64,000 nt of DNA from Lachnospiraceae bacterium G41 (lineage in GTDB: Bacteria; Bacillota; Clostridia; Lachnospirales; Lachnospiraceae). The position numbers and the translations under genes were made by a program. The notes beneath the pieces were generated by a model. It worked only from the letters and a program-made list of their open reading frames with translations. It made no database searches and was not told the DNA's origin. Of this stretch, positions 1-64,000 are shown in pieces. The stretch covers positions 1-64,000 of the forward strand of contig FNEU01000008.1 in NCBI GenBank assembly GCA_900100245.1. Direction: 5' to 3'. Within the stretch, counting starts at the first letter, position 1, and every line of letters begins with the position of its first letter.

Positions 1-1
1 A

Positions 2-247
2 AACATCAGATTCAGACTTCGTATGTGTATTTGGAAGCATTGGAAAACTCCGCAGAATAGAGCTAAGAATTTGATGAAGCTGGACGTACCAAGATGGGCA
101 GCATATAAAATCGCCTATTGTGGAGACAGATATGCGAGACTCGCTCACAATGGATGGGTACAAAAGGCTATAAGTACAAAGAGACTAACCTCATTTGGAC
201 TAGTCTCAATGTTAGATTACTACACCGAAAGGTGTGTTACTTGTTAA
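2..247 (+). CDS. Group II intron-encoded reverse transcriptase/maturase, C-terminal fragment
   Basis: The frame is open from the window edge, so only the last 81 residues are visible. They match the end of bacterial group II intron maturases: an RLRMCIWKHWK stretch, then VPRWAAYKIA, LAHNGWVQKA and a terminal LTSFGLVSMLDYYTERCVTC. In this family the X/maturase and DNA-binding parts lie here and help the intron RNA splice and insert into DNA. The reverse transcriptase domain would lie left of the window. Intron domains V and VI follow directly on the same strand, which supports the call. It is the only accepted protein gene on the plus strand. Whether the complete protein is intact cannot be judged. 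Confidence 0.88.
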   Translation, partial: NIRFRLRMCIWKHWKTPQNRAKNLMKLDVPRWAAYKIAYCGDRYARLAHNGWVQKAISTKRLTSFGLVSMLDYYTERCVTC

Positions 248-254
248 GTTGATT

Positions 255-333
255 GAACCGCCGTGTACCGAACGGTACGCACGGTGGTGTGAGAGGTCGG
301 GAAAATTTATTTAAATTTTCCCTCCTACTCGAT
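255..333 (+). mobile_element. Group II intron 3' end: domains V and VI
   Basis: Positions 255-290 form the domain V hairpin: GAACCGCCGTG pairs with the CACGGTGGT side around the CCGAACGG tip. Positions 294-328 form domain VI, with GGGAAAATTT pairing to AAATTTTCCC and the CTCCTACTC segment that would hold the branch-point A. The intron probably ends at CTCGAT, about 333. It stops about ten bases before the xerD stop codon, in opposite orientation to xerD. The intron boundary is inferred from the usual AY 3' end and is not proven. Confidence 0.85.
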
Positions 334-342
334 TTTTAAAGA

Positions 343-1227
343 TTAGCTTCTCGGATGAGTCTTGTCATACACATCTCTTAAATGATTCTGTGTATTGTTA
401 AGATAAATCTGAGTAGTGGAAATATCGGAATGTCCGAGCATTTCCTGTACAGCTTTAAGTTCTGCACCGTTTTCCACAAGATGTGCTGCAAACGAATGTC
501 TTAATGTATGAGGTGTAATGTCGGCATCAATACCGGCCATTTTGGTATAACTCTTAATCAGTTTCCAAAAGCCCTGTCTGGACATCTGTGATCCTGAGCA
601 GTTCACAAAGAAATACTTGGATTCGTTGTTTTCAAGCAAAACGTCTCTCGAATTTAAAATATATTCGGTCATTGCATTATGGGCCTTGGTTCCGAACGGA
701 ATAAGCCTTTCTTTTTTCAAATCACGAATCTTAATAAAATCCATGTTTAAGTTAATGTCTGAATTTTCAAGAGAAATAAGTTCGCTGACTCTGATACCTG
801 TTGCATATAAAAGCTCAAGCATTGCCTTGTCTCGAATCTGCTTTGGAGTTTTACCCGAAGGCTGTTCAAGAAGCAAGGTTACTTCGTTCTTCGATAAAAT
901 GCTGGGCATTTTCTTTTCGATTTTAGGAGCCTTTAAATCTTTGGCTACATCATCAGTGACTACTTTAGAATATTGAAGAAAAGCAAATAATGCTTTTACG
1001 GAAGCTACACTTCTGGAAATAGAGGCATTTGCAAAGTTCTCTTCAAACATTGAATCAATGTATGCTTTAAGATCTTCAAACTTAACATCTTCCCATTTGT
1101 TAATGCCCTTATCCTTCAAATAGGAAACTACCTTAAGCAAATCCCTCTTATATGACATCTCAGTATTATTGGACGTTTTTTTCTTATTATGTATGTAATC
1201 TATAAACAGCTGAATCTGCTTTTCCAT
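343..1227 (-). CDS. xerD: Tyrosine site-specific recombinase XerD/XerC type
   Basis: Site-specific recombinase that, with a partner, resolves chromosome dimers at dif during division. The N-terminal SAM-like core-binding domain covers roughly residues 1-85 and the catalytic domain follows. The catalytic residues are visible: Arg in ATGIRVSEL, His and Arg in HTLRHSFAAH, His in LGHSDISTTQ and Tyr in TQIYLN. It ends in the family-typical DKTHPRS. I chose the ATG at 1227 because GGAAGG lies six bases upstream; a TTG four codons earlier has no such site. The 294-residue length is normal. XerD rather than XerC is favoured by the C-terminus, but the two are hard to separate. A group II intron lies just beyond the stop codon. 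Confidence 0.88.
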   Translation of the reverse strand: MEKQIQLFIDYIHNKKKTSNNTEMSYKRDLLKVVSYLKDKGINKWEDVKFEDLKAYIDSMFEENFANASISRSVASVKALFAFLQYSKVVTDDVAKDLKAPKIEKKMPSILSKNEVTLLLEQPSGKTPKQIRDKAMLELLYATGIRVSELISLENSDINLNMDFIKIRDLKKERLIPFGTKAHNAMTEYILNSRDVLLENNESKYFFVNCSGSQMSRQGFWKLIKSYTKMAGIDADITPHTLRHSFAAHLVENGAELKAVQEMLGHSDISTTQIYLNNTQNHLRDVYDKTHPRS

Positions 1228-1259
1228 AAGACCTTCCAAACCCCAATTTGTGTAAGAGG

Positions 1260-1325
1260 AGTCAACTAATTATGTTAATCGTTGACTGCATAAGTTATTA
1301 TATTAAAAACAGGTCAAAAAAGCAA
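1260..1325 (-). promoter_or_regulatory. xerD promoter with a downstream inverted repeat
   Basis: On the minus strand a -10 TATAAT (1297-1302) lies 17 bases from TTGCTT (1320-1325). Just downstream is the inverted repeat AGTCAAC (1260-1266) / GTTGACT (1281-1287), placed where an operator could act. The rest of the roughly 300-base gap up to 1528 is AT-rich. It holds a 78-codon plus-strand frame with no ribosome binding site that I do not accept, and I see nothing else in it. Confidence 0.5.
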
Positions 1326-1528
1326 TTAAAAAATGGAATTTATTTTGAAAAATTGCCTATTTTTAGGCACTTAAAAAGAGCGTTTCTATATCTAGAATCA
1401 GATAAAAGAATTATAACTATATATAGGAAAATGGACAAATTGAGATTTTTATGTCAATTAAAAACTGATATATTTTATTTATGAAAATCATTTATGTAAA
1501 TCATAAAATATTGACTCTTCAGGTCATC

Positions 1529-1559
1529 AAAAAAGCCACCTTTTTAGGATGGCTTTTTG
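1529..1559 (-). terminator. Rho-independent terminator after the aminotransferase gene
   Basis: AAAAAGCCA pairs with TGGCTTTTT around a short loop. Read on the minus strand the stem ends in a run of T residues just past the stop codon at 1565. The A-rich other flank makes it potentially bidirectional. Confidence 0.85.
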
Positions 1560-1564
1560 TATTT

Positions 1565-2854
1565 TTAATTAATTTCATCAAGATATTTTCTAACACTTAC
1601 AAGTTTTACTACCAGACAGAATATGTCAATTGCCTGTGAAAGTTCATCGATAGGCGGGAATGTAGGAGCAATTCTTATGTTTGAATCAAACGGATCCTTT
1701 TTATAAGGATATGTAGCTCCAGCTCCGGTCATTGTAACACCGGCTTCTTTACATCTTGCAATAATCTCTTTGGCGCATCCGTCAAGAGAATTGAAGGAAA
1801 TAAAGTAACCTCCGTGAGGATTGGTCCATGAACCGATTCCTAAACCGCCAAGTTCTTTTTCGAGTTTTTCCTGTACCATTTCGAATTTCGGTCTTAAAAT
1901 CTCGGCATGTTTCTTCATATGCTTCTTCATACCGTCGAAATTCTTAAAATATCTGACATGTCTTAACTGATTAAGCTTATCATGACCGATTGTCTGAATT
2001 GTAATAACACTCTTTATAAATTCAAGATTCTTCTTGGATGTACCAAGTGCTGCTATACCGCTACCGGGAAATGTGATTTTAGAGGTCGAACAGAATTTGT
2101 AAACCATATCGTCATTTCCGTTTTTGCAGCATTCTGCAAAGATTTCAAGGATATTATCCTGATTATCATCATATAAATGATGGATATTGTAAGCGTTGTC
2201 CCAGAAAATTCTGAAGTCTTCAGCTGCGGGCTTTAATGCGGCAAATCTTTTAACTACTTCATCCGAATAAGAAATACCTGTAGGATTTGCATATTTTGGT
2301 ACGCACCAGATACCTTTTACAGCAGGATCGTTGTTAACGTACTCTTCCACCATATCCATATCGGGACCATCTGCCTTCATGGGAATATTTATCATTTCAA
2401 TGCCAAACTGCTCTGTTATGGCAAAATGTCTGTCATAACCGGGTACGGGGCAAAGGAATTTAACCTTATCAAGCTTGCACCAAGGTGTTGAACCGCAAAC
2501 ACCGAGTATCATAGAGCGGCAAACCGTATCATACATGATATTAAGGCTCGAGTTACCAAAAACTATTACATTATCGGGAGAAATATTCATCATATCTCCC
2601 ATGAGTCTTCTGGCTTCTGTAATACCAAGAAGCTCACCATAGTTTCTGCAGTCAATGCCTGCTTCGGATTTAAACTCAGACATGGGATTTAATGTATTGA
2701 AGAAATCTGCTTCCATATCAAGCTGTTCAGCTCCGGGAAGACCTCTTGCCATGTTTAATTTAAGTCCTTTAGCTTTTAAATCCTCGTACTCATTAAGAAA
2801 CTCGTTTTTAAGTTCCATGAGCTCATCTTTTGTAAGTAAAGAGTATTCTTTCAT
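1565..2854 (-). CDS. PLP-dependent aminotransferase, aspartate aminotransferase-like (Aminotran_MocR family)
   Basis: Fold-type I aminotransferase of the group exemplified by corynebacterial AspT, which interconverts aspartate and oxaloacetate. Visible marks are the N-terminal NMARGLPGAEQLD, the cofactor-pocket NYGELLGITEARRL, CVPKYANPTGISYS, FWDNAYNIHHL, and the Schiff-base lysine in CSTSKITFPGSG. The C-terminal NIRIAPTFPP carries the substrate-carboxylate Arg. The 429-residue length fits the family. It has its own terminator, and a separate terminator divides it from the upstream rny, so it is probably monocistronic. The ribosome binding site before the chosen ATG is weak (GTGAGA). The exact substrate is inferred from family only. 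Confidence 0.82.
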   Translation of the reverse strand: MKEYSLLTKDELMELKNEFLNEYEDLKAKGLKLNMARGLPGAEQLDMEADFFNTLNPMSEFKSEAGIDCRNYGELLGITEARRLMGDMMNISPDNVIVFGNSSLNIMYDTVCRSMILGVCGSTPWCKLDKVKFLCPVPGYDRHFAITEQFGIEMINIPMKADGPDMDMVEEYVNNDPAVKGIWCVPKYANPTGISYSDEVVKRFAALKPAAEDFRIFWDNAYNIHHLYDDNQDNILEIFAECCKNGNDDMVYKFCSTSKITFPGSGIAALGTSKKNLEFIKSVITIQTIGHDKLNQLRHVRYFKNFDGMKKHMKKHAEILRPKFEMVQEKLEKELGGLGIGSWTNPHGGYFISFNSLDGCAKEIIARCKEAGVTMTGAGATYPYKKDPFDSNIRIAPTFPPIDELSQAIDIFCLVVKLVSVRKYLDEIN

Positions 2855-2964
2855 AAAATCTCACGTTTCTAACGAAACTACTCCTTTAAACATTAATCAT
2901 ACACGGTTTTTATTTTAATACTAGAAAAGCATTTCTTCAAGAAAAAATACAAGTTTTTTGCATC

Positions 2965-2994
2965 AAAAAACCCCTCGCTTTCGCAAGGGGTTTT
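2965..2994 (-). terminator. Rho-independent terminator after rny
   Basis: On the minus strand ACCCCTTGCG and CGAGGGGT form a GC-rich stem followed by TTTTTTG, directly past the rny stop codon at 2999. Confidence 0.9.
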
Positions 2995-2998
2995 AATT

Positions 2999-4564
2999 TT
3001 ACTTAGCATAATCAATAACTCTTGTTTCTCTGATGACATTAACTTTAACCTGACCGGGATATTTAAGTTCGTCCTCAATCTTCTTGGAAATGTCATGAGC
3101 AAGCAATACCATATCATCATCTGTGATTTTATCAGGTATTACCATAACACGTATTTCTCGTCCTGCATGAATAGCAAAAGATTTTTCAACGCCGTCAAAA
3201 TTGTTGGATAATTCTTCAAGTTCAGTAAGTCTCGTAGTATAAGCACCTAAGGTTTCTCTTCTGGCACCGGGTCTTGCTGCCGAAATAGCATCCGCAGCCT
3301 GAACAATACGAGCGATAAGAGAAGTAGGTTCTACATCACCATGGTGTGATTCAACCGCATTTATAACAATTGCGGGTTCATGATATTTACGGCAAAGCTC
3401 GGTACCGAGAGTAACATGAGTACCTTCCTGGTCGTGATCGACCGCTTTTCCAACATCATGAAGAAGTCCTGCTCTTCTGGCCATCTTTGCATCCAGACCG
3501 ATTTCTTCTGCAAGAAGACCTGCAATATGAGCAACTTCAATTGAATGCTTAAGTGCATTCTGACCGAAACTTGTACGGAAATGTAATTTGCCGAGGATTT
3601 TAATGAGTTCGGGATTAACTCCGTGAACACCTGCCTCAAGAGCAGCGTTCTCGCCTTCCTCTTTCATTATATTCTCGACTTCTTTCTGGGCCTTTTCAAC
3701 CGACTCTTCAATCTTAGCCGGATGAATTCTTCCGTCTAGGATAAGTTTTTCGAGAGCAATTCTCGCAACTTCTCTTCTTACGGCATCAAAGCCTGATAAA
3801 ACAACAGCTTCGGGAGTATCATCGATAATAAATTCAACACCCGTCATCTGTTCAAGGGTTCTGATGTTTCTGCCCTCACGTCCGATAATTCTTCCCTTCA
3901 TATCATCATTGGGAAGGTTTACAACGGAGATTGCCACGTCTGAAACATGATCTGCAGCGCAACGCTGGATGGCATTTACAACATACTCCTTGGCTTTCTG
4001 AGAACTCTCGTCCTTCACCTGGTTTTCCATTTCTTTAATCCGGACAGCTTTCTCGTGTTTCAAATCATCTTCAACAATTCTTAACAAATACTCTTTTGCT
4101 TCTTCAGAGGTATAACCTGAAATACGTTCAAGTTCTTTCAATCTTTGCTCGTTAAGTTTAGAAACGGATTCTTTTTCTTTAGCCAGTTCTGCTTCTTTTG
4201 AAGAAATTGCTGCTTCCTTACGCTCAATCTGTTCGAGCTTCTTGTCTACGCTTTCTTCTTTTTGCTGAACTCTTCTTTCACTTCTCTGAAGTTCAGCTCT
4301 GCGTTCCTTGTTCTCTTTTTCGATCTCATTTTTGTACTTTATTGATTCTTCCTTGATCTCAAGCAACCCTTCACGTTTCTTAGCTTCTGCTGTCTTTAAT
4401 GCTTCATCAAGAATTTCTCGAGCTTTTTCTTCGGCATTTCCGATTTTGCTCTTGATATTGTTCTTATAAACAAAATATGTGATCAGGACGGAAACAAGCG
4501 CAACAAGAATGGCAGTAATTAATATGGCAACAAGAAAAACAACCACACTAACTTGTCCAACCAT
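2999..4564 (-). CDS. rny: Ribonuclease Y
   Basis: Membrane-anchored endoribonuclease that starts mRNA decay in Firmicutes. An N-terminal transmembrane helix (about residues 5-30) is followed by a long charged coiled coil (about 35-200). Then come a KH domain with [15 protein letters not shown] and an HD domain with [10 protein letters not shown] and [12 protein letters not shown], whose His and Asp bind metal. Length 521 is standard. GGAGG precedes the ATG, and a TTGACA/TAAGAT promoter lies upstream. The recA-recX-rny order is conserved in Clostridia. A strong terminator follows. Confidence 0.97.
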
Positions 4565-4648
4565 TGATTGTCTTACCTCCTTATTAAGTTATCATTGTAC
4601 GGTATGTACAGGGCATAATAACCCCATATTTTAAATTACAACATTTAT

Positions 4649-4677
4649 ATCTTATATTGTTTAAAAAAATATGTCAA
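4649..4677 (-). promoter_or_regulatory. Sigma-A type promoter for rny
   Basis: TTGACA (4672-4677) and TAAGAT (4649-4654) are separated by exactly 17 bases on the minus strand, about 85 bases upstream of the rny start. The leader also contains a small TGTAC-GTACA palindrome near 4597. Confidence 0.7.
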
Positions 4678-4725
4678 GAATTATTGTAAACCAAAATGGC
4701 TTTTGAACCACAAAATAAAGTATTC

Positions 4726-5328
4726 TTAATCCTTCAAAGCACTATGAATTGAATCATAAGAAAAGCCCTTACCAAGAAGGTATCTAATCTGCCTTTGCTT
4801 ATCTTCAAAATCAGCTTTTTCAAAATCGTAATGTCTTTTCTCCAAAAGCTTTATGATTAACTCTTTTTCATCAGATAAGCAGCCTTCTTCAGATAATTCA
4901 GCATATATTCTTTCAGCCAGATTCATATCGACTCTTTTAGAAGATAACGCGACCATAATATCTCTTTTGCTCTTCTTTGAACTCTTGCCTTCTATAAAAC
5001 CTCTGATAAAACGCTCATCATTGATAAGTCTCTCCTGTTTGAGCCTTTCGATAACTGAATCAATAATATCTCCAGGATATAAATCTTCCCTTAGCTTGTC
5101 TTTTATCATGCCTTCAGTCATATCTCTGCCTGTAATAATCTTTAGGCTTCTGTCCAAAGCTCTTTTAGGCAGGATTTCGGTCATGATTTCATTGAAGATG
5201 TCCTCTTCAAGCTCACCTTCTTTAATATCATATTTCTTCAAATCACTTTTATATAAAGCAAAAGTTACTCCTTCTGCATCTATTTTGACTTTATTGGATT
5301 TAAAATCTGTTATACTTTTAATTTCCAT
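4726..5328 (-). CDS. recX: RecX regulatory protein
   Basis: RecX binds RecA filaments and modulates recombinase activity. The protein shows the family's repeated three-helix modules: around ALDRSLKIITGRDMTEG, then IDSVIERLKQERLINDERFIRGFI, then IRYLLGKGFSYDSI at the end. Length 200 fits Gram-positive RecX. It lies directly downstream of recA, separated by a terminator-like hairpin, so it is probably made by read-through from the SOS-controlled recA promoter. AGGAT precedes the ATG. The sequence family is divergent, and the neighbourhood adds confidence. Confidence 0.88.
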   Translation of the reverse strand: MEIKSITDFKSNKVKIDAEGVTFALYKSDLKKYDIKEGELEEDIFNEIMTEILPKRALDRSLKIITGRDMTEGMIKDKLREDLYPGDIIDSVIERLKQERLINDERFIRGFIEGKSSKKSKRDIMVALSSKRVDMNLAERIYAELSEEGCLSDEKELIIKLLEKRHYDFEKADFEDKQRQIRYLLGKGFSYDSIHSALKD

Positions 5329-5361
5329 ACAAAATATCCTGCATTATCCTTTTTCTAAACA

Positions 5362-5393
5362 AAAAAGCCCGAAACCATAAGATTTCGGGCTTG
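5362..5393 (-). terminator. Terminator/attenuator between recA and recX
   Basis: AAGCCCGAAA and TTTCGGGCTT form a perfect stem. On the minus strand it is followed by TTTTTTG. It lies between the recA stop and the recX start and would lower recX expression relative to recA. Confidence 0.85.
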
Positions 5394-5406
5394 GAAAGTT
5401 AACTAA

Positions 5407-6426
5407 TTATTTATCTGTTTCCGAAGGAACATCCTGAAGATTGAAATGTGTTCTTACAGCCTTTTCAACTTCGCTTAAAACTTCAGGGTTGTCCTGAAGG
5501 TAAATCTTGGCATTCTCTCTACCCTGTCCGATTTTATTGCCCTGGTAAGCATACCAAGCGCCGGATTTGTTAATAACATCAATCTCGGTAGCAAGATCAA
5601 GTAAGTCGCCTACAAAGGAAATGCCTTCCCCGAACATAATATCGAACTCTGCCTCTTTGAAAGGAGGAGCAACTTTATTCTTAACAATCTTGGCTCTGGT
5701 TCTGTTACCTACTACTTCGCCGTTAACCTTGATGGAATCAACCTTCTTTATTTCCATGCGAACGGATGAATAGAACTTAAGAGCATTACCGCCGGTAGTA
5801 ACCTGAGGATTGCCGTAAAATACGCCAACCTTTTCACGAAGCTGGTTGATAAATACTACGGTACAGTTTGTCTTTCCGATAGCACCTGTAAGTTTTCTTA
5901 AAGCCTGTGACATAAGTCTTGCCTGAAGACCTACATGAGCATCTCCCATATCTCCTTCAAGTTCTGCCTTGGGAACAAGTGCGGCAACTGAGTCAACAAC
6001 TACCAAATCAATAGCGCCGGAACGAACCATGGTCTCTGTTATCTCTAAAGCCTGTTCGCCGTTATCGGGCTGTGAAATATAGAGATTGTCAACATCAACG
6101 CCTATATTCTTGGCATATGCGGGATCAAGCGCATGCTCTGCATCAATAAATCCGCAAATACCGCCTCTTTTTTGAACTTCTGCAATCATATGAAGTGTAA
6201 CGGTTGTTTTACCTGAAGATTCAGGTCCGTAGATTTCTATTACACGGCCCTTGGGAATACCACCAAGACCTAATGCTATATCTAAGCTTATTGATCCTGT
6301 AGGAATGGTTTCTACATTCATCTGACTCGCAGGATCGCCAAGTTTCATAACGGCTCCTTTGCCGTATTGCTTCTCAATCTGTGTTAAAGCAGCTTCCAAC
6401 GCTTTAATCTTTTCTTCTCTTTCCAT
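5407..6426 (-). CDS. recA: Recombinase RecA
   Basis: ATP-dependent strand-exchange protein for homologous recombination and SOS induction. Walker [10 protein letters not shown], the [11 protein letters not shown] Walker B region, loop [21 protein letters not shown] (shown across two conserved blocks) and the [16 protein letters not shown] block are all present. The ATG at 6426 gives 339 residues and has GGAGG six bases upstream; a TTG four codons earlier is excluded by that site. The promoter carries two LexA boxes. Downstream are a terminator and recX. Nothing unusual was seen in the coding sequence. Confidence 0.98.
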
Positions 6427-6439
6427 TTTAACCTCCAAT

Positions 6440-6453
6440 CAAACATACGTTCT
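6440..6453 (-). promoter_or_regulatory. LexA (SOS) box, promoter-distal
   Basis: On the minus strand this reads AGAACGTATGTTTG, one base from the Gram-positive consensus GAACnnnnGTTC core. It lies just downstream of the recA -10 element, where a bound repressor would block the start region. Confidence 0.75.
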
Positions 6454-6459
6454 GTTTTT

Positions 6460-6488
6460 AGTTTAACCCAAACATTTGTTCTTGTCAA
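6460..6488 (-). promoter_or_regulatory. recA promoter
   Basis: On the minus strand TTGACA (6483-6488) and TAAACT (6460-6465) are separated by 17 bases, about 35 bases upstream of the recA ATG. A LexA box fills the spacer. Confidence 0.8.
6469..6482 (-). promoter_or_regulatory. LexA (SOS) box in the recA promoter spacer
   Basis: On the minus strand this reads AGAACAAATGTTTG, again one base from a perfect GAACnnnnGTTC core. It lies between the -35 and -10 elements. The second box begins 29 bases away, close to three helical turns. Confidence 0.8.
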
Positions 6489-6520
6489 CAAAAAAATTAC
6501 ACAATCAAGCGCATCACTCC

Positions 6521-6583
6521 GTTTCATCTTTTATTTTTCATACGGGAAAAACTTAGAGAAGAATTCTCTAAATAAGATGAAAC
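6521..6583 (-). terminator. Terminator of the radical SAM gene inside a larger inverted repeat
   Basis: TTAGAGAA (6553-6560) and TTCTCTAA (6564-6571) form an 8-bp stem with a three-base loop. On the minus strand it is followed by GTTTTTCCC, a usable terminator. It is enclosed by a perfect 10-bp inverted repeat, GTTTCATCTT (6521-6530) and AAGATGAAAC (6574-6583). The outer arms are not needed for termination and are unexplained. Confidence 0.7.
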
Positions 6584-6605
6584 AATAGTAACATTGCAAT
6601 AGGGA

Positions 6606-7313
6606 TTATTCAATATCTTTTTTTATTTTACCAAGAAAATCTTCTTTATTCTTCTTTGCTGTATCGGATATTTCTTTTCTTGAGGAAGGATCAATATAAT
6701 TGAATACTTCAATGCCTTTAATTCCGATTTCCTGTAATGATTTTATATTATCCTCGTATTCTTTATCTTTATGGAAATTGGGAATAATCGGAACTCTCGC
6801 GATTATCTTTTCGGGTCCGACTTCTTTTAAAAGATATTTAAGATTATTTAAAAAATTATCGTAATCGGCCTTTGTGTACAATTCATATCTATCTTTATTC
6901 ATATCTTTGGTATCAACTATAAACAAATCAATCAGTCCGATTACTTTTTTAAGGTTTTCAAGCGGAACATTCAGGGATGATTCCATTGAAAACTTCCATC
7001 CCGTATCTTTGTATTTTTTTATAAAATTACTGATAAAATCAGCGTTTAAAAGAGGTTCTCCGCCGCCGAACATGACTCCTCCGCCGGTGGCAAGGAAATA
7101 GAGATTGTCGATTTTTAATTCATTGTATAAATCATCAATAGTATATGTTTTACCTTTGATGCTTCCGTCCCAGGTAAAAGGATTGATGCAGTAAGCACAT
7201 CTTAAGGGACAGCCCATAGAAACAACGAGGGTTGTTACGCCCTCGCCGTCTGTTTTTGTTCTTATTCTGCTGACTGAGACTAATTTAATAGTCTCTCCTT
7301 TGTTTTCACTCAT
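6606..7313 (-). CDS. Radical SAM enzyme, glycyl-radical-activase-like, in a pair with a Cys-motif protein
   Basis: The CPLRCAYC motif (Cys35, Cys39, Cys42) binds the 4Fe-4S cluster that cleaves S-adenosylmethionine. GGGVMFGGGEPLL (about 77-89) is the SAM-binding GGEP strand. Size (235 residues) and the GGGV-GGGEP arrangement resemble pyruvate formate-lyase activase without the ferredoxin insert. No glycyl radical enzyme lies in the window. The start is two bases after the stop of the upstream Cys-motif gene, so the two are almost certainly translated together, and the enzyme may modify that protein. A hairpin terminator follows. The family call is firm; the reaction and substrate are inference. 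Confidence 0.85.
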   Translation of the reverse strand: MSENKGETIKLVSVSRIRTKTDGEGVTTLVVSMGCPLRCAYCINPFTWDGSIKGKTYTIDDLYNELKIDNLYFLATGGGVMFGGGEPLLNADFISNFIKKYKDTGWKFSMESSLNVPLENLKKVIGLIDLFIVDTKDMNKDRYELYTKADYDNFLNNLKYLLKEVGPEKIIARVPIIPNFHKDKEYEDNIKSLQEIGIKGIEVFNYIDPSSRKEISDTAKKNKEDFLGKIKKDIE

Positions 7314-7315
7314 AT

Positions 7316-8002
7316 TTAGAATATCTCATCTATTGATATATTAAAATCATCTTCAGGATAGTATTCCAGGCCGCCTTCAAGTTCATAATCATCTTCGTAT
7401 TTCAAATAGTTATTTTCAACAACTATCGAAGAATCTTCTTCGTCGTCAGCATTTTCGGCATCTTCTGGGGTTTCGTCTGTTTCACAATCATCTTCGCAGT
7501 CATCATTTGCATTAAAATTGTTTTCTACAGATCCATCAGTTTCTACGCAAGTTTCGTCATCGCAACCGTCTGTGTTTTCGTCTTCCTCGGGATATATTTC
7601 CACAGGTAAAGGTTCTCCTCCAAGCTGTTCAACTGAAATATCACCTGCATAATCGGGAGCGACTGTAGTTGCACCGCCAAGTTCTTCTCCACCGCCGTTT
7701 CCGCCGTCAAAGATATTAGCAATCGGATCTACGATAGTATAAACAACATTCATGGGATTACATGCTGAAAATGTTGCTGCTATTCCTACAGAAACACCTG
7801 CGATGGCAACCTTCTTACCCGAAAGTCTTCTTTTCTCAAGTTCACTCTCTAGGTATCTTACTTCTGCTTCGCATTTGGGACATGTGCCTTTGCATTTACC
7901 TTTATGCTTGCATTCTTCAATTACATAATTAATATCGTTATTATCAGCTATCTGTTTGCGAATCTGCTTAAGAGCTTTACATTTTTCTTTTCCGTAATTC
8001 AT
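7316..8002 (-). CDS. Acidic Cys-motif protein with internal lipobox-like segment; candidate radical SAM partner
   Basis: I do not recognise a named function. Residues 1-60 are charged and hold Cys8 and the motif C-x5-C-x3-C-x2-C (Cys31, 37, 41, 44, ending GTCPKCEAEVRYLE). Residues 63-81 are a short hydrophobic segment after KK, ending in FSAC, which looks like a displaced signal/lipobox. Residues 82-110 are Gly-rich. The remainder is strongly acidic, with paired cysteines at 147/152 and 169/173. This leader-membrane-acidic-tail plan resembles a modified, exported precursor. Start is ATG with AGGAGG. The radical SAM gene follows at once. An iron-sulfur-binding or RiPP-like role is an inference. 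Confidence 0.7.
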   Translation of the reverse strand: MNYGKEKCKALKQIRKQIADNNDINYVIEECKHKGKCKGTCPKCEAEVRYLESELEKRRLSGKKVAIAGVSVGIAATFSACNPMNVVYTIVDPIANIFDGGNGGGEELGGATTVAPDYAGDISVEQLGGEPLPVEIYPEEDENTDGCDDETCVETDGSVENNFNANDDCEDDCETDETPEDAENADDEEDSSIVVENNYLKYEDDYELEGGLEYYPEDDFNISIDEIF

Positions 8003-8106
8003 ATCTGACCTCCTGAAAATCTTTTATGAGTTTTTCTGTTATCTGATTAATATACGAATCAGCAAAAAAGATTTATGGGATAATCATAAAATTTTTTATA
8101 AATGCT

Positions 8107-9609
8107 TTATAAATCATAAAAATATTCTTCAGTTTCTTGATTAGCGAAAGGATCATAGTAGATATTATTGTCTTTTTCGTACTGATAAATATCGTATCCG
8201 TGACCCCAATCGGTATCGAAACTGTATTGGTTCATAAAATATTCGTCAAAATCATTGATTGTGACCGTTACCCAGCCGTAATCGTACTGATATCGATAAT
8301 TAATTCCGACTTCAATTCCAAGAGGTGTAAATAACATAATAAGTGCATCGTCATCCTGGAAAACCTTGGCGGTATCTTCGTAAGGACTGTAATTGATTGC
8401 ATCAACGTAGCTGTTCTGAATGTTGGAACGTTCTACGAAAAATTCTGCGAAGTCTCCTCTGAAATCAAGTATGGCGGTATTATCTATTACTCCGCCATTT
8501 TTAACATCAATATTGATTCCATGAACATAGAAATTCTCAATGTAGTTGTTTTCATAAGAAGTAGTAGAAAATCCTATTGAGATAACCTCGTCATTGTTAA
8601 ATGTTACAACCGAATCTGTATAAAGTGTGTAATTAAATGTTTCGTCCGAGTTTGTATTCTTCTTCTTTGAAACATATTCATAAAGTTCACTGATTGCCTG
8701 ATTTCTTAATGCTTCATTGGCCTTTGTAAAATCAACTTTATCGGAGCTTAAAGCATAATATGTGCAGTATGCATTGATGAAAAGACCGTCACATTCGCCC
8801 TCATAACGAATGGCTCTTCTTTCAACGGTATAATTCTTATTCGGGATATACGAATCAATCAGATATTCGTAGTAAGGTGTCTCAAAACCGTCTCTTTCTA
8901 TAAAATTGTGACTTACTTCAGATCTTAAATATGAGGAATAATTACCGTTTATAAAATAATCAAAATTATCCTCTGCGGGTTCATCCCAGTACTCATTGGC
9001 TGAAGGAACGATATTGTTGATAAAATCATCGTAATCAAGTTTTGAAGTACCGGAATAAAGTGGCTCAATTGTTTTTGCATAATAATATTCATCCGAATCC
9101 GGATCATATATATCGGGATCAACATCAGGGTCAACATCGGGATCAATATCAGGGTCAACATCGGGATCAATATCAGGATCTATATCGGGATCAATATCAG
9201 GATCTATATCGGGATCAATGTCAGGGAAAAGATTGTTGATATTGTTGTTATTGTTATTATTATTGGTTGGAAGATTTGTCTGAGTGGTAACCTGCGTTGT
9301 ATTGTAAACGCCTTTAATAACTATCGGTAAGAATGCAGCAACAAAAAGAACCACTAAAAGAATAATGGTAACCAAAACCACTGCTACACCGATTAAAAGG
9401 CCGATAATCCAGCCCTTTGAGCTCTTATTTGTGTTAGGAGCAGACTTCTTTCTCTCGGGACCGGTATAAAATACCTGTTCTGTAGTAGCATTCTGCTCAT
9501 TTACATTATTTTCGACAGGCTCTTCTTTATTGAGATTATATCCGCAGTTTGTGCAAACGCCCGGTTTTGTTACGGCTCCGCAACGCGGACAGAAAACAAA
9601 TTCATTCAT
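8107..9609 (-). CDS. Zinc-ribbon, single-pass membrane protein with DPD(I/V) repeat and DUF3298-like outer domain
   Basis: The N-terminal zinc ribbon has CPRCG and CTNCG (Cys7, 10, 19, 22). One transmembrane helix spans about 66-97. An Asn-rich stretch (115-126) is followed by about ten DPDI/DPDV units (129-168), likely a stiff, calcium-friendly spacer outside the cell. The outer domain (about 180-500) is rich in Tyr and Asp. Its SIGFSTTSYENN and FTPLGIEVGINYRY patterns recall DUF3298/RsiV-type extracellular domains, with moderate certainty. It begins 17 bases after cinA with AGAGGG, so it is likely the last cinA-operon gene. A sensor or surface-protein role is inference. Confidence 0.72.
   Translation of the reverse strand: MNEFVFCPRCGAVTKPGVCTNCGYNLNKEEPVENNVNEQNATTEQVFYTGPERKKSAPNTNKSSKGWIIGLLIGVAVVLVTIILLVVLFVAAFLPIVIKGVYNTTQVTTQTNLPTNNNNNNNNINNLFPDIDPDIDPDIDPDIDPDIDPDVDPDIDPDVDPDVDPDIYDPDSDEYYYAKTIEPLYSGTSKLDYDDFINNIVPSANEYWDEPAEDNFDYFINGNYSSYLRSEVSHNFIERDGFETPYYEYLIDSYIPNKNYTVERRAIRYEGECDGLFINAYCTYYALSSDKVDFTKANEALRNQAISELYEYVSKKKNTNSDETFNYTLYTDSVVTFNNDEVISIGFSTTSYENNYIENFYVHGINIDVKNGGVIDNTAILDFRGDFAEFFVERSNIQNSYVDAINYSPYEDTAKVFQDDDALIMLFTPLGIEVGINYRYQYDYGWVTVTINDFDEYFMNQYSFDTDWGHGYDIYQYEKDNNIYYDPFANQETEEYFYDL
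9098..9226 (-). repeat. In-frame 12/24-bp minisatellite encoding DPDI/DPDV
   Basis: Alternating units of GGGATCAATATC and AGGATCTATATC type run without interruption and encode the Asp-Pro spacer. Synonymous alternation between GATCCC/GATCCT and ATT/ATA, plus GTT variants, gives a 24-bp higher-order period. Copy number is likely variable between strains. Confidence 0.85.
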
Positions 9610-9626
9610 AATAAATCCCTCTACAC

Positions 9627-10808
9627 TTACATTCCAAACTGAGTCTCACTGACGTATTTAAGTATACAGACTCTCATCAAATCAAGTGCGGCAGTTGTGG
9701 CACATTCTCTTACCTTTGTTCTGTCGCCTTTGAATATATATTCTTTTACGGTTATTTTTCCTTTCACATTACAGCCTATATAAACGAGTCCTACTTCTTT
9801 ACCTTCATAAGGGCTGTCAGGACCTGCAACTCCTGTTACGGAAACTATAACATCCGCTTTATTCGGTACATCGTCGGCAAGCGCCATTTCCTCGGCCACC
9901 TTTTCTGATACAGCTGTGTATTTTTCTAGAGATGATTTCTTTACACCGAGTATTTTATGCTTACTTTTATCAGAATAAGTTACGTAGCATGTTTTAAGAG
10001 CTTCGGATACTCCCGCAACATTTATAAGTCTCGCGGATACCATACCGCCCGTGCAGGACTCTACGGTAGAAACCGTTAATTTGTTTGATAAAAGTAAATT
10101 AACAACTGCCTGTTCAAGAGAAACCTCATCATTGGTTGTATAAATATATTCTCCGACAAGTGTTTTTAATTCTTTTATGACGGGATTGATCAATCTCTCG
10201 CATTCGGCCTGATCGTTGCCTTTTGCCGTAACATGAATATGTACTTCGCCGGATTTGGGATAAATCGTAATTGAAGGATTCGAATGTGAAAGCATCAAAT
10301 CTTTTATGTTCTCTTCTACTTCACTCTCGCCCAAACCGGCAATTTTAACGGTTTTTGTAATGATAACCGAATCGGACTTTTCTTCAAGAAAAGGAACCGC
10401 ATATTTTAAAAACATCGGTTTCATTTCATTAAACTGACCCGGTAAAAGAATGAAAATATGTCCCGAATCTTCAATGATTTCGCCTGCAGAGTTGCCAAAT
10501 TCATTAGGTATTACTATGCAACCGTCTATATGTTCATCAATTGTTTCTTTGCCAAGAAACATTGCTACGCTTTCTTTGGTAACATCTTCTGATGAAGGGC
10601 CCATACCGCCGGAAATAACAATAATATCGGAACGCTGAATCGCAATATCAAGGCATTCGTTGATTCTTGCCTTATTATCGCCGACACTTGTCTGATAGTA
10701 TGCGGTAAGTCCAAGCTTTGCAAACTGTTCTGCCAGAAAAGCGGCATTGGTATTTATTATGTTTCCAAGAAGAATTTCCGTACCGACGGAAATGTATTCA
10801 ACTATCAT
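9627..10808 (-). CDS. cinA: CinA-type nicotinamide-nucleotide amidase / competence-damage protein
   Basis: The N-terminal molybdopterin-binding-like (COG1058) domain, about 1-165, shows SVGTEILLGNIINTNAAF and VISGGMGPSSEDVTKE. The C-terminal CinA amidase domain, about 235-393, shows TVSTVESCTGGMVSARL and VTGVAGPD. The family deamidates NMN in pyridine nucleotide recycling and is often SOS or competence linked. Length 393 is typical. It follows pgsA by 14 bases, and GGAG precedes the ATG. In many Firmicutes recA comes next; here three extra genes separate them. Confidence 0.92.
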   Translation of the reverse strand: MIVEYISVGTEILLGNIINTNAAFLAEQFAKLGLTAYYQTSVGDNKARINECLDIAIQRSDIIVISGGMGPSSEDVTKESVAMFLGKETIDEHIDGCIVIPNEFGNSAGEIIEDSGHIFILLPGQFNEMKPMFLKYAVPFLEEKSDSVIITKTVKIAGLGESEVEENIKDLMLSHSNPSITIYPKSGEVHIHVTAKGNDQAECERLINPVIKELKTLVGEYIYTTNDEVSLEQAVVNLLLSNKLTVSTVESCTGGMVSARLINVAGVSEALKTCYVTYSDKSKHKILGVKKSSLEKYTAVSEKVAEEMALADDVPNKADVIVSVTGVAGPDSPYEGKEVGLVYIGCNVKGKITVKEYIFKGDRTKVRECATTAALDLMRVCILKYVSETQFGM

Positions 10809-10822
10809 ATTTACTCCAACAG

Positions 10823-11365
10823 TTATTTGGTTTCTGCTAATACTTTTCTGTTCTTAACAATACAGATAATAAGAGATACTACCGTTAAAATAAGCACTGC
10901 TATCTCGAGGATTAGTGTAGGGATTGCAAGGAAGCTTAAATCAGCGATGATAAATAAAATCATAATCATCTGAAGAGTAGTCTTTATTTTACCGGACATA
11001 TCTGCTGCAATTACTACGCCTTTTCCCGCAGCGACAAGTCTGAAGCCCGAAATAATAAAATCTCTGCCGATTATCACCAGCACAAGGATATATCCGAATT
11101 TTCCTAATGACCCCAATGCTAAAAGACATATAAGTGCACAACACACAAGCAATTTGTCGGCTAAAGGATCCGCAAATTTACCGAAATCGGTAATAAGATT
11201 TTTCTTTCTGGCTATAAGTCCGTCAAAGAAATCGGTAAGTGATGCAATTATAAAAAGTGCAAATGCAACCCATTTTCCGAAAGGAATAAAGCTTGCCATC
11301 AGAAAAAATATGAAGAATGGAATAATAATAATTCTAAGTACTGTCAGTTTGTTGGGTAAATTCAT
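10823..11365 (-). CDS. pgsA: CDP-diacylglycerol-glycerol-3-phosphate 3-phosphatidyltransferase
   Basis: Membrane enzyme making phosphatidylglycerol phosphate for anionic phospholipids. The CDP-alcohol phosphotransferase signature appears as SLTDFFDGLIARKKNLITDFGKFADPLADK in two neighbouring blocks, giving the D-G-x2-A-R-x8-G-x3-D-x3-D pattern. Four or five membrane segments are visible. I chose the ATG at 11365 (180 residues) because it overlaps the rimO stop as ATGA and has GGAG upstream. An in-frame start twelve codons earlier would run into rimO. Confidence 0.93.
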   Translation of the reverse strand: MNLPNKLTVLRIIIIPFFIFFLMASFIPFGKWVAFALFIIASLTDFFDGLIARKKNLITDFGKFADPLADKLLVCCALICLLALGSLGKFGYILVLVIIGRDFIISGFRLVAAGKGVVIAADMSGKIKTTLQMIMILFIIADLSFLAIPTLILEIAVLILTVVSLIICIVKNRKVLAETK

Positions 11366-12681
11366 TTTATTATTTCTCCGAATAAATCGTATTCCGAACA
11401 ATCGGTTATTTTTACTTTAACAAATGTTCCGCTTAAATAATCTTCTTCAGCTTCGATAAAGACATTTCCGTCGATATCGGGAGCATCCAAATAAAGTCTT
11501 GCAATATAAAAGCCTTCTTCGGGATTGTATCCGTCTATTATGGCCGTAAACTTTTTGGATACGAATGATAAATTTCTTTTAATCGAAATCTCTCTTTGAA
11601 TTTCCATGAGTTTCTTCTGTCTCAGTTTTTTAATGCTTTCTTTTATCTGAGGCTTAAACGAAGCGGCCAATGTACCTTCTTCCTTTGAGTAAGTAAATAC
11701 TCCGAGACGGTCAAATTTGTTCTTGGCGATAAAATCACAAAGTTCTTCAGCTTCTTCGTCTGTCTCTGTCGGGAATCCAGTAATAAGTGATGTTCTTATC
11801 GCTATTCCCGGGATTTCTTTTCTTAATCTCTTAATAAGAGTTGTGATTTCTTTCTTTGAAGTCCTGCGGCCCATCTTTTGAAGTATCCTGTCGGAAGCAT
11901 GCTGGATGGGCATATCGAGGTATTTGCAAACCTTAGGATTGTCTTTAATAAGATTTATAAGGTCATCGTCAATCTCTTCGGGATAACAATACATTAATCT
12001 AATCCATTCGATTCCTTCTATTTCACTTAATTTGTTTACCAGTTCGACAAGGCTCTTTTTTCCGTAAATATCTGTTCCGTATACGGTTGTTTCCTGAGCC
12101 ACGAGAATCAGTTCCTTAACGTAATTCTTTGCAAGGAATTCTGCTTCTTTTATGAGCTCATCCATAGGTACGGATCTGTAGGAACCTCTGATGGAAGGAA
12201 TCGAACAATAAGTGCATTTTTTATCGCAGCCTTCAGCAATCTTAAGATATGAATAATGATATGGCGGATTTAAAAATCTTCTGCCCGATGCGGACTGCTT
12301 TAAATTGTTATCCGGTATATCGAATATTTTCTCTTTATCAGATATACGTTTAAGGTCGTCCAAAATATTGGGTATTGCAGAAATACCTAAGAATACATCT
12401 ATTTCTGGGATTAATTCTTTTAAATCCTCATAATATCTCTGGGCCAGACAGCCTGTAACCACGAGATATTTAAGATTGTCTTTCTTGTATTGTGCAAGCT
12501 CAAGGATGGTATTGATACTTTCCTCTTTTGCATCTTTTATGAATGCGCAGGTATTAACGATTGCAATATCTGCATCCTCGGGAGCGGATACAATTTCATA
12601 TTCACTTGAAATATCTGCCAGCATGTGTTCGGAATCGACTAAATTCTTATCACAGCCCAAAGATGCGAAATAAACCTTCAT
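11362..12681 (-). CDS. rimO: Ribosomal protein S12 methylthiotransferase RimO
   Basis: Radical SAM enzyme that adds a methylthio group to an Asp of ribosomal protein S12. The N-terminal UPF0004 domain has conserved Cys in SLGCDKNLVDSE, VNTCAFI and VVTGCLAQRY. The radical SAM core has CDKKCTYC. A C-terminal TRAM domain is recognisable (VSKKFTAIIDGY onward). Length 439 is standard. The stop overlaps the pgsA start, so the two are translationally coupled. SLGCDKN and SIRGSYRS favour RimO over MiaB. Confidence 0.95.
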   Translation of the reverse strand: MKVYFASLGCDKNLVDSEHMLADISSEYEIVSAPEDADIAIVNTCAFIKDAKEESINTILELAQYKKDNLKYLVVTGCLAQRYYEDLKELIPEIDVFLGISAIPNILDDLKRISDKEKIFDIPDNNLKQSASGRRFLNPPYHYSYLKIAEGCDKKCTYCSIPSIRGSYRSVPMDELIKEAEFLAKNYVKELILVAQETTVYGTDIYGKKSLVELVNKLSEIEGIEWIRLMYCYPEEIDDDLINLIKDNPKVCKYLDMPIQHASDRILQKMGRRTSKKEITTLIKRLRKEIPGIAIRTSLITGFPTETDEEAEELCDFIAKNKFDRLGVFTYSKEEGTLAASFKPQIKESIKKLRQKKLMEIQREISIKRNLSFVSKKFTAIIDGYNPEEGFYIARLYLDAPDIDGNVFIEAEEDYLSGTFVKVKITDCSEYDLFGEIIK

Positions 12682-12711
12682 GTTCTCTAAACTCTCATAA
12701 AAAATTCAAAA

Positions 12712-12745
12712 GTCGGAGCCGGACACCTAAAGGAGTCAGGCACCG
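12712..12745. repeat. Intergenic imperfect inverted repeat between rpoZ and rimO
   Basis: TCGGAGCCGGACACCT and AGGAGTCAGGCACCGA pair at 13 of 16 positions around a two-base gap. It is GC-rich compared with its surroundings and resembles the GTGTCAGGCACC-type palindromes scattered through many Gram-positive genomes. On the minus strand it is followed by CTTTTGAATTTTTT, so it may also act as a second terminator. Confidence 0.55.
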
Positions 12746-12757
12746 ATAAAAAAGAAT

Positions 12758-12786
12758 AAATACCCATCGAAATACGACGGGTATTT
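12758..12786 (-). terminator. Rho-independent terminator after rpoZ
   Basis: AAATACCC pairs with GGGTATTT, extended inward by TCG/CGA after a mismatch. It lies six bases past the rpoZ stop. Confidence 0.75.
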
Positions 12787-12791
12787 AATAA

Positions 12792-13019
12792 CTAACCCAC
12801 AATCTTAATCTTGGATTCGTTTAATTCTTTAACTGCGATTGATAAGGGCTTTGCGTCTTCATTATCTACAAGAGGTTCAGCGCCGTCAATAATCTGACGT
12901 GCTCTTTTTGATGTTGCCATAACTATCGAATAACGTGAATTAACTATAGGTGAATCACCAGCCTCCACTGCATCATAGTTAACAACATTCATCAAATCTG
13001 TGTAGGACGGATGTAACAT
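12792..13019 (-). CDS. rpoZ: RNA polymerase omega subunit
   Basis: Small subunit that helps assemble the beta-prime subunit. The omega core is visible as SRYSIVMATSKRARQIIDG, followed by AVKELNESKIKIVG. It has 75 residues. The start lies two bases after the gmk stop, and its GGAG ribosome binding site is inside the gmk end, which indicates coupling. The gmk-rpoZ order is conserved in Firmicutes. Confidence 0.94.
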   Translation of the reverse strand: MLHPSYTDLMNVVNYDAVEAGDSPIVNSRYSIVMATSKRARQIIDGAEPLVDNEDAKPLSIAVKELNESKIKIVG

Positions 13020-13021
13020 TT

Positions 13022-13654
13022 CTATTCTCCTTTCGATATAACTTCGAGTTCTTTTTTTATTTTTTCAATCAAATCCGATTGTCTTACCGGCGCATTATGT
13101 GCTGTTGTGATGATATTGTGAAGACTGTCTACACATTCATCCAAATCGTCGTTAATTACAAGGAAATCATATTTGGGAATCCATTCAGCTTCCTCAATCG
13201 CTCTGCCTACTCTTCTGTAGATTTCCTCTTCAGACTCAGTGTTACGTCCTTTAAGTCTGTTAATAAGTTCATCTGCCGAAGGAGGTGTTACGAAAAGCAA
13301 AACTGTGTTGGGGAATTTCTTCTTAATCTGAAGAGCGCCCTGTACTTCGATTTCAAGGATAACGTCTTTTCCTGCTTCAATCTGTTTTTCAACATACTCC
13401 TTAGGTGTTCCGTAATAGTTTCCGCAGTAGGAAGCATATTCCAAAAGACCGTCTTCGATTATAGTCTGCTCAAACTTTCTGTGATCTACGAAGAAATAAT
13501 GAACGCCGTCTTCTTCACCGTCTCTTTTATCTCTTGTGGTCATTGATACGCTTAAGGAATAGTTATCATATTTTTCCATGAGTTTTCTGACGAGCGTTCC
13601 TTTGCCTGCGCCGGAAAATCCGGAAATAACTACCAAGATTCCGTTATTTTTCAT
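13022..13654 (-). CDS. gmk: Guanylate kinase
   Basis: Phosphorylates GMP to GDP. The P-loop is GFSGAGKGT (about 12-20). The GMP-binding region has TTRDKRDGEEDGVHYFFV and SYCGNYYGTPKEYV. The lid and C-terminal parts follow with RLKGRNTESEEEIYRR. Length 210 is typical. AAGGAG precedes the ATG, and the yicC gene ends 12 bases upstream. Confidence 0.96.
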   Translation of the reverse strand: MKNNGILVVISGFSGAGKGTLVRKLMEKYDNYSLSVSMTTRDKRDGEEDGVHYFFVDHRKFEQTIIEDGLLEYASYCGNYYGTPKEYVEKQIEAGKDVILEIEVQGALQIKKKFPNTVLLFVTPPSADELINRLKGRNTESEEEIYRRVGRAIEEAEWIPKYDFLVINDDLDECVDSLHNIITTAHNAPVRQSDLIEKIKKELEVISKGE

Positions 13655-13666
13655 AAATAGAACTCC

Positions 13667-14545
13667 TTATTCGATGTTCTGTATCTGTTCTCTTATCTTT
13701 TCGATTTCTGTTTTGATGGTAATCGCAACATTTGAAATCTCAATATCGGTTGACTTTGAAAGTGTTGTGTTGGCTTCGCGGTTAAGCTCCTGAGCTAAGA
13801 AATCCAGTCTCTTGCCGACGCATCCGCCTGTTGTAAGTGCTTCCTTAACAGCTTCGATATGGCTCTTAAGTCTTACCATTTCCTCATCAACACAAACCTT
13901 GTCGGAATAAATACAAACTTCAGTAAGTATTCTGGATTCGTCAATCTGTTTGTCTTCGAGAACCTCTTTTATCTTGGTTGTAAGTCTGTTCTTGTAATCT
14001 TCAATCGTCTTGGGATATCTTTCTTCGATGAATGCAACGTTCTTACTCATCGCTTCAAGCTTTTCAAGAAGATCTGTTCTTAAATTCTCGCCCTCTTTTA
14101 TTCTGGATACAACAAATGCATCACATGCTTCGATGAGAACATCTTTTACGAGTTTCCAGATTTCATCTTCGTTGATGTTTTCATCTTCGGAAACAAGCAC
14201 TTCGGGCATTCTTGCAAGAGTCGAAACTCTTATATCGTCGTCAAGTTCAAAATCTGTGGCCATCTTTGCAAAATACTTCATGTATTCTGATGCGATTTCC
14301 TGATTGTATTTAATGTTAACGCTTTCTTTCGAATAATCTTCGTAACTTACGAATACATCAACCTTACCGCGCTGAATGTAATCTTTTAATACTTCTCTGA
14401 TATCTGCTTCGAACATGTTAAGCTTTCTGGGAAGCTTTATCGACATATCAAGATATCTGTGATTTACTGACTTAATTTCCACCGAACATTTAGCTGTAGG
14501 TGTTACCTTCTCGCTTCGACCGTAACCGGTCATACTTTTAACCAT
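13667..14545 (-). CDS. yicC: YicC/YloC family endoribonuclease
   Basis: The N-terminal MVKSMTGYGRSE and IKSVNHRYLDMSIKLPR are signatures of YicC_N. The C-terminal DUF1732 part ends with KTEIEKIREQIQNIE, as in the family. Members are endoribonucleases involved in RNA turnover. Length 292 is standard. In Bacillus the gene between yloC and gmk is remA; here there is only a 12-base gap, so remA is absent from this spot. AAAGGCGGG precedes the ATG. Confidence 0.92.
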   Translation of the reverse strand: MVKSMTGYGRSEKVTPTAKCSVEIKSVNHRYLDMSIKLPRKLNMFEADIREVLKDYIQRGKVDVFVSYEDYSKESVNIKYNQEIASEYMKYFAKMATDFELDDDIRVSTLARMPEVLVSEDENINEDEIWKLVKDVLIEACDAFVVSRIKEGENLRTDLLEKLEAMSKNVAFIEERYPKTIEDYKNRLTTKIKEVLEDKQIDESRILTEVCIYSDKVCVDEEMVRLKSHIEAVKEALTTGGCVGKRLDFLAQELNREANTTLSKSTDIEISNVAITIKTEIEKIREQIQNIE

Positions 14546-14589
14546 AATTAACCCGCCTTTTGTTTTTTTGCATACCTAATTATTATACT

Positions 14590-16377
14590 TCAAGAGTTTA
14601 CGCTAGTCAATTCATACATAGATATATCGGGCGTTACAACCATTGAATAGTACTTATGATAAATAACCTTGCCTTTGTCGCCTTCGGCAGGTTTTTTTAT
14701 ATGTTTTTTACGTGTGTAATCTACTTCGACTTTCGAGAGTCCGTTATGCGAAGAATTAAGAGCCGCTAAGCCTGCACAAAGTTCGAAAACTTCATCAGGC
14801 ATCTCCCATTCCGTTGCATCATTATCCTTGTCAGATTTAACGATTACATGTGAGCCTGCAATGCCTTTTGCGTGAAACCACCAGTCATTTCCTGTTGCAA
14901 TCTTAAATGTGACTTCTTCATTCTGGATATTGTTCTTTCCAACATAGATATGATAATTGTTATCGTAAATATAATGCTTGATAACAGACTTCTTTTTCTT
15001 ATCCTTGGGATTAACGTTTTTACGAATATATCCTTTGTCGAAAAGTTCGCTTCTGATCTGATTTAAATCTGATGAGTTTTCGGATATCGAAATATATAAA
15101 AGCATCTCTTCGAGATATTTCGTTTCTTCTTGAGTTTCTAACAAAAGCTCGTTTAATTTCTCTTCTCTTCTTTTAGCCTTCGAATAATCGTTAAAATACT
15201 TATTCGAATTTGCGATAATGCTCTTGTTTTCATCCAAGGGAATTGTGATTTCTTCGTTGGTATAATAATCAAGGACTGTTGCTTCGCTGCCTTGCGATAA
15301 ATTGTGACAATATGCTTTCAAAAGTTCGCCGTATTTCTTTAGAGTATCTTTATTCTCGCATTCTGAAAGTTCTTTTTCCCACTCGCCCATTTTATTCTTA
15401 TTCTTCTGAATATGGGAATTCAAAACATTAATGATGTCGTTACTCTTTTGTAAAATAACGCCTTCATCATGCTTTGCGGAATAAAATTCATTTAAGAATT
15501 CGCATAAATACGAGTCCTTATGTTCTTTTGCTTCAATACCTTCGCTCATAAAAGAATCATAAAAGAAAGTCGTATAATCATATAGCGAACCTTTCTTTGA
15601 ATACGAATAAAACGAAGTATTGTCTTTTGCTTCTTCTGTGGTTTTTTCAAAAGCTTCGCAAAGTAAATTAATCTTATTATTATCAAAATCTTTTACGGGA
15701 TAATCATTGTCAAATCCGGCTCTTTTAATTACTTCTTTTGCAAAGGCCTTGGATACACCTTCGAAATTTGAGAAAAGAAGTGAAGAAGACTTAAGATCTT
15801 CGTTTTCCTCTTTTATGATTTGAATGAGACGATTAATCTCGGTTTTTATATCACACTCGTAAGGATTAATTTTGCATAAATCCGAAGGGAAGAAATACTC
15901 TTTTTTAGGAAGCACTTCTCTTACTGAGCTTGTAAGGGCGGATATTCTCTTGATGCTGTCGATAATGATATCTTGATCATCGGTTAAAATGATATTGCTG
16001 TGCTTTCCCATAAGCTCGAAAATAAGCTTTTTGACTGAACGGTCGCCCATTTCGTCCAAGTGCTCGATTTCAAACGTTATGATACGTTCATTACCTTTTT
16101 GTTTAACGCTTAATATTTTTCCGTTGGCAACGTATTTACGCAAAACCATGCAAAAATTAAGCGCATTCTGAGGTGCTTCGCCTTTATCCTTTACAAGATA
16201 TGTATAAGACATCGAAGGATTGGCCGAAACAAAAAGATTGTACGTATCCTTCTCCTTCTTAATCACGAGAATAATATCAAAAGCATTCGGCTGAATAATC
16301 TTTGAAATTCGCCCATCGCTAAAAAGATCGCTGTATTCATTTGTAATTCTTTGTATACAAAATCCGTCAAATGCCAT
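14590..16377 (-). CDS. rqcH: RqcH/NFACT family ribosome quality-control protein (fibronectin-binding-like)
   Basis: Binds stalled 50S subunits and recruits tRNA-Ala to add Ala tails in bacterial ribosome quality control; older names are FbpA or YloA. The NFACT-N domain starts MAFDGFCIQRITNE and shows the LRKYV block. A coiled coil lies around 290-430. The C-terminal NFACT-R domain has IYVGKNNIQNEEVTF, WWFHAKGIAGSHVIVK and a terminal VTPDISMYELT. Length 595 is usual. AAAGG precedes the ATG. The glgA gene upstream ends with its own terminator. Confidence 0.92.
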   Translation of the reverse strand: MAFDGFCIQRITNEYSDLFSDGRISKIIQPNAFDIILVIKKEKDTYNLFVSANPSMSYTYLVKDKGEAPQNALNFCMVLRKYVANGKILSVKQKGNERIITFEIEHLDEMGDRSVKKLIFELMGKHSNIILTDDQDIIIDSIKRISALTSSVREVLPKKEYFFPSDLCKINPYECDIKTEINRLIQIIKEENEDLKSSSLLFSNFEGVSKAFAKEVIKRAGFDNDYPVKDFDNNKINLLCEAFEKTTEEAKDNTSFYSYSKKGSLYDYTTFFYDSFMSEGIEAKEHKDSYLCEFLNEFYSAKHDEGVILQKSNDIINVLNSHIQKNKNKMGEWEKELSECENKDTLKKYGELLKAYCHNLSQGSEATVLDYYTNEEITIPLDENKSIIANSNKYFNDYSKAKRREEKLNELLLETQEETKYLEEMLLYISISENSSDLNQIRSELFDKGYIRKNVNPKDKKKKSVIKHYIYDNNYHIYVGKNNIQNEEVTFKIATGNDWWFHAKGIAGSHVIVKSDKDNDATEWEMPDEVFELCAGLAALNSSHNGLSKVEVDYTRKKHIKKPAEGDKGKVIYHKYYSMVVTPDISMYELTSVNS

Positions 16378-16429
16378 TTTTAATACCTTTAAAGCCTCTT
16401 AAAAACTCACTTTTACTATAATATCATAA

Positions 16430-16462
16430 AAATGTGCCAAAGGCACAACCTTCGGCACATTT
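16430..16462 (-). terminator. Rho-independent terminator after glgA
   Basis: AAATGTGCC and GGCACATTT form a 9-bp stem. On the minus strand it is followed by a short T run, 24 bases past the glgA stop. Confidence 0.85.
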
Positions 16463-16485
16463 CATGATTTTATTTGTCTTAAATT

Positions 16486-17931
16486 TTATCCGATTAACCA
16501 GTCATACATTTCCTGATACTTATTAGCGGAAACCTGCCAGGAGAAGTCAACAGCCATAGCTCTGTCAATCATCTTGTTCCATTCACGCTTTCTGTCGTAG
16601 TAAATCTTTTCTGCGTAACGAATTGTATTGAGCATTTCGTGAGCATTGTAATTTACAAAACTGAAGCCGGTTCCCTTTGACTCGTATTCGTTGTAAGGCT
16701 CTACAGTGTCCTTAAGACCGCCTGTTTCTCTTACGATAGGAATTGTACCGTATCTTAATGCCATAAGCTGACTTAAGCCACAGGGCTCAAATAACGAAGG
16801 CATAAGAAATGCATCACAGGAAGCATAAATCTTATGGCTCATGGACTCTGAATAATAGATATTAGCTGAAACCTTGTTGTTATACTTCCAGTCAAAGTGT
16901 CTGAACATATTCTCATACTGCTCTTCGCCTGTACCGAGAACAACAATCTGAACAGCATCCTGGCAAAGCTCATCCATTATATATGCGATTAAGTCAAAAC
17001 CTTTCTGATCTGTAAGTCTTGAAACGATACCGATCATCATCATTTTATCGTTTTCTTCAAGGCCTAGATCATGCTGAAGTTTTCTCTTATTTTTGATTTT
17101 TTCTTTTCTGAAGTTTGCTGCGTTGTATTTATAATCGATGAATTTATCAACCGAAGGGTCATATTCGGAATAATCAATGCCGTTTACAATACCTCTTAAG
17201 TCGTTCTCTCTTGCTCTTAAAAGACCGTCAAGGCCCTCTCCGTAGAAAGGAGTCATGATTTCCTTCGCATAAGTCTCGGAAACGGTAGTAATAACATCCG
17301 CATATACAAGACCACCCTTTAAAAGATTGGCATTCTTGTAGGATTCAAGCTTGTCGGGTGTAAAGAAATAATCGGGAAGACCTGTAATATCTTTTACGGC
17401 GGGTACATCCCACTTACCCTGGAATTTAAGGTTATGAATGGTCATAACGGTCTTAATGCCATGGAAGAATTCATTGCCCTGGAATCTTTCTTTAAGATAA
17501 ACAGGGATAAGACCGGTCTGCCAGTCATGACAGTGAATTACGTCAGGTCTGAAATCAAGTAGCGGCATTGCAGCCAGTGCAGCCTTTGAGAAGAACGCAA
17601 ATTTCTCAATATCGTCGTAAACATTTGAGCTGTAAGGATGGAATCCTCCGAATTTGGATTCGTTATCTATGAAATAATATTTTACTCCGTCAACTTCGGC
17701 CTCAAGAATTCCGACATATTCGTTTTTCCAATGGAAATCCATGTAAAAACTGGTCTTATAAACCATTTTGTCTTTTAATTCCTGAGATATACAGGTGTAT
17801 TTGGGAATCATTACGCGAATATCGAAATAACGCTTATCCACGCATTTGGGAAGAGAACCCACTACATCCGCAAGTCCGCCCGTCTTAATAAACGGAACAC
17901 CTTCTGATGCAACAAAGAGAATGTTTTTCAT
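16486..17931 (-). CDS. glgA: Glycogen synthase (ADP-glucose type)
   Basis: GT5 glycosyltransferase that extends alpha-1,4-glucan from ADP-glucose. The N-terminal GT-B domain shows FIKTGGLADVVGSLPK, the ADP-glucose lysine motif, then HCHDWQTGLIPVYLK. The C-terminal domain has VSRLTDQKGFDLI and the nucleotide-sugar-binding block MPSLFEPCGLSQLMALRYGTIP, split over the conserved E residues. Length 481 is typical. GGAGGG precedes the ATG. No other glycogen genes lie nearby, and it is flanked by its own terminator and a probable promoter, so it is monocistronic. Confidence 0.95.
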   Translation of the reverse strand: MKNILFVASEGVPFIKTGGLADVVGSLPKCVDKRYFDIRVMIPKYTCISQELKDKMVYKTSFYMDFHWKNEYVGILEAEVDGVKYYFIDNESKFGGFHPYSSNVYDDIEKFAFFSKAALAAMPLLDFRPDVIHCHDWQTGLIPVYLKERFQGNEFFHGIKTVMTIHNLKFQGKWDVPAVKDITGLPDYFFTPDKLESYKNANLLKGGLVYADVITTVSETYAKEIMTPFYGEGLDGLLRARENDLRGIVNGIDYSEYDPSVDKFIDYKYNAANFRKEKIKNKRKLQHDLGLEENDKMMMIGIVSRLTDQKGFDLIAYIMDELCQDAVQIVVLGTGEEQYENMFRHFDWKYNNKVSANIYYSESMSHKIYASCDAFLMPSLFEPCGLSQLMALRYGTIPIVRETGGLKDTVEPYNEYESKGTGFSFVNYNAHEMLNTIRYAEKIYYDRKREWNKMIDRAMAVDFSWQVSANKYQEMYDWLIG

Positions 17932-18068
17932 TTAACCCTCCGAAACAAAATAAAAAGAAAAAATATAGTTTAATATACACTCAAAGCACAATTTATGCTC
18001 ATAAAAGATAAATCATACCCGATATCTTGTATATTATACTATATTTTTATCCTTAAATAAAGAGACAA

Positions 18069-19757
18069 TTAAATATCAATTGATTTTTTGTAGTCCAAAG
18101 CCTGCTTTTTAATCTCAGATGCGTTTTCAAGGAAACTCTCAGCACCCGACTCATCTCCGAGCATTCTTGCAATTTCTTTTATTTCGCCTTCTTCATCAAG
18201 CACATCAATATAAGTATTGGTTCTTGAATTGTCAGATACGGTTTTCTTTATCTCAAAATGTACATCGGCCATTGCGGCTATTTGCTGAAGATGTGTTATT
18301 AAAATAATTTGATGATCTTTTGATAAAAGTGCAAGCTTCTTGGCTACTTTCCAAGCGGTAACACCTGAAATACCGGCATCAATTTCATCAAATATAAGAG
18401 TTTCCGTATTATCGCTCTTCGCTCCGACTGTTTTAATCGCAAGCATAATTCTTGAAAGTTCACCGCCCGAAGAAACATTTTCAAGAGGCTTTAATGGCTC
18501 GCCCGGATTGGTGGAGATTTCAAAATTCACCTTGTCTTTACCGTTTGCGGTATAGTCAGGCGCTTCAGTAATTGCAACATTAAATGAACTCTGATTGAAA
18601 TTAAGATCTGAAAGTCCTTCAGTAATGGCTTCTTCAAAAGATTTTGCGTTTTTCTTTCTGACTTCGGTTAAGGCATCTGCGGATTTCTTTAAAGCTTCTT
18701 TAGCTTTTTCATAGTCTTTTAGGATGCTTTCTCTTTTAATCGCATAATCTTCCAATGCTTCGAGTTCTTTTTCTTTATCGTCCAAATACTCTAGAACATT
18801 TTCAATAGTTCTGCCGTATTTTCTTTCAAGCTCGTTTATAAGATTGTATCTTTCTCTAAGTCTTTCGAGTTCTTCTTCGTTAGGCGCATAGTCTTCTAAA
18901 AGCCCATATGTTTCACGTTCAAAATCGGAAACAAGCGAATAAATATTGTTAAGCTCGTCAAACAAATCACCTAGTGCAGAATCATAAGATGAAATCGCTG
19001 TCATCTCGCGAATGGATTTATTGATCATTTCTCCCGCACTGCTCTCGTAATCATACATCATGTCTTTTACGAGGGATAAAGTACTCTGGATTTTATATGC
19101 GTTTTCAAGAACTTTTAATCTTTCTTCGACTTCCTCTTCTTCGTTTACCTTTAAGGATGCGGATTTGATTTCGTTTATCTGATACTCGAGCAGGGAAATC
19201 TCTCTTTCTCTTCTTACTTCATCAACTTCGGGACTCTCAGCTAACGTTTTTAAACGCAGATATTCGGCATAAGTTTTCTTATAGCCGGAAGCTACGTCTG
19301 AAATGTCTTTAGCAAACGAATCAAGTATTTCGATGTGTTTTCTGGAATTTAAAAGATTCTGGTAGTCGTGCTGTCCGTAGATATCAATTAAAGCGGATGC
19401 AATATCTTTTATGACAGATACGGTAACAGTCTGAGAATTGAGCTTAAATACGCTTCTTTGAGGCGTAATTTTTCTCTGAATTAAAACGCAATCGTTTTCT
19501 AAAGATATATCATTTTCAATTAGCTTATTCTTAACTTCATCGGTATCGGCCGAAAACGTTATTTCAACCAAAGCAAATTCTTCGCCTGTTCTGATAAAGT
19601 CTTTATCGGCCTTTGCACCGAGTGCTATAGCAAGTGACCCTAAAACAATCGATTTGCCGGCACCTGTTTCGCCCGTTAGGATATTGAGCCCTTTTGAAAA
19701 ATCTATATCGATTTCATCGATAAGAGCAAAATTTTTAACATGTAAATTTAAAAGCAT
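18069..19757 (-). CDS. recN: DNA repair protein RecN
   Basis: SMC-like ATPase that acts early at double-strand breaks. Walker A is GETGAGKSIVLGS (about 29-41). A long coiled coil covers about 150-370. The signature NVSSGGELSRIMLAIK and Walker B TLIFDEIDAGISG lie near the end, followed by ILITHLQQIAAMAD. Length 562 is normal. It follows nadK closely. No LexA box was seen next to it, so SOS control, if any, would come through the cluster. Confidence 0.97.
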   Translation of the reverse strand: MLLNLHVKNFALIDEIDIDFSKGLNILTGETGAGKSIVLGSLAIALGAKADKDFIRTGEEFALVEITFSADTDEVKNKLIENDISLENDCVLIQRKITPQRSVFKLNSQTVTVSVIKDIASALIDIYGQHDYQNLLNSRKHIEILDSFAKDISDVASGYKKTYAEYLRLKTLAESPEVDEVRREREISLLEYQINEIKSASLKVNEEEEVEERLKVLENAYKIQSTLSLVKDMMYDYESSAGEMINKSIREMTAISSYDSALGDLFDELNNIYSLVSDFERETYGLLEDYAPNEEELERLRERYNLINELERKYGRTIENVLEYLDDKEKELEALEDYAIKRESILKDYEKAKEALKKSADALTEVRKKNAKSFEEAITEGLSDLNFNQSSFNVAITEAPDYTANGKDKVNFEISTNPGEPLKPLENVSSGGELSRIMLAIKTVGAKSDNTETLIFDEIDAGISGVTAWKVAKKLALLSKDHQIILITHLQQIAAMADVHFEIKKTVSDNSRTNTYIDVLDEEGEIKEIARMLGDESGAESFLENASEIKKQALDYKKSIDI

Positions 19758-19773
19758 TTGACCCCCTTAAAAA

Positions 19774-20619
19774 TCAGTTTTCTTTAAGTTTCCTGTTAAG
19801 GGTTTCAAGGAAATTAACATTATTCATCTGAATGAAGCTTACATGACCTGCGTTCTTGGAAATAACGATCTCGTCCTTATACTGAAGATCGATATGTTCA
19901 AAGCCGTCAAAATGCGCAAGAACTGTCTGGCCCGTTTCTTCGTCATGAGGTTCGCCGATTGTAATCTTAACAGTATCTTCTGCTTTAAACAGAATACTTC
20001 TGTTCATAAAAGAGTGGGCGGAAATCGGCGTAACAAGAATCATATCCGCTGAAGGCTCAACGATTGGTCCACCTGCAGATAAATTGTATCCCGTAGAACC
20101 CGTAGGCGTAGAAATAATTACACCGTCAGCTCCGTAGGATTTAAGAAACATACCGTTTACTGAAATATCAAAATTTAAAATCTGAAGCATTCCCCCTCTG
20201 TTTATACACACATCATTTAATGCTTCGGATTCAAAAATAAGCTCATTATTTCTGTAAACACGTCCGTCTAAAAGCATTCTTTCTTCTAAAAGATACTCTT
20301 TTCTAATCAAACGTCCCAATGTTTCTTCAAGACCATCAACACCAGTCTGAGCAAGGAAACCGAGATGGCCCAAATTTATACCAAGTATAGGAAGATTGAA
20401 TTTCGAGCATTTCTTTGCAACACGCATAAGTGTACCGTCGCCGCCGAGCACGAGCACAACATCACAACCCTCGGCATCATTAACCGAGACATTCGTTTCT
20501 CTGCTTACCTGAACAGGTTTTGCATACTCCACGTTTTTCTCATCAAAAAATTCACAGATTTTCTTGCAAACCTTCAGTTCCTTGTCCTTATACGGATTTA
20601 CGCAAATTAAAACTTTCAT
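19774..20619 (-). CDS. nadK: NAD kinase
   Basis: Phosphorylates NAD to NADP. The GGDGTLMRVAKKC motif (about 57-69) binds ATP/NAD. NLGHLGFLAQ, the NE/D motif in SEALNDVCINRG and the TPTGSTGYNLSAGGPIV loop are all present. The ATG at 20619 gives 282 residues and has GGAGG at good distance; a GTG two codons earlier overlaps that site and is rejected. In Bacillus-type clusters argR sits between tlyA and recN; here nadK occupies the position and no argR is seen. Confidence 0.95.
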   Translation of the reverse strand: MKVLICVNPYKDKELKVCKKICEFFDEKNVEYAKPVQVSRETNVSVNDAEGCDVVLVLGGDGTLMRVAKKCSKFNLPILGINLGHLGFLAQTGVDGLEETLGRLIRKEYLLEERMLLDGRVYRNNELIFESEALNDVCINRGGMLQILNFDISVNGMFLKSYGADGVIISTPTGSTGYNLSAGGPIVEPSADMILVTPISAHSFMNRSILFKAEDTVKITIGEPHDEETGQTVLAHFDGFEHIDLQYKDEIVISKNAGHVSFIQMNNVNFLETLNRKLKEN

Positions 20620-20641
20620 TCGCACCTCCAGAGTGTATTCC

Positions 20642-20790
20642 AGGAGTGGTGATTGCGTAATACTCCGCGGGCACGCTCTCGCTAAGATGTCCCCGTAGCG
20701 GAACTAAACTCGCGTTCGCGCTTCGCACTCCGCTCGTTAAGTACCGACGGCTCCATATTACCCGCTCGAGCATCACGCAACACCACTCCT
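20642..20790. repeat. Structured GC-rich intergenic element bounded by long imperfect inverted repeats
   Basis: The ends are near-identical in inverted orientation: AGGAGTGGTG-TTGCGT-AT-CTC, from 20642 rightward and from 20790 leftward, with one inserted A and two transitions. Inside are further stems, CCGC/GCGG around GGGCA-TGTCC, and the perfect CGCGTTCGCG. Its base composition is far more GC-rich than its neighbours. It fills the tlyA-nadK gap and would be co-transcribed. A weak frame through it (20588-20803) has no conserved look and is not accepted. A MITE/REP-like element or a structured RNA are the main options. Confidence 0.65.
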
Positions 20791-20795
20791 TCAAT

Positions 20796-21653
20796 TCAAA
20801 CACTAAGTTCTGAATGAGATTTCTTAACTATATCATCAATAATTTCTTTGTATTCTGTTAATCCACCAGAATATTCATAGTCTTTATATATTAAAGCCTT
20901 ATCTTCATCAATAATAGTATCGTCTATTTTCTTAATCAACAAAAGATATTCTATATTTCCCTCAGGTCCTTTAATAGGTGAATAATCAAGGCCTTCGATA
21001 GTGAAGCCAATCTTTAAACAAAAGTCAATGACTTTTTCTATTACTTCTTTGTGGACTGAGGGGTCGCGGACTACGCCTTTTTTGCCGACCTTTTCCTTGG
21101 TGGTTTCAAACTGAGGTTTGATAAGGCAGACCATCAATGCGTCTTTCTTTAAGAGGTTGTAGGCGGGAATAAGTATTTTGGTAAGGGAGATGAACGATAC
21201 GTCGGTTGCGGCAAAATCAATCTTTTCCGGGATTTCTTTGTCGGTAACGTATCGGAAATTGCATTTTTCCATGCATACTACACGTTCATCATTTCTTAGC
21301 TTCCAATCGAGCTGTCCGTGGCCAACGTCTACGCTGTAGACTTTAGTGGCACCGTTTTGAAGCATTACATCGGTAAAACCGCCTGTGGATGCACCGATAT
21401 CAAGGCAGGTGTAACCGTCAAAATTTAGATTAAACACGTTTACTGCTTTGTCAAGTTTAAGACCGCCGCGGGAAACGTATTTTAATGTTTCGCCACGTAT
21501 TTCTAAAACAGCATTTTCGTCAAAGAGAGAGCCTGCTTTGTCTTCCTTTTGATTGTCGACATATACAATGCCGCTCATTATTAAAGCTTTGGCTTTTTCT
21601 CTTGATGCAGCCAATCCTTTATTTACGAGTAATATATCAAGTCTCTCTTTCAC
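20796..21653 (-). CDS. tlyA: TlyA family 2'-O-methyltransferase (hemolysin A family)
   Basis: Methylates rRNA ribose in the characterised members. The N-terminal S4 RNA-binding domain (about 1-60) begins KERLDILLVNKGLAASREKAK. The FtsJ-like methyltransferase domain has the SAM-binding CLDIGASTGGFTDVML and FAATDVSFISLTKILIP. Length 285 is slightly above the usual 270, through an acidic C-terminal extension. The start codon is GTG at 21653, preceded by GAGGGA that overlaps the dxs end; the dxs stop lies four bases before. Confidence 0.92.
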   Translation of the reverse strand: MKERLDILLVNKGLAASREKAKALIMSGIVYVDNQKEDKAGSLFDENAVLEIRGETLKYVSRGGLKLDKAVNVFNLNFDGYTCLDIGASTGGFTDVMLQNGATKVYSVDVGHGQLDWKLRNDERVVCMEKCNFRYVTDKEIPEKIDFAATDVSFISLTKILIPAYNLLKKDALMVCLIKPQFETTKEKVGKKGVVRDPSVHKEVIEKVIDFCLKIGFTIEGLDYSPIKGPEGNIEYLLLIKKIDDTIIDEDKALIYKDYEYSGGLTEYKEIIDDIVKKSHSELSV

Positions 21654-21657
21654 TATA

Positions 21658-23523
21658 TTAAGATATTCCCTCGCCTTCTTTTAGAATCTTTTCAACTATC
21701 GAATCCGCATCGATACCGATTTCTTTCTTTAACAAATCAACATTTCCGTGCTCAACATACATATCAGGAATTGCGATAGCTGTATGTTTACAGAATTGTC
21801 CTTCTCTTAAAAGAAACGCTCCGACTCTTTGTGAAAAGCCACCCGATAAAACATTCTCTTCCATCGTAACGATATGAGGATGTGTAACGGATATTTCTTT
21901 TATCATTTCCTCATCAATGGGATTAACAAATCTGGCATTCATGATGGAAACGTTTTTGCCGTATTCTTTTAATTTTTCTCTTACTTCAACAGCGGTTTTA
22001 ACCATGCTGCCTACTGCGATTAAGCAGATGCCGGATTCTCTGAAAATCCATTCGCCCTGAGCAAATTCCACAGGTGCTCTGAATTCCTGAAGTCCGTCAT
22101 ACGCTCTGCCTCTCGGATATCTGATGGCAATAGGACCGTCGTAGTTAAGAGCAAATTTTATCATGTCGGATAATTCCCATTTATTCTTGGGTGCCATTAC
22201 GCACATATTGGGAATCGTTGAGAGGTAGGATAAATCAAATATACCCTGATGTGTTTCGCCGTCACTTCCGACTAATCCGGCTCTGTCGATGCAGAATACA
22301 ACATGGAGATTTTGGATGCAGACATCATGTATTAACTGATCGTAGGCTCTTTGTAAGAACGATGAATAAACACATACAACGGGCTTATATCCGCCCATAG
22401 CCATACCCGCGGCAAATGTGACCGCATGCTCTTCCGCTATGCCGACATCAAAGAATCTGTCGGGATACATGCTCTTAAATCTTTTAAGGCCTGTGCCGTC
22501 GGGCATTGCGGCTGTAATAGCAACGCACTTAGGATCACGCTCACCCATTTTACACATAACTGTAGAAAATACGTCTGTGTAATCGGGAGCCATTTTTCTA
22601 TTCTTTGGTAAACCTGTTTCGATATCAAAAGGTTCAGCACCGTGAAATCTTGCAGGATGTTTTTCAGCAGGCAAAAATCCTTTGCCTTTTTTGGTAATAA
22701 CATGAACAAGAACAGGTGTCTTGCATCTTTTGGCTTCGTTGAAAGCACGAACCATTGCACCGATATCGTGACCGTCAACGGGTCCCAAATAAGTAATACC
22801 CATCTCTTCGAAAAACATACCGGGAATAACGAAGGATTTGATGGAACTTTTGGCCTTCTGGATTTTATTGATCATATCGGCTCCCTTGGGAACCTTTGAG
22901 AGCGTATCTTTTACGCCTTCCTTTAAATCCAAATATCCTTCTTTGGTTCTTAAATTGTTTAAATACATGCTGACTCCGCCTACATTTTCGGAAATCGACA
23001 TGTTGTTATCGTTTAAAACAATTATTAACTTTGTATTGGCTTTGCCCGCATTGTTAAGTGCTTCGTAAGCCATACCGCCTGTTAAGGCACCGTCACCGAT
23101 TACGGAAACAATCGTATTGTTCTCGCCCCTCATTGTACGGGCCATAGCCATACCTAAGCCTGCTGAAATAGACGTGGATGAATGTCCTGTATTAAAAGCA
23201 TCACATTCACTCTCGCAAGTCTTGGGGAAGCCAGCCATTCCTCCGTATTTACGAAGTGTGGCAAAACCGTCTCTTCTGCCTGTTAAAATCTTGTGAGTAT
23301 AGCTCTGATGTCCGACGTCCCAGATAATCTTGTCTTCAGGCAAATTAAGTACGAGATGTAGGGCCATGGTAAGCTCAACCGTACCTAAATTAGCACCTAA
23401 ATGACCGCCTGTTTCGGATATCGATTCAATCAGGAATTCTCTGATTTCATCAGCCAAATCATAAAGATGGTTTTTGCTTATTTTCTTTATGTCATTAGGT
23501 TTGTTTATCTTTTCAATGTACAT
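21658..23523 (-). CDS. dxs: 1-deoxy-D-xylulose-5-phosphate synthase
   Basis: First enzyme of the MEP isoprenoid pathway, thiamine diphosphate dependent, joining pyruvate and glyceraldehyde 3-phosphate. IWDVGHQSYTHKILTGR, the TPP/metal motif GDGALTGGMAYEALNN, the VDGHD block and the C-terminal AEEHAVTFAAGMA, DRAGLVGSDGETHQG and RYPRG are present. Length 621 is standard. It lies 21 bases after ispA, so precursor and prenyl-chain synthesis are co-transcribed. Confidence 0.97.
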   Translation of the reverse strand: MYIEKINKPNDIKKISKNHLYDLADEIREFLIESISETGGHLGANLGTVELTMALHLVLNLPEDKIIWDVGHQSYTHKILTGRRDGFATLRKYGGMAGFPKTCESECDAFNTGHSSTSISAGLGMAMARTMRGENNTIVSVIGDGALTGGMAYEALNNAGKANTKLIIVLNDNNMSISENVGGVSMYLNNLRTKEGYLDLKEGVKDTLSKVPKGADMINKIQKAKSSIKSFVIPGMFFEEMGITYLGPVDGHDIGAMVRAFNEAKRCKTPVLVHVITKKGKGFLPAEKHPARFHGAEPFDIETGLPKNRKMAPDYTDVFSTVMCKMGERDPKCVAITAAMPDGTGLKRFKSMYPDRFFDVGIAEEHAVTFAAGMAMGGYKPVVCVYSSFLQRAYDQLIHDVCIQNLHVVFCIDRAGLVGSDGETHQGIFDLSYLSTIPNMCVMAPKNKWELSDMIKFALNYDGPIAIRYPRGRAYDGLQEFRAPVEFAQGEWIFRESGICLIAVGSMVKTAVEVREKLKEYGKNVSIMNARFVNPIDEEMIKEISVTHPHIVTMEENVLSGGFSQRVGAFLLREGQFCKHTAIAIPDMYVEHGNVDLLKKEIGIDADSIVEKILKEGEGIS

Positions 23524-23544
23524 TGTTTTACCGGGTTTACAAAT

Positions 23545-24453
23545 TTATTTTTCTCTGTTTACGAGATATTCAATCAAGTCTGAAAGGAAGGTTTCTTTTC
23601 CTGCAATTCCAATCACTATGTCTCTTGCTTCTTTAGAAAGGCTTTCCAAATCCTTCTGGCTTTCCTCAAGACCTTTTATCTTAACATATGTGGCCTTGTC
23701 ATTCTTTTCGTCGCTTCCGACACTCTTGCCAAGTTTAATCGAGTCACCGATTATATCAAGAATATCATCTCTTATCTGAAAAGCAAGTCCCGTATTATCG
23801 CCGACTTTTTCAATCTTTTCGATTTCTTCATCATCTGCGCCTGCCATTATCGCGCCAATCATTAATGCGGCTTCGATAAGAGCGGCTGTTTTATGTTTGT
23901 GTATAAAAAGAAGCGTATCAAGCTCGGTATCAGTCTTGTTTTCCATCATAAGATCTACCATCTGACCGCCGATCATACCGTAAATTCCGGCTTTGTTTGC
24001 AAGCACCGAATTGGCATATACCATTCTTCTTAAAACAATAATGTCATCTTCTTCGTTCATCGCTTTTGAGATCGTTTCAAAAGCAAGATTTAAAAGACCG
24101 TCGCCTGCAAGAATTGCAGTAGCCTCGTCAAACATTTTATGGTTTGTCGGTCTTCCTCTTCTGTAATCATCATTATCCATTGCAGGCAGATCGTCATGAA
24201 TCAGCGAATATGTGTGAATCATTTCAATAGCAGCCATAAAAGGAGAAATTTTGCTTAAATCGTCTCCTCCGAAAAGTCTGTAGCTTTCAAGCATGAATAA
24301 AGGTCTTATTCTTTTCCCGCCTGAGATAAAAGAATAGTTCATCGATTCCGTTACACGTCTCTGTAATCCCTCCTCAGCAGGCATATACGGTTTCATGATT
24401 CCAAATGTTTCGTTAACTTTTTGAATTAATAAATTAATAAAATCTTCTCTCAT
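23545..24453 (-). CDS. ispA: Polyprenyl (farnesyl/geranylgeranyl) diphosphate synthase
   Basis: Condenses IPP with allylic diphosphates. The first Asp-rich motif is HDDLPAMDNDDYRRGRPTNHK. The second is FQIRDDILDIIGD. GGKRIRPLFMLES near residue 50 binds IPP. Length 302 matches the Firmicutes IspA family. It follows xseB by 43 bases, and GGGGGG precedes the ATG. Chain length is not certain from sequence alone. Confidence 0.93.
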   Translation of the reverse strand: MREDFINLLIQKVNETFGIMKPYMPAEEGLQRRVTESMNYSFISGGKRIRPLFMLESYRLFGGDDLSKISPFMAAIEMIHTYSLIHDDLPAMDNDDYRRGRPTNHKMFDEATAILAGDGLLNLAFETISKAMNEEDDIIVLRRMVYANSVLANKAGIYGMIGGQMVDLMMENKTDTELDTLLFIHKHKTAALIEAALMIGAIMAGADDEEIEKIEKVGDNTGLAFQIRDDILDIIGDSIKLGKSVGSDEKNDKATYVKIKGLEESQKDLESLSKEARDIVIGIAGKETFLSDLIEYLVNREK

Positions 24454-24496
24454 AATCTTCAGCCCCCCATTAATTATTCATTCAAAACATATTTAT

Positions 24497-24715
24497 TTAA
24501 AAATCCGCATCATCAAACGACGAAGTTGATCCGTCGGGATTGATTTTTAAAACCTCTTTTTCGATCATATCGATTTTATTCCTGCATTCTTCTATTGCAA
24601 CCTTACCCTTAGTATATAAATCAAGCGCATCTTCGATTGCGATATCGTCTTTTTCAAGTTCTTTTAAAATCTCTTCCACGGATTTGATTTTCTCATCAAT
24701 TGTTACTGCATCCAT
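24497..24715 (-). CDS. xseB: Exodeoxyribonuclease VII small subunit
   Basis: Short helical protein that assembles with XseA into the single-strand-specific nuclease. The core ELEKDDIAIEDALDLYTKG matches the family's LE-x-GDLSLEEALxLYE pattern. It has 72 residues. The AGAGGGG ribosome binding site lies inside the end of xseA, three bases upstream of the start, consistent with coupling. Confidence 0.9.
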   Translation of the reverse strand: MDAVTIDEKIKSVEEILKELEKDDIAIEDALDLYTKGKVAIEECRNKIDMIEKEVLKINPDGSTSSFDDADF

Positions 24716-24718
24716 AAT

Positions 24719-25921
24719 TTACCCCTCTTTAACCACTTTCTCTACGATCGCGAACGCATATCCGTCCTTCATGGTAAGTTTAACCTTATCGTTAGTTAAA
24801 AGACCTTCGACTCCAACCACTCTTTTACCTGAAGAATCGGTTACATAAGCCATACCGGCTTTTAAACGTTCCAAAGGCGATACGCCTTTTAATCTCTCGG
24901 ATAAAGTTTCAAGTTCGGCTTTCTTTTCTTTTATGATCTTTTTCATCAAAAGATCGAGTTTATTGTTATAAGAATCTGCGATTAATTTCTGCTTGTTTAA
25001 TTTATTGACGGGCGAAAGTGCATTTAACTTTGCCTCGTAAACAGCCAGTTTGTGAAGTTTGTTTTTAAGTACCCTCTCAAAATCCTTATCAAGAGACTTT
25101 TTTAAATCGTTTATATCTTCAATCGTCTGTCTGATATCAGGAACTGCAAGTTCTGCCGCAGCTGAAGGTGTAGCAGCTCTTAAATCCGCGGTAAAGTCTG
25201 AAATCGTAAAATCAATTTCATGTCCTACGGCAGAAATAATCGGTATAGGACATTGAAATATTGCATAAGCGACCTCTTCTTCGTTAAAAGCCCATAAATC
25301 TTCGAGACTTCCGCCGCCTCGGCCGACGATTATGACATCTACATTGGCTTTCTCAAGCGTTTCGATACCTTTTACGATACTTTCTTTAGCTCCCTCTCCC
25401 TGAACCAGTGCAGGGAATAAAATAAGCGAAATATAAGGATTTCTTCTTTTAGAAACAGAAATTATATCTCTTATCGCCGCACCCGTGGGAGCTGTAACAA
25501 TTCCTATGGTCTTAGGAAACTTAGGAATCGGCTTTTTAAACTCTTTGTCAAACAAACCCTGTTCTGCGAGTCTTTTCTTAAGCTCTTCAAACTTCTTGGT
25601 TAAATCTCCGACGCCTTCATATTCAACTTTGGTAACGTTAAAAGTTACGCTGCCGTTTGGCACGTAATTGGATATGCTGCCGGAAGCCACTATCTTGTCT
25701 CCGTCTTTTAATGCAATATTAAGTTTTTGAGCGGATTGACGGAAGATGGCGCACGAAATGGCAGATTTATCGTCTTTCAACGTAAAATAAATATGTCCCG
25801 ATGTGTGGAATTTCAAATTGCTTATCTCTCCCGAAACAGAAACATCGGATAAAAGATAATCTTCATGGAACATATTGTGAATATATGTATTAACCTGAAA
25901 AACCGAATATATAGTTTTCAT
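24719..25921 (-). CDS. xseA: Exodeoxyribonuclease VII large subunit
   Basis: Catalytic subunit of exonuclease VII. The N-terminal OB-fold (about 1-100) has VSGEISNLKFHTSGHIYFTLKD split over its strands. The nuclease domain shows GIVTAPTGAAIRDIISVSKRR, DVIIVGRGGGSLEDLWAFNEE and SAVGHEIDFTISDFTADLRA-type blocks. A coiled coil and short C-terminal strand follow. The ATG at 25921 overlaps the nusB stop as TGATG and gives 400 residues; I prefer it to the TTG one codon earlier. Confidence 0.96.
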   Translation of the reverse strand: MKTIYSVFQVNTYIHNMFHEDYLLSDVSVSGEISNLKFHTSGHIYFTLKDDKSAISCAIFRQSAQKLNIALKDGDKIVASGSISNYVPNGSVTFNVTKVEYEGVGDLTKKFEELKKRLAEQGLFDKEFKKPIPKFPKTIGIVTAPTGAAIRDIISVSKRRNPYISLILFPALVQGEGAKESIVKGIETLEKANVDVIIVGRGGGSLEDLWAFNEEEVAYAIFQCPIPIISAVGHEIDFTISDFTADLRAATPSAAAELAVPDIRQTIEDINDLKKSLDKDFERVLKNKLHKLAVYEAKLNALSPVNKLNKQKLIADSYNNKLDLLMKKIIKEKKAELETLSERLKGVSPLERLKAGMAYVTDSSGKRVVGVEGLLTNDKVKLTMKDGYAFAIVEKVVKEG

Positions 25922-26376
25922 CAAGCAAACCTGGCAAGAATACCGTTAACAAATGCATATGAATCCTGAGGTCCGAATTTTTTGGATAATTCTACAGCCT
26001 CGTTAATAGCTACAGAGGTCGGAATATTGTCATCGTATACTATTTCATAAACGGCAAGTCTTAATATGGCAAGTTCGACTTTTCCGATACGATCGATAGT
26101 CCAGCCTTTAGAAACATCAGAAATCTTTTTATCAATATCATCAAGCTTGTCAATTATATCAACATATCTTGCTACAATTCTTCTTCTGTCTTCTTCGTTA
26201 ACCGATTCTTTTAACGAATAAAGTCTTTCTGCAGGAGCATCATCTTCCTCTTTTTCTTCAAAAGGAGACGGTGCATCAAAATAGAGAAGAAGTTCGTCGC
26301 CTAACTCTTTCTTCTCATAAAAATCAGACATAAATAACAGTTTAAAAGTAAATTCACGTTCTGCTTTTCTGTTCAT
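25921..26376 (-). CDS. nusB: Transcription antitermination factor NusB
   Basis: All-helical RNA-binding factor for rRNA antitermination with NusE. The end VELAILRLAVYEIVYDDNIPTSVAINEAVELSKKFG (two blocks) and FVNGILARF are diagnostic. An acidic insert near residues 35-50 makes it slightly longer than average at 151 residues. AAGGAA precedes the ATG. It is coupled to xseA; folD, which often lies between them in Bacillus, is absent here. Confidence 0.93.
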   Translation of the reverse strand: MNRKAEREFTFKLLFMSDFYEKKELGDELLLYFDAPSPFEEKEEDDAPAERLYSLKESVNEEDRRRIVARYVDIIDKLDDIDKKISDVSKGWTIDRIGKVELAILRLAVYEIVYDDNIPTSVAINEAVELSKKFGPQDSYAFVNGILARFA

Positions 26377-26385
26377 ATTTATTCC

Positions 26386-26733
26386 TTATGACATGCTTAC
26401 AGAAGCAATTCTGACATTTACGTCGCTGACTTCAAGACCTGTCATGGTTTCGATAGCGGTCTTAACCGAATTCTGTACTTTAGGGCAGATTTCGGGAACC
26501 TGATATCCGTAAAGAATACCTATAGCCATATCTACGCTGCAGGTTTTGCCTTTAATATCAACTTTTATGCCTCTGGTAAGTCTTCTTAAATTAATTTTCA
26601 AAGAAAGATTCTTTTTATCCTGTAAAGGAGTAACGCCCTCAACATCCTGAGATGCAAGCGCTGCAATAAGAGGTACTACATCTGTTGCGATACGAACAGA
26701 ACCGATTTTTTCGTTATTGTTAGCTGTACTCAT
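26386..26733 (-). CDS. Asp23/Gls24 family envelope stress protein
   Basis: The Asp23 pattern is clear: IGSVRIATDVVPLIAALASQDVEGV, then GIKVDIKGKTCSVDMAIGILYGYQVPEICPKVQ in two blocks, and VNVRIASV at the end. In Staphylococcus the protein is membrane-associated and linked to cell envelope homeostasis; the B. subtilis relative YqhY lies in the same place before nusB. I chose the ATG at 26733 (115 residues) because GGAGG lies just before it. The longer frame to 26823 runs through a hairpin and has no ribosome binding site. Confidence 0.9.
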   Translation of the reverse strand: MSTANNNEKIGSVRIATDVVPLIAALASQDVEGVTPLQDKKNLSLKINLRRLTRGIKVDIKGKTCSVDMAIGILYGYQVPEICPKVQNSVKTAIETMTGLEVSDVNVRIASVSMS

Positions 26734-26763
26734 TTTTAACCTCCGTAAAAGGACCTTCAAACC

Positions 26764-26823
26764 GGCATATGATAAAATCCTCATATGCCCTTTTATTTTA
26801 CCACAAAACAGATTTCGCCACAA
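26764..26823 (-). promoter_or_regulatory. Possible asp23 operon promoter and leader hairpin
   Basis: A weak -35 TTGTGG (26818-26823) and -10 TAAAAT (26795-26800) are 17 bases apart on the minus strand. Just downstream is a perfect 9-bp stem, GGCATATGA (26764-26772) and TCATATGCC (26781-26789). The stem lacks a T run on the coding strand, so I read it as leader structure and not as a terminator. Confidence 0.35.
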
Positions 26824-26844
26824 GTCACATTACTGTCCCCGAAA

Positions 26845-28215
26845 TCACCTTAAAGGGAACGAATAAATATTCAAATCTCTGTTTTGCATATACTTTATGC
26901 TCTCTTTGTCGTTGGACATATAATCAAAAATATGATTTTCTTCTAAAAGATATTCACCAAGCCTGTCATAAACATCGCTGTTGGCACATTTAAGCTCCAC
27001 TGAATCCCTGCCCTGCGATTTTGCATTAGCAAAAGCATTGTCAAGCTGAACCAAATCAATACCTTCGAAGTAAAGGCCTTCTTTTACGTAATAATTGTCC
27101 ATCGAGCTGTTGCAGGGAGGAAGCGGCGTGAAATTATCAATCACATGTGTAAGCTGAAGCTCGCTCGTAGTGATATTTAAATAGTCATAATTAATGCCGC
27201 CCGAATACTGGCTCATGGAGTTTTCCAGATACGAAGAATCGCCCCATGTACAGTCAATGTAATAATACTGACCGTTGCACTTAACCATATTCCATGCATG
27301 GCCTTCGTTTGCTCCGACATATCCTACTACAAGAGTACTCTGAATACCGAGTTGAGCGGATAAATACTGGAACGCCTTGGCATAGCCCTGGCAAACCGAT
27401 CTTCCGAATAAAAATACCGATAATATATTCTGGTTTTCCACAGAGTCAACATCGTATTCTGTGTTCATTATGATAAATTCGTATGTGTATTTAATCTTGG
27501 TATAATCGTCGGTATTCGGATTAATTCCTGTGAGAAATGCATTTTTATATGCATCAATATCCTTTTGATACTTTAATACATCCTCATAAGCTATTGTGTA
27601 AGCAGGTGTAAACTCAATCTTTACGATTCTGTCGGTGGTCGTATATTTCGTATACATGTAGCCGTTCGTATAGAAAATCTCAGGATGATCTCCCATTACG
27701 CAATTAAACGCATAATCAATATCCTCGGGATCTATTGAACAGATATAAAATGCATCAGTATAATTCTTAATGGCAATATAAATCTCAAGATAAAGCTGCT
27801 TTAATTCAGGCTCCATATTGTCATAATAAAAGAGCCCCTTACACTCGATATTGGCCGCATTAATATTCTGGGCATTTATACCCATGCTAATGCGGTCTCC
27901 CCACTCTTCTTCCGAGAGTCCGGCGTCGATTTTAATTTGTCCGATATCAGTATTAATTACCTCATGCTCTTCCGAAATCTTAGAAACATCGTCAATATGC
28001 GCTACTTTCTCTGTAACTTCCATGTCCAAAGACGATGATGAAGAACTTGCACTCGGACTCGTATAAAGAACATTCTGAGCCGTTTTGTCAAAATCGATAT
28101 GATCGCTTATAAAAGAAGAATCCTTTTCAAGCTGTTTGTCGATTAGTACGGAAGCACCTATTAAAAGCGCAAGGGCCAATACAAGTGCACCGATGATTAA
28201 ATAAATTTTCTTCAT
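26845..28215 (-). CDS. Membrane-anchored transglutaminase-like cysteine protease-fold protein
   Basis: An N-terminal signal anchor (about 3-25) leads into a Ser-rich linker and a helical region. The transglutaminase-like core has the full catalytic triad: Cys275 in GRSVCQGYAKAFQYL, His306 in NEGHAWNMV and Asp321 in YYIDCTWGD. Such Clostridial proteins are surface proteins, either peptidases or cross-linkers; the substrate is unknown. Length is 456. It starts a few bases after prfC with a weak ribosome binding site. A related protein lacking the triad lies on the other side of prfC. Confidence 0.85.
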   Translation of the reverse strand: MKKIYLIIGALVLALALLIGASVLIDKQLEKDSSFISDHIDFDKTAQNVLYTSPSASSSSSSLDMEVTEKVAHIDDVSKISEEHEVINTDIGQIKIDAGLSEEEWGDRISMGINAQNINAANIECKGLFYYDNMEPELKQLYLEIYIAIKNYTDAFYICSIDPEDIDYAFNCVMGDHPEIFYTNGYMYTKYTTTDRIVKIEFTPAYTIAYEDVLKYQKDIDAYKNAFLTGINPNTDDYTKIKYTYEFIIMNTEYDVDSVENQNILSVFLFGRSVCQGYAKAFQYLSAQLGIQSTLVVGYVGANEGHAWNMVKCNGQYYYIDCTWGDSSYLENSMSQYSGGINYDYLNITTSELQLTHVIDNFTPLPPCNSSMDNYYVKEGLYFEGIDLVQLDNAFANAKSQGRDSVELKCANSDVYDRLGEYLLEENHIFDYMSNDKESIKYMQNRDLNIYSFPLR

Positions 28216-28224
28216 AAAAGATTA

Positions 28225-29820
28225 TTAATTCTTTCCGAATTCCGACAAAACCAGATCTTTGTTTCTTTCCTTTGTCATTCCGATACTCCATTCGTTTATG
28301 AACAAAAGCAGAGGATTTCCTTTCATATCCTTTACCTTCTTCATATCCGAAGTACCTGATAATTTAGCCACGTCTATCTCGTCTTTATTGTCAATCCACC
28401 TGATATGTTCATAAGGCAGATTGTCCATTCTTATTTCAACATTGTATTCGTTTTCAAGTCGGTATTTTAAAACTTCAAACTGAAGTACACCTACAACACC
28501 GACAATGATTTCTTCCATACCGGTATTGAATTCCTGGAATACCTGAATCGCGCCTTCCTGAGCAATCTGTGTAATACCCTTCATAAACTGCTTTCTCTTC
28601 ATTGTATCCATCTGACGGACTCTCGCAAAATGTTCGGGAGCAAAGGTAGGAATACCCTCATAATTAAATTTGTTTGAAGCAACAGTTAATGTATCACCAA
28701 TTGAGAAAATACCGGGATCGAATACACCGATTATATCTCCTGCATACGCAGTATCAAGTATCTTTCTGTCATCCGCCATAATCTGCTGGGGTTGGGAAAG
28801 TCTCATGGATTTTCCACCCTGCATATGATAAACTTCCTTGCTTGCATCAAACTTTCCAGAACATATACGCATAAAAGCGATTCTGTCACGGTGAGCCTTG
28901 TTCATATTGGCCTGTATTTTAAATACAAAAGCGGAAAATTCGTTTTCAAGCGGATCTATTATACCGATATCACTCTTTCTCGGAAGAGGAGTTGTCGACA
29001 TCTGAAGGAAATTGTTCAAAAAGATTTCAACACCGAAGTTTGTTAATGCCGAACCGAAAAATACAGGTGTAAGTTTACCTTTCTGAACATCTTTTATATC
29101 AAATTCGGCGGAAGCGCCGTCAAGCAGTTCTATTTCATCGGAAAGTTTGTTATATGCCTCTTCTCCGATTGCTTCAATCAAAGCATCTTTCGTAGACATA
29201 TCTATTTCCCAGGATTTGCCTTCCTTGGTACCTTTTTCGGTATCGGAAAACATTACAACCTTTTCGTTGTGTCTGTCATATACGCCTTTAAAGCCTTTTC
29301 CCGAGCCTATTGGCCAGTTGACGGGACAGGTAGCAATTCCGAGTTCGTTTTCAATCTGATCTAAAAGTTCAAATGTATCAAGAGCATCTCTGTCGAGTTT
29401 ATTTATGAATGTAAAAATAGGAATTCCTCTCATACCGCAGACTTTGAAAAGTTTCCTTGTCTGCGCCTCAACGCCCTTTGATGCGTCTATAACCATTACC
29501 GCGGAGTCCGCAGCCATAAGGGTTCTATAAGTATCTTCAGAGAAATCCTGGTGGCCCGGTGTATCCAGAATATTTACGCAATATCCGTCATATTCAAACT
29601 GAAGTACCGATGAAGTAACGGAAATACCTCTTTCCTTCTCTATTTCCATCCAGTCGGAAACCGCATGTCTTGCAGTAGCCTTCCCTTTTACACTTCCTGC
29701 CAGATTAATGGCTCCGCCGTATAAAAGAAATTTCTCTGTAAGTGTGGTTTTACCTGCATCAGGGTGCGAAATAATTGCGAATGTTCTTCTTCTTTGTATC
29801 TCTTTATCGTAATTGCCCAC
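28225..29820 (-). CDS. prfC: Peptide chain release factor 3
   Basis: GTPase that recycles class I release factors from the ribosome. G1 is ISHPDAGKTTLTEK, the switch region is MEIEKERGISVTSSV, G3 is DTPGHQDFSEDTYR and G4 is FINKLDRD. The RF3-specific C-terminal part includes VGVLQFEVLKYRLENEY. Length 531 is standard. The start codon is GTG at 29820 with a weak GAGAG upstream; the following codons match the family N-terminus. It lies between two transglutaminase-fold genes. Confidence 0.96.
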   Translation of the reverse strand: MGNYDKEIQRRRTFAIISHPDAGKTTLTEKFLLYGGAINLAGSVKGKATARHAVSDWMEIEKERGISVTSSVLQFEYDGYCVNILDTPGHQDFSEDTYRTLMAADSAVMVIDASKGVEAQTRKLFKVCGMRGIPIFTFINKLDRDALDTFELLDQIENELGIATCPVNWPIGSGKGFKGVYDRHNEKVVMFSDTEKGTKEGKSWEIDMSTKDALIEAIGEEAYNKLSDEIELLDGASAEFDIKDVQKGKLTPVFFGSALTNFGVEIFLNNFLQMSTTPLPRKSDIGIIDPLENEFSAFVFKIQANMNKAHRDRIAFMRICSGKFDASKEVYHMQGGKSMRLSQPQQIMADDRKILDTAYAGDIIGVFDPGIFSIGDTLTVASNKFNYEGIPTFAPEHFARVRQMDTMKRKQFMKGITQIAQEGAIQVFQEFNTGMEEIIVGVVGVLQFEVLKYRLENEYNVEIRMDNLPYEHIRWIDNKDEIDVAKLSGTSDMKKVKDMKGNPLLLFINEWSIGMTKERNKDLVLSEFGKN

Positions 29821-29913
29821 TTTGTTTCTCTCTTTCGTCTTTTTCCGTTAAAAATCATACCGATAAATAATACTATTTATCTGGGAAAAATTCAAATATA
29901 TTTAAAAGTATCT

Positions 29914-31119
29914 CTATTTAAACTCTCTGTCATCAAAAGGATAATCCGCATCCAAATCTCCGAAAAAGAACAATTCCATTCTTTCGAATTCCTGATCAAA
30001 CATAACCGCGTTTATTTTAAAATATTTATTATTTGTCTGTTTGCTGATGGCAAAATAAGTACAGTGGCATTCTGTATCGTTTTCATAAAGAGGGAAATTC
30101 TTGAAATCTAAATATTCAAAATAAGGATTACAAAGATAATCCATGCCATCGTGCCTTATGATGAGACAATGCACATTGCTCATAAAAACCTGGTCCGGAA
30201 ACCATTTTAAATACCTATCCATTGCAGGTTTGCCGTCCATTGTAACAAACTGGTTCTCGATATTTAACTGTGTAAGCATATACTGATAGAGCATTATAAA
30301 CTCATGCAGGTATAATCTGTCATTTTTAAGGTTTCTTACAACATCAATATGAAGAAGGCTTCTTCCGTCCGTGGCATCAGGATTAGGTTCGGAATAATTC
30401 CAGTCATTTTCTTTTATATAAAGATTTTCAATAAGATATTTATATATCTTTCTGGCATTTTCCATATCGTTATCCTGGTAATTTACATTACTGTCGATAA
30501 CATCCGTGACAAAATCTCTGAATTCATCCATTTCGGCAGGAAAGTTCTTATCATCCTTAATTAAGTTATCCGGGCGATAAGATTCGTATTCGTCAAAAGA
30601 TCCGAAATAATCAGGATATGTTATTGTAAAATTATAATAATCTTCTGTTTCAAACTTTGCTATATAGACAACAGGGTTTGAAGTTTCGGCAATTTTTAAA
30701 ACCTCATCAAAATCCTCTTTGGTAATGGGGTAACCTGCATCTAAAGTAAGCACTTTTTCTCCGTCATTTACAGCAAGCATGACCTGTTTTGCCATTTCAA
30801 GATATTCAGGCTTGTCATGGTAAATTTTCGAAAGGCCCGGTCTTAAAGCAACGGGATTGTAAATAAAATTGCCTGCCCCGTCAAAAGGGTAATCATTAGG
30901 CATGATATCTTCCAATTCTTCCTCTTCATCAGCAATATAAATGTCCTTTTCTTTTTCATCAGTAACAGTTTCCTCTTCCTCTTCGGAAACGATTTCGGTA
31001 ACAGACTCATTTCCGGGGTAATCCGTAATTGTTTTAGGATTATTACAACCAATAAAAATAGCGCAACACAATACAATTCCAACGGTTTCAAGTAGTTTCA
31101 AGTAATTCTTTCCAGTCAA
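29914..31119 (-). CDS. Lipoprotein with a degenerate transglutaminase-like domain
   Basis: A signal peptide ends in the lipobox FIGC (Cys25), followed by a strongly acidic linker (about 40-72). The C-terminal half aligns by eye with the transglutaminase protein at 26845-28215: LYLHEFIMLYQYMLTQLNI against SVCQGYAKAFQYLSAQLGI. The triad positions become Leu271, His317 and Asn331, so catalytic Cys and Asp are missing. It is probably a binding or regulatory relative. The start codon is TTG at 31119 with a strong AGGAGG eight bases upstream. The exact function is unknown. Confidence 0.72.
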   Translation of the reverse strand: MTGKNYLKLLETVGIVLCCAIFIGCNNPKTITDYPGNESVTEIVSEEEEETVTDEKEKDIYIADEEEELEDIMPNDYPFDGAGNFIYNPVALRPGLSKIYHDKPEYLEMAKQVMLAVNDGEKVLTLDAGYPITKEDFDEVLKIAETSNPVVYIAKFETEDYYNFTITYPDYFGSFDEYESYRPDNLIKDDKNFPAEMDEFRDFVTDVIDSNVNYQDNDMENARKIYKYLIENLYIKENDWNYSEPNPDATDGRSLLHIDVVRNLKNDRLYLHEFIMLYQYMLTQLNIENQFVTMDGKPAMDRYLKWFPDQVFMSNVHCLIIRHDGMDYLCNPYFEYLDFKNFPLYENDTECHCTYFAISKQTNNKYFKINAVMFDQEFERMELFFFGDLDADYPFDDREFK

Positions 31120-31190
31120 TTTTTTAACCTCCTAAAATATTTAATTGGACATATTGTATCTGATGAAGTCCCAACCGGGATAAATTGGAT

Positions 31191-32414
31191 TTATTTTAAA
31201 ATGGATTTTCCGTCAAGTTTTCCTTCTACGCCAAGCAAATCAAGTACAGTTGCGCCTATATCGGCAAAAGTCTCGCGTGTGCCGTAATTTACAGGCTTGA
31301 TATTTTTACCGTAGCAGATAAAAGGAATATACTCTCTGGTATGATCTGTAGTCTTGGTGAATCCCGGATCGCAACCGTGATCCGCAGTAATCATAAGGCA
31401 GTCGTCTTCACCGAGTTTATCTAACAGTTCCGGTAATCTTAAATCAAAATATGAAAGAGCTTTCGCATAGCCTTCGATATCTCTTCTGTGACCGTAAACC
31501 ATATCAAAATCAACGAGATTGGTAAAGCAGATTCCGTTAAAATCTCTGTCCATCCATGTAAGAGTTTTGTTTATACCGTCTTCATTAGACTCGGTATATA
31601 CGTAATCCGTAATTCCGCTTCCTGCAAATATATCGTAAATCTTACCGATTGATAAAACATCTTTGCCCGCATCTTTTAGGATGTTTAGCATTGTATCCTT
31701 AGGCGGAAAGAGGGAGAAATCGTGACGATGAGGCGTTCTGTAATAATTTCCGCTCTCTCCTAAGAATGGTCTAGCAATTACTCTTCCCACACCGTGTTCG
31801 CCCTGTAATATTTCTCTTGCGATTTTACAGTATCTGTAAAGCTCTTCAAGAGGAACTACTTCTTCATGCGCAGCAATCTGAAATACAGAGTCTGCGGATG
31901 TATATACGATTAGCGCACCTGTTTTAACATGCTCATCACCATAATCGGCGATAACTTTAGTTCCTGAATAGGTTGCATTAACAATAACCTTGCGGCCTGT
32001 TCTCTTTTCAAATTCTTCAATAACTTCTTTGGGAAATCCGTTAGGATATGTAGGCATGGGCTTGGGTGATACAAGGCCGGCGATTTCCCAGTGACCTATT
32101 GTAGTATCCTTACCCATTGATTTTTCCCTCATACGGGCTATTAGCGCAGCATGCTTACCATTTTTCATATCTTCGCTAATCTCGCAGTACAGAGCCTTTT
32201 TATCGCTTTCAAGGGTATTAATATTCTTAGTCGTAAAAGATACATCTACTCCGTCAATATTAAAAAGCCCGAGTTTTGCCATATTGGGCAAATCAAAATA
32301 TTCACTCGATGCACAGGATTTGATTGTATTGGAGCCTACGTCTCCAAAAAGATCGGCATCAGGTTCTTCACCGATTCCAAAACTGTCTAAAACTATAAGA
32401 AATACTCTTTTCAT
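31191..32414 (-). CDS. deoB: Phosphopentomutase
   Basis: Interconverts ribose 1-phosphate and ribose 5-phosphate in nucleoside salvage. Alkaline-phosphatase-fold metal motifs are visible: VLDSFGIGEEPDA at the N-terminus, TIGHWEIAG with the phosphothreonine region, and ITADHGCDPGFTKTTDHTREY at the C-terminus. Length 407 is normal. GGGAG precedes the ATG. In Bacillus deoB neighbours xerD and pnp-type nucleoside phosphorylases; here it stands between a lipoprotein and a small membrane protein. Confidence 0.96.
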   Translation of the reverse strand: MKRVFLIVLDSFGIGEEPDADLFGDVGSNTIKSCASSEYFDLPNMAKLGLFNIDGVDVSFTTKNINTLESDKKALYCEISEDMKNGKHAALIARMREKSMGKDTTIGHWEIAGLVSPKPMPTYPNGFPKEVIEEFEKRTGRKVIVNATYSGTKVIADYGDEHVKTGALIVYTSADSVFQIAAHEEVVPLEELYRYCKIAREILQGEHGVGRVIARPFLGESGNYYRTPHRHDFSLFPPKDTMLNILKDAGKDVLSIGKIYDIFAGSGITDYVYTESNEDGINKTLTWMDRDFNGICFTNLVDFDMVYGHRRDIEGYAKALSYFDLRLPELLDKLGEDDCLMITADHGCDPGFTKTTDHTREYIPFICYGKNIKPVNYGTRETFADIGATVLDLLGVEGKLDGKSILK

Positions 32415-32453
32415 TTACAGTCTCCCAATAAACATTTTTTTAAATCAATAGTG

Positions 32454-32939
32454 TTAATCTAATTCATTGCTGAAAATAATCGTATCATTTTTATTAAAAC
32501 GAATATCCCGCATTCCCATTCCTTTAAAATAATCATTCTCAAAATCCTTACACACATACCATTCATAAGGATTGTACGATGTTAAATTAATATTTCCCAT
32601 ATCAGGAAGGTCGCTTTCATCTACCACCCAGTGATAATCATTGGTAAGTTTTTCTGCCTCATCTTCAGAAATTGTAAAATAACCGTGATGAACGGTATCT
32701 CCCCCCGGAGAAACCTGAGTAGTACCGAGTATGTTCCAGCAATAATAGCAGGATTCGCATTCACCGCCAGTGACACTGTTAAAGTTCTTGCTTACCCACG
32801 AAATATCATTACTGTATTCATGCTCATAGTGAAGCGGTTTGTAAGTAACAATGGCAGCAATAACAAGAACAATTATTGCCACAAAAATAATTACTCCTAA
32901 AATAAGCGAAATTAGTTTTTTACCAACAAGTCCAAACAT
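32454..32939 (-). CDS. Small single-pass membrane protein of unknown function
   Basis: I do not recognise the family. One strong transmembrane helix (about 9-33) is followed by an outward domain of about 125 residues rich in Tyr, Asp and Asn. Its GECESCYYCW motif (three Cys in seven residues) and a later single Cys could form disulfides or bind metal. GGGAG precedes the ATG. It sits 39 bases upstream of deoB, downstream of pnp's terminator. Coding is supported by the ribosome binding site and membrane topology. Confidence 0.65.
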   Translation of the reverse strand: MFGLVGKKLISLILGVIIFVAIIVLVIAAIVTYKPLHYEHEYSNDISWVSKNFNSVTGGECESCYYCWNILGTTQVSPGGDTVHHGYFTISEDEAEKLTNDYHWVVDESDLPDMGNINLTSYNPYEWYVCKDFENDYFKGMGMRDIRFNKNDTIIFSNELD

Positions 32940-33022
32940 ATAAAACTCCCGATTTACAAACTATGATTATTATAGCATATTTATATATCTTTAAAAAATG
33001 ATTTTATAAACACAAAGGCAAT

Positions 33023-33052
33023 AAAAAAGCCGGACTCAAAAGAATCCGGCTT
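33023..33052 (-). terminator. Rho-independent terminator after pnp
   Basis: AAGCCGGA pairs with TCCGGCTT around a ten-base loop. On the minus strand it is followed by TTTTTTAT, 19 bases past the pnp stop. Confidence 0.88.
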
Positions 33053-33071
33053 ATACTTATAAAATTAAATT

Positions 33072-35156
33072 TTATACATCCTTGATTGAGAAGCTCATTC
33101 TGCCCATCTTATCTTTGCCCATGCACTTAACGGTAACTTTGTCACCGAGTGTAAGAACATCTTCGACATGCTCGATTCTCTGCTTTGCAATCTTGGAAAT
33201 ATGAACCATACCTTCTTTTCCGGGTGCGAATTCTACGAATGCGCCGAATTCCTTGATGGAAACAACAACACCCTTAAGAATCTGACCTTCCTCGTAATCT
33301 GTAACGATGGTGTTAATCATATTGATTGCTTCGTTAATCTTATCAATATCTGTACCGCAAACAGCAACCTTGCCGTCATCTGTGATATCAATCTTAACGC
33401 CTGTACGAGCGATGATTTCGTTGATTGTCTTACCCTTCTGTCCGACAACATCACCGATCTTATCGGGATCGATTGTAATCTGAACAATCTTGGGAGCGTA
33501 TTTGCTGATTTCTTTTCTGGGTTCTGCAATTGCTTTGCTCATGCAGTTATCCATGATGAAGAATCTTGCTTCACGACATCTTGCGATTGCACCTTCAACG
33601 ATGGGTCTTGTAAGACCGTGAATCTTGATATCCATCTGAATTGCTGTGATACCGTCTTTAGTACCTGTAACCTTGAAGTCCATATCTCCGAAGAAGTCTT
33701 CGAGACCCTGGATATCTGTAAGAAGGATGAAATCATCATCTGTCTCGCCTGTTACAAGACCACAGGAAATACCTGCAACCATCTTCTTAATGGGAACACC
33801 AGCAGCCATAAGTGACATACATGATGCACATGTAGAAGCCATAGATGTTGAACCGTTAGATTCGAATGTTTCTGATACGCAACGGATTGCGTAAGGGAAT
33901 TCTTCCTCTGAAGGAAGTACGGGGATAAGAGCTCTCTCAGCAAGTGCACCGTGGCCGATTTCACGACGTCCGGGACCTCTGGAAACCTTTGTTTCACCTA
34001 CAGAGTATGCAGGGAAGTTGTAATGATGCATATATCTCTTGGAAGTTTCGTTGTCATCAAGACCGTCGATCTTCTGAACTTCTGAAAGAGGTGCAAGAGT
34101 ACATACATCACAGATCTGTGTCTGTCCTCTGGTGAACATGGATGAACCGTGAACTCTGGGGATGATATCTACTTCAGCTGCAAGAGGACGAATCTGTGTG
34201 ATTTCACGACCGTCGGGACGCTTGTGATCCTTAAGAATCATCTTTCTTACAGTCTTCTTTTCGTACTGATAAATTGCTTCACCTAAAATAGCAAGCCATT
34301 CTTCATTCTCGGCAAAAGCTTCTTCTAATTTTTCTGTGATAACACGGATATTCTCTTCTCTCTTCTGCTTTTCATCCGTAAATACAGCAACTTCCATTTC
34401 TTCGGGAGTTACGATTTCTTTCATCTTTGCAAAAAGTTCTTCGGGAATAGCACATGATTCATATTCATGTTTGGGTTTACCAACCTCTGCAACAATCTGG
34501 TTAATCCATGCAATGATAGTCTGGTTAATTTCATGAGCCTTGTAAATAGCCTCAATCATCTTTGCTTCGGGAACTTCGTTTGCACCTGCTTCAATCATGA
34601 TAACTTTCTCGCTTGTTGAAGCAACTGTTAACTGCATATCACCGTTCTTCCACTGTTCCTGGTTAGGGTTGATAATGAATTCTCCGTCAATCAAACCAAC
34701 CTGAGTTGTAGCACAGGGACCGCAGAAAGGAATATCTGAAATTGATGTAGCGATTGCTGAACCAAGCATAGCAACAAGCTCGGGACGACACTCGGGATCA
34801 ACACTCATTACGAGGTTGTTAAGTGTTACATCGTTTCTGTAATCCTTGGGGAATAAAGGTCTCATGGGACGGTCAATAACACGGCTTGTGAGGATTGCGT
34901 TCTCTGAAGCTTTACCTTCTCTTTTGTTGAAACCTCCGGGAATCTTTCCTACAGCGTATAATTTCTCTTCGTACTCAACGGAAAGAGGGAAAAAGTCGAT
35001 TCCGTCTCTGGGCTTCTCGGAAGCTGTAGCAGTAGAAAGAACCGTTGTGTCGCCGTAATGCATAAAAGCGGCGCCGTTTGCCTGAGCGGATACTCTTCCG
35101 ATATCAACGGATAATGTACGTCCGGCAAGTTCAAGACTAAATGTTTTAAATGCCAT
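33072..35156 (-). CDS. pnp: Polyribonucleotide nucleotidyltransferase (PNPase)
   Basis: Phosphorolytic 3'-5' exoribonuclease of the RNA degradosome. Two RNase PH domains are visible, with FNKREGKASENAILTSRVIDRPMRPLFP-type and FTRGQTQICDVCTL blocks. They are followed by a KH domain with GDVVGQKGKTINEIIA and an S1 domain with GAFVEFAPGKEGMVHIS. Length 694 is typical. GGAG precedes the ATG. The 5' leader contains a long hairpin, and rpsO lies upstream as in many bacteria. Confidence 0.97.
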   Translation of the reverse strand: MAFKTFSLELAGRTLSVDIGRVSAQANGAAFMHYGDTTVLSTATASEKPRDGIDFFPLSVEYEEKLYAVGKIPGGFNKREGKASENAILTSRVIDRPMRPLFPKDYRNDVTLNNLVMSVDPECRPELVAMLGSAIATSISDIPFCGPCATTQVGLIDGEFIINPNQEQWKNGDMQLTVASTSEKVIMIEAGANEVPEAKMIEAIYKAHEINQTIIAWINQIVAEVGKPKHEYESCAIPEELFAKMKEIVTPEEMEVAVFTDEKQKREENIRVITEKLEEAFAENEEWLAILGEAIYQYEKKTVRKMILKDHKRPDGREITQIRPLAAEVDIIPRVHGSSMFTRGQTQICDVCTLAPLSEVQKIDGLDDNETSKRYMHHYNFPAYSVGETKVSRGPGRREIGHGALAERALIPVLPSEEEFPYAIRCVSETFESNGSTSMASTCASCMSLMAAGVPIKKMVAGISCGLVTGETDDDFILLTDIQGLEDFFGDMDFKVTGTKDGITAIQMDIKIHGLTRPIVEGAIARCREARFFIMDNCMSKAIAEPRKEISKYAPKIVQITIDPDKIGDVVGQKGKTINEIIARTGVKIDITDDGKVAVCGTDIDKINEAINMINTIVTDYEEGQILKGVVVSIKEFGAFVEFAPGKEGMVHISKIAKQRIEHVEDVLTLGDKVTVKCMGKDKMGRMSFSIKDV

Positions 35157-35189
35157 TTTTCTTCTCCTTTAAATATTTTTTATATCTAA

Positions 35190-35274
35190 GGCAGAAGTGC
35201 CGAAACTACTGAAAATATCACCAAATATAATTTATTTCATAACACTTTCAGTGGCTTCGGAATGTACTTCTGCC
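35190..35274 (-). promoter_or_regulatory. Long three-part hairpin in the pnp leader
   Basis: Three successive stems close one large hairpin: GGCAGAAGT with ACTTCTGCC (9 bp), CCGAA with TTCGG (5 bp) and ACTGAAA with TTTCAGT (7 bp), with small internal loops and a 31-base apical loop. It ends 33 bases before the pnp ATG. In E. coli a similar leader stem is cut by RNase III and degraded by PNPase for autoregulation; the same logic is inferred here. Confidence 0.75.
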
Positions 35275-35297
35275 ATGTTACCTTTTTAACGCATTAA

Positions 35298-35317
35298 GGC
35301 GGGCACGAATGCCCGCC
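35298..35317 (-). terminator. Hairpin after rpsO
   Basis: GGCGGGCA and TGCCCGCC pair perfectly around CGAA, 11 bases past the rpsO stop. The T run on the minus strand is weak (TTAATGCGTTAAAAA), so read-through into pnp is likely. Confidence 0.65.
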
Positions 35318-35328
35318 CGATTTGTTAA

Positions 35329-35595
35329 TTACTTTCTTAAGCCAAGTTTCTCAATAAGAGCACGATATCTTTCGATATCAGTATTCTTAAGGTAAGCAAG
35401 TAAGCCACGACGCTGACCAACTAACTTAAGAAGACCTCTGTTTGAGTGGAAATCCTTGGGATTCTTTTTCATATGCTCTGTGAGCTCCTGAATACGAGCT
35501 GTAAGAACAGCGATCTGTACTTCGGGTGAACCTGTATCACCTTCGCTGCGAGCATATTCAGCAATAACTGCCTGCTTTTTCTCTTTGGAAATCAT
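35329..35595 (-). CDS. rpsO: 30S ribosomal protein S15
   Basis: The 88-residue sequence is a textbook S15: [49 protein letters not shown] in two blocks, and a final IEKLGLRK. It binds 16S rRNA at the central-domain junction. AGGAGG precedes the ATG. A clear promoter and a folded leader lie upstream, as expected for an autoregulated gene, and pnp follows. Confidence 0.98.
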
Positions 35596-35624
35596 TCTTT
35601 TTTCCTCCTAATAATTATTTACTG

Positions 35625-35669
35625 CTAAATCCAGGTCGTAAGTCGGAGTGTCAAACAACTTAGATTTAG
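35625..35669 (-). promoter_or_regulatory. Structured rpsO leader, candidate S15 autoregulatory site
   Basis: CTAAATC (35625-35631) pairs with GATTTAG (35663-35669), and TAAGT (35639-35643) pairs with ACTTA (35658-35662) inside it, leaving a seven-base bulge on one side and a 14-base loop. It sits between the promoter and the ribosome binding site. Several S15 leaders fold to mimic the 16S site; the assignment here is inferred from position and folding. Confidence 0.55.
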
Positions 35670-35685
35670 TTCGCATACAAAAGAC

Positions 35686-35714
35686 ATATTACCACAAAGA
35701 ATTTAATATGTAAA
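35686..35714 (-). promoter_or_regulatory. Promoter of rpsO
   Basis: TTTACA (35709-35714) and TAATAT (35686-35691) are exactly 17 bases apart on the minus strand. The predicted start lies just upstream of the leader fold. Confidence 0.72.
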
Positions 35715-35738
35715 CTAATTTTTTATTTACATAATTAT

Positions 35739-37949
35739 TTATGCATTGTCTTCTTTTGTATCTTCTTTTTTATCCGAATCCTTGTTTTCGTTTTCAGTCT
35801 CTTCTTCAGATTTTACACCGTAAATCTTCTGATGCTCTTCGGCTATCTTTCTTACTTCATCCTCACATTCGAGGAAGACCTTGGCAACTATCGGATCGAA
35901 ATGCTTGCCTGAGCCCTCTTTTATGATGTTCATTGCAGCCTCAAAGCTTAGACCGGGCTTATATACTCTCGCAGATACAAGTGCATCAAATACATCGGAT
36001 ACAGCCATTATTCTGGCCGACAAAGGTATATCCTCGCCCTTTAAGCCAAACGGATAGCCTGTTCCGTCATACTTCTCATGATGATAAAGCGCAATGTTCT
36101 CTGCTTCTTTAAGATAATCCGATGTGGATGAAATCTTCATTGCGTTTTCGATGATCTTACCACCTTCTATGGTATGAAGTTTCATCTTTTCGAATTCATT
36201 TTCATCGAGTCTTGCAGGCTTGTTTAATACAAGGTCGGAAACTTTTATCTTACCCACATCATGAAGAGGTGCGGAATTGGCAACTTCATAAATATAATCT
36301 TCGGTAAGAATATCCGTAAAATATCCTTTTTCTTTTAGCTTTCTTAAAAGAAGGTCAACATATGCGGTCGTTTTCTTAATATGGTCACCCGTGCTCTTGT
36401 CACGGCTTTCTACAAGGTCAGCCATAATATAGATAAGACCGTTTTGCATTTTGGTAATTTCTTCGCTCTTCCTCTTTACATCTTCGAGATACTCAACGGT
36501 ATCTCCGAATGTCTTTGAAAGAGAATCATAGAGCGTTTCAATTTCATCGCCTGTAGCAATCTTAAGATCATTGATTCTGTCAACGCCCTTTTCAAGAGCT
36601 TCATCATTATTGTAAGCAAATTTCCTTGCCGCAAATGTCATCGCATCAATAGGATATGTAAGGCTAAACTGCATATGCCACATACAGAATACAAGAATCA
36701 TGATAAAGAAGCCCAGGAAAAGTGATAATACTTTTACAAGGAAACTGATTCCGTTCGTTGTAACCTGTTCCATACTGATATCCGCGCATGCATAGCATAC
36801 ACATTTATGATTTGAATTATATACAGGCTCATAACAGGTAAGAAGCCATCCGAAAGAATCATCGGATATTACAGGTTCTATTTCCTGTCCCGAAAGAAGT
36901 GACGGAATATAATCGGAGAATGATTCGTCAAATTCAACTACATCGCCAAGCTTTCCGGCTTCTGTTTCTTCGGTATCAAGATCGAATACTACGTGGCAGC
37001 CGTCTGGCATTACCTTATACACATAAATGTATTTAATATCCGGTGAACTTGCTTTTATTTTACGAAGTTTATTCATCGTATCTGCATAATCAACAGAACC
37101 CGTTCCCTCTTCGAAGTACTCATCCACTCTGTCGCCGTCTACAGTACTGGCAACCAGGGAAGCAACGTTTTTGGCCGTAAAAGTATACTGTTGTACCGCA
37201 AAACTCTGGTAAAGAATATAACTTATTGCAGTTGTAACACATGCAACAAACACCATTACCGCACCGATTATAAAAATGATCTTTGTACGCAGCGGCGCTT
37301 TTCTGCTTTCGTTTTTATGTACCTCTTTTATCTCATCTTTGTTAAGAGGCTTCTGTTTCCAGTGCGTAAGCGCAAGCATCGAAGCAAATTTCTGGGGAAC
37401 AATTTTAATAATGATGAATACCAATACAACCGTAATTGATTTATCAAGCAAATCAATTGCAGAGTCGGAAATAAGCTGCGCAAAGAATACATTGACTTTT
37501 CCGCTTGATAAAAGTGACTGTGCAAAAGGAGCCGATATTCCTTCACCCAATCCGAAGCCGTACATAAAATATGTTAAAAGCGAACCGAGAACACCACCTA
37601 TAAAAGCAAATACAGGTATTGTTAAAATAGCTTTATGGAATTTATCAAAGAATCCTTTATCATAAAAATATCTCGCGGTCACAGAAAGAAGAACGCTTAT
37701 AACCGCGTAATAAGCATTGGAAGGATCGGCCGTGAAATTAATAATGTTTGAACAATATCCGACGATAATGCCGGGAAGATATCCACCGAGAATCGATGCC
37801 AAAAACGTTCCTACGCTGTCGAGGAACAAAGGAAGATGAAAATGCCCTACGAGTCTGTTTAACCCGATATTTATCAGGATAAAAATACCATAAAAAACAA
37901 CACGTTTAATAAACGACTTAAATCCGCCTGAATTCGCCTCTTTTTCCAT
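35739..37949 (-). CDS. Membrane HD-GYP c-di-GMP phosphodiesterase with ECF-S-like N-terminal region
   Basis: The HD-GYP domain (about 505-690) has APLHDVGKIKV, LHTIEGGKII, YHHEKYDGTGYPFGLKGEDIP and ARIMAVSDVFDAL; the HD and GYP residues are intact, so hydrolysis of cyclic di-GMP is likely. The N-terminus has about five membrane helices (15-190), with FLDSVGTFLASILGGYLPGIIVG resembling ECF-transporter S components over two blocks. A second membrane pair (225-250 and 400-425) frames an extracellular sensor region. The acidic tail is low complexity. I chose the ATG at 37949 (736 residues), which has GGAAGGGG upstream. Confidence 0.88.
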   Translation of the reverse strand: MEKEANSGGFKSFIKRVVFYGIFILINIGLNRLVGHFHLPLFLDSVGTFLASILGGYLPGIIVGYCSNIINFTADPSNAYYAVISVLLSVTARYFYDKGFFDKFHKAILTIPVFAFIGGVLGSLLTYFMYGFGLGEGISAPFAQSLLSSGKVNVFFAQLISDSAIDLLDKSITVVLVFIIIKIVPQKFASMLALTHWKQKPLNKDEIKEVHKNESRKAPLRTKIIFIIGAVMVFVACVTTAISYILYQSFAVQQYTFTAKNVASLVASTVDGDRVDEYFEEGTGSVDYADTMNKLRKIKASSPDIKYIYVYKVMPDGCHVVFDLDTEETEAGKLGDVVEFDESFSDYIPSLLSGQEIEPVISDDSFGWLLTCYEPVYNSNHKCVCYACADISMEQVTTNGISFLVKVLSLFLGFFIMILVFCMWHMQFSLTYPIDAMTFAARKFAYNNDEALEKGVDRINDLKIATGDEIETLYDSLSKTFGDTVEYLEDVKRKSEEITKMQNGLIYIMADLVESRDKSTGDHIKKTTAYVDLLLRKLKEKGYFTDILTEDYIYEVANSAPLHDVGKIKVSDLVLNKPARLDENEFEKMKLHTIEGGKIIENAMKISSTSDYLKEAENIALYHHEKYDGTGYPFGLKGEDIPLSARIMAVSDVFDALVSARVYKPGLSFEAAMNIIKEGSGKHFDPIVAKVFLECEDEVRKIAEEHQKIYGVKSEEETENENKDSDKKEDTKEDNA

Positions 37950-38071
37950 AAGATCCCCTTCCATAAATCACAAATGAAAAAAGCAATTATATATACCAAC
38001 AATCAGATTAATTATATCTGAAAAAATACTAAAATAAACAAATTTTACTATGTTTTTTAATATTTTTCATG

Positions 38072-38101
38072 TATAAATCGTATTAGTCATACTGTTGTCA
38101 A
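38072..38101 (-). promoter_or_regulatory. Possible promoter for the HD-GYP gene
   Basis: A perfect TTGACA (38096-38101) lies 18 bases upstream of TTTATA (38072-38077) on the minus strand, about 120 bases before the HD-GYP start and just beyond the shortened MocR gene. The remaining gap is AT-rich with no other structure seen. Confidence 0.45.
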
Positions 38102-38150
38102 ATATTAGTCTGTTTTTTGTTCTGATTCTTTTATGACGAATAAAATAAAG

Positions 38151-39221
38151 CTATTTCTTTCTTAAATTTCTTCTTACACGGTTTATATGTCTTTCAAACT
38201 CTCCGCCGTCAAGCAATTCAGATACGGTCAGCTGCTCGAGTGTCGCAACCGGACATGAATAAAAAGATACTTTTTCTTCAAATTTTGAAAGAAGGTTCAA
38301 AGGCAAAACCATATATGCCATTCTAATAGATGGCGCTATAGTTTTTGTAAATGTATTAACATATATGACACAACCGTTTTTATCCATGGAATAAATGGTA
38401 TCAACTGTTTTCCTCGAAGGAGTAAATTCGGACTCAAAGTCATCTTCTATTAAAACAGCGCCCCTTTCGTTAGCCCATTTAAGATATTCTGCTTTCTTGC
38501 CTGCTGATGCACTAACACCTGTAGGAAAGCTTCTGTAAGGCGTTATATGAAGTATATTGGCTTTACTTTTAATAAGTTCTGAACTCTTAATGCCATCCTT
38601 GCCAAGCTTAAGCGTTTCAACCAAAGCGCCCTCATTCTCGTATACTTCTTTAATTCTTGCATAACCCGGTGTTTCAACGCCGTAAACTTTATCTCTTCCG
38701 AGTGTTTTTACAATGATTGAATAAAGATATTCAGCGCCTGCACCGATTATTATCTGTTCTTTTATAACCGAGATATTCCTGCTTCGCTTAAGATAATCGC
38801 TTATTGAAGATCTTAATTTATCAATTCCGAAAGAAGGAGATTTTTCCAATACTTCATAAGGATTCATTGAAAGTACTCTTCTGACGGTTTTGGCATAAAT
38901 ATCATATGAAATATAGTTGCTGTCAGGTTCGGATTGAGAAGGATACGAAATAATTTCAGTATCGTTGTTACTTGCTTTGGTATTTGCCGATTTGCCGAAA
39001 TACAAATCACCGGTTTCAAAAGAAACAAAATAACCGCTCTTTTCAACGCTTTCAATATAGCCTTCTTCGCTTAAAAGCTCGTAAGCATGCTCGACGGTAA
39101 TAATGCTTACACCCCATTCATCCGATAAGTTTCTTTTTGAAGGAAGTTTGGAGCCCGTTTTATATATACCATCCGTTATATCTTTTTTTAATTTTTCATA
39201 AATTGAAATATATTTTTTCAA
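38151..39221 (-). CDS. MocR/PdxR-type GntR regulator, C-terminally shortened
   Basis: An N-terminal GntR winged helix (about 1-68; SKLPSKRNLSDEWGVSIITVEHAYELL in two blocks) is fused to an aminotransferase-fold domain. It shows IGAGAEYLYSII, ETPGYARI, LIEDDFESEF and the PLP lysine in FTKTIAPSIRM. Family members reach about 450-480 residues; this one stops at 356, right after HINRVRRNLRKK, inside the helix that begins the small domain. No continuation was found in other frames before the next gene. The start is TTG overlapping the phosphoesterase stop. It is either truncated or a short variant. Confidence 0.75.
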   Translation of the reverse strand: MKKYISIYEKLKKDITDGIYKTGSKLPSKRNLSDEWGVSIITVEHAYELLSEEGYIESVEKSGYFVSFETGDLYFGKSANTKASNNDTEIISYPSQSEPDSNYISYDIYAKTVRRVLSMNPYEVLEKSPSFGIDKLRSSISDYLKRSRNISVIKEQIIIGAGAEYLYSIIVKTLGRDKVYGVETPGYARIKEVYENEGALVETLKLGKDGIKSSELIKSKANILHITPYRSFPTGVSASAGKKAEYLKWANERGAVLIEDDFESEFTPSRKTVDTIYSMDKNGCVIYVNTFTKTIAPSIRMAYMVLPLNLLSKFEEKVSFYSCPVATLEQLTVSELLDGGEFERHINRVRRNLRKK

Positions 39222-39955
39222 ATCTCGTCTTCCATTCCGTTCTCATTAGGGTAAGAATAAAACTCTTCTTTTGTTTCCAGGCAAACAGCCGCTATTCTTC
39301 CGTTCTTAATATGAGCTCCGCAGTCAATAGCAATATGATTGTTCTTTTTATAAATATATCCCGGGTTAGGATTGTTTACGATATACTGCGTAGGAGTATG
39401 TCCTGATATTACAATTGTATCTTCGAAATACTTTTTTTCATAATCCGCTCTTTCCCACACCAGTTCATGTAAAGAATATTCTTTGATATCTTTCTTGGGG
39501 TCAAAATTCCCAAGACCTGCATGTACAAGCAGATATTTTTGACTGTTTACACTAACTTCTTCATATAACGAGAAATCTTTGATAAAATCAATTACTTCAT
39601 CCTGCATTTCTGCGTCCAGTTCCCTGAATTCATCAATAGTGCTTTTAGCCCCGTTATACTGCCATGTAACAAGGTTATCAAGGGTTTCTATATCAAGTTC
39701 ATCAAGCAATCTGTCGGTTACTTCTTTCTTTAAAAAAGAAAGACATTCAACAGCCATTACCTCATGGTTTCCCACTATGCATATTGCATTTGGCATTTCC
39801 ATAAGTTTAAGCAGTGTTTTAATCGGATTAGGGCCTCTGTCGACTACGTCTCCAAGTACATATAAAGTATCTTCATCCTTTAAATTGATTTTCTCTAAGA
39901 TATCGATAAACATATCATATTCACCGTGTATATCGGATAAAACATACGTAGACAT
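39218..39955 (-). CDS. PPP-family metallophosphoesterase (Ser/Thr phosphatase or ApaH-like)
   Basis: Metal-binding motifs are complete: SDIHGEYD (Asp8, His10), GDVVDRGPNP (Asp36, Arg40), GNHE (Asn63, His64), LVHAGL and SGHTPT. Bacterial relatives dephosphorylate proteins or cleave diadenosine tetraphosphate; sequence does not tell which. Length 245 is usual. AGGAGG precedes the ATG. The stop overlaps the TTG start of the MocR-like gene, so both are one unit. Confidence 0.88.
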   Translation of the reverse strand: MSTYVLSDIHGEYDMFIDILEKINLKDEDTLYVLGDVVDRGPNPIKTLLKLMEMPNAICIVGNHEVMAVECLSFLKKEVTDRLLDELDIETLDNLVTWQYNGAKSTIDEFRELDAEMQDEVIDFIKDFSLYEEVSVNSQKYLLVHAGLGNFDPKKDIKEYSLHELVWERADYEKKYFEDTIVISGHTPTQYIVNNPNPGYIYKKNNHIAIDCGAHIKNGRIAAVCLETKEEFYSYPNENGMEDEI

Positions 39956-40030
39956 AAAGCCTCCTAAAAGAATTGTAAAGGATATTTTTAAGCCATAAAT
40001 ATTATATCAAAGGTTTTAAATAAATTAAAT

Positions 40031-40055
40031 AACCCGACTCTTTTAGAGCCGGGTT
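40031..40055 (-). terminator. Hairpin terminator after the 200-residue membrane protein
   Basis: AACCCGACTC and GAGCCGGGTT pair with one mismatch around TTTTA. It lies 37 bases past the stop. The T run after the stem is short and interrupted. Confidence 0.65.
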
Positions 40056-40091
40056 AAGTTTATAATCAAAAGCAATTATAGACTGTTACAT

Positions 40092-40694
40092 TTATTCTGC
40101 AACTTCTTCTACAGTTTCTTCTGTTACTTCTTCTGTAACTTCTTCATATTCACCTTCGGTTTCTTTTGTCTGGTAATTTCCAAAGCCGTAATCAGGTTCA
40201 TTGTTCATTTCTAAAAGAAGGAAGATTGAATAAACCACAGGAATGAATATTCCGATAACCGAAATAATGGTGGCTTTCTCTTCATCTGCACCATAGGTTT
40301 TATGGATATCATACATCTTACGCCAGTTAAATGCTGCAAGGAAAAATGCAAGCGCTACATCAAGCATCTGTCCGAATACAGGGATAATATTTAAGCCGGC
40401 AATAATTCCTGTACCAAAATTAGCTGCTAAAAGTGTAATAACAGCCATTAAGCCTCTTTGATCGGTATCAACAAAGAATACCTTGAACTGCTTCTTGGGA
40501 AGTGTGAACTCAAGATAAGTCTGTGCAAAAGGTATAAAAGCAAGCCAGGGATAAGGGTGTCCTGCCTTGGTTGCCATATTAAACAAAGCAATTGCGGGAA
40601 TAAGATAACTGAAAGCAAATGTAAGTACGCCGCCTATTGAAGCAATTGCGATAACGAAACTGTAAGTAAATAATGTCGATAAAATAGCAATCAT
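40092..40694 (-). CDS. Multi-pass membrane protein, DUF5684-like, with Glu/Thr/Val tail
   Basis: Four to five membrane helices cover about 5-165. The FNMATKAGHPYPWLAFIPFAQTYLEF part (in two blocks) resembles the W-x-x-xP-F/Y pattern of DUF5684 signal-peptidase-associated proteins. The tail is made of VTEETVEEV-type repeats. Function is unknown. GGAGG precedes the ATG. It lies downstream of ppdK behind a hairpin and has its own terminator. Confidence 0.7.
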   Translation of the reverse strand: MIAILSTLFTYSFVIAIASIGGVLTFAFSYLIPAIALFNMATKAGHPYPWLAFIPFAQTYLEFTLPKKQFKVFFVDTDQRGLMAVITLLAANFGTGIIAGLNIIPVFGQMLDVALAFFLAAFNWRKMYDIHKTYGADEEKATIISVIGIFIPVVYSIFLLLEMNNEPDYGFGNYQTKETEGEYEEVTEEVTEETVEEVAE

Positions 40695-40717
40695 TTATGC
40701 CTCCAAATTATGATTAA

Positions 40718-40739
40718 GGGAAAGCGTTTCCGCTTCCCC
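40718..40739 (-). terminator. Hairpin after ppdK
   Basis: GGGAAAGCG and CGCTTCCCC pair with one mismatch around TTTC, 31 bases past the ppdK stop. The T run on the minus strand is poor, so termination may be partial. Confidence 0.55.
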
Positions 40740-40770
40740 CTAACTTTAGTTTTAATTCTTTTATGATTAA

Positions 40771-43398
40771 TTATCCTCTTGCGATTGCAGCCTGTGCAGC
40801 AGCAAGTCTTGCGATAGGAACTCTGAAAGGTGAACATGATACATAATCAAGTCCGATCTTGTCGCAGAATTCTACTGACTGAGGATCTCCGCCGTGCTCA
40901 CCGCAGATACCGATGTGAAGATTGGGATTTACGGGCTTGCCTAACTTAATAGCCATTTCCATAAGTTTGCCTACACCTGTCTGGTCGAGTTTAGCGAAAG
41001 GATCGTTCTCAAAGATCTTGGTATCATAGTAAGCTTCAAGGAACTTACCTGCGTCGTCTCTTGAGAAACCGAATGTCATCTGTGTAAGGTCGTTTGTACC
41101 GAAGCAGAAGAAATCAGCCTCTGTAGCAATCTCATCAGCTGTTAATGCAGCCCTCGGGATTTCAATCATTGTACCTACTTCGTACTTAAGATCAACGCCT
41201 GCAGCCTTGATTTCAGCATCAGCAGTTTCAACTACGATCTTCTTAACAACCTTTAATTCCTTAACATCACATACAAGAGGAATCATGATTTCGGGCTTCA
41301 TGTTCCAGTCGGGATGAGCCTTGGAAACATTGATTGCAGCACGGATAACTGCTTTTGTCTGCATCTTTGCAATTTCAGGATATGTAACTGCAAGACGGCA
41401 TCCTCTGTGGCCCATCATAGGGTTGAATTCATGTAAGGAATCAATGTATTCTTTAATCTTTTCTACGCTCTTGCCCTGAGAATCCGCGAGTTTCTTGATA
41501 TCTGCTTCTTCTGTGGGAACGAACTCATGAAGAGGAGGATCAAGGAATCTGATGGTAACAGGACATCCTTCAAGTGCTTCGTATAACTGTTCGAAGTCAC
41601 CCTGCTGATAAGGAAGAATCTTCTCAAGAGCAGCTTCTCTCTCTTCTTCTTTGTCAGAACAAATCATTTCACGGAATGCAGCAATTCTGGATTCCTCGAA
41701 GAACATATGCTCTGTACGGCAAAGGCCGATACCTTCCGCACCAAGTTCTCTTGCCTTCTTAGCATCTGCAGGAGTATCTGCATTTGTTCTAACCTTAAGT
41801 CTTCTGTATTTATCTGCCCATGCCATTACACGGCCGAATTCACCTGCAATCTTAGCATCAACAGTTGCAATCTTGCCATCATAAATATTTCCGGTTGTAC
41901 CGTCGATTGATAACCAATCGCCTTCATGGTATTCCTTGCCTGCAAGAGTAAACTTCTTGTTAGCTTCATCCATAGCGATTTCGCCACAACCTGATACACA
42001 GCAAGTACCCATACCACGTGCAACAACTGCTGCGTGGGATGTCATACCGCCACGAACTGTAAGGATGCCCTGAGCAACCTTCATACCTGTAATATCTTCA
42101 GGTGAAGTCTCAAGTCTAACAAGAACAACCTTCTCGCCTCTTCCTGCCCAAGCTTCAGCGTCTTCAGCAGAGAATACGATACGTCCGCATGCAGCTCCGG
42201 GTGAAGCGCCCAAGCCCTTACCTGCGGGAGTGGCAGCCTTTAATGCGGCCTGGTCAAACTGAGGATGAAGAAGTGTGTCAAGGTTACGAGGATCGATCAT
42301 CGCAACTGCTTCCTTCTCTGTTCTCATACCTTCATCAACGAGGTCACAAGCAATCTTTAAAGCAGCCTGAGCTGTTCTCTTACCGTTTCTTGTCTGGAGC
42401 ATGTAAAGCTTTCCGTGCTCAACGGTAAATTCCATATCCTGCATATCTCTGTAATGATTTTCAAGAGTAGCACAAACATCCTTAAACTGTGCGAAAGCTT
42501 CAGGGAACTTCTCTTCCATTTCAGCTATCTTCATAGGTGTTCTTACACCTGCAACAACGTCTTCACCCTGTGCATTTGTAAGGAACTCACCAAATAAGCC
42601 TTTGTTACCTGTAGCGGGATCTCTTGTAAATGCAACACCGGTACCACAGTCATCACCCATATTACCAAATGCCATTGACTGAACGTTTACTGCTGTACCC
42701 CATGAATAAGGGATATCATTGTCACGTCTGTAAACGTTAGCTCTGGGGTTGTCCCATGAACGGAAAACGGCTTTGATTGCACCGTATAACTGTTCCTTGG
42801 GATCTGCGGGGAAATCTGTACCGATTTTTGATTTATATTCAGCCTTAAACTGATTTGCAAGTTCTTTCAAGTCATCTGCGGTAAGCTCTACGTCCTGCTT
42901 AACACCTTTCTTTTCCTTCATCTGGTCGATAAGCTCTTCGAAGTATTTCTTACCTACTTCCATAACTACGTCAGAATACATCTGGATGAATCTTCTGTAG
43001 CAGTCCCAAGCCCAACGGGGATTATTTGACTTCTCAGCGATAACTCCTACAACATCCTCATTAAGACCAAGGTTAAGAATTGTATCCATCATACCGGGCA
43101 TTGATGCTCTCGCACCTGAACGAACGGAAACAAGTAAAGGATTCTCAAGATCTCCGAACTTCTTACCGGTAATTTCTTCCATTTTTACGATATACTCATC
43201 AATCTGAGCTTTAATCTCAGAGTTAATTTCTCTTCCATCCTCATAATACTGAGTACATGCCTCTGTAGTAATGGTAAATCCCTGAGGCACGGGTAAACCG
43301 ATATTGGTCATCTCCGCAAGGTTTGCACCTTTTCCACCCAGGAGATTACGCATATCAGCGCTTCCTTCTGTAAATAAATATACCCATTTCTTTGCCAT
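40771..43398 (-). CDS. ppdK: Pyruvate, phosphate dikinase
   Basis: Converts pyruvate, ATP and phosphate to PEP, AMP and PPi, reversibly, in glycolysis of many anaerobes. The ATP-grasp part begins LLGGKGANLAEM. The phosphohistidine swivel domain has GGMTSHAAVVARGMGT, where the His carries phosphate and the Thr is the regulatory site. The PEP-binding C-terminal barrel has CRTEHMFF, MMGHRGCRL and FGTNDLTQMTFGFSRDD. Length 875 is standard. AGGAGG lies 12 bases before the ATG. The leader is long and folded. Confidence 0.97.
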   Translation of the reverse strand: MAKKWVYLFTEGSADMRNLLGGKGANLAEMTNIGLPVPQGFTITTEACTQYYEDGREINSEIKAQIDEYIVKMEEITGKKFGDLENPLLVSVRSGARASMPGMMDTILNLGLNEDVVGVIAEKSNNPRWAWDCYRRFIQMYSDVVMEVGKKYFEELIDQMKEKKGVKQDVELTADDLKELANQFKAEYKSKIGTDFPADPKEQLYGAIKAVFRSWDNPRANVYRRDNDIPYSWGTAVNVQSMAFGNMGDDCGTGVAFTRDPATGNKGLFGEFLTNAQGEDVVAGVRTPMKIAEMEEKFPEAFAQFKDVCATLENHYRDMQDMEFTVEHGKLYMLQTRNGKRTAQAALKIACDLVDEGMRTEKEAVAMIDPRNLDTLLHPQFDQAALKAATPAGKGLGASPGAACGRIVFSAEDAEAWAGRGEKVVLVRLETSPEDITGMKVAQGILTVRGGMTSHAAVVARGMGTCCVSGCGEIAMDEANKKFTLAGKEYHEGDWLSIDGTTGNIYDGKIATVDAKIAGEFGRVMAWADKYRRLKVRTNADTPADAKKARELGAEGIGLCRTEHMFFEESRIAAFREMICSDKEEEREAALEKILPYQQGDFEQLYEALEGCPVTIRFLDPPLHEFVPTEEADIKKLADSQGKSVEKIKEYIDSLHEFNPMMGHRGCRLAVTYPEIAKMQTKAVIRAAINVSKAHPDWNMKPEIMIPLVCDVKELKVVKKIVVETADAEIKAAGVDLKYEVGTMIEIPRAALTADEIATEADFFCFGTNDLTQMTFGFSRDDAGKFLEAYYDTKIFENDPFAKLDQTGVGKLMEMAIKLGKPVNPNLHIGICGEHGGDPQSVEFCDKIGLDYVSCSPFRVPIARLAAAQAAIARG

Positions 43399-43504
43399 AC
43401 CGATTTGTTCCTCCTTTGAAACATAGATTTTGTAAAGCTTACAATAAAGGCAAATAAAAGACCAAGAACTCCTTTTTTCAAGTCCTTCGTCGCTCTCAAT
43501 AAAA

Positions 43505-43549
43505 GAAATTATATTCTCTTTCTTTCCTCATAAAAGAGAATATAATTTC
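43505..43549 (-). promoter_or_regulatory. Perfect 17-bp inverted repeat in the ppdK leader
   Basis: The left arm (43505-43521) and right arm (43533-43549) are perfectly complementary with an 11-base loop; the arm reads GAAATTATATTCTCTTT. On the minus strand the stem is followed by TTTTATTG, like a terminator. It lies downstream of the promoter at 43575, so it could attenuate ppdK or end the upstream transcript. A second G-U containing stem, AAGGACT/AGTTCTT, follows nearer the gene. Confidence 0.6.
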
Positions 43550-43574
43550 CATATATTAGATTTTACGCGAAAAT

Positions 43575-43583
43575 ATTATATCA
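43575..43583 (-). promoter_or_regulatory. Extended -10 promoter for ppdK
   Basis: TGATATAAT on the minus strand is a perfect extended -10. No good -35 is seen, as is common for such promoters. The predicted leader is about 170 bases. Confidence 0.55.
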
Positions 43584-43624
43584 CAGGTTTACATATTTCG
43601 CCATAAAAATATTTATTTATTTGA

Positions 43625-44563
43625 TTAACCTTCGAAACTAATCTCTGCAGCTATAGATCCGTCGGGATTAATGTAGAAATATTCAACTGTAACAGGATCT
43701 TTTACACCTGAAGGTACTTTAACCTGGTCTATCAATTGCTTCTTTGATTCTTCATCAAAACCGCTCTCAATCGCCTCTTGAGCATCGCCGATATCAGCAG
43801 CTAAATAATAATATGATGAAACGGTATTTCCTACACATTCAATCTTAATATCCGTACATGTATCGCCATACTGTTCAAGAAGTGCGTCTACGGAATTGTT
43901 CCAATAATCGGGACCGAATGTTGATTCATAATAATACTGAACAGTGCCCTTATCTGCACTTGATTCATAACCGCTTGTATCGTCAGCATCGTCTTCGTAT
44001 AAAATAATATCAGCAACCTGTGTTCCGTCAGGATTGAAATAGATGTATTCGATTTCCATCTTTCCTTCTGTATCAACCATTGAACGGATATTTGCAAAAA
44101 GCTGCCCTTTTGCAGCGTTTGCATTAGCCTGCATGGTATCTTCAATATTTGTAGCAAGTTCGGTAACAGAAGTAAACTTGTAAATCATTCTGTTTCCTTT
44201 TACTTCAACTTCTACGTTTGAAAAGATATTTTCATAATCAGAACTGTTGGACATTGCTTCAAGAGCCCACTTGTTTAAAGGATTGCTGAAATATTCTTCA
44301 AGATCCTTATAATCTGCAGTACTGTTAGAGTCTTTTCCCTCGTCAATATCAACAGTAGTATCAATTGTAGGATCAACAGTAGTATCAATTGTAGGATCAA
44401 CAGTTGTGTCGACTGTAGTTTTTTCACCGTCTTTTACGGGGTCTGCTTCTATTTTAGAAACTGTGGTAGAAGTATTATCCTTAGAAGGTAACAAAGAACA
44501 GCCCATAAAAGAAGTAACAAGCGCTAACGCTCCTAAAAGAACAATAAGTTTTTGTTTGGTCAT
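43625..44563 (-). CDS. Lipoprotein with two related domains (DUF4854-like)
   Basis: The signal peptide ends in the lipobox SFMGC (Cys22). A repeated TTVDPTID linker follows. Two homologous halves can be seen: each has a helical part (LATNIEDTMQANANAAKGQ and AQEAIESGFDEESKKQ) and ends in EYIYFNPDGTQVADI or EYFYINPDGSIAAEI. Function is unknown; similar Clostridial lipoproteins occur widely. I chose the ATG at 44563 (312 residues) with AAAGGAAA upstream; nine more codons are open before it. It lies between glyQS and ppdK, which are usually adjacent in relatives. Confidence 0.78.
   Translation of the reverse strand: MTKQKLIVLLGALALVTSFMGCSLLPSKDNTSTTVSKIEADPVKDGEKTTVDTTVDPTIDTTVDPTIDTTVDIDEGKDSNSTADYKDLEEYFSNPLNKWALEAMSNSSDYENIFSNVEVEVKGNRMIYKFTSVTELATNIEDTMQANANAAKGQLFANIRSMVDTEGKMEIEYIYFNPDGTQVADIILYEDDADDTSGYESSADKGTVQYYYESTFGPDYWNNSVDALLEQYGDTCTDIKIECVGNTVSSYYYLAADIGDAQEAIESGFDEESKKQLIDQVKVPSGVKDPVTVEYFYINPDGSIAAEISFEG
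44348..44418 (-). repeat. 24-bp tandem repeat encoding TVDPTIDT
   Basis: Two exact copies of ATCAACAGTAGTATCAATTG plus TAGG (44348-44371, 44372-44395) and a third diverged copy up to 44418 lie in frame in the lipoprotein linker. Confidence 0.9.
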
Positions 44564-44607
44564 AAATGTTTTCCTTTCAATTTTATTCATCCACTCTCAT
44601 TTACGAG

Positions 44608-46005
44608 TTAAAATGTAAATTTATCTGCGAAATATGCATCAAGGTCAGCGATTGCAACTCTCTCCTGTTCCATTGAATCGCGGAATCTGACTGTAACGCA
44701 GTTGTCGTTTTCGGAATCAAAATCGTATGTAATGCAGAAAGGAGTACCGATTTCGTCCTGTCTTCTGTATCTCTTGCCGATGTTTCCTCTGTCGTCGAAT
44801 TCACAGTTGTATTTCTTGGAAAGCTCTGTGAAGATTTTCTCTGCGCCCTCATTTAATTTCTTTGATAAAGGAAGCACGCCAATCTTAACAGGTGCAAGTG
44901 CAGGATGAAAACGCATTACGGTACGCATATCCGGAGCTTCTTTGGTGCCAAGGTTTTCTTCATCATAAGCTGCGCAAAGAAATGCAAGTACAACTCTGTC
45001 ACATCCGAGTGAAGGCTCAACAACATAAGGAATGTACTTTTCGTTCGTTTCATCATCAAAGTAAGACATATCCTGCTTTGATACTTCCTGATGCTGTGTT
45101 AAATCGTAATCTGTTCTGTCTGCGATACCCCAGAGTTCGCCCCAGCCGAACGGGAATAAGAACTCGATATCGGTAGTGCCCTTTGAATAGAAGCAGAGTT
45201 CTTCGGGATCATGATCACGAAGTCTCATTTCGTCTTCTTTGATGCCAAGGCTTAATAACCAGTCACGACAGAAGCCTCTCCAGTACTGGAACCAGTCAAG
45301 GTCTGTGCCGGGTTTGCAGAAGAATTCAAGTTCCATTTGTTCGAACTCTCTTGTTCTGAAGGTGAAGTTACCGGGTGTGATTTCATTTCTGAAAGACTTA
45401 CCAATCTGACCGATACCGAAAGGAACTTTCTTTCTGGATGTTCTCTGAACATTCTTAAAGTTAACGAAAATACCCTGAGCTGTTTCAGGTCTTAAATATA
45501 CGGTGTTCTTTGCATCCTCGGTTACACCTTGGAATGTCTTGAACATAAGGTTGAACTGTCTGATATCCGTAAAATCATGCTTACCGCAGGTAGGACAGGG
45601 AACGGCGTTATCTTTTATGAATGCCATCATTTCATCCTGTGAAAAAGCATCAATGGGCTTGGGTAATGTAATGCCTTTTTCTTCAGCGAAATCTTCAATG
45701 AGCTTGTCAGCTCTGAATCTTTCGTGGCACTGCTTACAATCCATTAAGGGATCGGAAAAACCTCCGAGATGGCCTGATGCAACCCATGTCTGAGGGTTCA
45801 TAAGAATGGCACAGTCAACACCTACATTGTAAGGGTTTTCCTGTACGAATTTCTGCCACCAAGCTTTTTTAACATTATTCTTAAGCTCTACGCCGAGGTT
45901 ACCGTAATCCCAGGTATTTGCAAGACCACCGTAAATTTCGGAGCCGGGATAAATAAATCCTCTGCCTTTAGCAAGAGCTACAATTTTGTCCATTGATTTT
46001 TCCAT
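44608..46005 (-). CDS. glyQS: Glycyl-tRNA synthetase, dimeric type
   Basis: Charges tRNA-Gly. The class II core is visible: [53 protein letters not shown] (motif 2 region) and the C-terminal anticodon domain with [21 protein letters not shown] in two blocks. Four cysteines around CKQCHERF and CPTCGKHDF suggest a zinc site. Length 465 fits. GGAGG precedes the ATG. No T-box leader is seen upstream. It follows recO and a microprotein. Confidence 0.96.
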
Positions 46006-46125
46006 TTCAATCCTCCGGTATAAATATTTATATTCTAATTTGCTTATTTTACTATCAAATATAGAATTAAAGCATTTAACAATTATACATATATGTTATT
46101 TTAATGTCAAAGAAAACTTGCTCGT

Positions 46126-46233
46126 TTATGTTAATGTAGCAATAATGCCAAAATGCACGAAACAAAATAATCCGAAAAGAGTGAGTATAATAAGGAGAAT
46201 TATTATAATATTTTTAATACTCGGTTTCTTCAT
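46126..46233 (-). CDS. 35-residue single-pass membrane microprotein
   Basis: ATG at 46233 is preceded by AAAGGAG at a good distance (AAAGGAGTTATATCAATG). The 35 residues begin MKKPSIKN, continue as a hydrophobic helix rich in Ile and Leu with one Cys (FGLFCFVHF) and end IIATLT. The positive N-terminus predicts an N-in or short signal-anchor topology. It lies between recO and glyQS in a 245-base gap otherwise without genes. No family is known to me. A strong ribosome binding site and a coherent membrane helix argue for coding. Confidence 0.6.
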   Translation of the reverse strand: MKKPSIKNIIIILLIILTLFGLFCFVHFGIIATLT

Positions 46234-46250
46234 TGATATAACTCCTTTAA

Positions 46251-46901
46251 TCAGTCAATCAATAATAAAGAAGTAAATTTCTTATCAAAAGTAAAATCCG
46301 ATACCTCTTTGGCAAACGATATCAGTTCATTTTCGCTATCCTCTGACAACTTAAAAGAAAAAACTTTGTTCACCGGAGATTCAATAATAAAGTTAATTGC
46401 CTTTACAACGCCGGGAGCATATCTCTTTTCATCGGGATAAGGAAGTTCGCCATTTAACTGAATGGCTTTAATCTCAAATACGGCCCTTGTAAACTTAAGC
46501 GAATGTATAGGATTTTCAAGCACTCTCACGCCCTGATATAAAAGACGTAAAAGATCCGCATCATCACTGTTTTCTCTTGAATAATAATCTGCTATTTCAA
46601 GAAAATACATTCCGTAATAAGCCATTGTTATATCAGAACGCATGCCTTCAAAATAATCATCTATAAAGGCTTCTCTTAACGAATAAGCACTGCGGCCGGC
46701 AAACAAAGTAAATCTTCCGAAAGCAAACGGATTGGTTGCTGCCGAAAGAATTGAGTTCTGTCTTCTCGCACCTTTGGCAAAGACGGAAATTTTACCTTTT
46801 TCTTTTGTCAGTATAACTACTCTTCTGTCGAATTCACCACTCGGTTCCTGTTTTATAACCATACCGGTCACAGACAAAAGATTATCAGATAAATTATTCA
46901 T
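46251..46901 (-). CDS. recO: DNA repair protein RecO
   Basis: Loads RecA on gapped DNA with RecR/RecF. The N-terminal OB-fold has VTGMVIKQEPSGEFDRRVVILTKEKGKI in two blocks and AKGARRQNS. The helical C-terminal domain shows MAYYGMYFLEIADYYSREN and LRLLY. Length 216 is at the short end, and the zinc-binding cysteines found in many RecO proteins are missing. It starts inside the end of era with GAGG upstream, so it is coupled. Confidence 0.92.
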   Translation of the reverse strand: MNNLSDNLLSVTGMVIKQEPSGEFDRRVVILTKEKGKISVFAKGARRQNSILSAATNPFAFGRFTLFAGRSAYSLREAFIDDYFEGMRSDITMAYYGMYFLEIADYYSRENSDDADLLRLLYQGVRVLENPIHSLKFTRAVFEIKAIQLNGELPYPDEKRYAPGVVKAINFIIESPVNKVFSFKLSEDSENELISFAKEVSDFTFDKKFTSLLLID

Positions 46902-47799
46902 CCTTGTCCTCAGATATAAATCCGAAATTCTTTAACAAAAACTCCGAGTCTCTCCAATTCTCTTTTGTTTTGACAAAAAGTTTTAAATTCACTTTTTTAT
47001 CAAGCATCTTTTCAATATCAATTCTGGCCATAGAGCCTATTTCTTTTATCTTCGATGCACCTTTGCCGATTATCATTCCCTTGTGAGTATCTCTCTCACA
47101 GATAATGCTTGCTTCGATTTCAACTACATTCTTGGAAAAGCTCATTGTCTCAATCACAACAGCGATTCCGTGAGGAATTTCATCACCTAAGCATCTTAAG
47201 CATTTTTCTCTTATAATCTCTGATACAATCTGTCTTTCAGGCTGATCGGTCAAAGTCTCGGGATCATAATAAAACGGTCCTTCGGGAATGAGTTTTTCAA
47301 GCACTTCAAGAAGCGTATCCATATTCTTGCCGTTCTTCGCAGATAAAGGAATTACATCGGCAAAATCCATCTGTTTTGAAAAGAGTTCAATCGCCTTAAA
47401 TACCTTTTCTTTTTCGTACTTGTCGGTCTTGGTAAGAACAAGTATTACGGGAATACTTACAGTACGCAAAAGAGAGAGGATGTTTTCATCCTGCTCTCCT
47501 ATTGACGGGTCTGCCTCTGTTAAATAGAGGCAGACGTCCGATTCATTAAATGTTCTTTTTGCTGCAGAAACCATGCTTTCACCGAGTTTGTTCTTCGCTT
47601 TGTGAAGTCCCGGAGTGTCTACAAATACCATCTGTACATTTCCCTTTGTATACACTGTAGAAATTCTGGTTCTGGTTGTCTGGGGTTTGCTGGAAGTAAT
47701 GGCTATTTTCTGACCGATGATTTTGTTCATCAATGTGCTTTTGCCCACATTCGGTCTTCCGATTATCGATACAAATCCCGATTTTGTTTTGTTATCCAT
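46894..47799 (-). CDS. era: GTPase Era
   Basis: Assembly GTPase for the 30S subunit, binding the 3' end of 16S rRNA. G1 is GRPNVGKSTLMNKI, G3 is DTPGLHKAKN, and G4 is LTKTDKYEK. The C-terminal KH domain includes KGMIIGKGASKIKEIG and KVNLKLFVKTKENWRD. Length 301 is standard. It overlaps recO by eight bases and follows the DUF4349 gene by 15 bases, with a weak ribosome binding site. Confidence 0.97.
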   Translation of the reverse strand: MDNKTKSGFVSIIGRPNVGKSTLMNKIIGQKIAITSSKPQTTRTRISTVYTKGNVQMVFVDTPGLHKAKNKLGESMVSAAKRTFNESDVCLYLTEADPSIGEQDENILSLLRTVSIPVILVLTKTDKYEKEKVFKAIELFSKQMDFADVIPLSAKNGKNMDTLLEVLEKLIPEGPFYYDPETLTDQPERQIVSEIIREKCLRCLGDEIPHGIAVVIETMSFSKNVVEIEASIICERDTHKGMIIGKGASKIKEIGSMARIDIEKMLDKKVNLKLFVKTKENWRDSEFLLKNFGFISEDKDE

Positions 47800-47814
47800 A
47801 TTTCTTTCTCGTAA

Positions 47815-48960
47815 TTATTTGTTTTCTTCTTTCTTAACTTCCGTCTGAGCGGGAGCTTTCTTTTCTGCCTCAACCTTTGCAGCAACAGTAGTTAATTTTT
47901 CGTTAGCAGCTTTTACATTATCCATCGTTTTTTTGCTGGGTTTTGATTTCTTTGTACAAACCTTTACGATGATAAGAACAATGATGAAGATAATAACTAC
48001 AGGAATTGCAAGGCAAATAAGTCCGCGAATGATGTAAGGAAGGTTGATGATTAGTCTGATAAAGAAATCTCTTGTATCAACAAGCACGTCCTTAATACTT
48101 GTAGCAAAGCCTTCTTTAAGTTCTTCACCGGGTGTCTTCTCTACTATTACGGTAGGTGTAAGAACCTTAACTTCGTTAATAGTAAAGTTTACTGTAGCAT
48201 AATCAACCAAATCGTCATAAACTCTTAATGAAGATTCCATTGATTCGATATTGTATCTTACTTCTGTAAGTCTCTGTGTAAGATATGTGATATCTTCTAT
48301 TGTCTCAGCTTTTTCAAGAAGAGCGAGAAGACTTTCCTGCTCTGCCTTGTACATTTCTTTTTTGCTTTCGGTATCAACGTAATTTAAGGTTACGTCTCTG
48401 GTAGAAGTAGTCTTCTGTGTTACATTTCCGATGCCTGAAACATCATTTACAAATCCGTCAAGTTCAGTGTCGGGAACACGAACGGTAATTGTAGCATATT
48501 TGCTCTGGCTTGAATTATTGTAAAGGCTTCCGTTATATGAATATTCGCTTTCGATATATCCGCCGATCGCATTAATCTTATTACGAAGGTTTGCAATGGT
48601 TTCATCAAAGCTTACTGTTTCGATTGTCATATCGACTGTCTTAATAAGTTTTCTGTTTTTTGCAACAGATGCATTGGCCTGAGTTTCTGTAATAGGTGTA
48701 GACATGTTGCCGACAGAATATCCGCCTTCATCGTAATACTCGGCTTCCTCAGGATAATAATCCACATCATCATATAAATCATAACCCCCAGTTGTGGCAG
48801 TCTCATAAAATGCATTCTTACCTTGTGCATAAGAATAATCATCGGCAGTAGCAGTTGTAGTAGCATAATTTGTACCGCTGTCACATGCAACCAGAGTGGA
48901 TGCAACCAAAATCATTGCTCCAATTAATGATAATTTACTGATCAATTCGTTTTTCTTCAT
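47815..48960 (-). CDS. DUF4349 lipoprotein
   Basis: The signal peptide ends in lipobox TLVAC (Cys26), followed by a Tyr/Asp-rich linker. The DUF4349 domain starts at KTVDMTIETVSFDETI and includes NAIGGYIESEY, ITVRVPDTELDGFVND and the coiled coil KAEQESLLALLEKAETIEDI with LTQRLTEVRYNIES. One C-terminal membrane helix (about 305-340) and a Lys-rich tail follow. Both ends are therefore membrane-attached. Function is unknown. GGAGG precedes the ATG. Confidence 0.85.
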   Translation of the reverse strand: MKKNELISKLSLIGAMILVASTLVACDSGTNYATTTATADDYSYAQGKNAFYETATTGGYDLYDDVDYYPEEAEYYDEGGYSVGNMSTPITETQANASVAKNRKLIKTVDMTIETVSFDETIANLRNKINAIGGYIESEYSYNGSLYNNSSQSKYATITVRVPDTELDGFVNDVSGIGNVTQKTTSTRDVTLNYVDTESKKEMYKAEQESLLALLEKAETIEDITYLTQRLTEVRYNIESMESSLRVYDDLVDYATVNFTINEVKVLTPTVIVEKTPGEELKEGFATSIKDVLVDTRDFFIRLIINLPYIIRGLICLAIPVVIIFIIVLIIVKVCTKKSKPSKKTMDNVKAANEKLTTVAAKVEAEKKAPAQTEVKKEENK

Positions 48961-49061
48961 AATCTTTTCCTCCGTTAATTAAGCAAAATCTCCTGCTTTT
49001 TTTAATCATTTGATAAATACACGAAACAAAAACTTATATTTATGGAAAATTTTCTAAAAAA

Positions 49062-51977
49062 TTACACAAGATTTAAAACTTTGTCAAACAAAGCTTCATT
49101 TTCTTTTATTTTACCCTCTGCTCCGACAACACAGATATATTCTTTTTCGAACGCTGCTTTAATCCTTTCGGCAAGACTTCTTATATCTTCCATACTGCAG
49201 GATAAAATCTCATCTCTGGTTTTCTGCCTGTCTTTTTCTTCAACTCCGGTCATATAATATACAAGATTTGCTTTGCCTTCACCCGACGCGGTCTGAGGAA
49301 CATCTATATCTGAAATTGCACCGATTATAAACTGATTCATCTGTCTGTCGCTGCACTCAAAGTTTTCAACATAATCGGCAAGTTCTCTGTAAATACGAAG
49401 AGTATTGTTTATATGAGGGTCCCTATAAGAAACAATCGAGCAAAGTCCGGACATGGTGAAGTTTGCAAAACATCCGTACGCTCCGCCTTCAACTCTGACA
49501 TTATTCCAGAGATAATCATATGCCATAATTGTTCTTAATACATTAAATGCGCCCGAATATTTATATCCCTTTGATATATACTCACCGGCCATTGCAACAA
49601 ACTGTACCTGACCCGGGAATATAAATGCTTCGTTTCCTTCATTGCAGTCAACTTCTATCTTACTCTTTTCGATATCCAAAGTATAAAGACTGTCTATGAA
49701 TAAAGAGAGTTCGTCATCAAGTTCATTCTGCTTATCCGAAGGTGATGTAAGATTTATAAAGAGATTCTCTTTTCTTAAAATCATCGGTAAAAGAATTTTG
49801 AATTCTTTTATGATCTTATCTGTCGAATTTTCTTTGTCTTTCTCAAGCTCCGATATGAATTTAACCGCATCCATACCGATTGAAATATCGTTTATTTTGA
49901 ACATCTTGTCAAAATAGGAGGTAGCTCTGGTAAGTGCCACAGTATGAGGCGAAGAAATAAGCATGCTCTCGCCCTGTGAACGAAGCTCAGACAAATACTC
50001 TCCGATTTTTTCCTTATCGTCTAGAATACTGTTAAACAAAACATCTGATAAAAGTTCAAATACCTTCTTTTTATTCTCATAAAGGAACTTGATATTTATC
50101 TCAAAGAATGATTTCATTTCACCTGTTTTAATATTCCTGCAGGTGTTAAATGACATGTTCATTCCGCCTGTATTAAGCTTTATCTCATTAGACAAATCGC
50201 CGTAATTTAAATTTTTCGTATCGAGTCTTGCAAGCATATTGGCAAGAAGCGGCATATATCTTATATGCTCGATAGAAATCGAATTAACATCAAAAAGAAG
50301 TGTCAGATAAGCAATGCCTGATGTGAATATATCCTGCTTAAGATATTTTACACCGTTTAACTCATAAAGCTTGTTTCTGTCAGGCTTTGTTTCTTTCTTA
50401 ATGTCGGATACCTTTAATAGCTTTATCTTTTCAAGATCCTCTTTTTTATCAGGTGTCTTCTGATATTCCTTTAAAGCCTTTGTATCTTCTACAATCTTGT
50501 CTATCTCTTCGGCAGAAAGGCTGTCTTTCTTTTCTTTTAGGGTTTGTGCCAGTTCACTCTCCTTTTTAAGAGTGAGTCCCTTAACAGGTACACCCATGCA
50601 AAAGATGCAGTGATTGTTATCAAGAAAGTATTTTTTCAGGAGTTTTTCAAAATAGTCGGTATTAACGGCTTCTTTTAATTTCTTATAAACCTCAAGGCTT
50701 TCCATATGGTGAAGCGCGAGATTATCATCATAAAGCCATGATTCAAGCAAATCGAGGCCGAAAGCAAGGCCCTTTGGAATTCGTCCAAAATCTGCTTCTC
50801 TGTATTTAAATTCTTCTCTTACAAGAAATGCAAGAAGTGTTTTCTTATCAAAGCCTTCGCGAACAGTTCTTTCAAGTTCATCTTTGATAATGCTTAAGAA
50901 CTTTTCTTTATCTTCGCTGTTGGCACCCTTGGCATAAAAGCCGAAGAGGTTTTGTTTAATGGAGCAGTCGCTTGAAGCATATACTTCATCACCGATTCCT
51001 GCGTCAAGCAAAGACTTTCTTAAAGGTGCTGCGGGATTTCCGCTGAAAGCATATTCAAAAGCTCTTAAAACAATCGGAAGTTCTCTGTCCGAATAATCAG
51101 AAAAACAGTATGTAAGATTAAGATATGTTTTATCCCTGTCATCTTCGTTTTCAGTCAAAGGATATTCGATAACTGCTTCTCTTCTTTCGTCGAAAGGCTT
51201 TTGTGTGGCAATTTCCGAAGTTACTTCAATTTTCTCATATTTTGATAAATATTCTTTGTCTATATAATCAAGTCTTTCAGCCATATCGCAGTTTCCGTAG
51301 AGGAAAATATAGCTGTTTGAAGGATGATAATATTTCGAATGAAAATCTAAAAAATCATCGTAAGTCAAATCAGGAATTACGTCGGGATCTCCGCCCGATT
51401 CAACACCATAAGGAGTATCGGGGAAAATTGAATTCATTATCTGACGTTCAACTATATCGTCGGGGTCTGAAAAAGCACCCTTCATCTCAGAATAAACAAC
51501 GCCGTTTATTTTAAGATCGTCGTCTGCATTTTCAAGCTCGTAATGCCAGCCTTCCTGTCTGAATATCTTTTCTTCTTTGTAAATGTTTGGATGAAAGACA
51601 GCATCAAGATATACATCCATCAGATTTTTAAAATCAAAATCATTTAAACTTGCCACGGGATAAACCGTTTTATCGGGATAAGTCATGGCATTTAAGAATG
51701 TATTAAGACTGCCCTTGCAAAGCTCGACGAACGGGTCTTTTATGGGGTATTTGTCGCTTCCGCAAAGCACGGTATGCTCAACAATATGAGCAACACCCGT
51801 CGAATCCTTGGGAGGTGTTCTGAAACCGATATAAAAGACTTTATTCTCTTCATCGTTGGGCATTAATACGACTCTTGCACCGGTCTTTTTATGTGTGAGA
51901 ACATATGCATCACTGTTTATATCTTTTAGGAATTTATGCTCTTTTATCTCGTAACTTTGAAGTTCTTCAAGATTCAT
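49062..51977 (-). CDS. M16 family metallopeptidase, presequence-protease-like
   Basis: Large peptide-degrading zinc protease. The inverted zinc motif HIVEH (His64, Glu67, His68) is in GVAHIVEHTVLCGSDKYPIKD. CKGSLNTFLNAMTYPDKTVYP is a PreP/insulinase-group signature. Four M16 halves in one 971-residue chain fit this subfamily; RVEGGAYGCFANF in the C-terminal half matches the substrate-binding R-Y region. No signal peptide is seen, so it is cytoplasmic. AAAGGAG precedes the ATG, and an upstream terminator separates it from the EAL gene. Confidence 0.92.
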   Translation of the reverse strand: MNLEELQSYEIKEHKFLKDINSDAYVLTHKKTGARVVLMPNDEENKVFYIGFRTPPKDSTGVAHIVEHTVLCGSDKYPIKDPFVELCKGSLNTFLNAMTYPDKTVYPVASLNDFDFKNLMDVYLDAVFHPNIYKEEKIFRQEGWHYELENADDDLKINGVVYSEMKGAFSDPDDIVERQIMNSIFPDTPYGVESGGDPDVIPDLTYDDFLDFHSKYYHPSNSYIFLYGNCDMAERLDYIDKEYLSKYEKIEVTSEIATQKPFDERREAVIEYPLTENEDDRDKTYLNLTYCFSDYSDRELPIVLRAFEYAFSGNPAAPLRKSLLDAGIGDEVYASSDCSIKQNLFGFYAKGANSEDKEKFLSIIKDELERTVREGFDKKTLLAFLVREEFKYREADFGRIPKGLAFGLDLLESWLYDDNLALHHMESLEVYKKLKEAVNTDYFEKLLKKYFLDNNHCIFCMGVPVKGLTLKKESELAQTLKEKKDSLSAEEIDKIVEDTKALKEYQKTPDKKEDLEKIKLLKVSDIKKETKPDRNKLYELNGVKYLKQDIFTSGIAYLTLLFDVNSISIEHIRYMPLLANMLARLDTKNLNYGDLSNEIKLNTGGMNMSFNTCRNIKTGEMKSFFEINIKFLYENKKKVFELLSDVLFNSILDDKEKIGEYLSELRSQGESMLISSPHTVALTRATSYFDKMFKINDISIGMDAVKFISELEKDKENSTDKIIKEFKILLPMILRKENLFINLTSPSDKQNELDDELSLFIDSLYTLDIEKSKIEVDCNEGNEAFIFPGQVQFVAMAGEYISKGYKYSGAFNVLRTIMAYDYLWNNVRVEGGAYGCFANFTMSGLCSIVSYRDPHINNTLRIYRELADYVENFECSDRQMNQFIIGAISDIDVPQTASGEGKANLVYYMTGVEEKDRQKTRDEILSCSMEDIRSLAERIKAAFEKEYICVVGAEGKIKENEALFDKVLNLV

Positions 51978-51998
51978 TAATCGTTCTCCTTTAAAAAG

Positions 51999-52018
51999 CG
52001 GAGAGATTGCTCTCTCCG
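51999..52018 (-). terminator. Terminator after the EAL gene
   Basis: CGGAGAGA pairs with TCTCTCCG around TTGC. On the minus strand it is followed by CTTTTTAAA, 34 bases past the EAL-gene stop and just before the M16 ribosome binding site. Confidence 0.85.
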
Positions 52019-52052
52019 TATTTTATTTGGGTATCTAAAAATTTAAATTATT

Positions 52053-54851
52053 TTACATGACATTAGTGTCAAGTTCTTTACAGTATTTGGGGATATATAC
52101 ATAAATATTTTCAAACAGCTTAGAAGCCGTAGCCATATACTGATACGATCCCTCTTCGGTCTCAATCTTCTTGTTGTAGAATTCGGTGTCAGTAACAATC
52201 TTCTGGAATACGGGAACATCGTACTGGTTAACAGGATCGGGTGAATTTGCAAGGTCTGCATAAATGTTACCGCCGGTAATCTCAAGTCTGCCCTTCATAC
52301 CACCAAGGCTCACAGGATTAGCAGCAAGTAAAACAACCTTATGAACACCGTTTTGGATTCTCGTCATACCATAGCCGTGATATGTTCCGATACCGCCGAC
52401 CTCAGAACCTTCGACATAAACGAATACCTGCTCTGCGGAGCTTCTTATATCCATATCACCGTCTAACGAACCGATACCCATACCGCTCATAGAATGTACG
52501 TTACAGGAAACAAATCCGGAATTGATATAAATACGTCCCTTACCATACTGGAGAACACCGATACCTGTTGCACGGCTGCCGGAAGCCTCAAGCTCAATAT
52601 CGGCACTTGTATTGATTTCTACCCTGCCTTCCATCGAACCGATACCGACAGCGTCGGCACCCGATGCGGAAATAGCTACATGGGACTGATTGACAATAAT
52701 CTGAGTAAATCCGTTAATAGAACCGATTCCGACTACCTTTGAACCGTTTACGATAATTTCTACATTACCGGAATCAAGTTTAATCTTTGAATTCTCATCG
52801 GCTAATGCACCACCGATGGCAAATGCCTGGTCGGAGTTTGCTTCGATACGAAGTGTTCCGGTTCCTTCGAAACTGATATCGCCGTAAGGCGTCTTTTCAT
52901 CGGAGCCCGTACCGATACCGATACCGTTGTTGTGGTCAACTCTTATTGTAAGATTGCCTTTGCCCTGAATATTGAGTCTCGATGATACGGGAACTTTGAT
53001 ACCTTCGTAAGAGAATATGTTGTTTCCTTCAAGTGTAAGCGTAACAAACGAATTCTCGCCGATTTCAATCGTAGGATTGTTTCTGCCTCGAATATTAACG
53101 TCCTTAAGATTGATGATGGTTTCGATATTATCGGGAACCTTAATGCACATATTAACTTCTTTTTTGCTCTTAAGTCCGACAAGATTAACCGAAGGCTGTT
53201 CGATAATAATCTGCGAATAAAAATCGAGAGCAAGATTGATAAGAGAAACCGTCTCGAAATTGCCGGGTGTATAGGATTTGTTTTCAAGAGCAAGCTTGGC
53301 GAGCTTAAGGTTAATAGCCATAATCTCGTCTTCTATTTCTGCGGATATCGAATCGGCGATTACACTGTTGGGACGTCCGGTATAGAAGCCCTGAATCAAA
53401 TGACATCCGAGCTGGATAACCATCTGAAGTTCATCGGGTGTTTCAACACCTTCAGCAAGAATCTTCATACCGTGATTGTTACCAAACGAAATCGTATTGG
53501 ATACAATCTGCTGTTTTCTTGAGTCTGTATCGATACCCATGATGATGGAATGGTCGATTTTAATATAATGCGGTGAGTTGTTAAGAAGAGTTGACGCATT
53601 CGAATAACCTGTACCGTAATCGTCGAGAGCGAGTTCACAGCCTGACTTCTTCATGTACTTGTGTACGGTCTCGCATGAATCTTCTGACTGCATACCATTT
53701 TCTGTAATCTCTATAACGAGGTTTTTCATAACGTCCTTGTACTGAACGTACAAATCGTTGAATTCGTCTTCTTTTATGATAACAGTGGGAATTGAATTGA
53801 TGAAGAGTTTGCGGTTTTCAAATATCGACGCATTCTCGTTCATAATCTTTAATACGTTGAAGAATGTATAATGTTCAACCTCATAAAGTCTGTCGTTTCT
53901 TTCTGCCATTTCAAGAACGTCAACAGGTGAGAAACCGATTTCCTTGTTGGTTCTCATCAATGCTTCATACGCATAAATCTTACCTGTTTTGGCAGATACG
54001 ATGGGCTGGAAATTATACTGAAGTTCATTACCGTCAAGAATCTTTTTGATTTTGTCGTTTCTTAAATATTCTGTCTCCTGACGCTTAAGAGCATCCTGCG
54101 AGAAGTAATGAGGCTCGCTCTTTGAGAACATGGATGCTTCCATTGCGGCGAAACCTGCATAGGTTAATAGATCGTCATAGATTTTACCCTGACTTGATGA
54201 TGCATAACCACAGTAAACACAGAAGTTTTCGGATGATGGCAAGTGAAGGAGAATCGCATTGATTTCATCCATGAGATTTTTATGATATGTCTGAATATCC
54301 TTTAACTCAACCTCATTGGTCATAACCAGAAATTCATGTCCGGATTTACAGCCGAGTGTTACAAATCTTTCACCCATTCTTTTCTGATACATCTTAAATA
54401 CATCGCCGATTTCAGCTTTGATGTCTGCGGCTTTCTGGGAGCCTACGAAATGACGGAGATGTTCAAGACCTTCAATTTCAAAAACAGCCAGATAAACATC
54501 GGACATAGAAATAGCAAGCTGCTGTATGGCTTTATCAGAAAACGTATCAAGATAAAGCAGACCTGTTTCAGGATCTACATCAGCCGAATCCGTAATATTT
54601 AAGAAAATGGGTAAATCTTCTCTCTGAAAGGCCTTTACCATCTTAAAAGCAATGAAAAGACCGAATAAAAAGAAACCTGCGCCTAAAAAGAAATATGCAA
54701 GCGCAAACCAAGTGAAACTGGCAAAAGTGTATATATAATACGCGCCTACCGCGAATAAAAGAAAGGCAAGCACTATAAAAATATTCTCAATAATGAGAAA
54801 ATAACGTATTTTTTTATATCCGCTGACCTTCTTGTCCTGCTCTAATTCCAT
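52053..54851 (-). CDS. EAL c-di-GMP phosphodiesterase with degenerate GGDEF and C-terminal beta-helix
   Basis: Two membrane helices (about 17-70) lead to a GGDEF-like domain whose signature reads SGHEF, so cyclase activity is unlikely. The EAL domain (about 265-505) keeps EAL (296-298), ITE near 383, LDDYGTGYS, IKIDH, LAEGVET and QGF, so phosphodiesterase activity is likely. From about 565 to 860 a parallel beta-helix-like repeat follows, with many GIGIGT, GIGSIN and GIGSME turns, like carbohydrate-binding or adhesin modules. With two helices, this region should be cytoplasmic, which is odd. Length is 932. Confidence 0.85.
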   Translation of the reverse strand: MELEQDKKVSGYKKIRYFLIIENIFIVLAFLLFAVGAYYIYTFASFTWFALAYFFLGAGFFLFGLFIAFKMVKAFQREDLPIFLNITDSADVDPETGLLYLDTFSDKAIQQLAISMSDVYLAVFEIEGLEHLRHFVGSQKAADIKAEIGDVFKMYQKRMGERFVTLGCKSGHEFLVMTNEVELKDIQTYHKNLMDEINAILLHLPSSENFCVYCGYASSSQGKIYDDLLTYAGFAAMEASMFSKSEPHYFSQDALKRQETEYLRNDKIKKILDGNELQYNFQPIVSAKTGKIYAYEALMRTNKEIGFSPVDVLEMAERNDRLYEVEHYTFFNVLKIMNENASIFENRKLFINSIPTVIIKEDEFNDLYVQYKDVMKNLVIEITENGMQSEDSCETVHKYMKKSGCELALDDYGTGYSNASTLLNNSPHYIKIDHSIIMGIDTDSRKQQIVSNTISFGNNHGMKILAEGVETPDELQMVIQLGCHLIQGFYTGRPNSVIADSISAEIEDEIMAINLKLAKLALENKSYTPGNFETVSLINLALDFYSQIIIEQPSVNLVGLKSKKEVNMCIKVPDNIETIINLKDVNIRGRNNPTIEIGENSFVTLTLEGNNIFSYEGIKVPVSSRLNIQGKGNLTIRVDHNNGIGIGTGSDEKTPYGDISFEGTGTLRIEANSDQAFAIGGALADENSKIKLDSGNVEIIVNGSKVVGIGSINGFTQIIVNQSHVAISASGADAVGIGSMEGRVEINTSADIELEASGSRATGIGVLQYGKGRIYINSGFVSCNVHSMSGMGIGSLDGDMDIRSSAEQVFVYVEGSEVGGIGTYHGYGMTRIQNGVHKVVLLAANPVSLGGMKGRLEITGGNIYADLANSPDPVNQYDVPVFQKIVTDTEFYNKKIETEEGSYQYMATASKLFENIYVYIPKYCKELDTNVM

Positions 54852-54881
54852 ATATTTTCATTCCCCATAATTTGATATTTT

Positions 54882-54910
54882 ATTATACCAAAACTACGAG
54901 AAAAACACAA
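54882..54910 (-). promoter_or_regulatory. Promoter of the EAL gene
   Basis: TTGTGT (54905-54910) and a perfect TATAAT (54882-54887) are 17 bases apart on the minus strand, immediately after the stop of the upstream gene. Confidence 0.65.
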
Positions 54911-54911
54911 G

Positions 54912-55310
54912 TTAAGTGGAAAATGCAAGCAGTGCAAGTTTGTTGAAAACTATTTCTTCGTCAAAGTATTTTTCTTCGGACGAATGAAGAGCTAAATATT
55001 CATCCGCAGTAAGAGTTTTGGATTTGTAAATTGTTTTGCCGTTCTTTTCCAGGTAATAGCCCACTTTGAACTTTAATTTTAATTGTTTTATTACCTGATA
55101 AACAAAATCATCACGATTTATATTTCCTAAACAAACGCAGATTTTTTGGCCTCTTTGATCTTCTTCGCCGAAAAACTTGTTAAAAACGGCTTTTACTTTA
55201 AACGGAACATCTTCGAATGACATTAATTCCTCTACACTCATCTGTGCACCGACATATATATGCGTCATATCCTGTATGACGGCTTTAAATTCTCTGTTGA
55301 TCTGTTCCAT
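54912..55310 (-). CDS. Protein of unknown function downstream of the sigma-like gene
   Basis: I do not recognise this 132-residue protein. It appears soluble and alpha/beta, with a helical N-terminus, a KICVCLGNINRDDFVYQVIKQLKLKFKVGYYL core (two blocks) and a lysine-rich hairpin. It starts four bases after the sigma-like gene and has no good ribosome binding site of its own, so translation is probably coupled. Position makes a joint role with the sigma-like protein plausible but unproven. Confidence 0.65.
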   Translation of the reverse strand: MEQINREFKAVIQDMTHIYVGAQMSVEELMSFEDVPFKVKAVFNKFFGEEDQRGQKICVCLGNINRDDFVYQVIKQLKLKFKVGYYLEKNGKTIYKSKTLTADEYLALHSSEEKYFDEEIVFNKLALLAFST

Positions 55311-55314
55311 ATTT

Positions 55315-56052
55315 TTATTTCGGATTATCTATTATTTCAATACCGCCTGTAATCTGCAATACTTCTTTTATGAAGTCTTCTTCAAAATCACCGAATTTGC
55401 AAAGCTCTTCTATTGTTACGTTTCTCTGAAGAGTTTCGTAAAGCTCTTTGGCCTTTTCAAGAACTTCGTTGGCATTCTCAGCCCATGTATTAATCTTAGC
55501 AGCCTCATTGTTATCGTCATACAAAAGCTCTTCCATTGCACTCATAATACCGTCGGTAATAAAGCCGTCGAGTTCTTTGGCTGAGCTTTTAGAATCAAGT
55601 GATTCTAAAATAACCGCAAGCGCAACATTTCCCTCTCCGATTAAATCTTCGATTGGAACGCCCGAACCGGTGTAAAGCTTTGACATTTCAACGATATCAT
55701 GCAAATAGCTTTCAATAACCTTATCTCGTAAAAGACCTTCTCCGTCAGCAAATCTTCTTAAAAGATCATGCTTTTCCTTTTGAGTGTATTTCTTCACACC
55801 TTCGAGTTCATCGATGTACATCTGAAGAAAATCCACATCTTCTTCGTCTAAAATCTCATCGAAATCAAAAGGCTCGTCAACACCGATTTTGGCATCATAA
55901 AGGAAATTGTATATAAATTGTTTTTTCTCTTCATCAAGATGAATGTCTTTAAAATACGAATCAACATCGGCTTTGGAAACGCAGTTTCCGTTTTCTCTGC
56001 CGTATTTTAAAAGTTTATCCATCTGAGATATAAATAGTTTTTTCTCGTCCAT
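55315..56052 (-). CDS. Sigma-70-like protein lacking promoter-recognition regions
   Basis: The middle part resembles sigma regions 1.2 to 2.2: DFLQMYIDELEGVKKYTQKEKHDLLRRFADGE, then LRDKVIESYLHDIVEMSKLYTGSGVPIEDLIGEGNVAL, each seen as several short blocks. This is the stretch that binds the RNA polymerase beta-prime clamp. Regions 2.3-2.4, which melt and read the -10, are replaced by an acidic helix, and region 4 is absent. A region-3-like VTIEELCKFGDFEEDFIKEVL ends it. I prefer the ATG at 56052 (246 residues) over an upstream TTG. A polymerase-binding regulator is inferred. Confidence 0.65.
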   Translation of the reverse strand: MDEKKLFISQMDKLLKYGRENGNCVSKADVDSYFKDIHLDEEKKQFIYNFLYDAKIGVDEPFDFDEILDEEDVDFLQMYIDELEGVKKYTQKEKHDLLRRFADGEGLLRDKVIESYLHDIVEMSKLYTGSGVPIEDLIGEGNVALAVILESLDSKSSAKELDGFITDGIMSAMEELLYDDNNEAAKINTWAENANEVLEKAKELYETLQRNVTIEELCKFGDFEEDFIKEVLQITGGIEIIDNPK

Positions 56053-56066
56053 TTTATTTACCAAAA

Positions 56067-57008
56067 TTATTCAATATGTTTGTGTGTAAACAAATGCTCG
56101 TTGCAGTATTCGTAATTGCCGTTGCATTTTGAACAGTATCTGAATGTAAGCGAAGGATTCGATACATCGGTCTGTCCGCAGATTGCACATTTATGTCTTA
56201 TCATAGATACGGGTTCAGAAACTGCTTTAATCTTCTTTTTGAATTCCTTCTGACGTTTGATTTCCTTAAATCTCTTTTTACCCTTTCTGAGCAATAAATA
56301 GAAAACCAAAACATTAAGAAGTGATGTGCAAACCGTAACAAGTGTAATGATACCGCTGTTGAATCCGCCTTGGATGAATGATAATAATACATTTACCGCA
56401 AGAACAACAACATAGATAATACCGAGAATCTTTACCTTTATCGGAATGAGGAAGAAAAGAAGCACTCTCATATTCGGATATGTGATTGCATAAGCAAGGA
56501 ATATCGAAAGGTTCAGATAATATGTGCTGAATGAAAACGACATATAATGAAAGAACCACGAACCTCCAAGCGATGAAGGACACGCCGTACCCAAAACCGA
56601 TTTGTAAACAGCATCCATATTCGTAACATAATTAGGAGCAATTATCTTAAAATAGCCGAATAAAAGAAATGCACCGATTATGGTAAGGAATACTCCCATA
56701 AAGAAAAATACGTTAAATGCGAATTTTCCCCAGGCAACTTCAAGATTTCGTCCGATTGAAAAATAAAAGAACAGGAAAATCAGTACGAAAAATACATTTG
56801 AATAACTGTCCGGAACAAATATCCATGATATAAGTCTCCAAACCTGTCCGTGCATAATCGCTTCGGGATTAAGTGTTACAAAATTAATCCAGTCGGGTTT
56901 TACGAGGTTCATCAAAAATCCGAAGGCATATATAATTACGATTATCAAAGGCAAATTCGGAATTGCATATTTGCCGAATTTCCTCTCCAATTTGTTAAAC
57001 CAGTTCAT
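56067..57008 (-). CDS. Rhomboid-fold membrane protein without catalytic serine, with C-terminal zinc module
   Basis: Six membrane helices are visible. LNPEAIMHGQVWRLISWIFVP and SIGRNLEVAWGKFAFNVFFF match the start of rhomboid proteins. The catalytic GxSG serine motif and its partner His are not found where expected, so it is a pseudoprotease. A basic linker leads to CAICG, YCSKCNGNYEYC and HLFTHKHIE, a likely two-metal zinc site facing the cytoplasm. It starts right after the metA stop with no gap. A scaffold role is inferred. Confidence 0.78.
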   Translation of the reverse strand: MNWFNKLERKFGKYAIPNLPLIIVIIYAFGFLMNLVKPDWINFVTLNPEAIMHGQVWRLISWIFVPDSYSNVFFVLIFLFFYFSIGRNLEVAWGKFAFNVFFFMGVFLTIIGAFLLFGYFKIIAPNYVTNMDAVYKSVLGTACPSSLGGSWFFHYMSFSFSTYYLNLSIFLAYAITYPNMRVLLFFLIPIKVKILGIIYVVVLAVNVLLSFIQGGFNSGIITLVTVCTSLLNVLVFYLLLRKGKKRFKEIKRQKEFKKKIKAVSEPVSMIRHKCAICGQTDVSNPSLTFRYCSKCNGNYEYCNEHLFTHKHIE

Positions 57009-57935
57009 TTAAATACCCTCACCAATATTATCTACATCGTAAGGCGTAATCTGATATACATAGTAATTAAGCCAGTTAGAAAAAAGATTGATGCTGTGAC
57101 TTCTCCACTGAAGCAGAGGTCTGTTTTTAGGATTGTCATCAGGATAATAATTCACAGGAAGTTTCGGATTAATTCCCTTGCCCAAATCTCTTTTATATTC
57201 ATAATCAAGAGTATATCTGTCGTATTCGGAATGCCCTGTCACAAATACCTGTTTGCCGCCTTCGCTTAAACAAATATAAACGCCTGCCTCTTCAGACTCG
57301 GCAAGTATTTTAAGCGCACTGCAGTTTTCGACATCTTCCTTGGACACTTCGGTATATCTTGAATGAGGAGCATAAAACTCGTCGTCAAAACCTCTGACAA
57401 GCGGCTCTTTTCTGTTTTTAACCGAATGTTTATAAATACCCGAAAGCTTCTCGGGAAGATTTCTTTTCTGAATACCGAAATGATAATAAAGTCCGGCCTG
57501 AGCACCCCAGCAGATATGAAGCGTACTGGTTACGTTTTTCTTCGACCACTCAAAGATCTTGCAAAGTTCGTCCCAGTAATCAACTTCTTCGAAAGGAAGC
57601 TGTTCAACGGGCGCGCCCGTAATTATAAGACCGTCGAATTTCTCATTCTTTATCTCATCATAAAAGGTATAAAACTTATTAAGATGACTCGCCGAAGTAT
57701 TCTTCGAAATATGTGTTTTAACATTCAAAAACGTAACATCAATTTGAAGAGGTGTATTAGATAAGACTCTTAGAAGCTGAAGTTCTGTTTCTTCTTTTAG
57801 GGGCATTACGTTAAGAATTGCAACCTTTAAGGGTCTTATATCCTGATGCATCGCCCTGCTTTCATCCATTACAAATATATTTTCGTTTTCAAGAATCTCC
57901 TTTGCCGGGAGTTCGCTCTGAATTCTGATTGGCAT
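57009..57935 (-). CDS. metA: Homoserine O-acyltransferase MetA, probably acetyl-specific
   Basis: First committed step of methionine synthesis. Catalytic Cys142 is in [31 protein letters not shown] holds the His-Glu part. Residue 111 is Glu ([10 protein letters not shown]), the residue shown in MetA proteins to select acetyl-CoA over succinyl-CoA. Length 308 is standard. CGGAG precedes the ATG. It follows ligA by 38 bases with no room for a SAM riboswitch, and leads an unusual group of rhomboid-like and sigma-like genes. Confidence 0.95.
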
Positions 57936-57974
57936 GATTTACTCCGTTAATATATTTATTTATTCCCGAAACTA

Positions 57975-59933
57975 TTATACGGAAATATTGAATTCTTTCA
58001 AGAAATCATCTTCAGAGATGATTCTTATACCGAGTTCTTTGGCTTTTTTATTCTTACCTGAAGAGGAATTTACATCGTTGTTGATAAGTGCTTCGGTCTT
58101 ATTCGAAACGCTGCCGGAAACCTTTCCTCCGCGACTTTCGATTATATCTTTTAAAAGATCTCTGTTTTCAAAATGATTTAGCGCGCCTGTAATAACAAAT
58201 GTCTTTCCTGCAAGATCTTTTTCACCGGTACTTTCAATCTTTTCAAGTTCTACATACTCTAAAATATTGTCGACTTCTTTTATTCTTGCCTCATCATGGA
58301 AGAAATTGTAAATGCTAGTCGCAATTACTTCTCCGACCTGATCTATAGTGGATAATTCATCTACCGATGCATTTCTAATCTTATCGAAGTCATAATCATA
58401 AAATGATGCGATAAGCTTGGCGTTTGCAACACCCACGTTTTCGATTCCAAGACCGTATAAAAGCTTTGGAAGCGTGGTCTTCTTTGCTTTTTCGCAGGAA
58501 GCTATCATATTCTCATATGATTTGATTCCAAAGCCCTCCATCGTTACGATATCGTTTTTGTATCTATCGAGTCTGAAGAAATCAGCATACTCTTTTATGA
58601 AACCTTTTTCAATAAACTTAACTATGGTTTCTTCGGATACACCGTCTATGGAAAGGGCGTTTCTGGATGCAAAAAGTGTTAAACTCTTCTCCTGCTTAAC
58701 AGGGCATAAAGGATTCCTGCACATTAATACATCCGTACCGTCATTTGATTCGATAACTGTTTTACCGCCGCACGAAGGACAGCATCCAGGTATTTCGACA
58801 TTATCACTCTTCGTAAGATTCTCAGATATCTGAGGGATAATCATATTGGCTTTATAAACAAGTATTCTGTCTCCGATACCAAGCTTTAAAGAACGCATGA
58901 CTGAAATATTATGAACGCTTGCTCTTGATACATTAGTGCCCTCAAGATCCACCGTATCAAATATAGCAACCGGATTGATAAGGCCCGTTCTCGAAGGACT
59001 CCATTCAATCTCTCTTAATGTGGTCTCTGCTTGTTCATCCTGCCATTTAAATGCAATCGCATTTCTCGGTGCCTTTGCTGTCGAACCTAGAGATTTGCCG
59101 TATGCGATATCATCATACATTAAAACAAGACCGTCTGACGGAATGTCGTATGTCTTTATTTCGTTTGAATACCATTCTATCTTTTCAAGAAGATTGTCTT
59201 TGGTGACTTTTTCTTCATGAACACATTCAAATCCAAGATTAGATAAAAACTTCATCTGCTCAAATCTTGAATTATTAAAATCAACGTTTTCTGCTTCTAC
59301 AAGATTGAATGCAAAAAAGCATACATTTCTTGATGCAGTAACCTTCGGATCGAGTTGTCTTACAGATCCTGAACAAAGGTTTCTTGGATTCTTATACTGC
59401 TCATCCGGATTTTCGATTTTTTCATTAATCTTTTTAAAATCCGAATAAGAAATTACCGCTTCGCCTCTTAAAACAAGATGGCCTTTATAGGATATGCCTA
59501 CAGGTAAATTCTTAAAGCATTTTGCATTCTGCGTGATAACTTCGCCAACTTCACCGTTACCTCTTGTAACTGCGTTGGTAAGTTTTCCGTCGTCGTAAGT
59601 AAGCACGATTGTAAGACCGTCAAGTTTCCACGACAAAAGGCCTTCCTTGTCCTTAAGCCATTCTCTTAACTCTTCTCTGTCCTTGGTTTTCGATAACGAA
59701 AGCATGGGTGAAGGATGCGTAAACTTCGGCAGAAAAGACACCGGTTCGTAGCCGACTTTTCTAGTCGGAGAATCGGATAAAATAATTCCCGTCTCTTCCT
59801 CGAGTTTTACGAGTTCATCATAAAGCGAATCATACTCAAAGTTGGAAATAATCTCCTCATCTTTCGCATAATACGCTTCACTGGCTTTATTCAAAATTTT
59901 GCATAATTCTTTTATTCTTTCAAGATTATTCAT
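57975..59933 (-). CDS. ligA: NAD-dependent DNA ligase
   Basis: Seals nicks using NAD. Domain Ia has YYAKDEEIISNFEYDSLYDEL over two blocks and LSDSPTRKVG. The adenylated lysine is in SWKLDGLTIVL. An OB-fold follows with SPSRTGLINPVAIF. The zinc finger has CPSCGG and CRNPLCP. Helix-hairpin-helix and a C-terminal BRCT domain (LAGKTFVITGALNHFENRD onward) complete it. Length 652 is normal. AGGGG lies somewhat far before the ATG. Confidence 0.97.
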   Translation of the reverse strand: MNNLERIKELCKILNKASEAYYAKDEEIISNFEYDSLYDELVKLEEETGIILSDSPTRKVGYEPVSFLPKFTHPSPMLSLSKTKDREELREWLKDKEGLLSWKLDGLTIVLTYDDGKLTNAVTRGNGEVGEVITQNAKCFKNLPVGISYKGHLVLRGEAVISYSDFKKINEKIENPDEQYKNPRNLCSGSVRQLDPKVTASRNVCFFAFNLVEAENVDFNNSRFEQMKFLSNLGFECVHEEKVTKDNLLEKIEWYSNEIKTYDIPSDGLVLMYDDIAYGKSLGSTAKAPRNAIAFKWQDEQAETTLREIEWSPSRTGLINPVAIFDTVDLEGTNVSRASVHNISVMRSLKLGIGDRILVYKANMIIPQISENLTKSDNVEIPGCCPSCGGKTVIESNDGTDVLMCRNPLCPVKQEKSLTLFASRNALSIDGVSEETIVKFIEKGFIKEYADFFRLDRYKNDIVTMEGFGIKSYENMIASCEKAKKTTLPKLLYGLGIENVGVANAKLIASFYDYDFDKIRNASVDELSTIDQVGEVIATSIYNFFHDEARIKEVDNILEYVELEKIESTGEKDLAGKTFVITGALNHFENRDLLKDIIESRGGKVSGSVSNKTEALINNDVNSSSGKNKKAKELGIRIISEDDFLKEFNISV

Positions 59934-59966
59934 AAAAGAGTTAACCCCTGATTACATATCCGCTGT

Positions 59967-60689
59967 CTATTCCTGTGCGGGATTCTTAAAAACCATATCA
60001 TACAGTTTATCCAGTTCTTCGCAATTTATTTCCCTGTATTCGTTGGGCTTTAAATCTCCTAAAAGAATATTGCAAACTCTGATTCTTTTAAGAGAAATCA
60101 CATCAAGGCCACATTCAAAGCACATTCTTCTAATCTGTCTGTTTAAACCCTGAGTAAGTGTAATCTTAAAGGTTCTTAAGTCCACGGGAACAACTTTGCA
60201 GGGTTTTGTTTCAACATTAAGATCAAATAAGAAAAGGCCTTTTTCCATTCTCTCGAATATGATTGGCTCGATATCTTTATCAACCGTAACGATGTATTCC
60301 TTTTCGTGATTGTTAGAACCGCACATCATAACGTGAATTAAATCACCGTCATTAGTCATGAGCAAAAGACCTTCGGAATCTTCGTCAAGGCGGCCTGCAT
60401 AGGTAAGTCTTGTCGGATATTTAAATGCCTCGGTAAGTGTAATGTTTGCGTGAACATCGGCTTCGGTGCAAGTTACTCCGACAGGCTTGTAATATGCAAC
60501 CACTTTCTTTTCTTCGGGTTTTACAGCCTTTCCGTCCAAAGTGACTTCATCATTATCGGTCACTTTGCTGCCAAGCTCGGCTTTATTGCCGTTTATAAGC
60601 ACTCTGCCGGCTTCTATAAGACCGTCAGCTTCTCTTCTTGAACATATTCCGCATAAAGCTATATATTTGTTAATTCTGTATTCGTTCAT
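59967..60689 (-). CDS. 16S/23S rRNA pseudouridine synthase, RsuA/RluF family
   Basis: An N-terminal S4 domain (about 3-55; RINKYIALCGICSRREADGLIEAGRV in two blocks) precedes the catalytic domain. The catalytic Asp is in YAGRLDEDSEGLLLMTNDG, and QGLNRQIRRMCFECG is the RluF/RluB-type signature. The GLNRQIRRM form favours RluF-like 23S modification over RsuA, but I leave the symbol open. Length 240 is usual. It lies between ligA and an SH3 gene whose terminator separates them. Confidence 0.9.
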   Translation of the reverse strand: MNEYRINKYIALCGICSRREADGLIEAGRVLINGNKAELGSKVTDNDEVTLDGKAVKPEEKKVVAYYKPVGVTCTEADVHANITLTEAFKYPTRLTYAGRLDEDSEGLLLMTNDGDLIHVMMCGSNNHEKEYIVTVDKDIEPIIFERMEKGLFLFDLNVETKPCKVVPVDLRTFKITLTQGLNRQIRRMCFECGLDVISLKRIRVCNILLGDLKPNEYREINCEELDKLYDMVFKNPAQE

Positions 60690-60711
60690 AAATTTCTCGC
60701 ATAATAAAATA

Positions 60712-60735
60712 GTGCATAATCAATTGATTATGCAC
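60712..60735 (-). terminator. Perfect 24-base palindrome, terminator of the SH3 gene
   Basis: GTGCATAATCAATTGATTATGCAC is... a fully symmetric stem of 12-base arms, with the arm reading GTGCATAATCAA. On the minus strand it is followed by TATTTTATTATG, six bases past the stop. Confidence 0.75.
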
Positions 60736-60741
60736 CGGTTA

Positions 60742-61992
60742 TTACTGTACATAGTCGCTTTTAACATAGGCGTCCTTGCCGTTATATTTTATCTTGGTCC
60801 AGCCGTTTGAAAGCTTTTCGACAAATTCAAGTTTATCGCCGTTATAGGCAAATCCGACTCTTTCGGCATCAATATCGGCTTCGGATCTGATGTTTACGTT
60901 ATCGATGGCCGTAACATATTTTTTATCACCGTCATTATTGTTTGCGGTGTTGTTATTGTTAGTATTATTATCCGTCTGATTATTGGCTGTGTTGTTATCC
61001 TCAACTGCATTTCCGTCGGAGTCAACCACCTGAAGATATTCGGATTTTATATAAGCTTCTCTGCCTTCGTATTCAACCTTTGACCAGCCGTTAAGCTTGG
61101 CTTCAATTCTGGTTAAAATCGCGCCTTCTGATACTGTTCCAAGTCTCTCTGCGGTCTCAGAGTCAGATGTTCTGACATTTACGCTGGTAGTGGCTTTAAC
61201 TCTTTCCCTTACAGGCCCCTGATTTGTATTATCGTCTTCAAGCGCTGCCTGCTCTGCCGCAATTCTCTCTCTCTCTTCATTTAATGCCACCATATCGTTG
61301 TTCATGATATCCTGATATGAAAGCATAAAATCATTGAGTTTTTCGTCCGATTCAAGAGTCTCGTTGTATTTAAGAGAAACCTGATTGTAAATATCCTGAA
61401 CGTCCTGCTGCATATATGCAATATAGAAATTCTGAAGAACTAGCGAAGACATGTTGTTCTGCTTGAATATTCTGTATTTTTCGAGCGAATCCTTAGCATA
61501 ATAAAGACCGATAATACCGGGAACGGGAGTATTAATGTCCTTAAAATAAATGTCATATGTAACATAGACATAGAAGGATTCATCTTCGTATCCCTGCTGT
61601 GTATAGCATACGATATTATCGTAATGATCGATATATTTGCTCTTAACTTCAACATTATCAAGTTCATTGTTGTTAATTGAGAACATATTCTCTTTTAAAT
61701 AAGCCTGATTGTTGTCTGCAAGAGCATTGAGATAATCTGTCATTGCTTTGTTAATAAAATCATAGCCATCCTTAACCACGGTAAAATCCTGATTAAGCAA
61801 AGCCTTCTCCTCTTCGGACAAAGCTTCATAAGCTCGCTGTGCTGCCTTCTTTTCGCGAATGCGTGTAATGCCTACAAGTGCAATAGACACAATAAGCAAA
61901 ATAACAACAAAAACAAGAGTCGCAGAAACTAGTATATTCTTTTTAACAATAATCCATACCCTCTCCAGTAAAGATTTTGAATTGTCTTTCAT
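60742..61992 (-). CDS. Membrane-anchored protein with two bacterial SH3 domains
   Basis: A short cytoplasmic N-terminus and one membrane helix (about 20-43) lead to a helical extracytoplasmic region, a coil around ERERIAAEQAALE, then two SH3b domains: TTSVNVRTSDSETAERLG to YIKSEYLQV, and AIDNVNIRSEADIDAERVG to YVKSDYVQ, joined by an Asn/Thr-rich linker. SH3b domains commonly bind peptidoglycan. I chose the ATG at 61992 (416 residues) with GGGAG upstream. The longer frame is rejected because it runs through the antisense of no gene but directly through the tRNA-Arg. Confidence 0.85.
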   Translation of the reverse strand: MKDNSKSLLERVWIIVKKNILVSATLVFVVILLIVSIALVGITRIREKKAAQRAYEALSEEEKALLNQDFTVVKDGYDFINKAMTDYLNALADNNQAYLKENMFSINNNELDNVEVKSKYIDHYDNIVCYTQQGYEDESFYVYVTYDIYFKDINTPVPGIIGLYYAKDSLEKYRIFKQNNMSSLVLQNFYIAYMQQDVQDIYNQVSLKYNETLESDEKLNDFMLSYQDIMNNDMVALNEERERIAAEQAALEDDNTNQGPVRERVKATTSVNVRTSDSETAERLGTVSEGAILTRIEAKLNGWSKVEYEGREAYIKSEYLQVVDSDGNAVEDNNTANNQTDNNTNNNNTANNNDGDKKYVTAIDNVNIRSEADIDAERVGFAYNGDKLEFVEKLSNGWTKIKYNGKDAYVKSDYVQ

Positions 61993-62024
61993 TAAAAAAT
62001 TACTCCCAACAAAACTACATAGTA

Positions 62025-62096
62025 TGCACCCGACAGGAATCGAACCTGCATCCTTGGCGTCGGAGGCCAATATTCTATCCATTAGACTACGGGTGC
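62025..62096 (-). tRNA. tRNA-Arg (anticodon CCG)
   Basis: The minus-strand sequence folds as a full cloverleaf. The acceptor stem is GCACCCG with CGGGTGC. The anticodon stem is TTGGC with GCCAA and the loop CTCCGAC, giving anticodon CCG. The T arm is GCAGG-TTCGAAT-CCTGT. The discriminator is A and CCA is not encoded. It lies between the DUF5688 gene and the SH3 gene, so it is probably co-transcribed with the latter. Confidence 0.95.
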
Positions 62097-62188
62097 AAAT
62101 TAATCCCTAGACAAAAACATACTAAATTATTTTATCACTAAAGCCACTGTTTGTCTACCTTTATACCCTTTTACGAGCAAGCATAAAA

Positions 62189-62237
62189 ATCCGGAATTTC
62201 CACCCTAAAAGAAATATAATAAGTGAAAATTCCGGAT
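62189..62237 (-). terminator. Terminator of the DUF5688 gene
   Basis: ATCCGGAATTT and AAATTCCGGAT pair, extended by CCAC/GTG. On the minus strand the stem is followed by TTTTTATGC. Confidence 0.75.
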
Positions 62238-62251
62238 ATGATTTTATACTC

Positions 62252-63157
62252 TTATGAGCATGTGATACATTCTTTTTCTCTGCTGTAATAATACGAATGA
62301 TTTGAAAGAATATCCATCAAAGGAACCTGTGTAGCATTGACCTCACATATCATATCGTTTAGCTTATCTACCGAATCTACAAGTATCGAGGGAATCATAA
62401 TCACCTCATGCACAGAACTGGGCAAGATATAAAGATCGCAGTTTAATTTCTCGCTGAAATCTTTGATAACATTATCATAAAGAATCGCTGATGCTCCGAA
62501 CTGTTTCTTTTCATTCGAGAGAACATACATTCCGCAGTCGGCCAAAATATCTTCTTCCAGTTCATCGAGACTCTTTTTCTCATGATGGATAATTTCCATC
62601 AAAGTCTGAGCCATACTCTTAAGCTCCGGCTTTAAAACCTTTGGGCTGTTTACTTTGGCCAGTTTGTCAATGTCTTCCAAAGTTTTACCCCAAAGTTCAA
62701 GATGAGAGTTGTTAATTAGTATCGACGCGCTCTCAAAAATATCTTCCTTGATGGCAATGTAATAAACTACTGCCAGGTCCAGGAATTTTTTATGAGGAAT
62801 CGTATTAAGCAAATCCTTGTTTTTCTCGTAATTAACAAGCTTGTAGACTATTCTGTCTTTTATGTTTTCAAATAAAATCAGACTCTCGGGATTAAAATCA
62901 TCTTCCAGACAGTTGTTTTTTATGAGCCATGCAATACGATCCGCTATATCGTCTATATCTTCACCCGCTACATATCTGTCGTAATAATCATTGACATAAA
63001 CCGTCGGAGAAATGCTTTTATTGTTAAAACGAACAAGCAGCCCGTCCAGTCTGATACCGTTATTTTTAAGCACTTCTTTATATTCTATTTTGCAATCATC
63101 CCCAAATCTCTCGGTCAGCGCCTCGAGAATACATTCTTTAAATATGCAGTAATCCAT
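62252..63157 (-). CDS. DUF5688 family protein
   Basis: A soluble 302-residue protein of a family found mainly in Lachnospiraceae. Visible landmarks are VYVNDYYDRYVAGEDIDDIADRI in two blocks near residue 55-80, VYYIAIKEDIFESASILINN, and SSVHEVIMIPS near the C-terminus. No catalytic motif is recognised. I chose the ATG at 63157 because GGAGG lies directly before it; the longer frame runs into the efp terminator. It has terminators on both sides, so it is monocistronic. Confidence 0.78.
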   Translation of the reverse strand: MDYCIFKECILEALTERFGDDCKIEYKEVLKNNGIRLDGLLVRFNNKSISPTVYVNDYYDRYVAGEDIDDIADRIAWLIKNNCLEDDFNPESLILFENIKDRIVYKLVNYEKNKDLLNTIPHKKFLDLAVVYYIAIKEDIFESASILINNSHLELWGKTLEDIDKLAKVNSPKVLKPELKSMAQTLMEIIHHEKKSLDELEEDILADCGMYVLSNEKKQFGASAILYDNVIKDFSEKLNCDLYILPSSVHEVIMIPSILVDSVDKLNDMICEVNATQVPLMDILSNHSYYYSREKECITCS

Positions 63158-63186
63158 AAATACCTCCATAATTTTAAACAACAAAA

Positions 63187-63222
63187 AAGACAATGAACAT
63201 TTTGAAATATTCATTGTCTTCA
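63187..63222 (-). terminator. Terminator of efp
   Basis: AAGACAATGAA and TTCATTGTCTT pair perfectly. On the minus strand the stem is followed by TTTTTTGTTG. Confidence 0.88.
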
Positions 63223-63249
63223 TTAGCTTTGTATATTTGTGAAGAAAGA

Positions 63250-63807
63250 TTATACTCTTGAGAGATATTCTCCTGTTCTAGTATCAATCTTAATCTTCTC
63301 ACCGATTTCTACGAAGAGAGGAACGGATACCTGAGCTCCTGTCTCAACGATAGCGGGCTTGGAAGCACCTGTAGCTGTATCGCCTTTGAATCCGGGCTCT
63401 GTCTCAGTAATTTCAAGTTCAACGAAAAGAGGAGGTTCTACTGAGAATACCTGTCCGTTGTGTGAAAGCATCTTAACCATTTCATTTTCTTTAACGAACT
63501 TTAATGCATCACCGATTTCATCTTTGCTTAATGCGATCTGCTCATATGTTTCAACATCCATGAAGTTGTACATATCACCGTCTGCATAAAGATACTGCAT
63601 ATCCTTACGGTCGATACGTGCCTGAGGGCATTTTTCTGTAGGTCTGAAAGTTTTTTCTACAACACCGCCGTTCTTGATGTTTTTAAGTTTGGTTCTGACA
63701 AATGCAGCGCCCTTACCGGGTTTTACATGCTGGAACTCTATAATCTGAAATACGTTTCCTTCTAATTCAATGGTAATACCGTTTCTAAAATCTCCGGCTG
63801 AAATCAT
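63250..63807 (-). CDS. efp: Translation elongation factor P
   Basis: Relieves ribosome stalling at polyproline. The three beta-barrel domains are visible: [36 protein letters not shown] with the tip loop, and the C-terminal [22 protein letters not shown], each a family signature. Length is 185 with the ATG at 63807, which has AGGAGG upstream; the ten earlier codons are not supported. The DPDI-type and other repeats in the window contain prolines, but not long polyproline runs. Confidence 0.97.
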
Positions 63808-63967
63808 ATATACTCCTCCTAAAAAGTTATAACACAATTAAATACTCAAATATTTTAATATAAGAATTCTGATAATTCAAGCCTAATTTGTATAAATTCA
63901 CAGATAGTACACGATTTTTTTATAATAAATGCCGATTCTTTTTATCTATGTATATCATTAAAAGACT

Positions 63968-64000
63968 TTAATCAAAATAAGGTTGCCACTCTTCGAAGAT
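63968..64000 (-). CDS. Possible C-terminal end of an upstream gene
   Basis: The last 33 bases read IFEEWQPYFD and a TAA stop on the minus strand, plausibly the end of a gene outside the window. The 160 bases between it and efp are AT-rich; apart from this I see no clear structure. Confidence 0.3.
   Translation of the reverse strand: MFEEWQPYFD

Follow-up and report, generated by a model that had tools for sequence, protein, structure and literature searches.

A radical SAM enzyme and the protein encoded next to it in the window (the whole stretch of 64,000 nucleotides from Lachnospiraceae bacterium G41 that was analysed here) probably form part of a hitherto undescribed system by which exported proteins are chemically modified. 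We favour, at somewhat better than even chances, a leader-guided system of two parts: in the manner of a RiPP maturase, the radical SAM enzyme would act on the partner protein, an exported precursor. In the original prediction the partner consisted, in this order, of a leader, a membrane or processing site and an exported modified tail. This reading was supported by a leader that is conserved, a lipobox or AxA site behind it, and hypervariable tails that carry a glycine motif.

Both genes lie on the minus strand with the partner upstream, and the open reading frame calls and the window sequence verified the predicted two-base spacing between them (coordinates of all features are collected in the table). 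Along the minus strand the gene order is cinA-like, zinc-ribbon membrane protein, partner, radical SAM enzyme and recA-like, these names having been assigned by eye. The gene directly upstream of the pair (8107-9609, minus strand) encodes a protein of 500 aa, in which a zinc-ribbon-like CxxC pair at the N-terminus is accompanied by a single membrane segment and DPDIDPD repeats. It was considered as a further member of the system and rejected: a long open reading frame occupies this place in many loci of the same genus and is absent in L033-L035.

Table. Features of the radical SAM enzyme and its partner in the window.
Feature	Position	Strand	Basis or remark
Radical SAM gene, 235 aa, PFL-AE-like	6606..7313	-	Open reading frame, Pfam, NCBIfam, AF2/Foldseek
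D134-T-K136, D-x-K motif	6906..6914	-	D134 and K136 invariant in 57-row alignment
GGGEP, SAM-binding GGE motif (residues 83-87)	7053..7067	-	G83-E86 invariant in 57-row alignment
CPLRCAYC, SAM-cluster motif (C35, C39, C42)	7188..7211	-	Three Cys invariant in 57-row alignment
Partner gene, 228 aa, candidate precursor or substrate	7316..8002	-	Open reading frame
Hypervariable acidic tail, residues 82-228, candidate modified core	7319..7759	-	Identity comparison; low model confidence
Tail glycine site LEGGL, residues 208-212	7367..7381	-	Loose match only
Tail glycine site LGGEP, residues 127-131	7610..7624	-	The one strict match of the window protein
Tail glycine site YAGDI, residues 118-122	7637..7651	-	Loose match only
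Tail glycine site LGGAT, residues 108-112	7667..7681	-	Loose match only
Hydrophobic export-signal segment ending in lipobox-like FSAC, C81	7760..7819	-	Cys/AxA survey of relatives
Cys leader domain, residues 4-58: C8, then C31-x5-C37-x3-C41-x2-C44	7829..7993	-	Cys invariance in alignments
AGGAGG ribosome-binding site of partner gene	8009..8014	-	Sequence read directly; six bases from ATG

A compact radical SAM enzyme resembling glycyl-radical activases

The CPLRCAYC and GGGEP motifs named in the original prediction are both present in the enzyme; in its relatives the residue after GGGE is P or another, such as S. The D-x-K motif, which we take to be a motif of glycyl-radical-enzyme activases, aligns with the D-x-K of E. 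coli PFL-AE. Radical_SAM (56.7 bits) and Fer4_12 were the only Pfam families above cut-off, and no SPASM, Twitch or RRE family was found on the 235 residues of the protein. The closest NCBIfam models are those of glycyl-radical-enzyme activases: TIGR02494 gave 131.2 bits, under its cut-off of 174.35, and TIGR02493 gave 109.3 bits, under its cut-off of 231.75. All 57 rows of the enzyme alignment, the window protein included, matched both models at E values up to 1e-5. The best Foldseek matches of the AlphaFold2 model (pLDDT 94.3) were structures of PFL-AE, the top one being 3cb8, a PFL-AE entry with a bound peptide substrate (E 4.8e-15, TM 0.76, rmsd 7.6). The predicted likeness to a glycyl-radical activase thus holds for the TIGR02494 profile in every row and for the fold. 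With the activases of TIGR02493 and TIGR02494 the enzyme shares CxxxCxxC, GGE, D-x-K and the PFL-AE fold; it differs from them in staying under both cut-offs, in having no adjacent glycyl radical enzyme, and in being linked to Cys-domain proteins in which a glycine motif recurs.

An activase-like sequence and fold would also be expected if the enzyme activated a glycyl radical enzyme encoded elsewhere, the partner being a regulator or chaperone. We regard this as very improbable. Besides the scores under both cut-offs, the enzyme tracks the Cys domain exactly in the class sample described below. Moreover, in a search of the genome for PF01228, the single gene found sits on another contig (C21, the window pair being on C18), in keeping with the prediction that no glycyl radical enzyme is nearby. 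A PflA gene that passes the TIGR02493 cut-off with 288 bits lies about 2 kb from it on C21, so the window enzyme is dispensable for the PF01228 enzyme, and we rejected it as the activase of the genome's own PFL. Also rejected was an assignment as viperin or defence gene, for which two PADLOC pVip models gave weak matches confined to residues 32-110 or 34-110 (22.7 and 21.6 bits).

Leader, export signal and tail of the partner

The partner carries the predicted C-x5-C-x3-C-x2-C motif as C31, C37, C41 and C44, its hydrophobic stretch ends in FSAC at C81, close to the 80 residues anticipated, and the paired cysteines of the acidic tail are C147, C152, C169 and C173. A fifth leader cysteine, C8, had been overlooked. 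All five leader cysteines are invariant in an alignment of 78 partner rows, and also in an 11-row alignment that includes enzyme-fused and C-terminal copies of the domain; the Cys-domain leader is conserved across phyla.

For the window partner no known family in Pfam or NCBIfam reached its cut-off, and no known unrelated function of the family, a finding that the original prediction had named as counting against it, turned up. When the 78 partner rows were searched, the window protein at full length and the others as N-terminal segments, the weak Pfam and NCBIfam matches were zinc ribbons or scattered models. The commonest weak Pfam match was a zinc ribbon (43/78 rows, best E 6e-4), none of the 78 rows gave a SPASM match in Pfam, and the best match of the Cys domain among solved structures had an E value of only 0.15. 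The C-x5-C-x-G-x-C-P spacing of the domain presumably resembles the end of SPASM domains. The domain may bind a [4Fe-4S] cluster or zinc, the weak Pfam matches leaning to zinc ribbons. We make no claim on its metal geometry, since the predicted structure of the partner is of low confidence (pLDDT 60), with a low-confidence tail that is mostly without secondary structure.

Leader and tail differ strongly in conservation. Over the 351 pairs formed by 27 sequences of the genus (L036 left out), mean identity was 0.73 in the first 78 residues versus 0.20 in the tail. The segment between them has the features of an export signal. Once partners with fewer than 60 aa after CPxC had been dropped, a lipobox-like cysteine, placed after the hydrophobic segment as in lipoproteins, was found 36-40 residues past CPxC in 104 of 115 unique partners with a loose pattern and in 47 of 115 with a strict one. 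Ten of the 11 partners without this cysteine, all ten from Bacteroidia loci, have a signal-peptidase-I-like AxA instead, which is followed by Gln in nine. Such a swap is the behaviour that would be expected of an export signal, and it would argue against C81 as a metal ligand; the behaviour of the Cys domain is thus that of a leader, which export would cleave off. The short n-region of lipoproteins is not found here, about 60 residues, Cys domain included, preceding the hydrophobic segment.

Tails from unrelated loci diverge widely yet carry a glycine motif. In its strict form, [LI]xG[DEG][VAPI], it occurred 12.4 times per 1000 aa in 117 tails versus 0.46 in 290 other long open reading frames from loci L040-L119, a frequency about 27 times higher. 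For these counts L037, open reading frames without GxCPxC, duplicates and tails under 30 aa were dropped. A deduplicated set of 68 tails from outside the genus, from which tails with at least 20% of their 5-mers in common with a kept or genus tail had also been removed, contained 99 matches versus 8.6 ± 2.9 in 1000 shuffles (maximum 18), a count that is not a blind hold-out, the strict motif having been fixed after genus and non-genus tails were inspected. The controls were the open reading frame baseline and the reversed motif, which gave 20 matches versus 99 forward in the same 68 tails. At least one match was present in 57 of the 68 tails and none in 11. Of the four sites in the window tail, one is a strict match and the other three are loose.

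Positional counts revealed no constant residue at -1 or +1, and glycine is therefore the one fixed position of the motif. Known activases abstract a hydrogen from the Cα-atom of a loop glycine that is preceded by an aliphatic residue at position -2. Because glycine alone is fixed and the enzyme has the PFL-AE fold, we favour the glycine Cα-atom as the likely target.

Further types of tail occur among the relatives. Some Bacteroidales partners hold a TonB_C or CarbopepD_reg domain in this region. The tails of two Clostridial partners (L079 6001-7356 and L111 5384-5962) look globular, unlike acidic repeats; the L079 protein gave no Pfam match at E 0.01.

Linkage of the pair and the Cys domain as a portable module

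The first 93 residues of the partner found matches in 28 of 61 genomes searched, all 28 being among the 31 of the same genus, and the radical SAM gene was next downstream of the partner in every one of the 28 loci (the copy in L012 is partial at a contig end). The pairing of enzyme and partner proposed in the original prediction is thus beyond chance. Of 463 pattern matches in named genomes, 428 were confirmed as relatives; the best 80 of the 428, which were retained, come from Lachnospiraceae, other Clostridia, and Bacteroidales and relatives, mostly of rumen and gut. The radical SAM subfamily was present in 79 of 82 partner loci (L039 onward; many in the same genomes as the 28 of the genus), and the three loci without it are cut by contig ends (L059 and L078, with the partner at the end, and L110, a 3.7-kb contig). 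The enzyme gene occupies the last place in 67 of the 79 loci and the first place in 11; in L106 it lies on the opposite strand, 2.4 kb from the partner. One enzyme is accompanied by a single partner in 64 loci and by up to six (one locus). On an HMM built from 23 enzymes of the genus, partner-linked enzymes scored 214-409 bits, one truncated by a contig end scored 176 bits, and the best other radical SAM protein reached 118.5 bits.

The same coupling was seen in samples of genomes. The Cys domain occurred in 12 of 391 genomes of the class, the source genome included (up to 13 candidates scored per genome), and the enzyme profile reached at least 169 bits in the same 12 (up to seven candidates scored per genome); the scores in these 12 were 169-311 bits, the next best match being 135, and in all of them the enzyme adjoins or is fused with the Cys domain. 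The system was also present in 2/295 genomes of the order, 2/299 of the phylum and 5/189 of the order of G966. Partner homologues that commonly stand without an adjacent radical SAM gene had been named beforehand as evidence against the prediction. In 17 Bacteroidia genomes, selected for holding a partner locus, the enzyme lay beside 42 of 51 Cys-domain matches, and seven of the nine remaining matches were in genomes with the enzyme on another contig. The last two matches are both in one genome, G1008, in which no such enzyme was found.

An ordinary lipoprotein family tied to the enzyme by operon inheritance or a mobile element, and not biochemically, could likewise produce genomic linkage. 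The patchy spread over the four samples above would fit this explanation, as would the location of the pair of Segatella copri on a 93-kb plasmid near mobilization (MobC, relaxase) and integrase genes. The linkage persists, however, across gene orders, tail types and phyla, and the domain fuses to the enzyme. Cys-domain and enzyme identities are also correlated over 77 pairs with the enzyme above 200 bits (r 0.56; permutation maximum 0.10), a value that ignores species phylogeny, could arise from shared ancestry alone and is supportive only. We consider a purely genomic association improbable.

The Cys domain is found on other proteins as well. A related radical SAM enzyme (169 and 185 bits with the family profile) carries it as a C-terminal fusion in L149 and L150. 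Each fusion is followed by a short lipoprotein without the Cys domain (L149 1633-1926; L150 7508-7753) that has a loose glycine match, SLMGIP and NVVGMM, respectively. Within the family of G440 the fusion was found in G440 only (1/5), and none of 15 pattern matches in viral contigs was a fusion protein. FtsZ-like or unnamed proteins with the domain at their C-terminus are encoded beside the radical SAM subfamily in the order of G966 as well as in G346 and G380. Divergent FtsZ-like GTPases with a C-terminal five-Cys domain, followed by the enzyme, are encoded in L187 (502-1728) and L191 (1426-2835); the L187 protein matches Pfam Tubulin with 85 bits, and those of L190 and L191 are FtsZ-like by eye. 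Proteins of 330-350 aa with a C-terminal Cys domain stand beside the enzyme in L151 (6639-7682), L152 (6228-7229) and L193 (1459-2454), the one in L151 giving no Pfam match at E 0.01. No export signal was seen in this clade of FtsZ-like and unnamed proteins, and no glycine motif follows the Cys domain in L190, L191 or L193; in L193, IMGEI stands upstream of the domain.

These arrangements bear on the alternative that the Cys domain is an Fe-S (or zinc) accessory of the enzyme, a detachable counterpart of SPASM, with the tail as anchor or spacer and the true substrate elsewhere. The fusions to the enzyme C-terminus in L149 and L150, the fusions to FtsZ-like and other proteins beside the enzyme, the five invariant cysteines and the presumed resemblance in spacing to the SPASM end would all suit such a role. 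Against it stand the lack of any Pfam SPASM match for the 78 partner rows and the lipoprotein with a loose glycine motif that still follows in both fusion genomes, and the repeated glycine motif, the hypervariable tails and the presence of up to six partners per enzyme would be left unexplained. We judge this alternative unlikely. Since the domain can be fused to the enzyme, it may still be an iron-sulfur donor, as the original prediction had allowed.

L037 (1462-1806; genome G013) encodes a short Cys-domain protein, of about 110 aa, that has no export signal and ends in IMVGNILPPEYFKDLD. A motif scan flagged no radical SAM gene within 13 kb around it (L154); the same genome has a normal pair of partner and enzyme elsewhere.

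Proposed mechanism and relation to described systems

In the leader-guided system that we favour, the five-Cys N-terminal domain of the ribosomally made partner would recruit the adjacent PFL-AE-type enzyme in the cytoplasm. SAM cleavage by the enzyme would be followed by hydrogen abstraction within the tail, the most likely site being the Cα-atom of the glycine in the recurring [LI]-x-G-x-[VAPI]. The modified chain would enter the Sec/lipoprotein pathway, where the Cys domain would be lost by cleavage before C81 at the lipobox or, in some Bacteroidales members, at a signal-peptidase-I site; a lipid-anchored or free modified tail would remain. Genetic linkage and the fusions suggest that the Cys domain brings enzyme and substrate together, the swap of cleavage sites points to release from the leader at the lipobox, and the fold and the motif are consistent with the generation of a radical on the tail. 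We infer that the enzyme modifies the partner and that glycine would be the site; any metal bound by the Cys domain, and the group finally installed, are likewise a matter of inference.

The loci show the arrangement expected of RiPPs, in which an enzyme adjoins a precursor whose leader is conserved and whose core varies. Read from sequence, motif enrichment and pairing are an association rather than catalysis, and several findings count against the favoured reading. The motif is short, its strict form was fixed after the tails had been inspected, 11 of 68 tails are without it, the window tail has it in strict form once, and both lipoproteins downstream of the fusions match it loosely. The C-terminal Cys domains of the FtsZ-like and unnamed proteins, with no export signal seen, also count against it, as do the Cys-domain proteins of L037 and G1008, for which no enzyme was found beside the gene or in the genome, respectively. 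A more specific version is that a PFL-AE-type enzyme does not activate a single glycyl radical enzyme but abstracts Cα-hydrogens from the repeated glycines of exported lipoproteins and other proteins, which would install a new glycine modification. Its guide would be a portable five-Cys module, acting in recognition or as an auxiliary cluster, which evolution may have attached to substrates, to the enzyme itself or to FtsZ-like GTPases. This version we hold only tentatively, at rather less than even chances.

In the part of the literature covered here, the nearest published idea is that of the DAG-RiPPs, RiPP-lipoprotein hybrids made by MNIO enzymes (main text of preprint PMC12636315). As in the window pair, precursors with a lipoprotein signal are acted upon by a RiPP enzyme, and some substrates are whole proteins; the DAG-RiPPs differ in their MNIO enzyme and in a C-terminal motif that is recognised in the ChrH subfamily; the window pair has a radical SAM enzyme instead, and its Cys domain is N-terminal. 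The main text of that preprint makes no mention of radical SAM. According to the covered part of PMC12452194, bufferins are similar in that a Sec signal peptide replaces the classical leader, some precursors are long and domain fusions occur; they differ in having an MNIO enzyme with a separate partner protein and a Cys-containing core, whereas the system described here has the Cys domain built into the precursor or the enzyme. The enzyme linked to our partner family is a radical SAM protein and not the MNIO enzyme of DAG-RiPPs and bufferins.

SPASM-type radical SAM maturases of RiPPs, such as those of sactipeptides and ranthipeptides, likewise lie beside short precursors with a leader and a variable core, and a large proportion of them have RRE and SPASM or Twitch domains (covered part of review PMC8326336). 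In contrast, the enzymes described here have about 200-245 aa, with neither RRE nor SPASM/Twitch seen. The C-terminal auxiliary cluster domain of SPASM/Twitch proteins is missing from the 235-aa enzyme, and the two fusions place the Cys domain at this position. Lipoproteins find no mention in the covered part of the same review, nor do TonB or lipoproteins in that of a survey of Bacteroidales RiPPs (PMC10352776). Among the matches listed in a search of the full-text literature, judged by titles and the starts of abstracts and including few subscription journals, none was a published description of the pair.

If the favoured reading is true, evolution has turned a glycyl-radical-activase fold into a maturase of exported lipoproteins, and the system would be the first radical SAM RiPP-lipoprotein hybrid to our knowledge, none being among the literature matches listed. 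It would possibly also be the first peptide modification centred on the glycine Cα-atom outside glycyl radical enzymes that we know of. A Cys module that shifts between precursor and enzyme would offer a handle on how a signal-peptide-bearing precursor waits for its modification; how such a precursor is held back until modified is a question that the covered part of PMC12452194 raises for bufferins. Bacillota and Bacteroidota of the rumen and gut have the system, among them a strain of Segatella copri, and it is therefore testable in the laboratory. In that strain (NZ_CP137558.1; L131 6139-8627), two genes annotated as 'energy transducer TonB' and one annotated as 'radical SAM protein' constitute the same pair.
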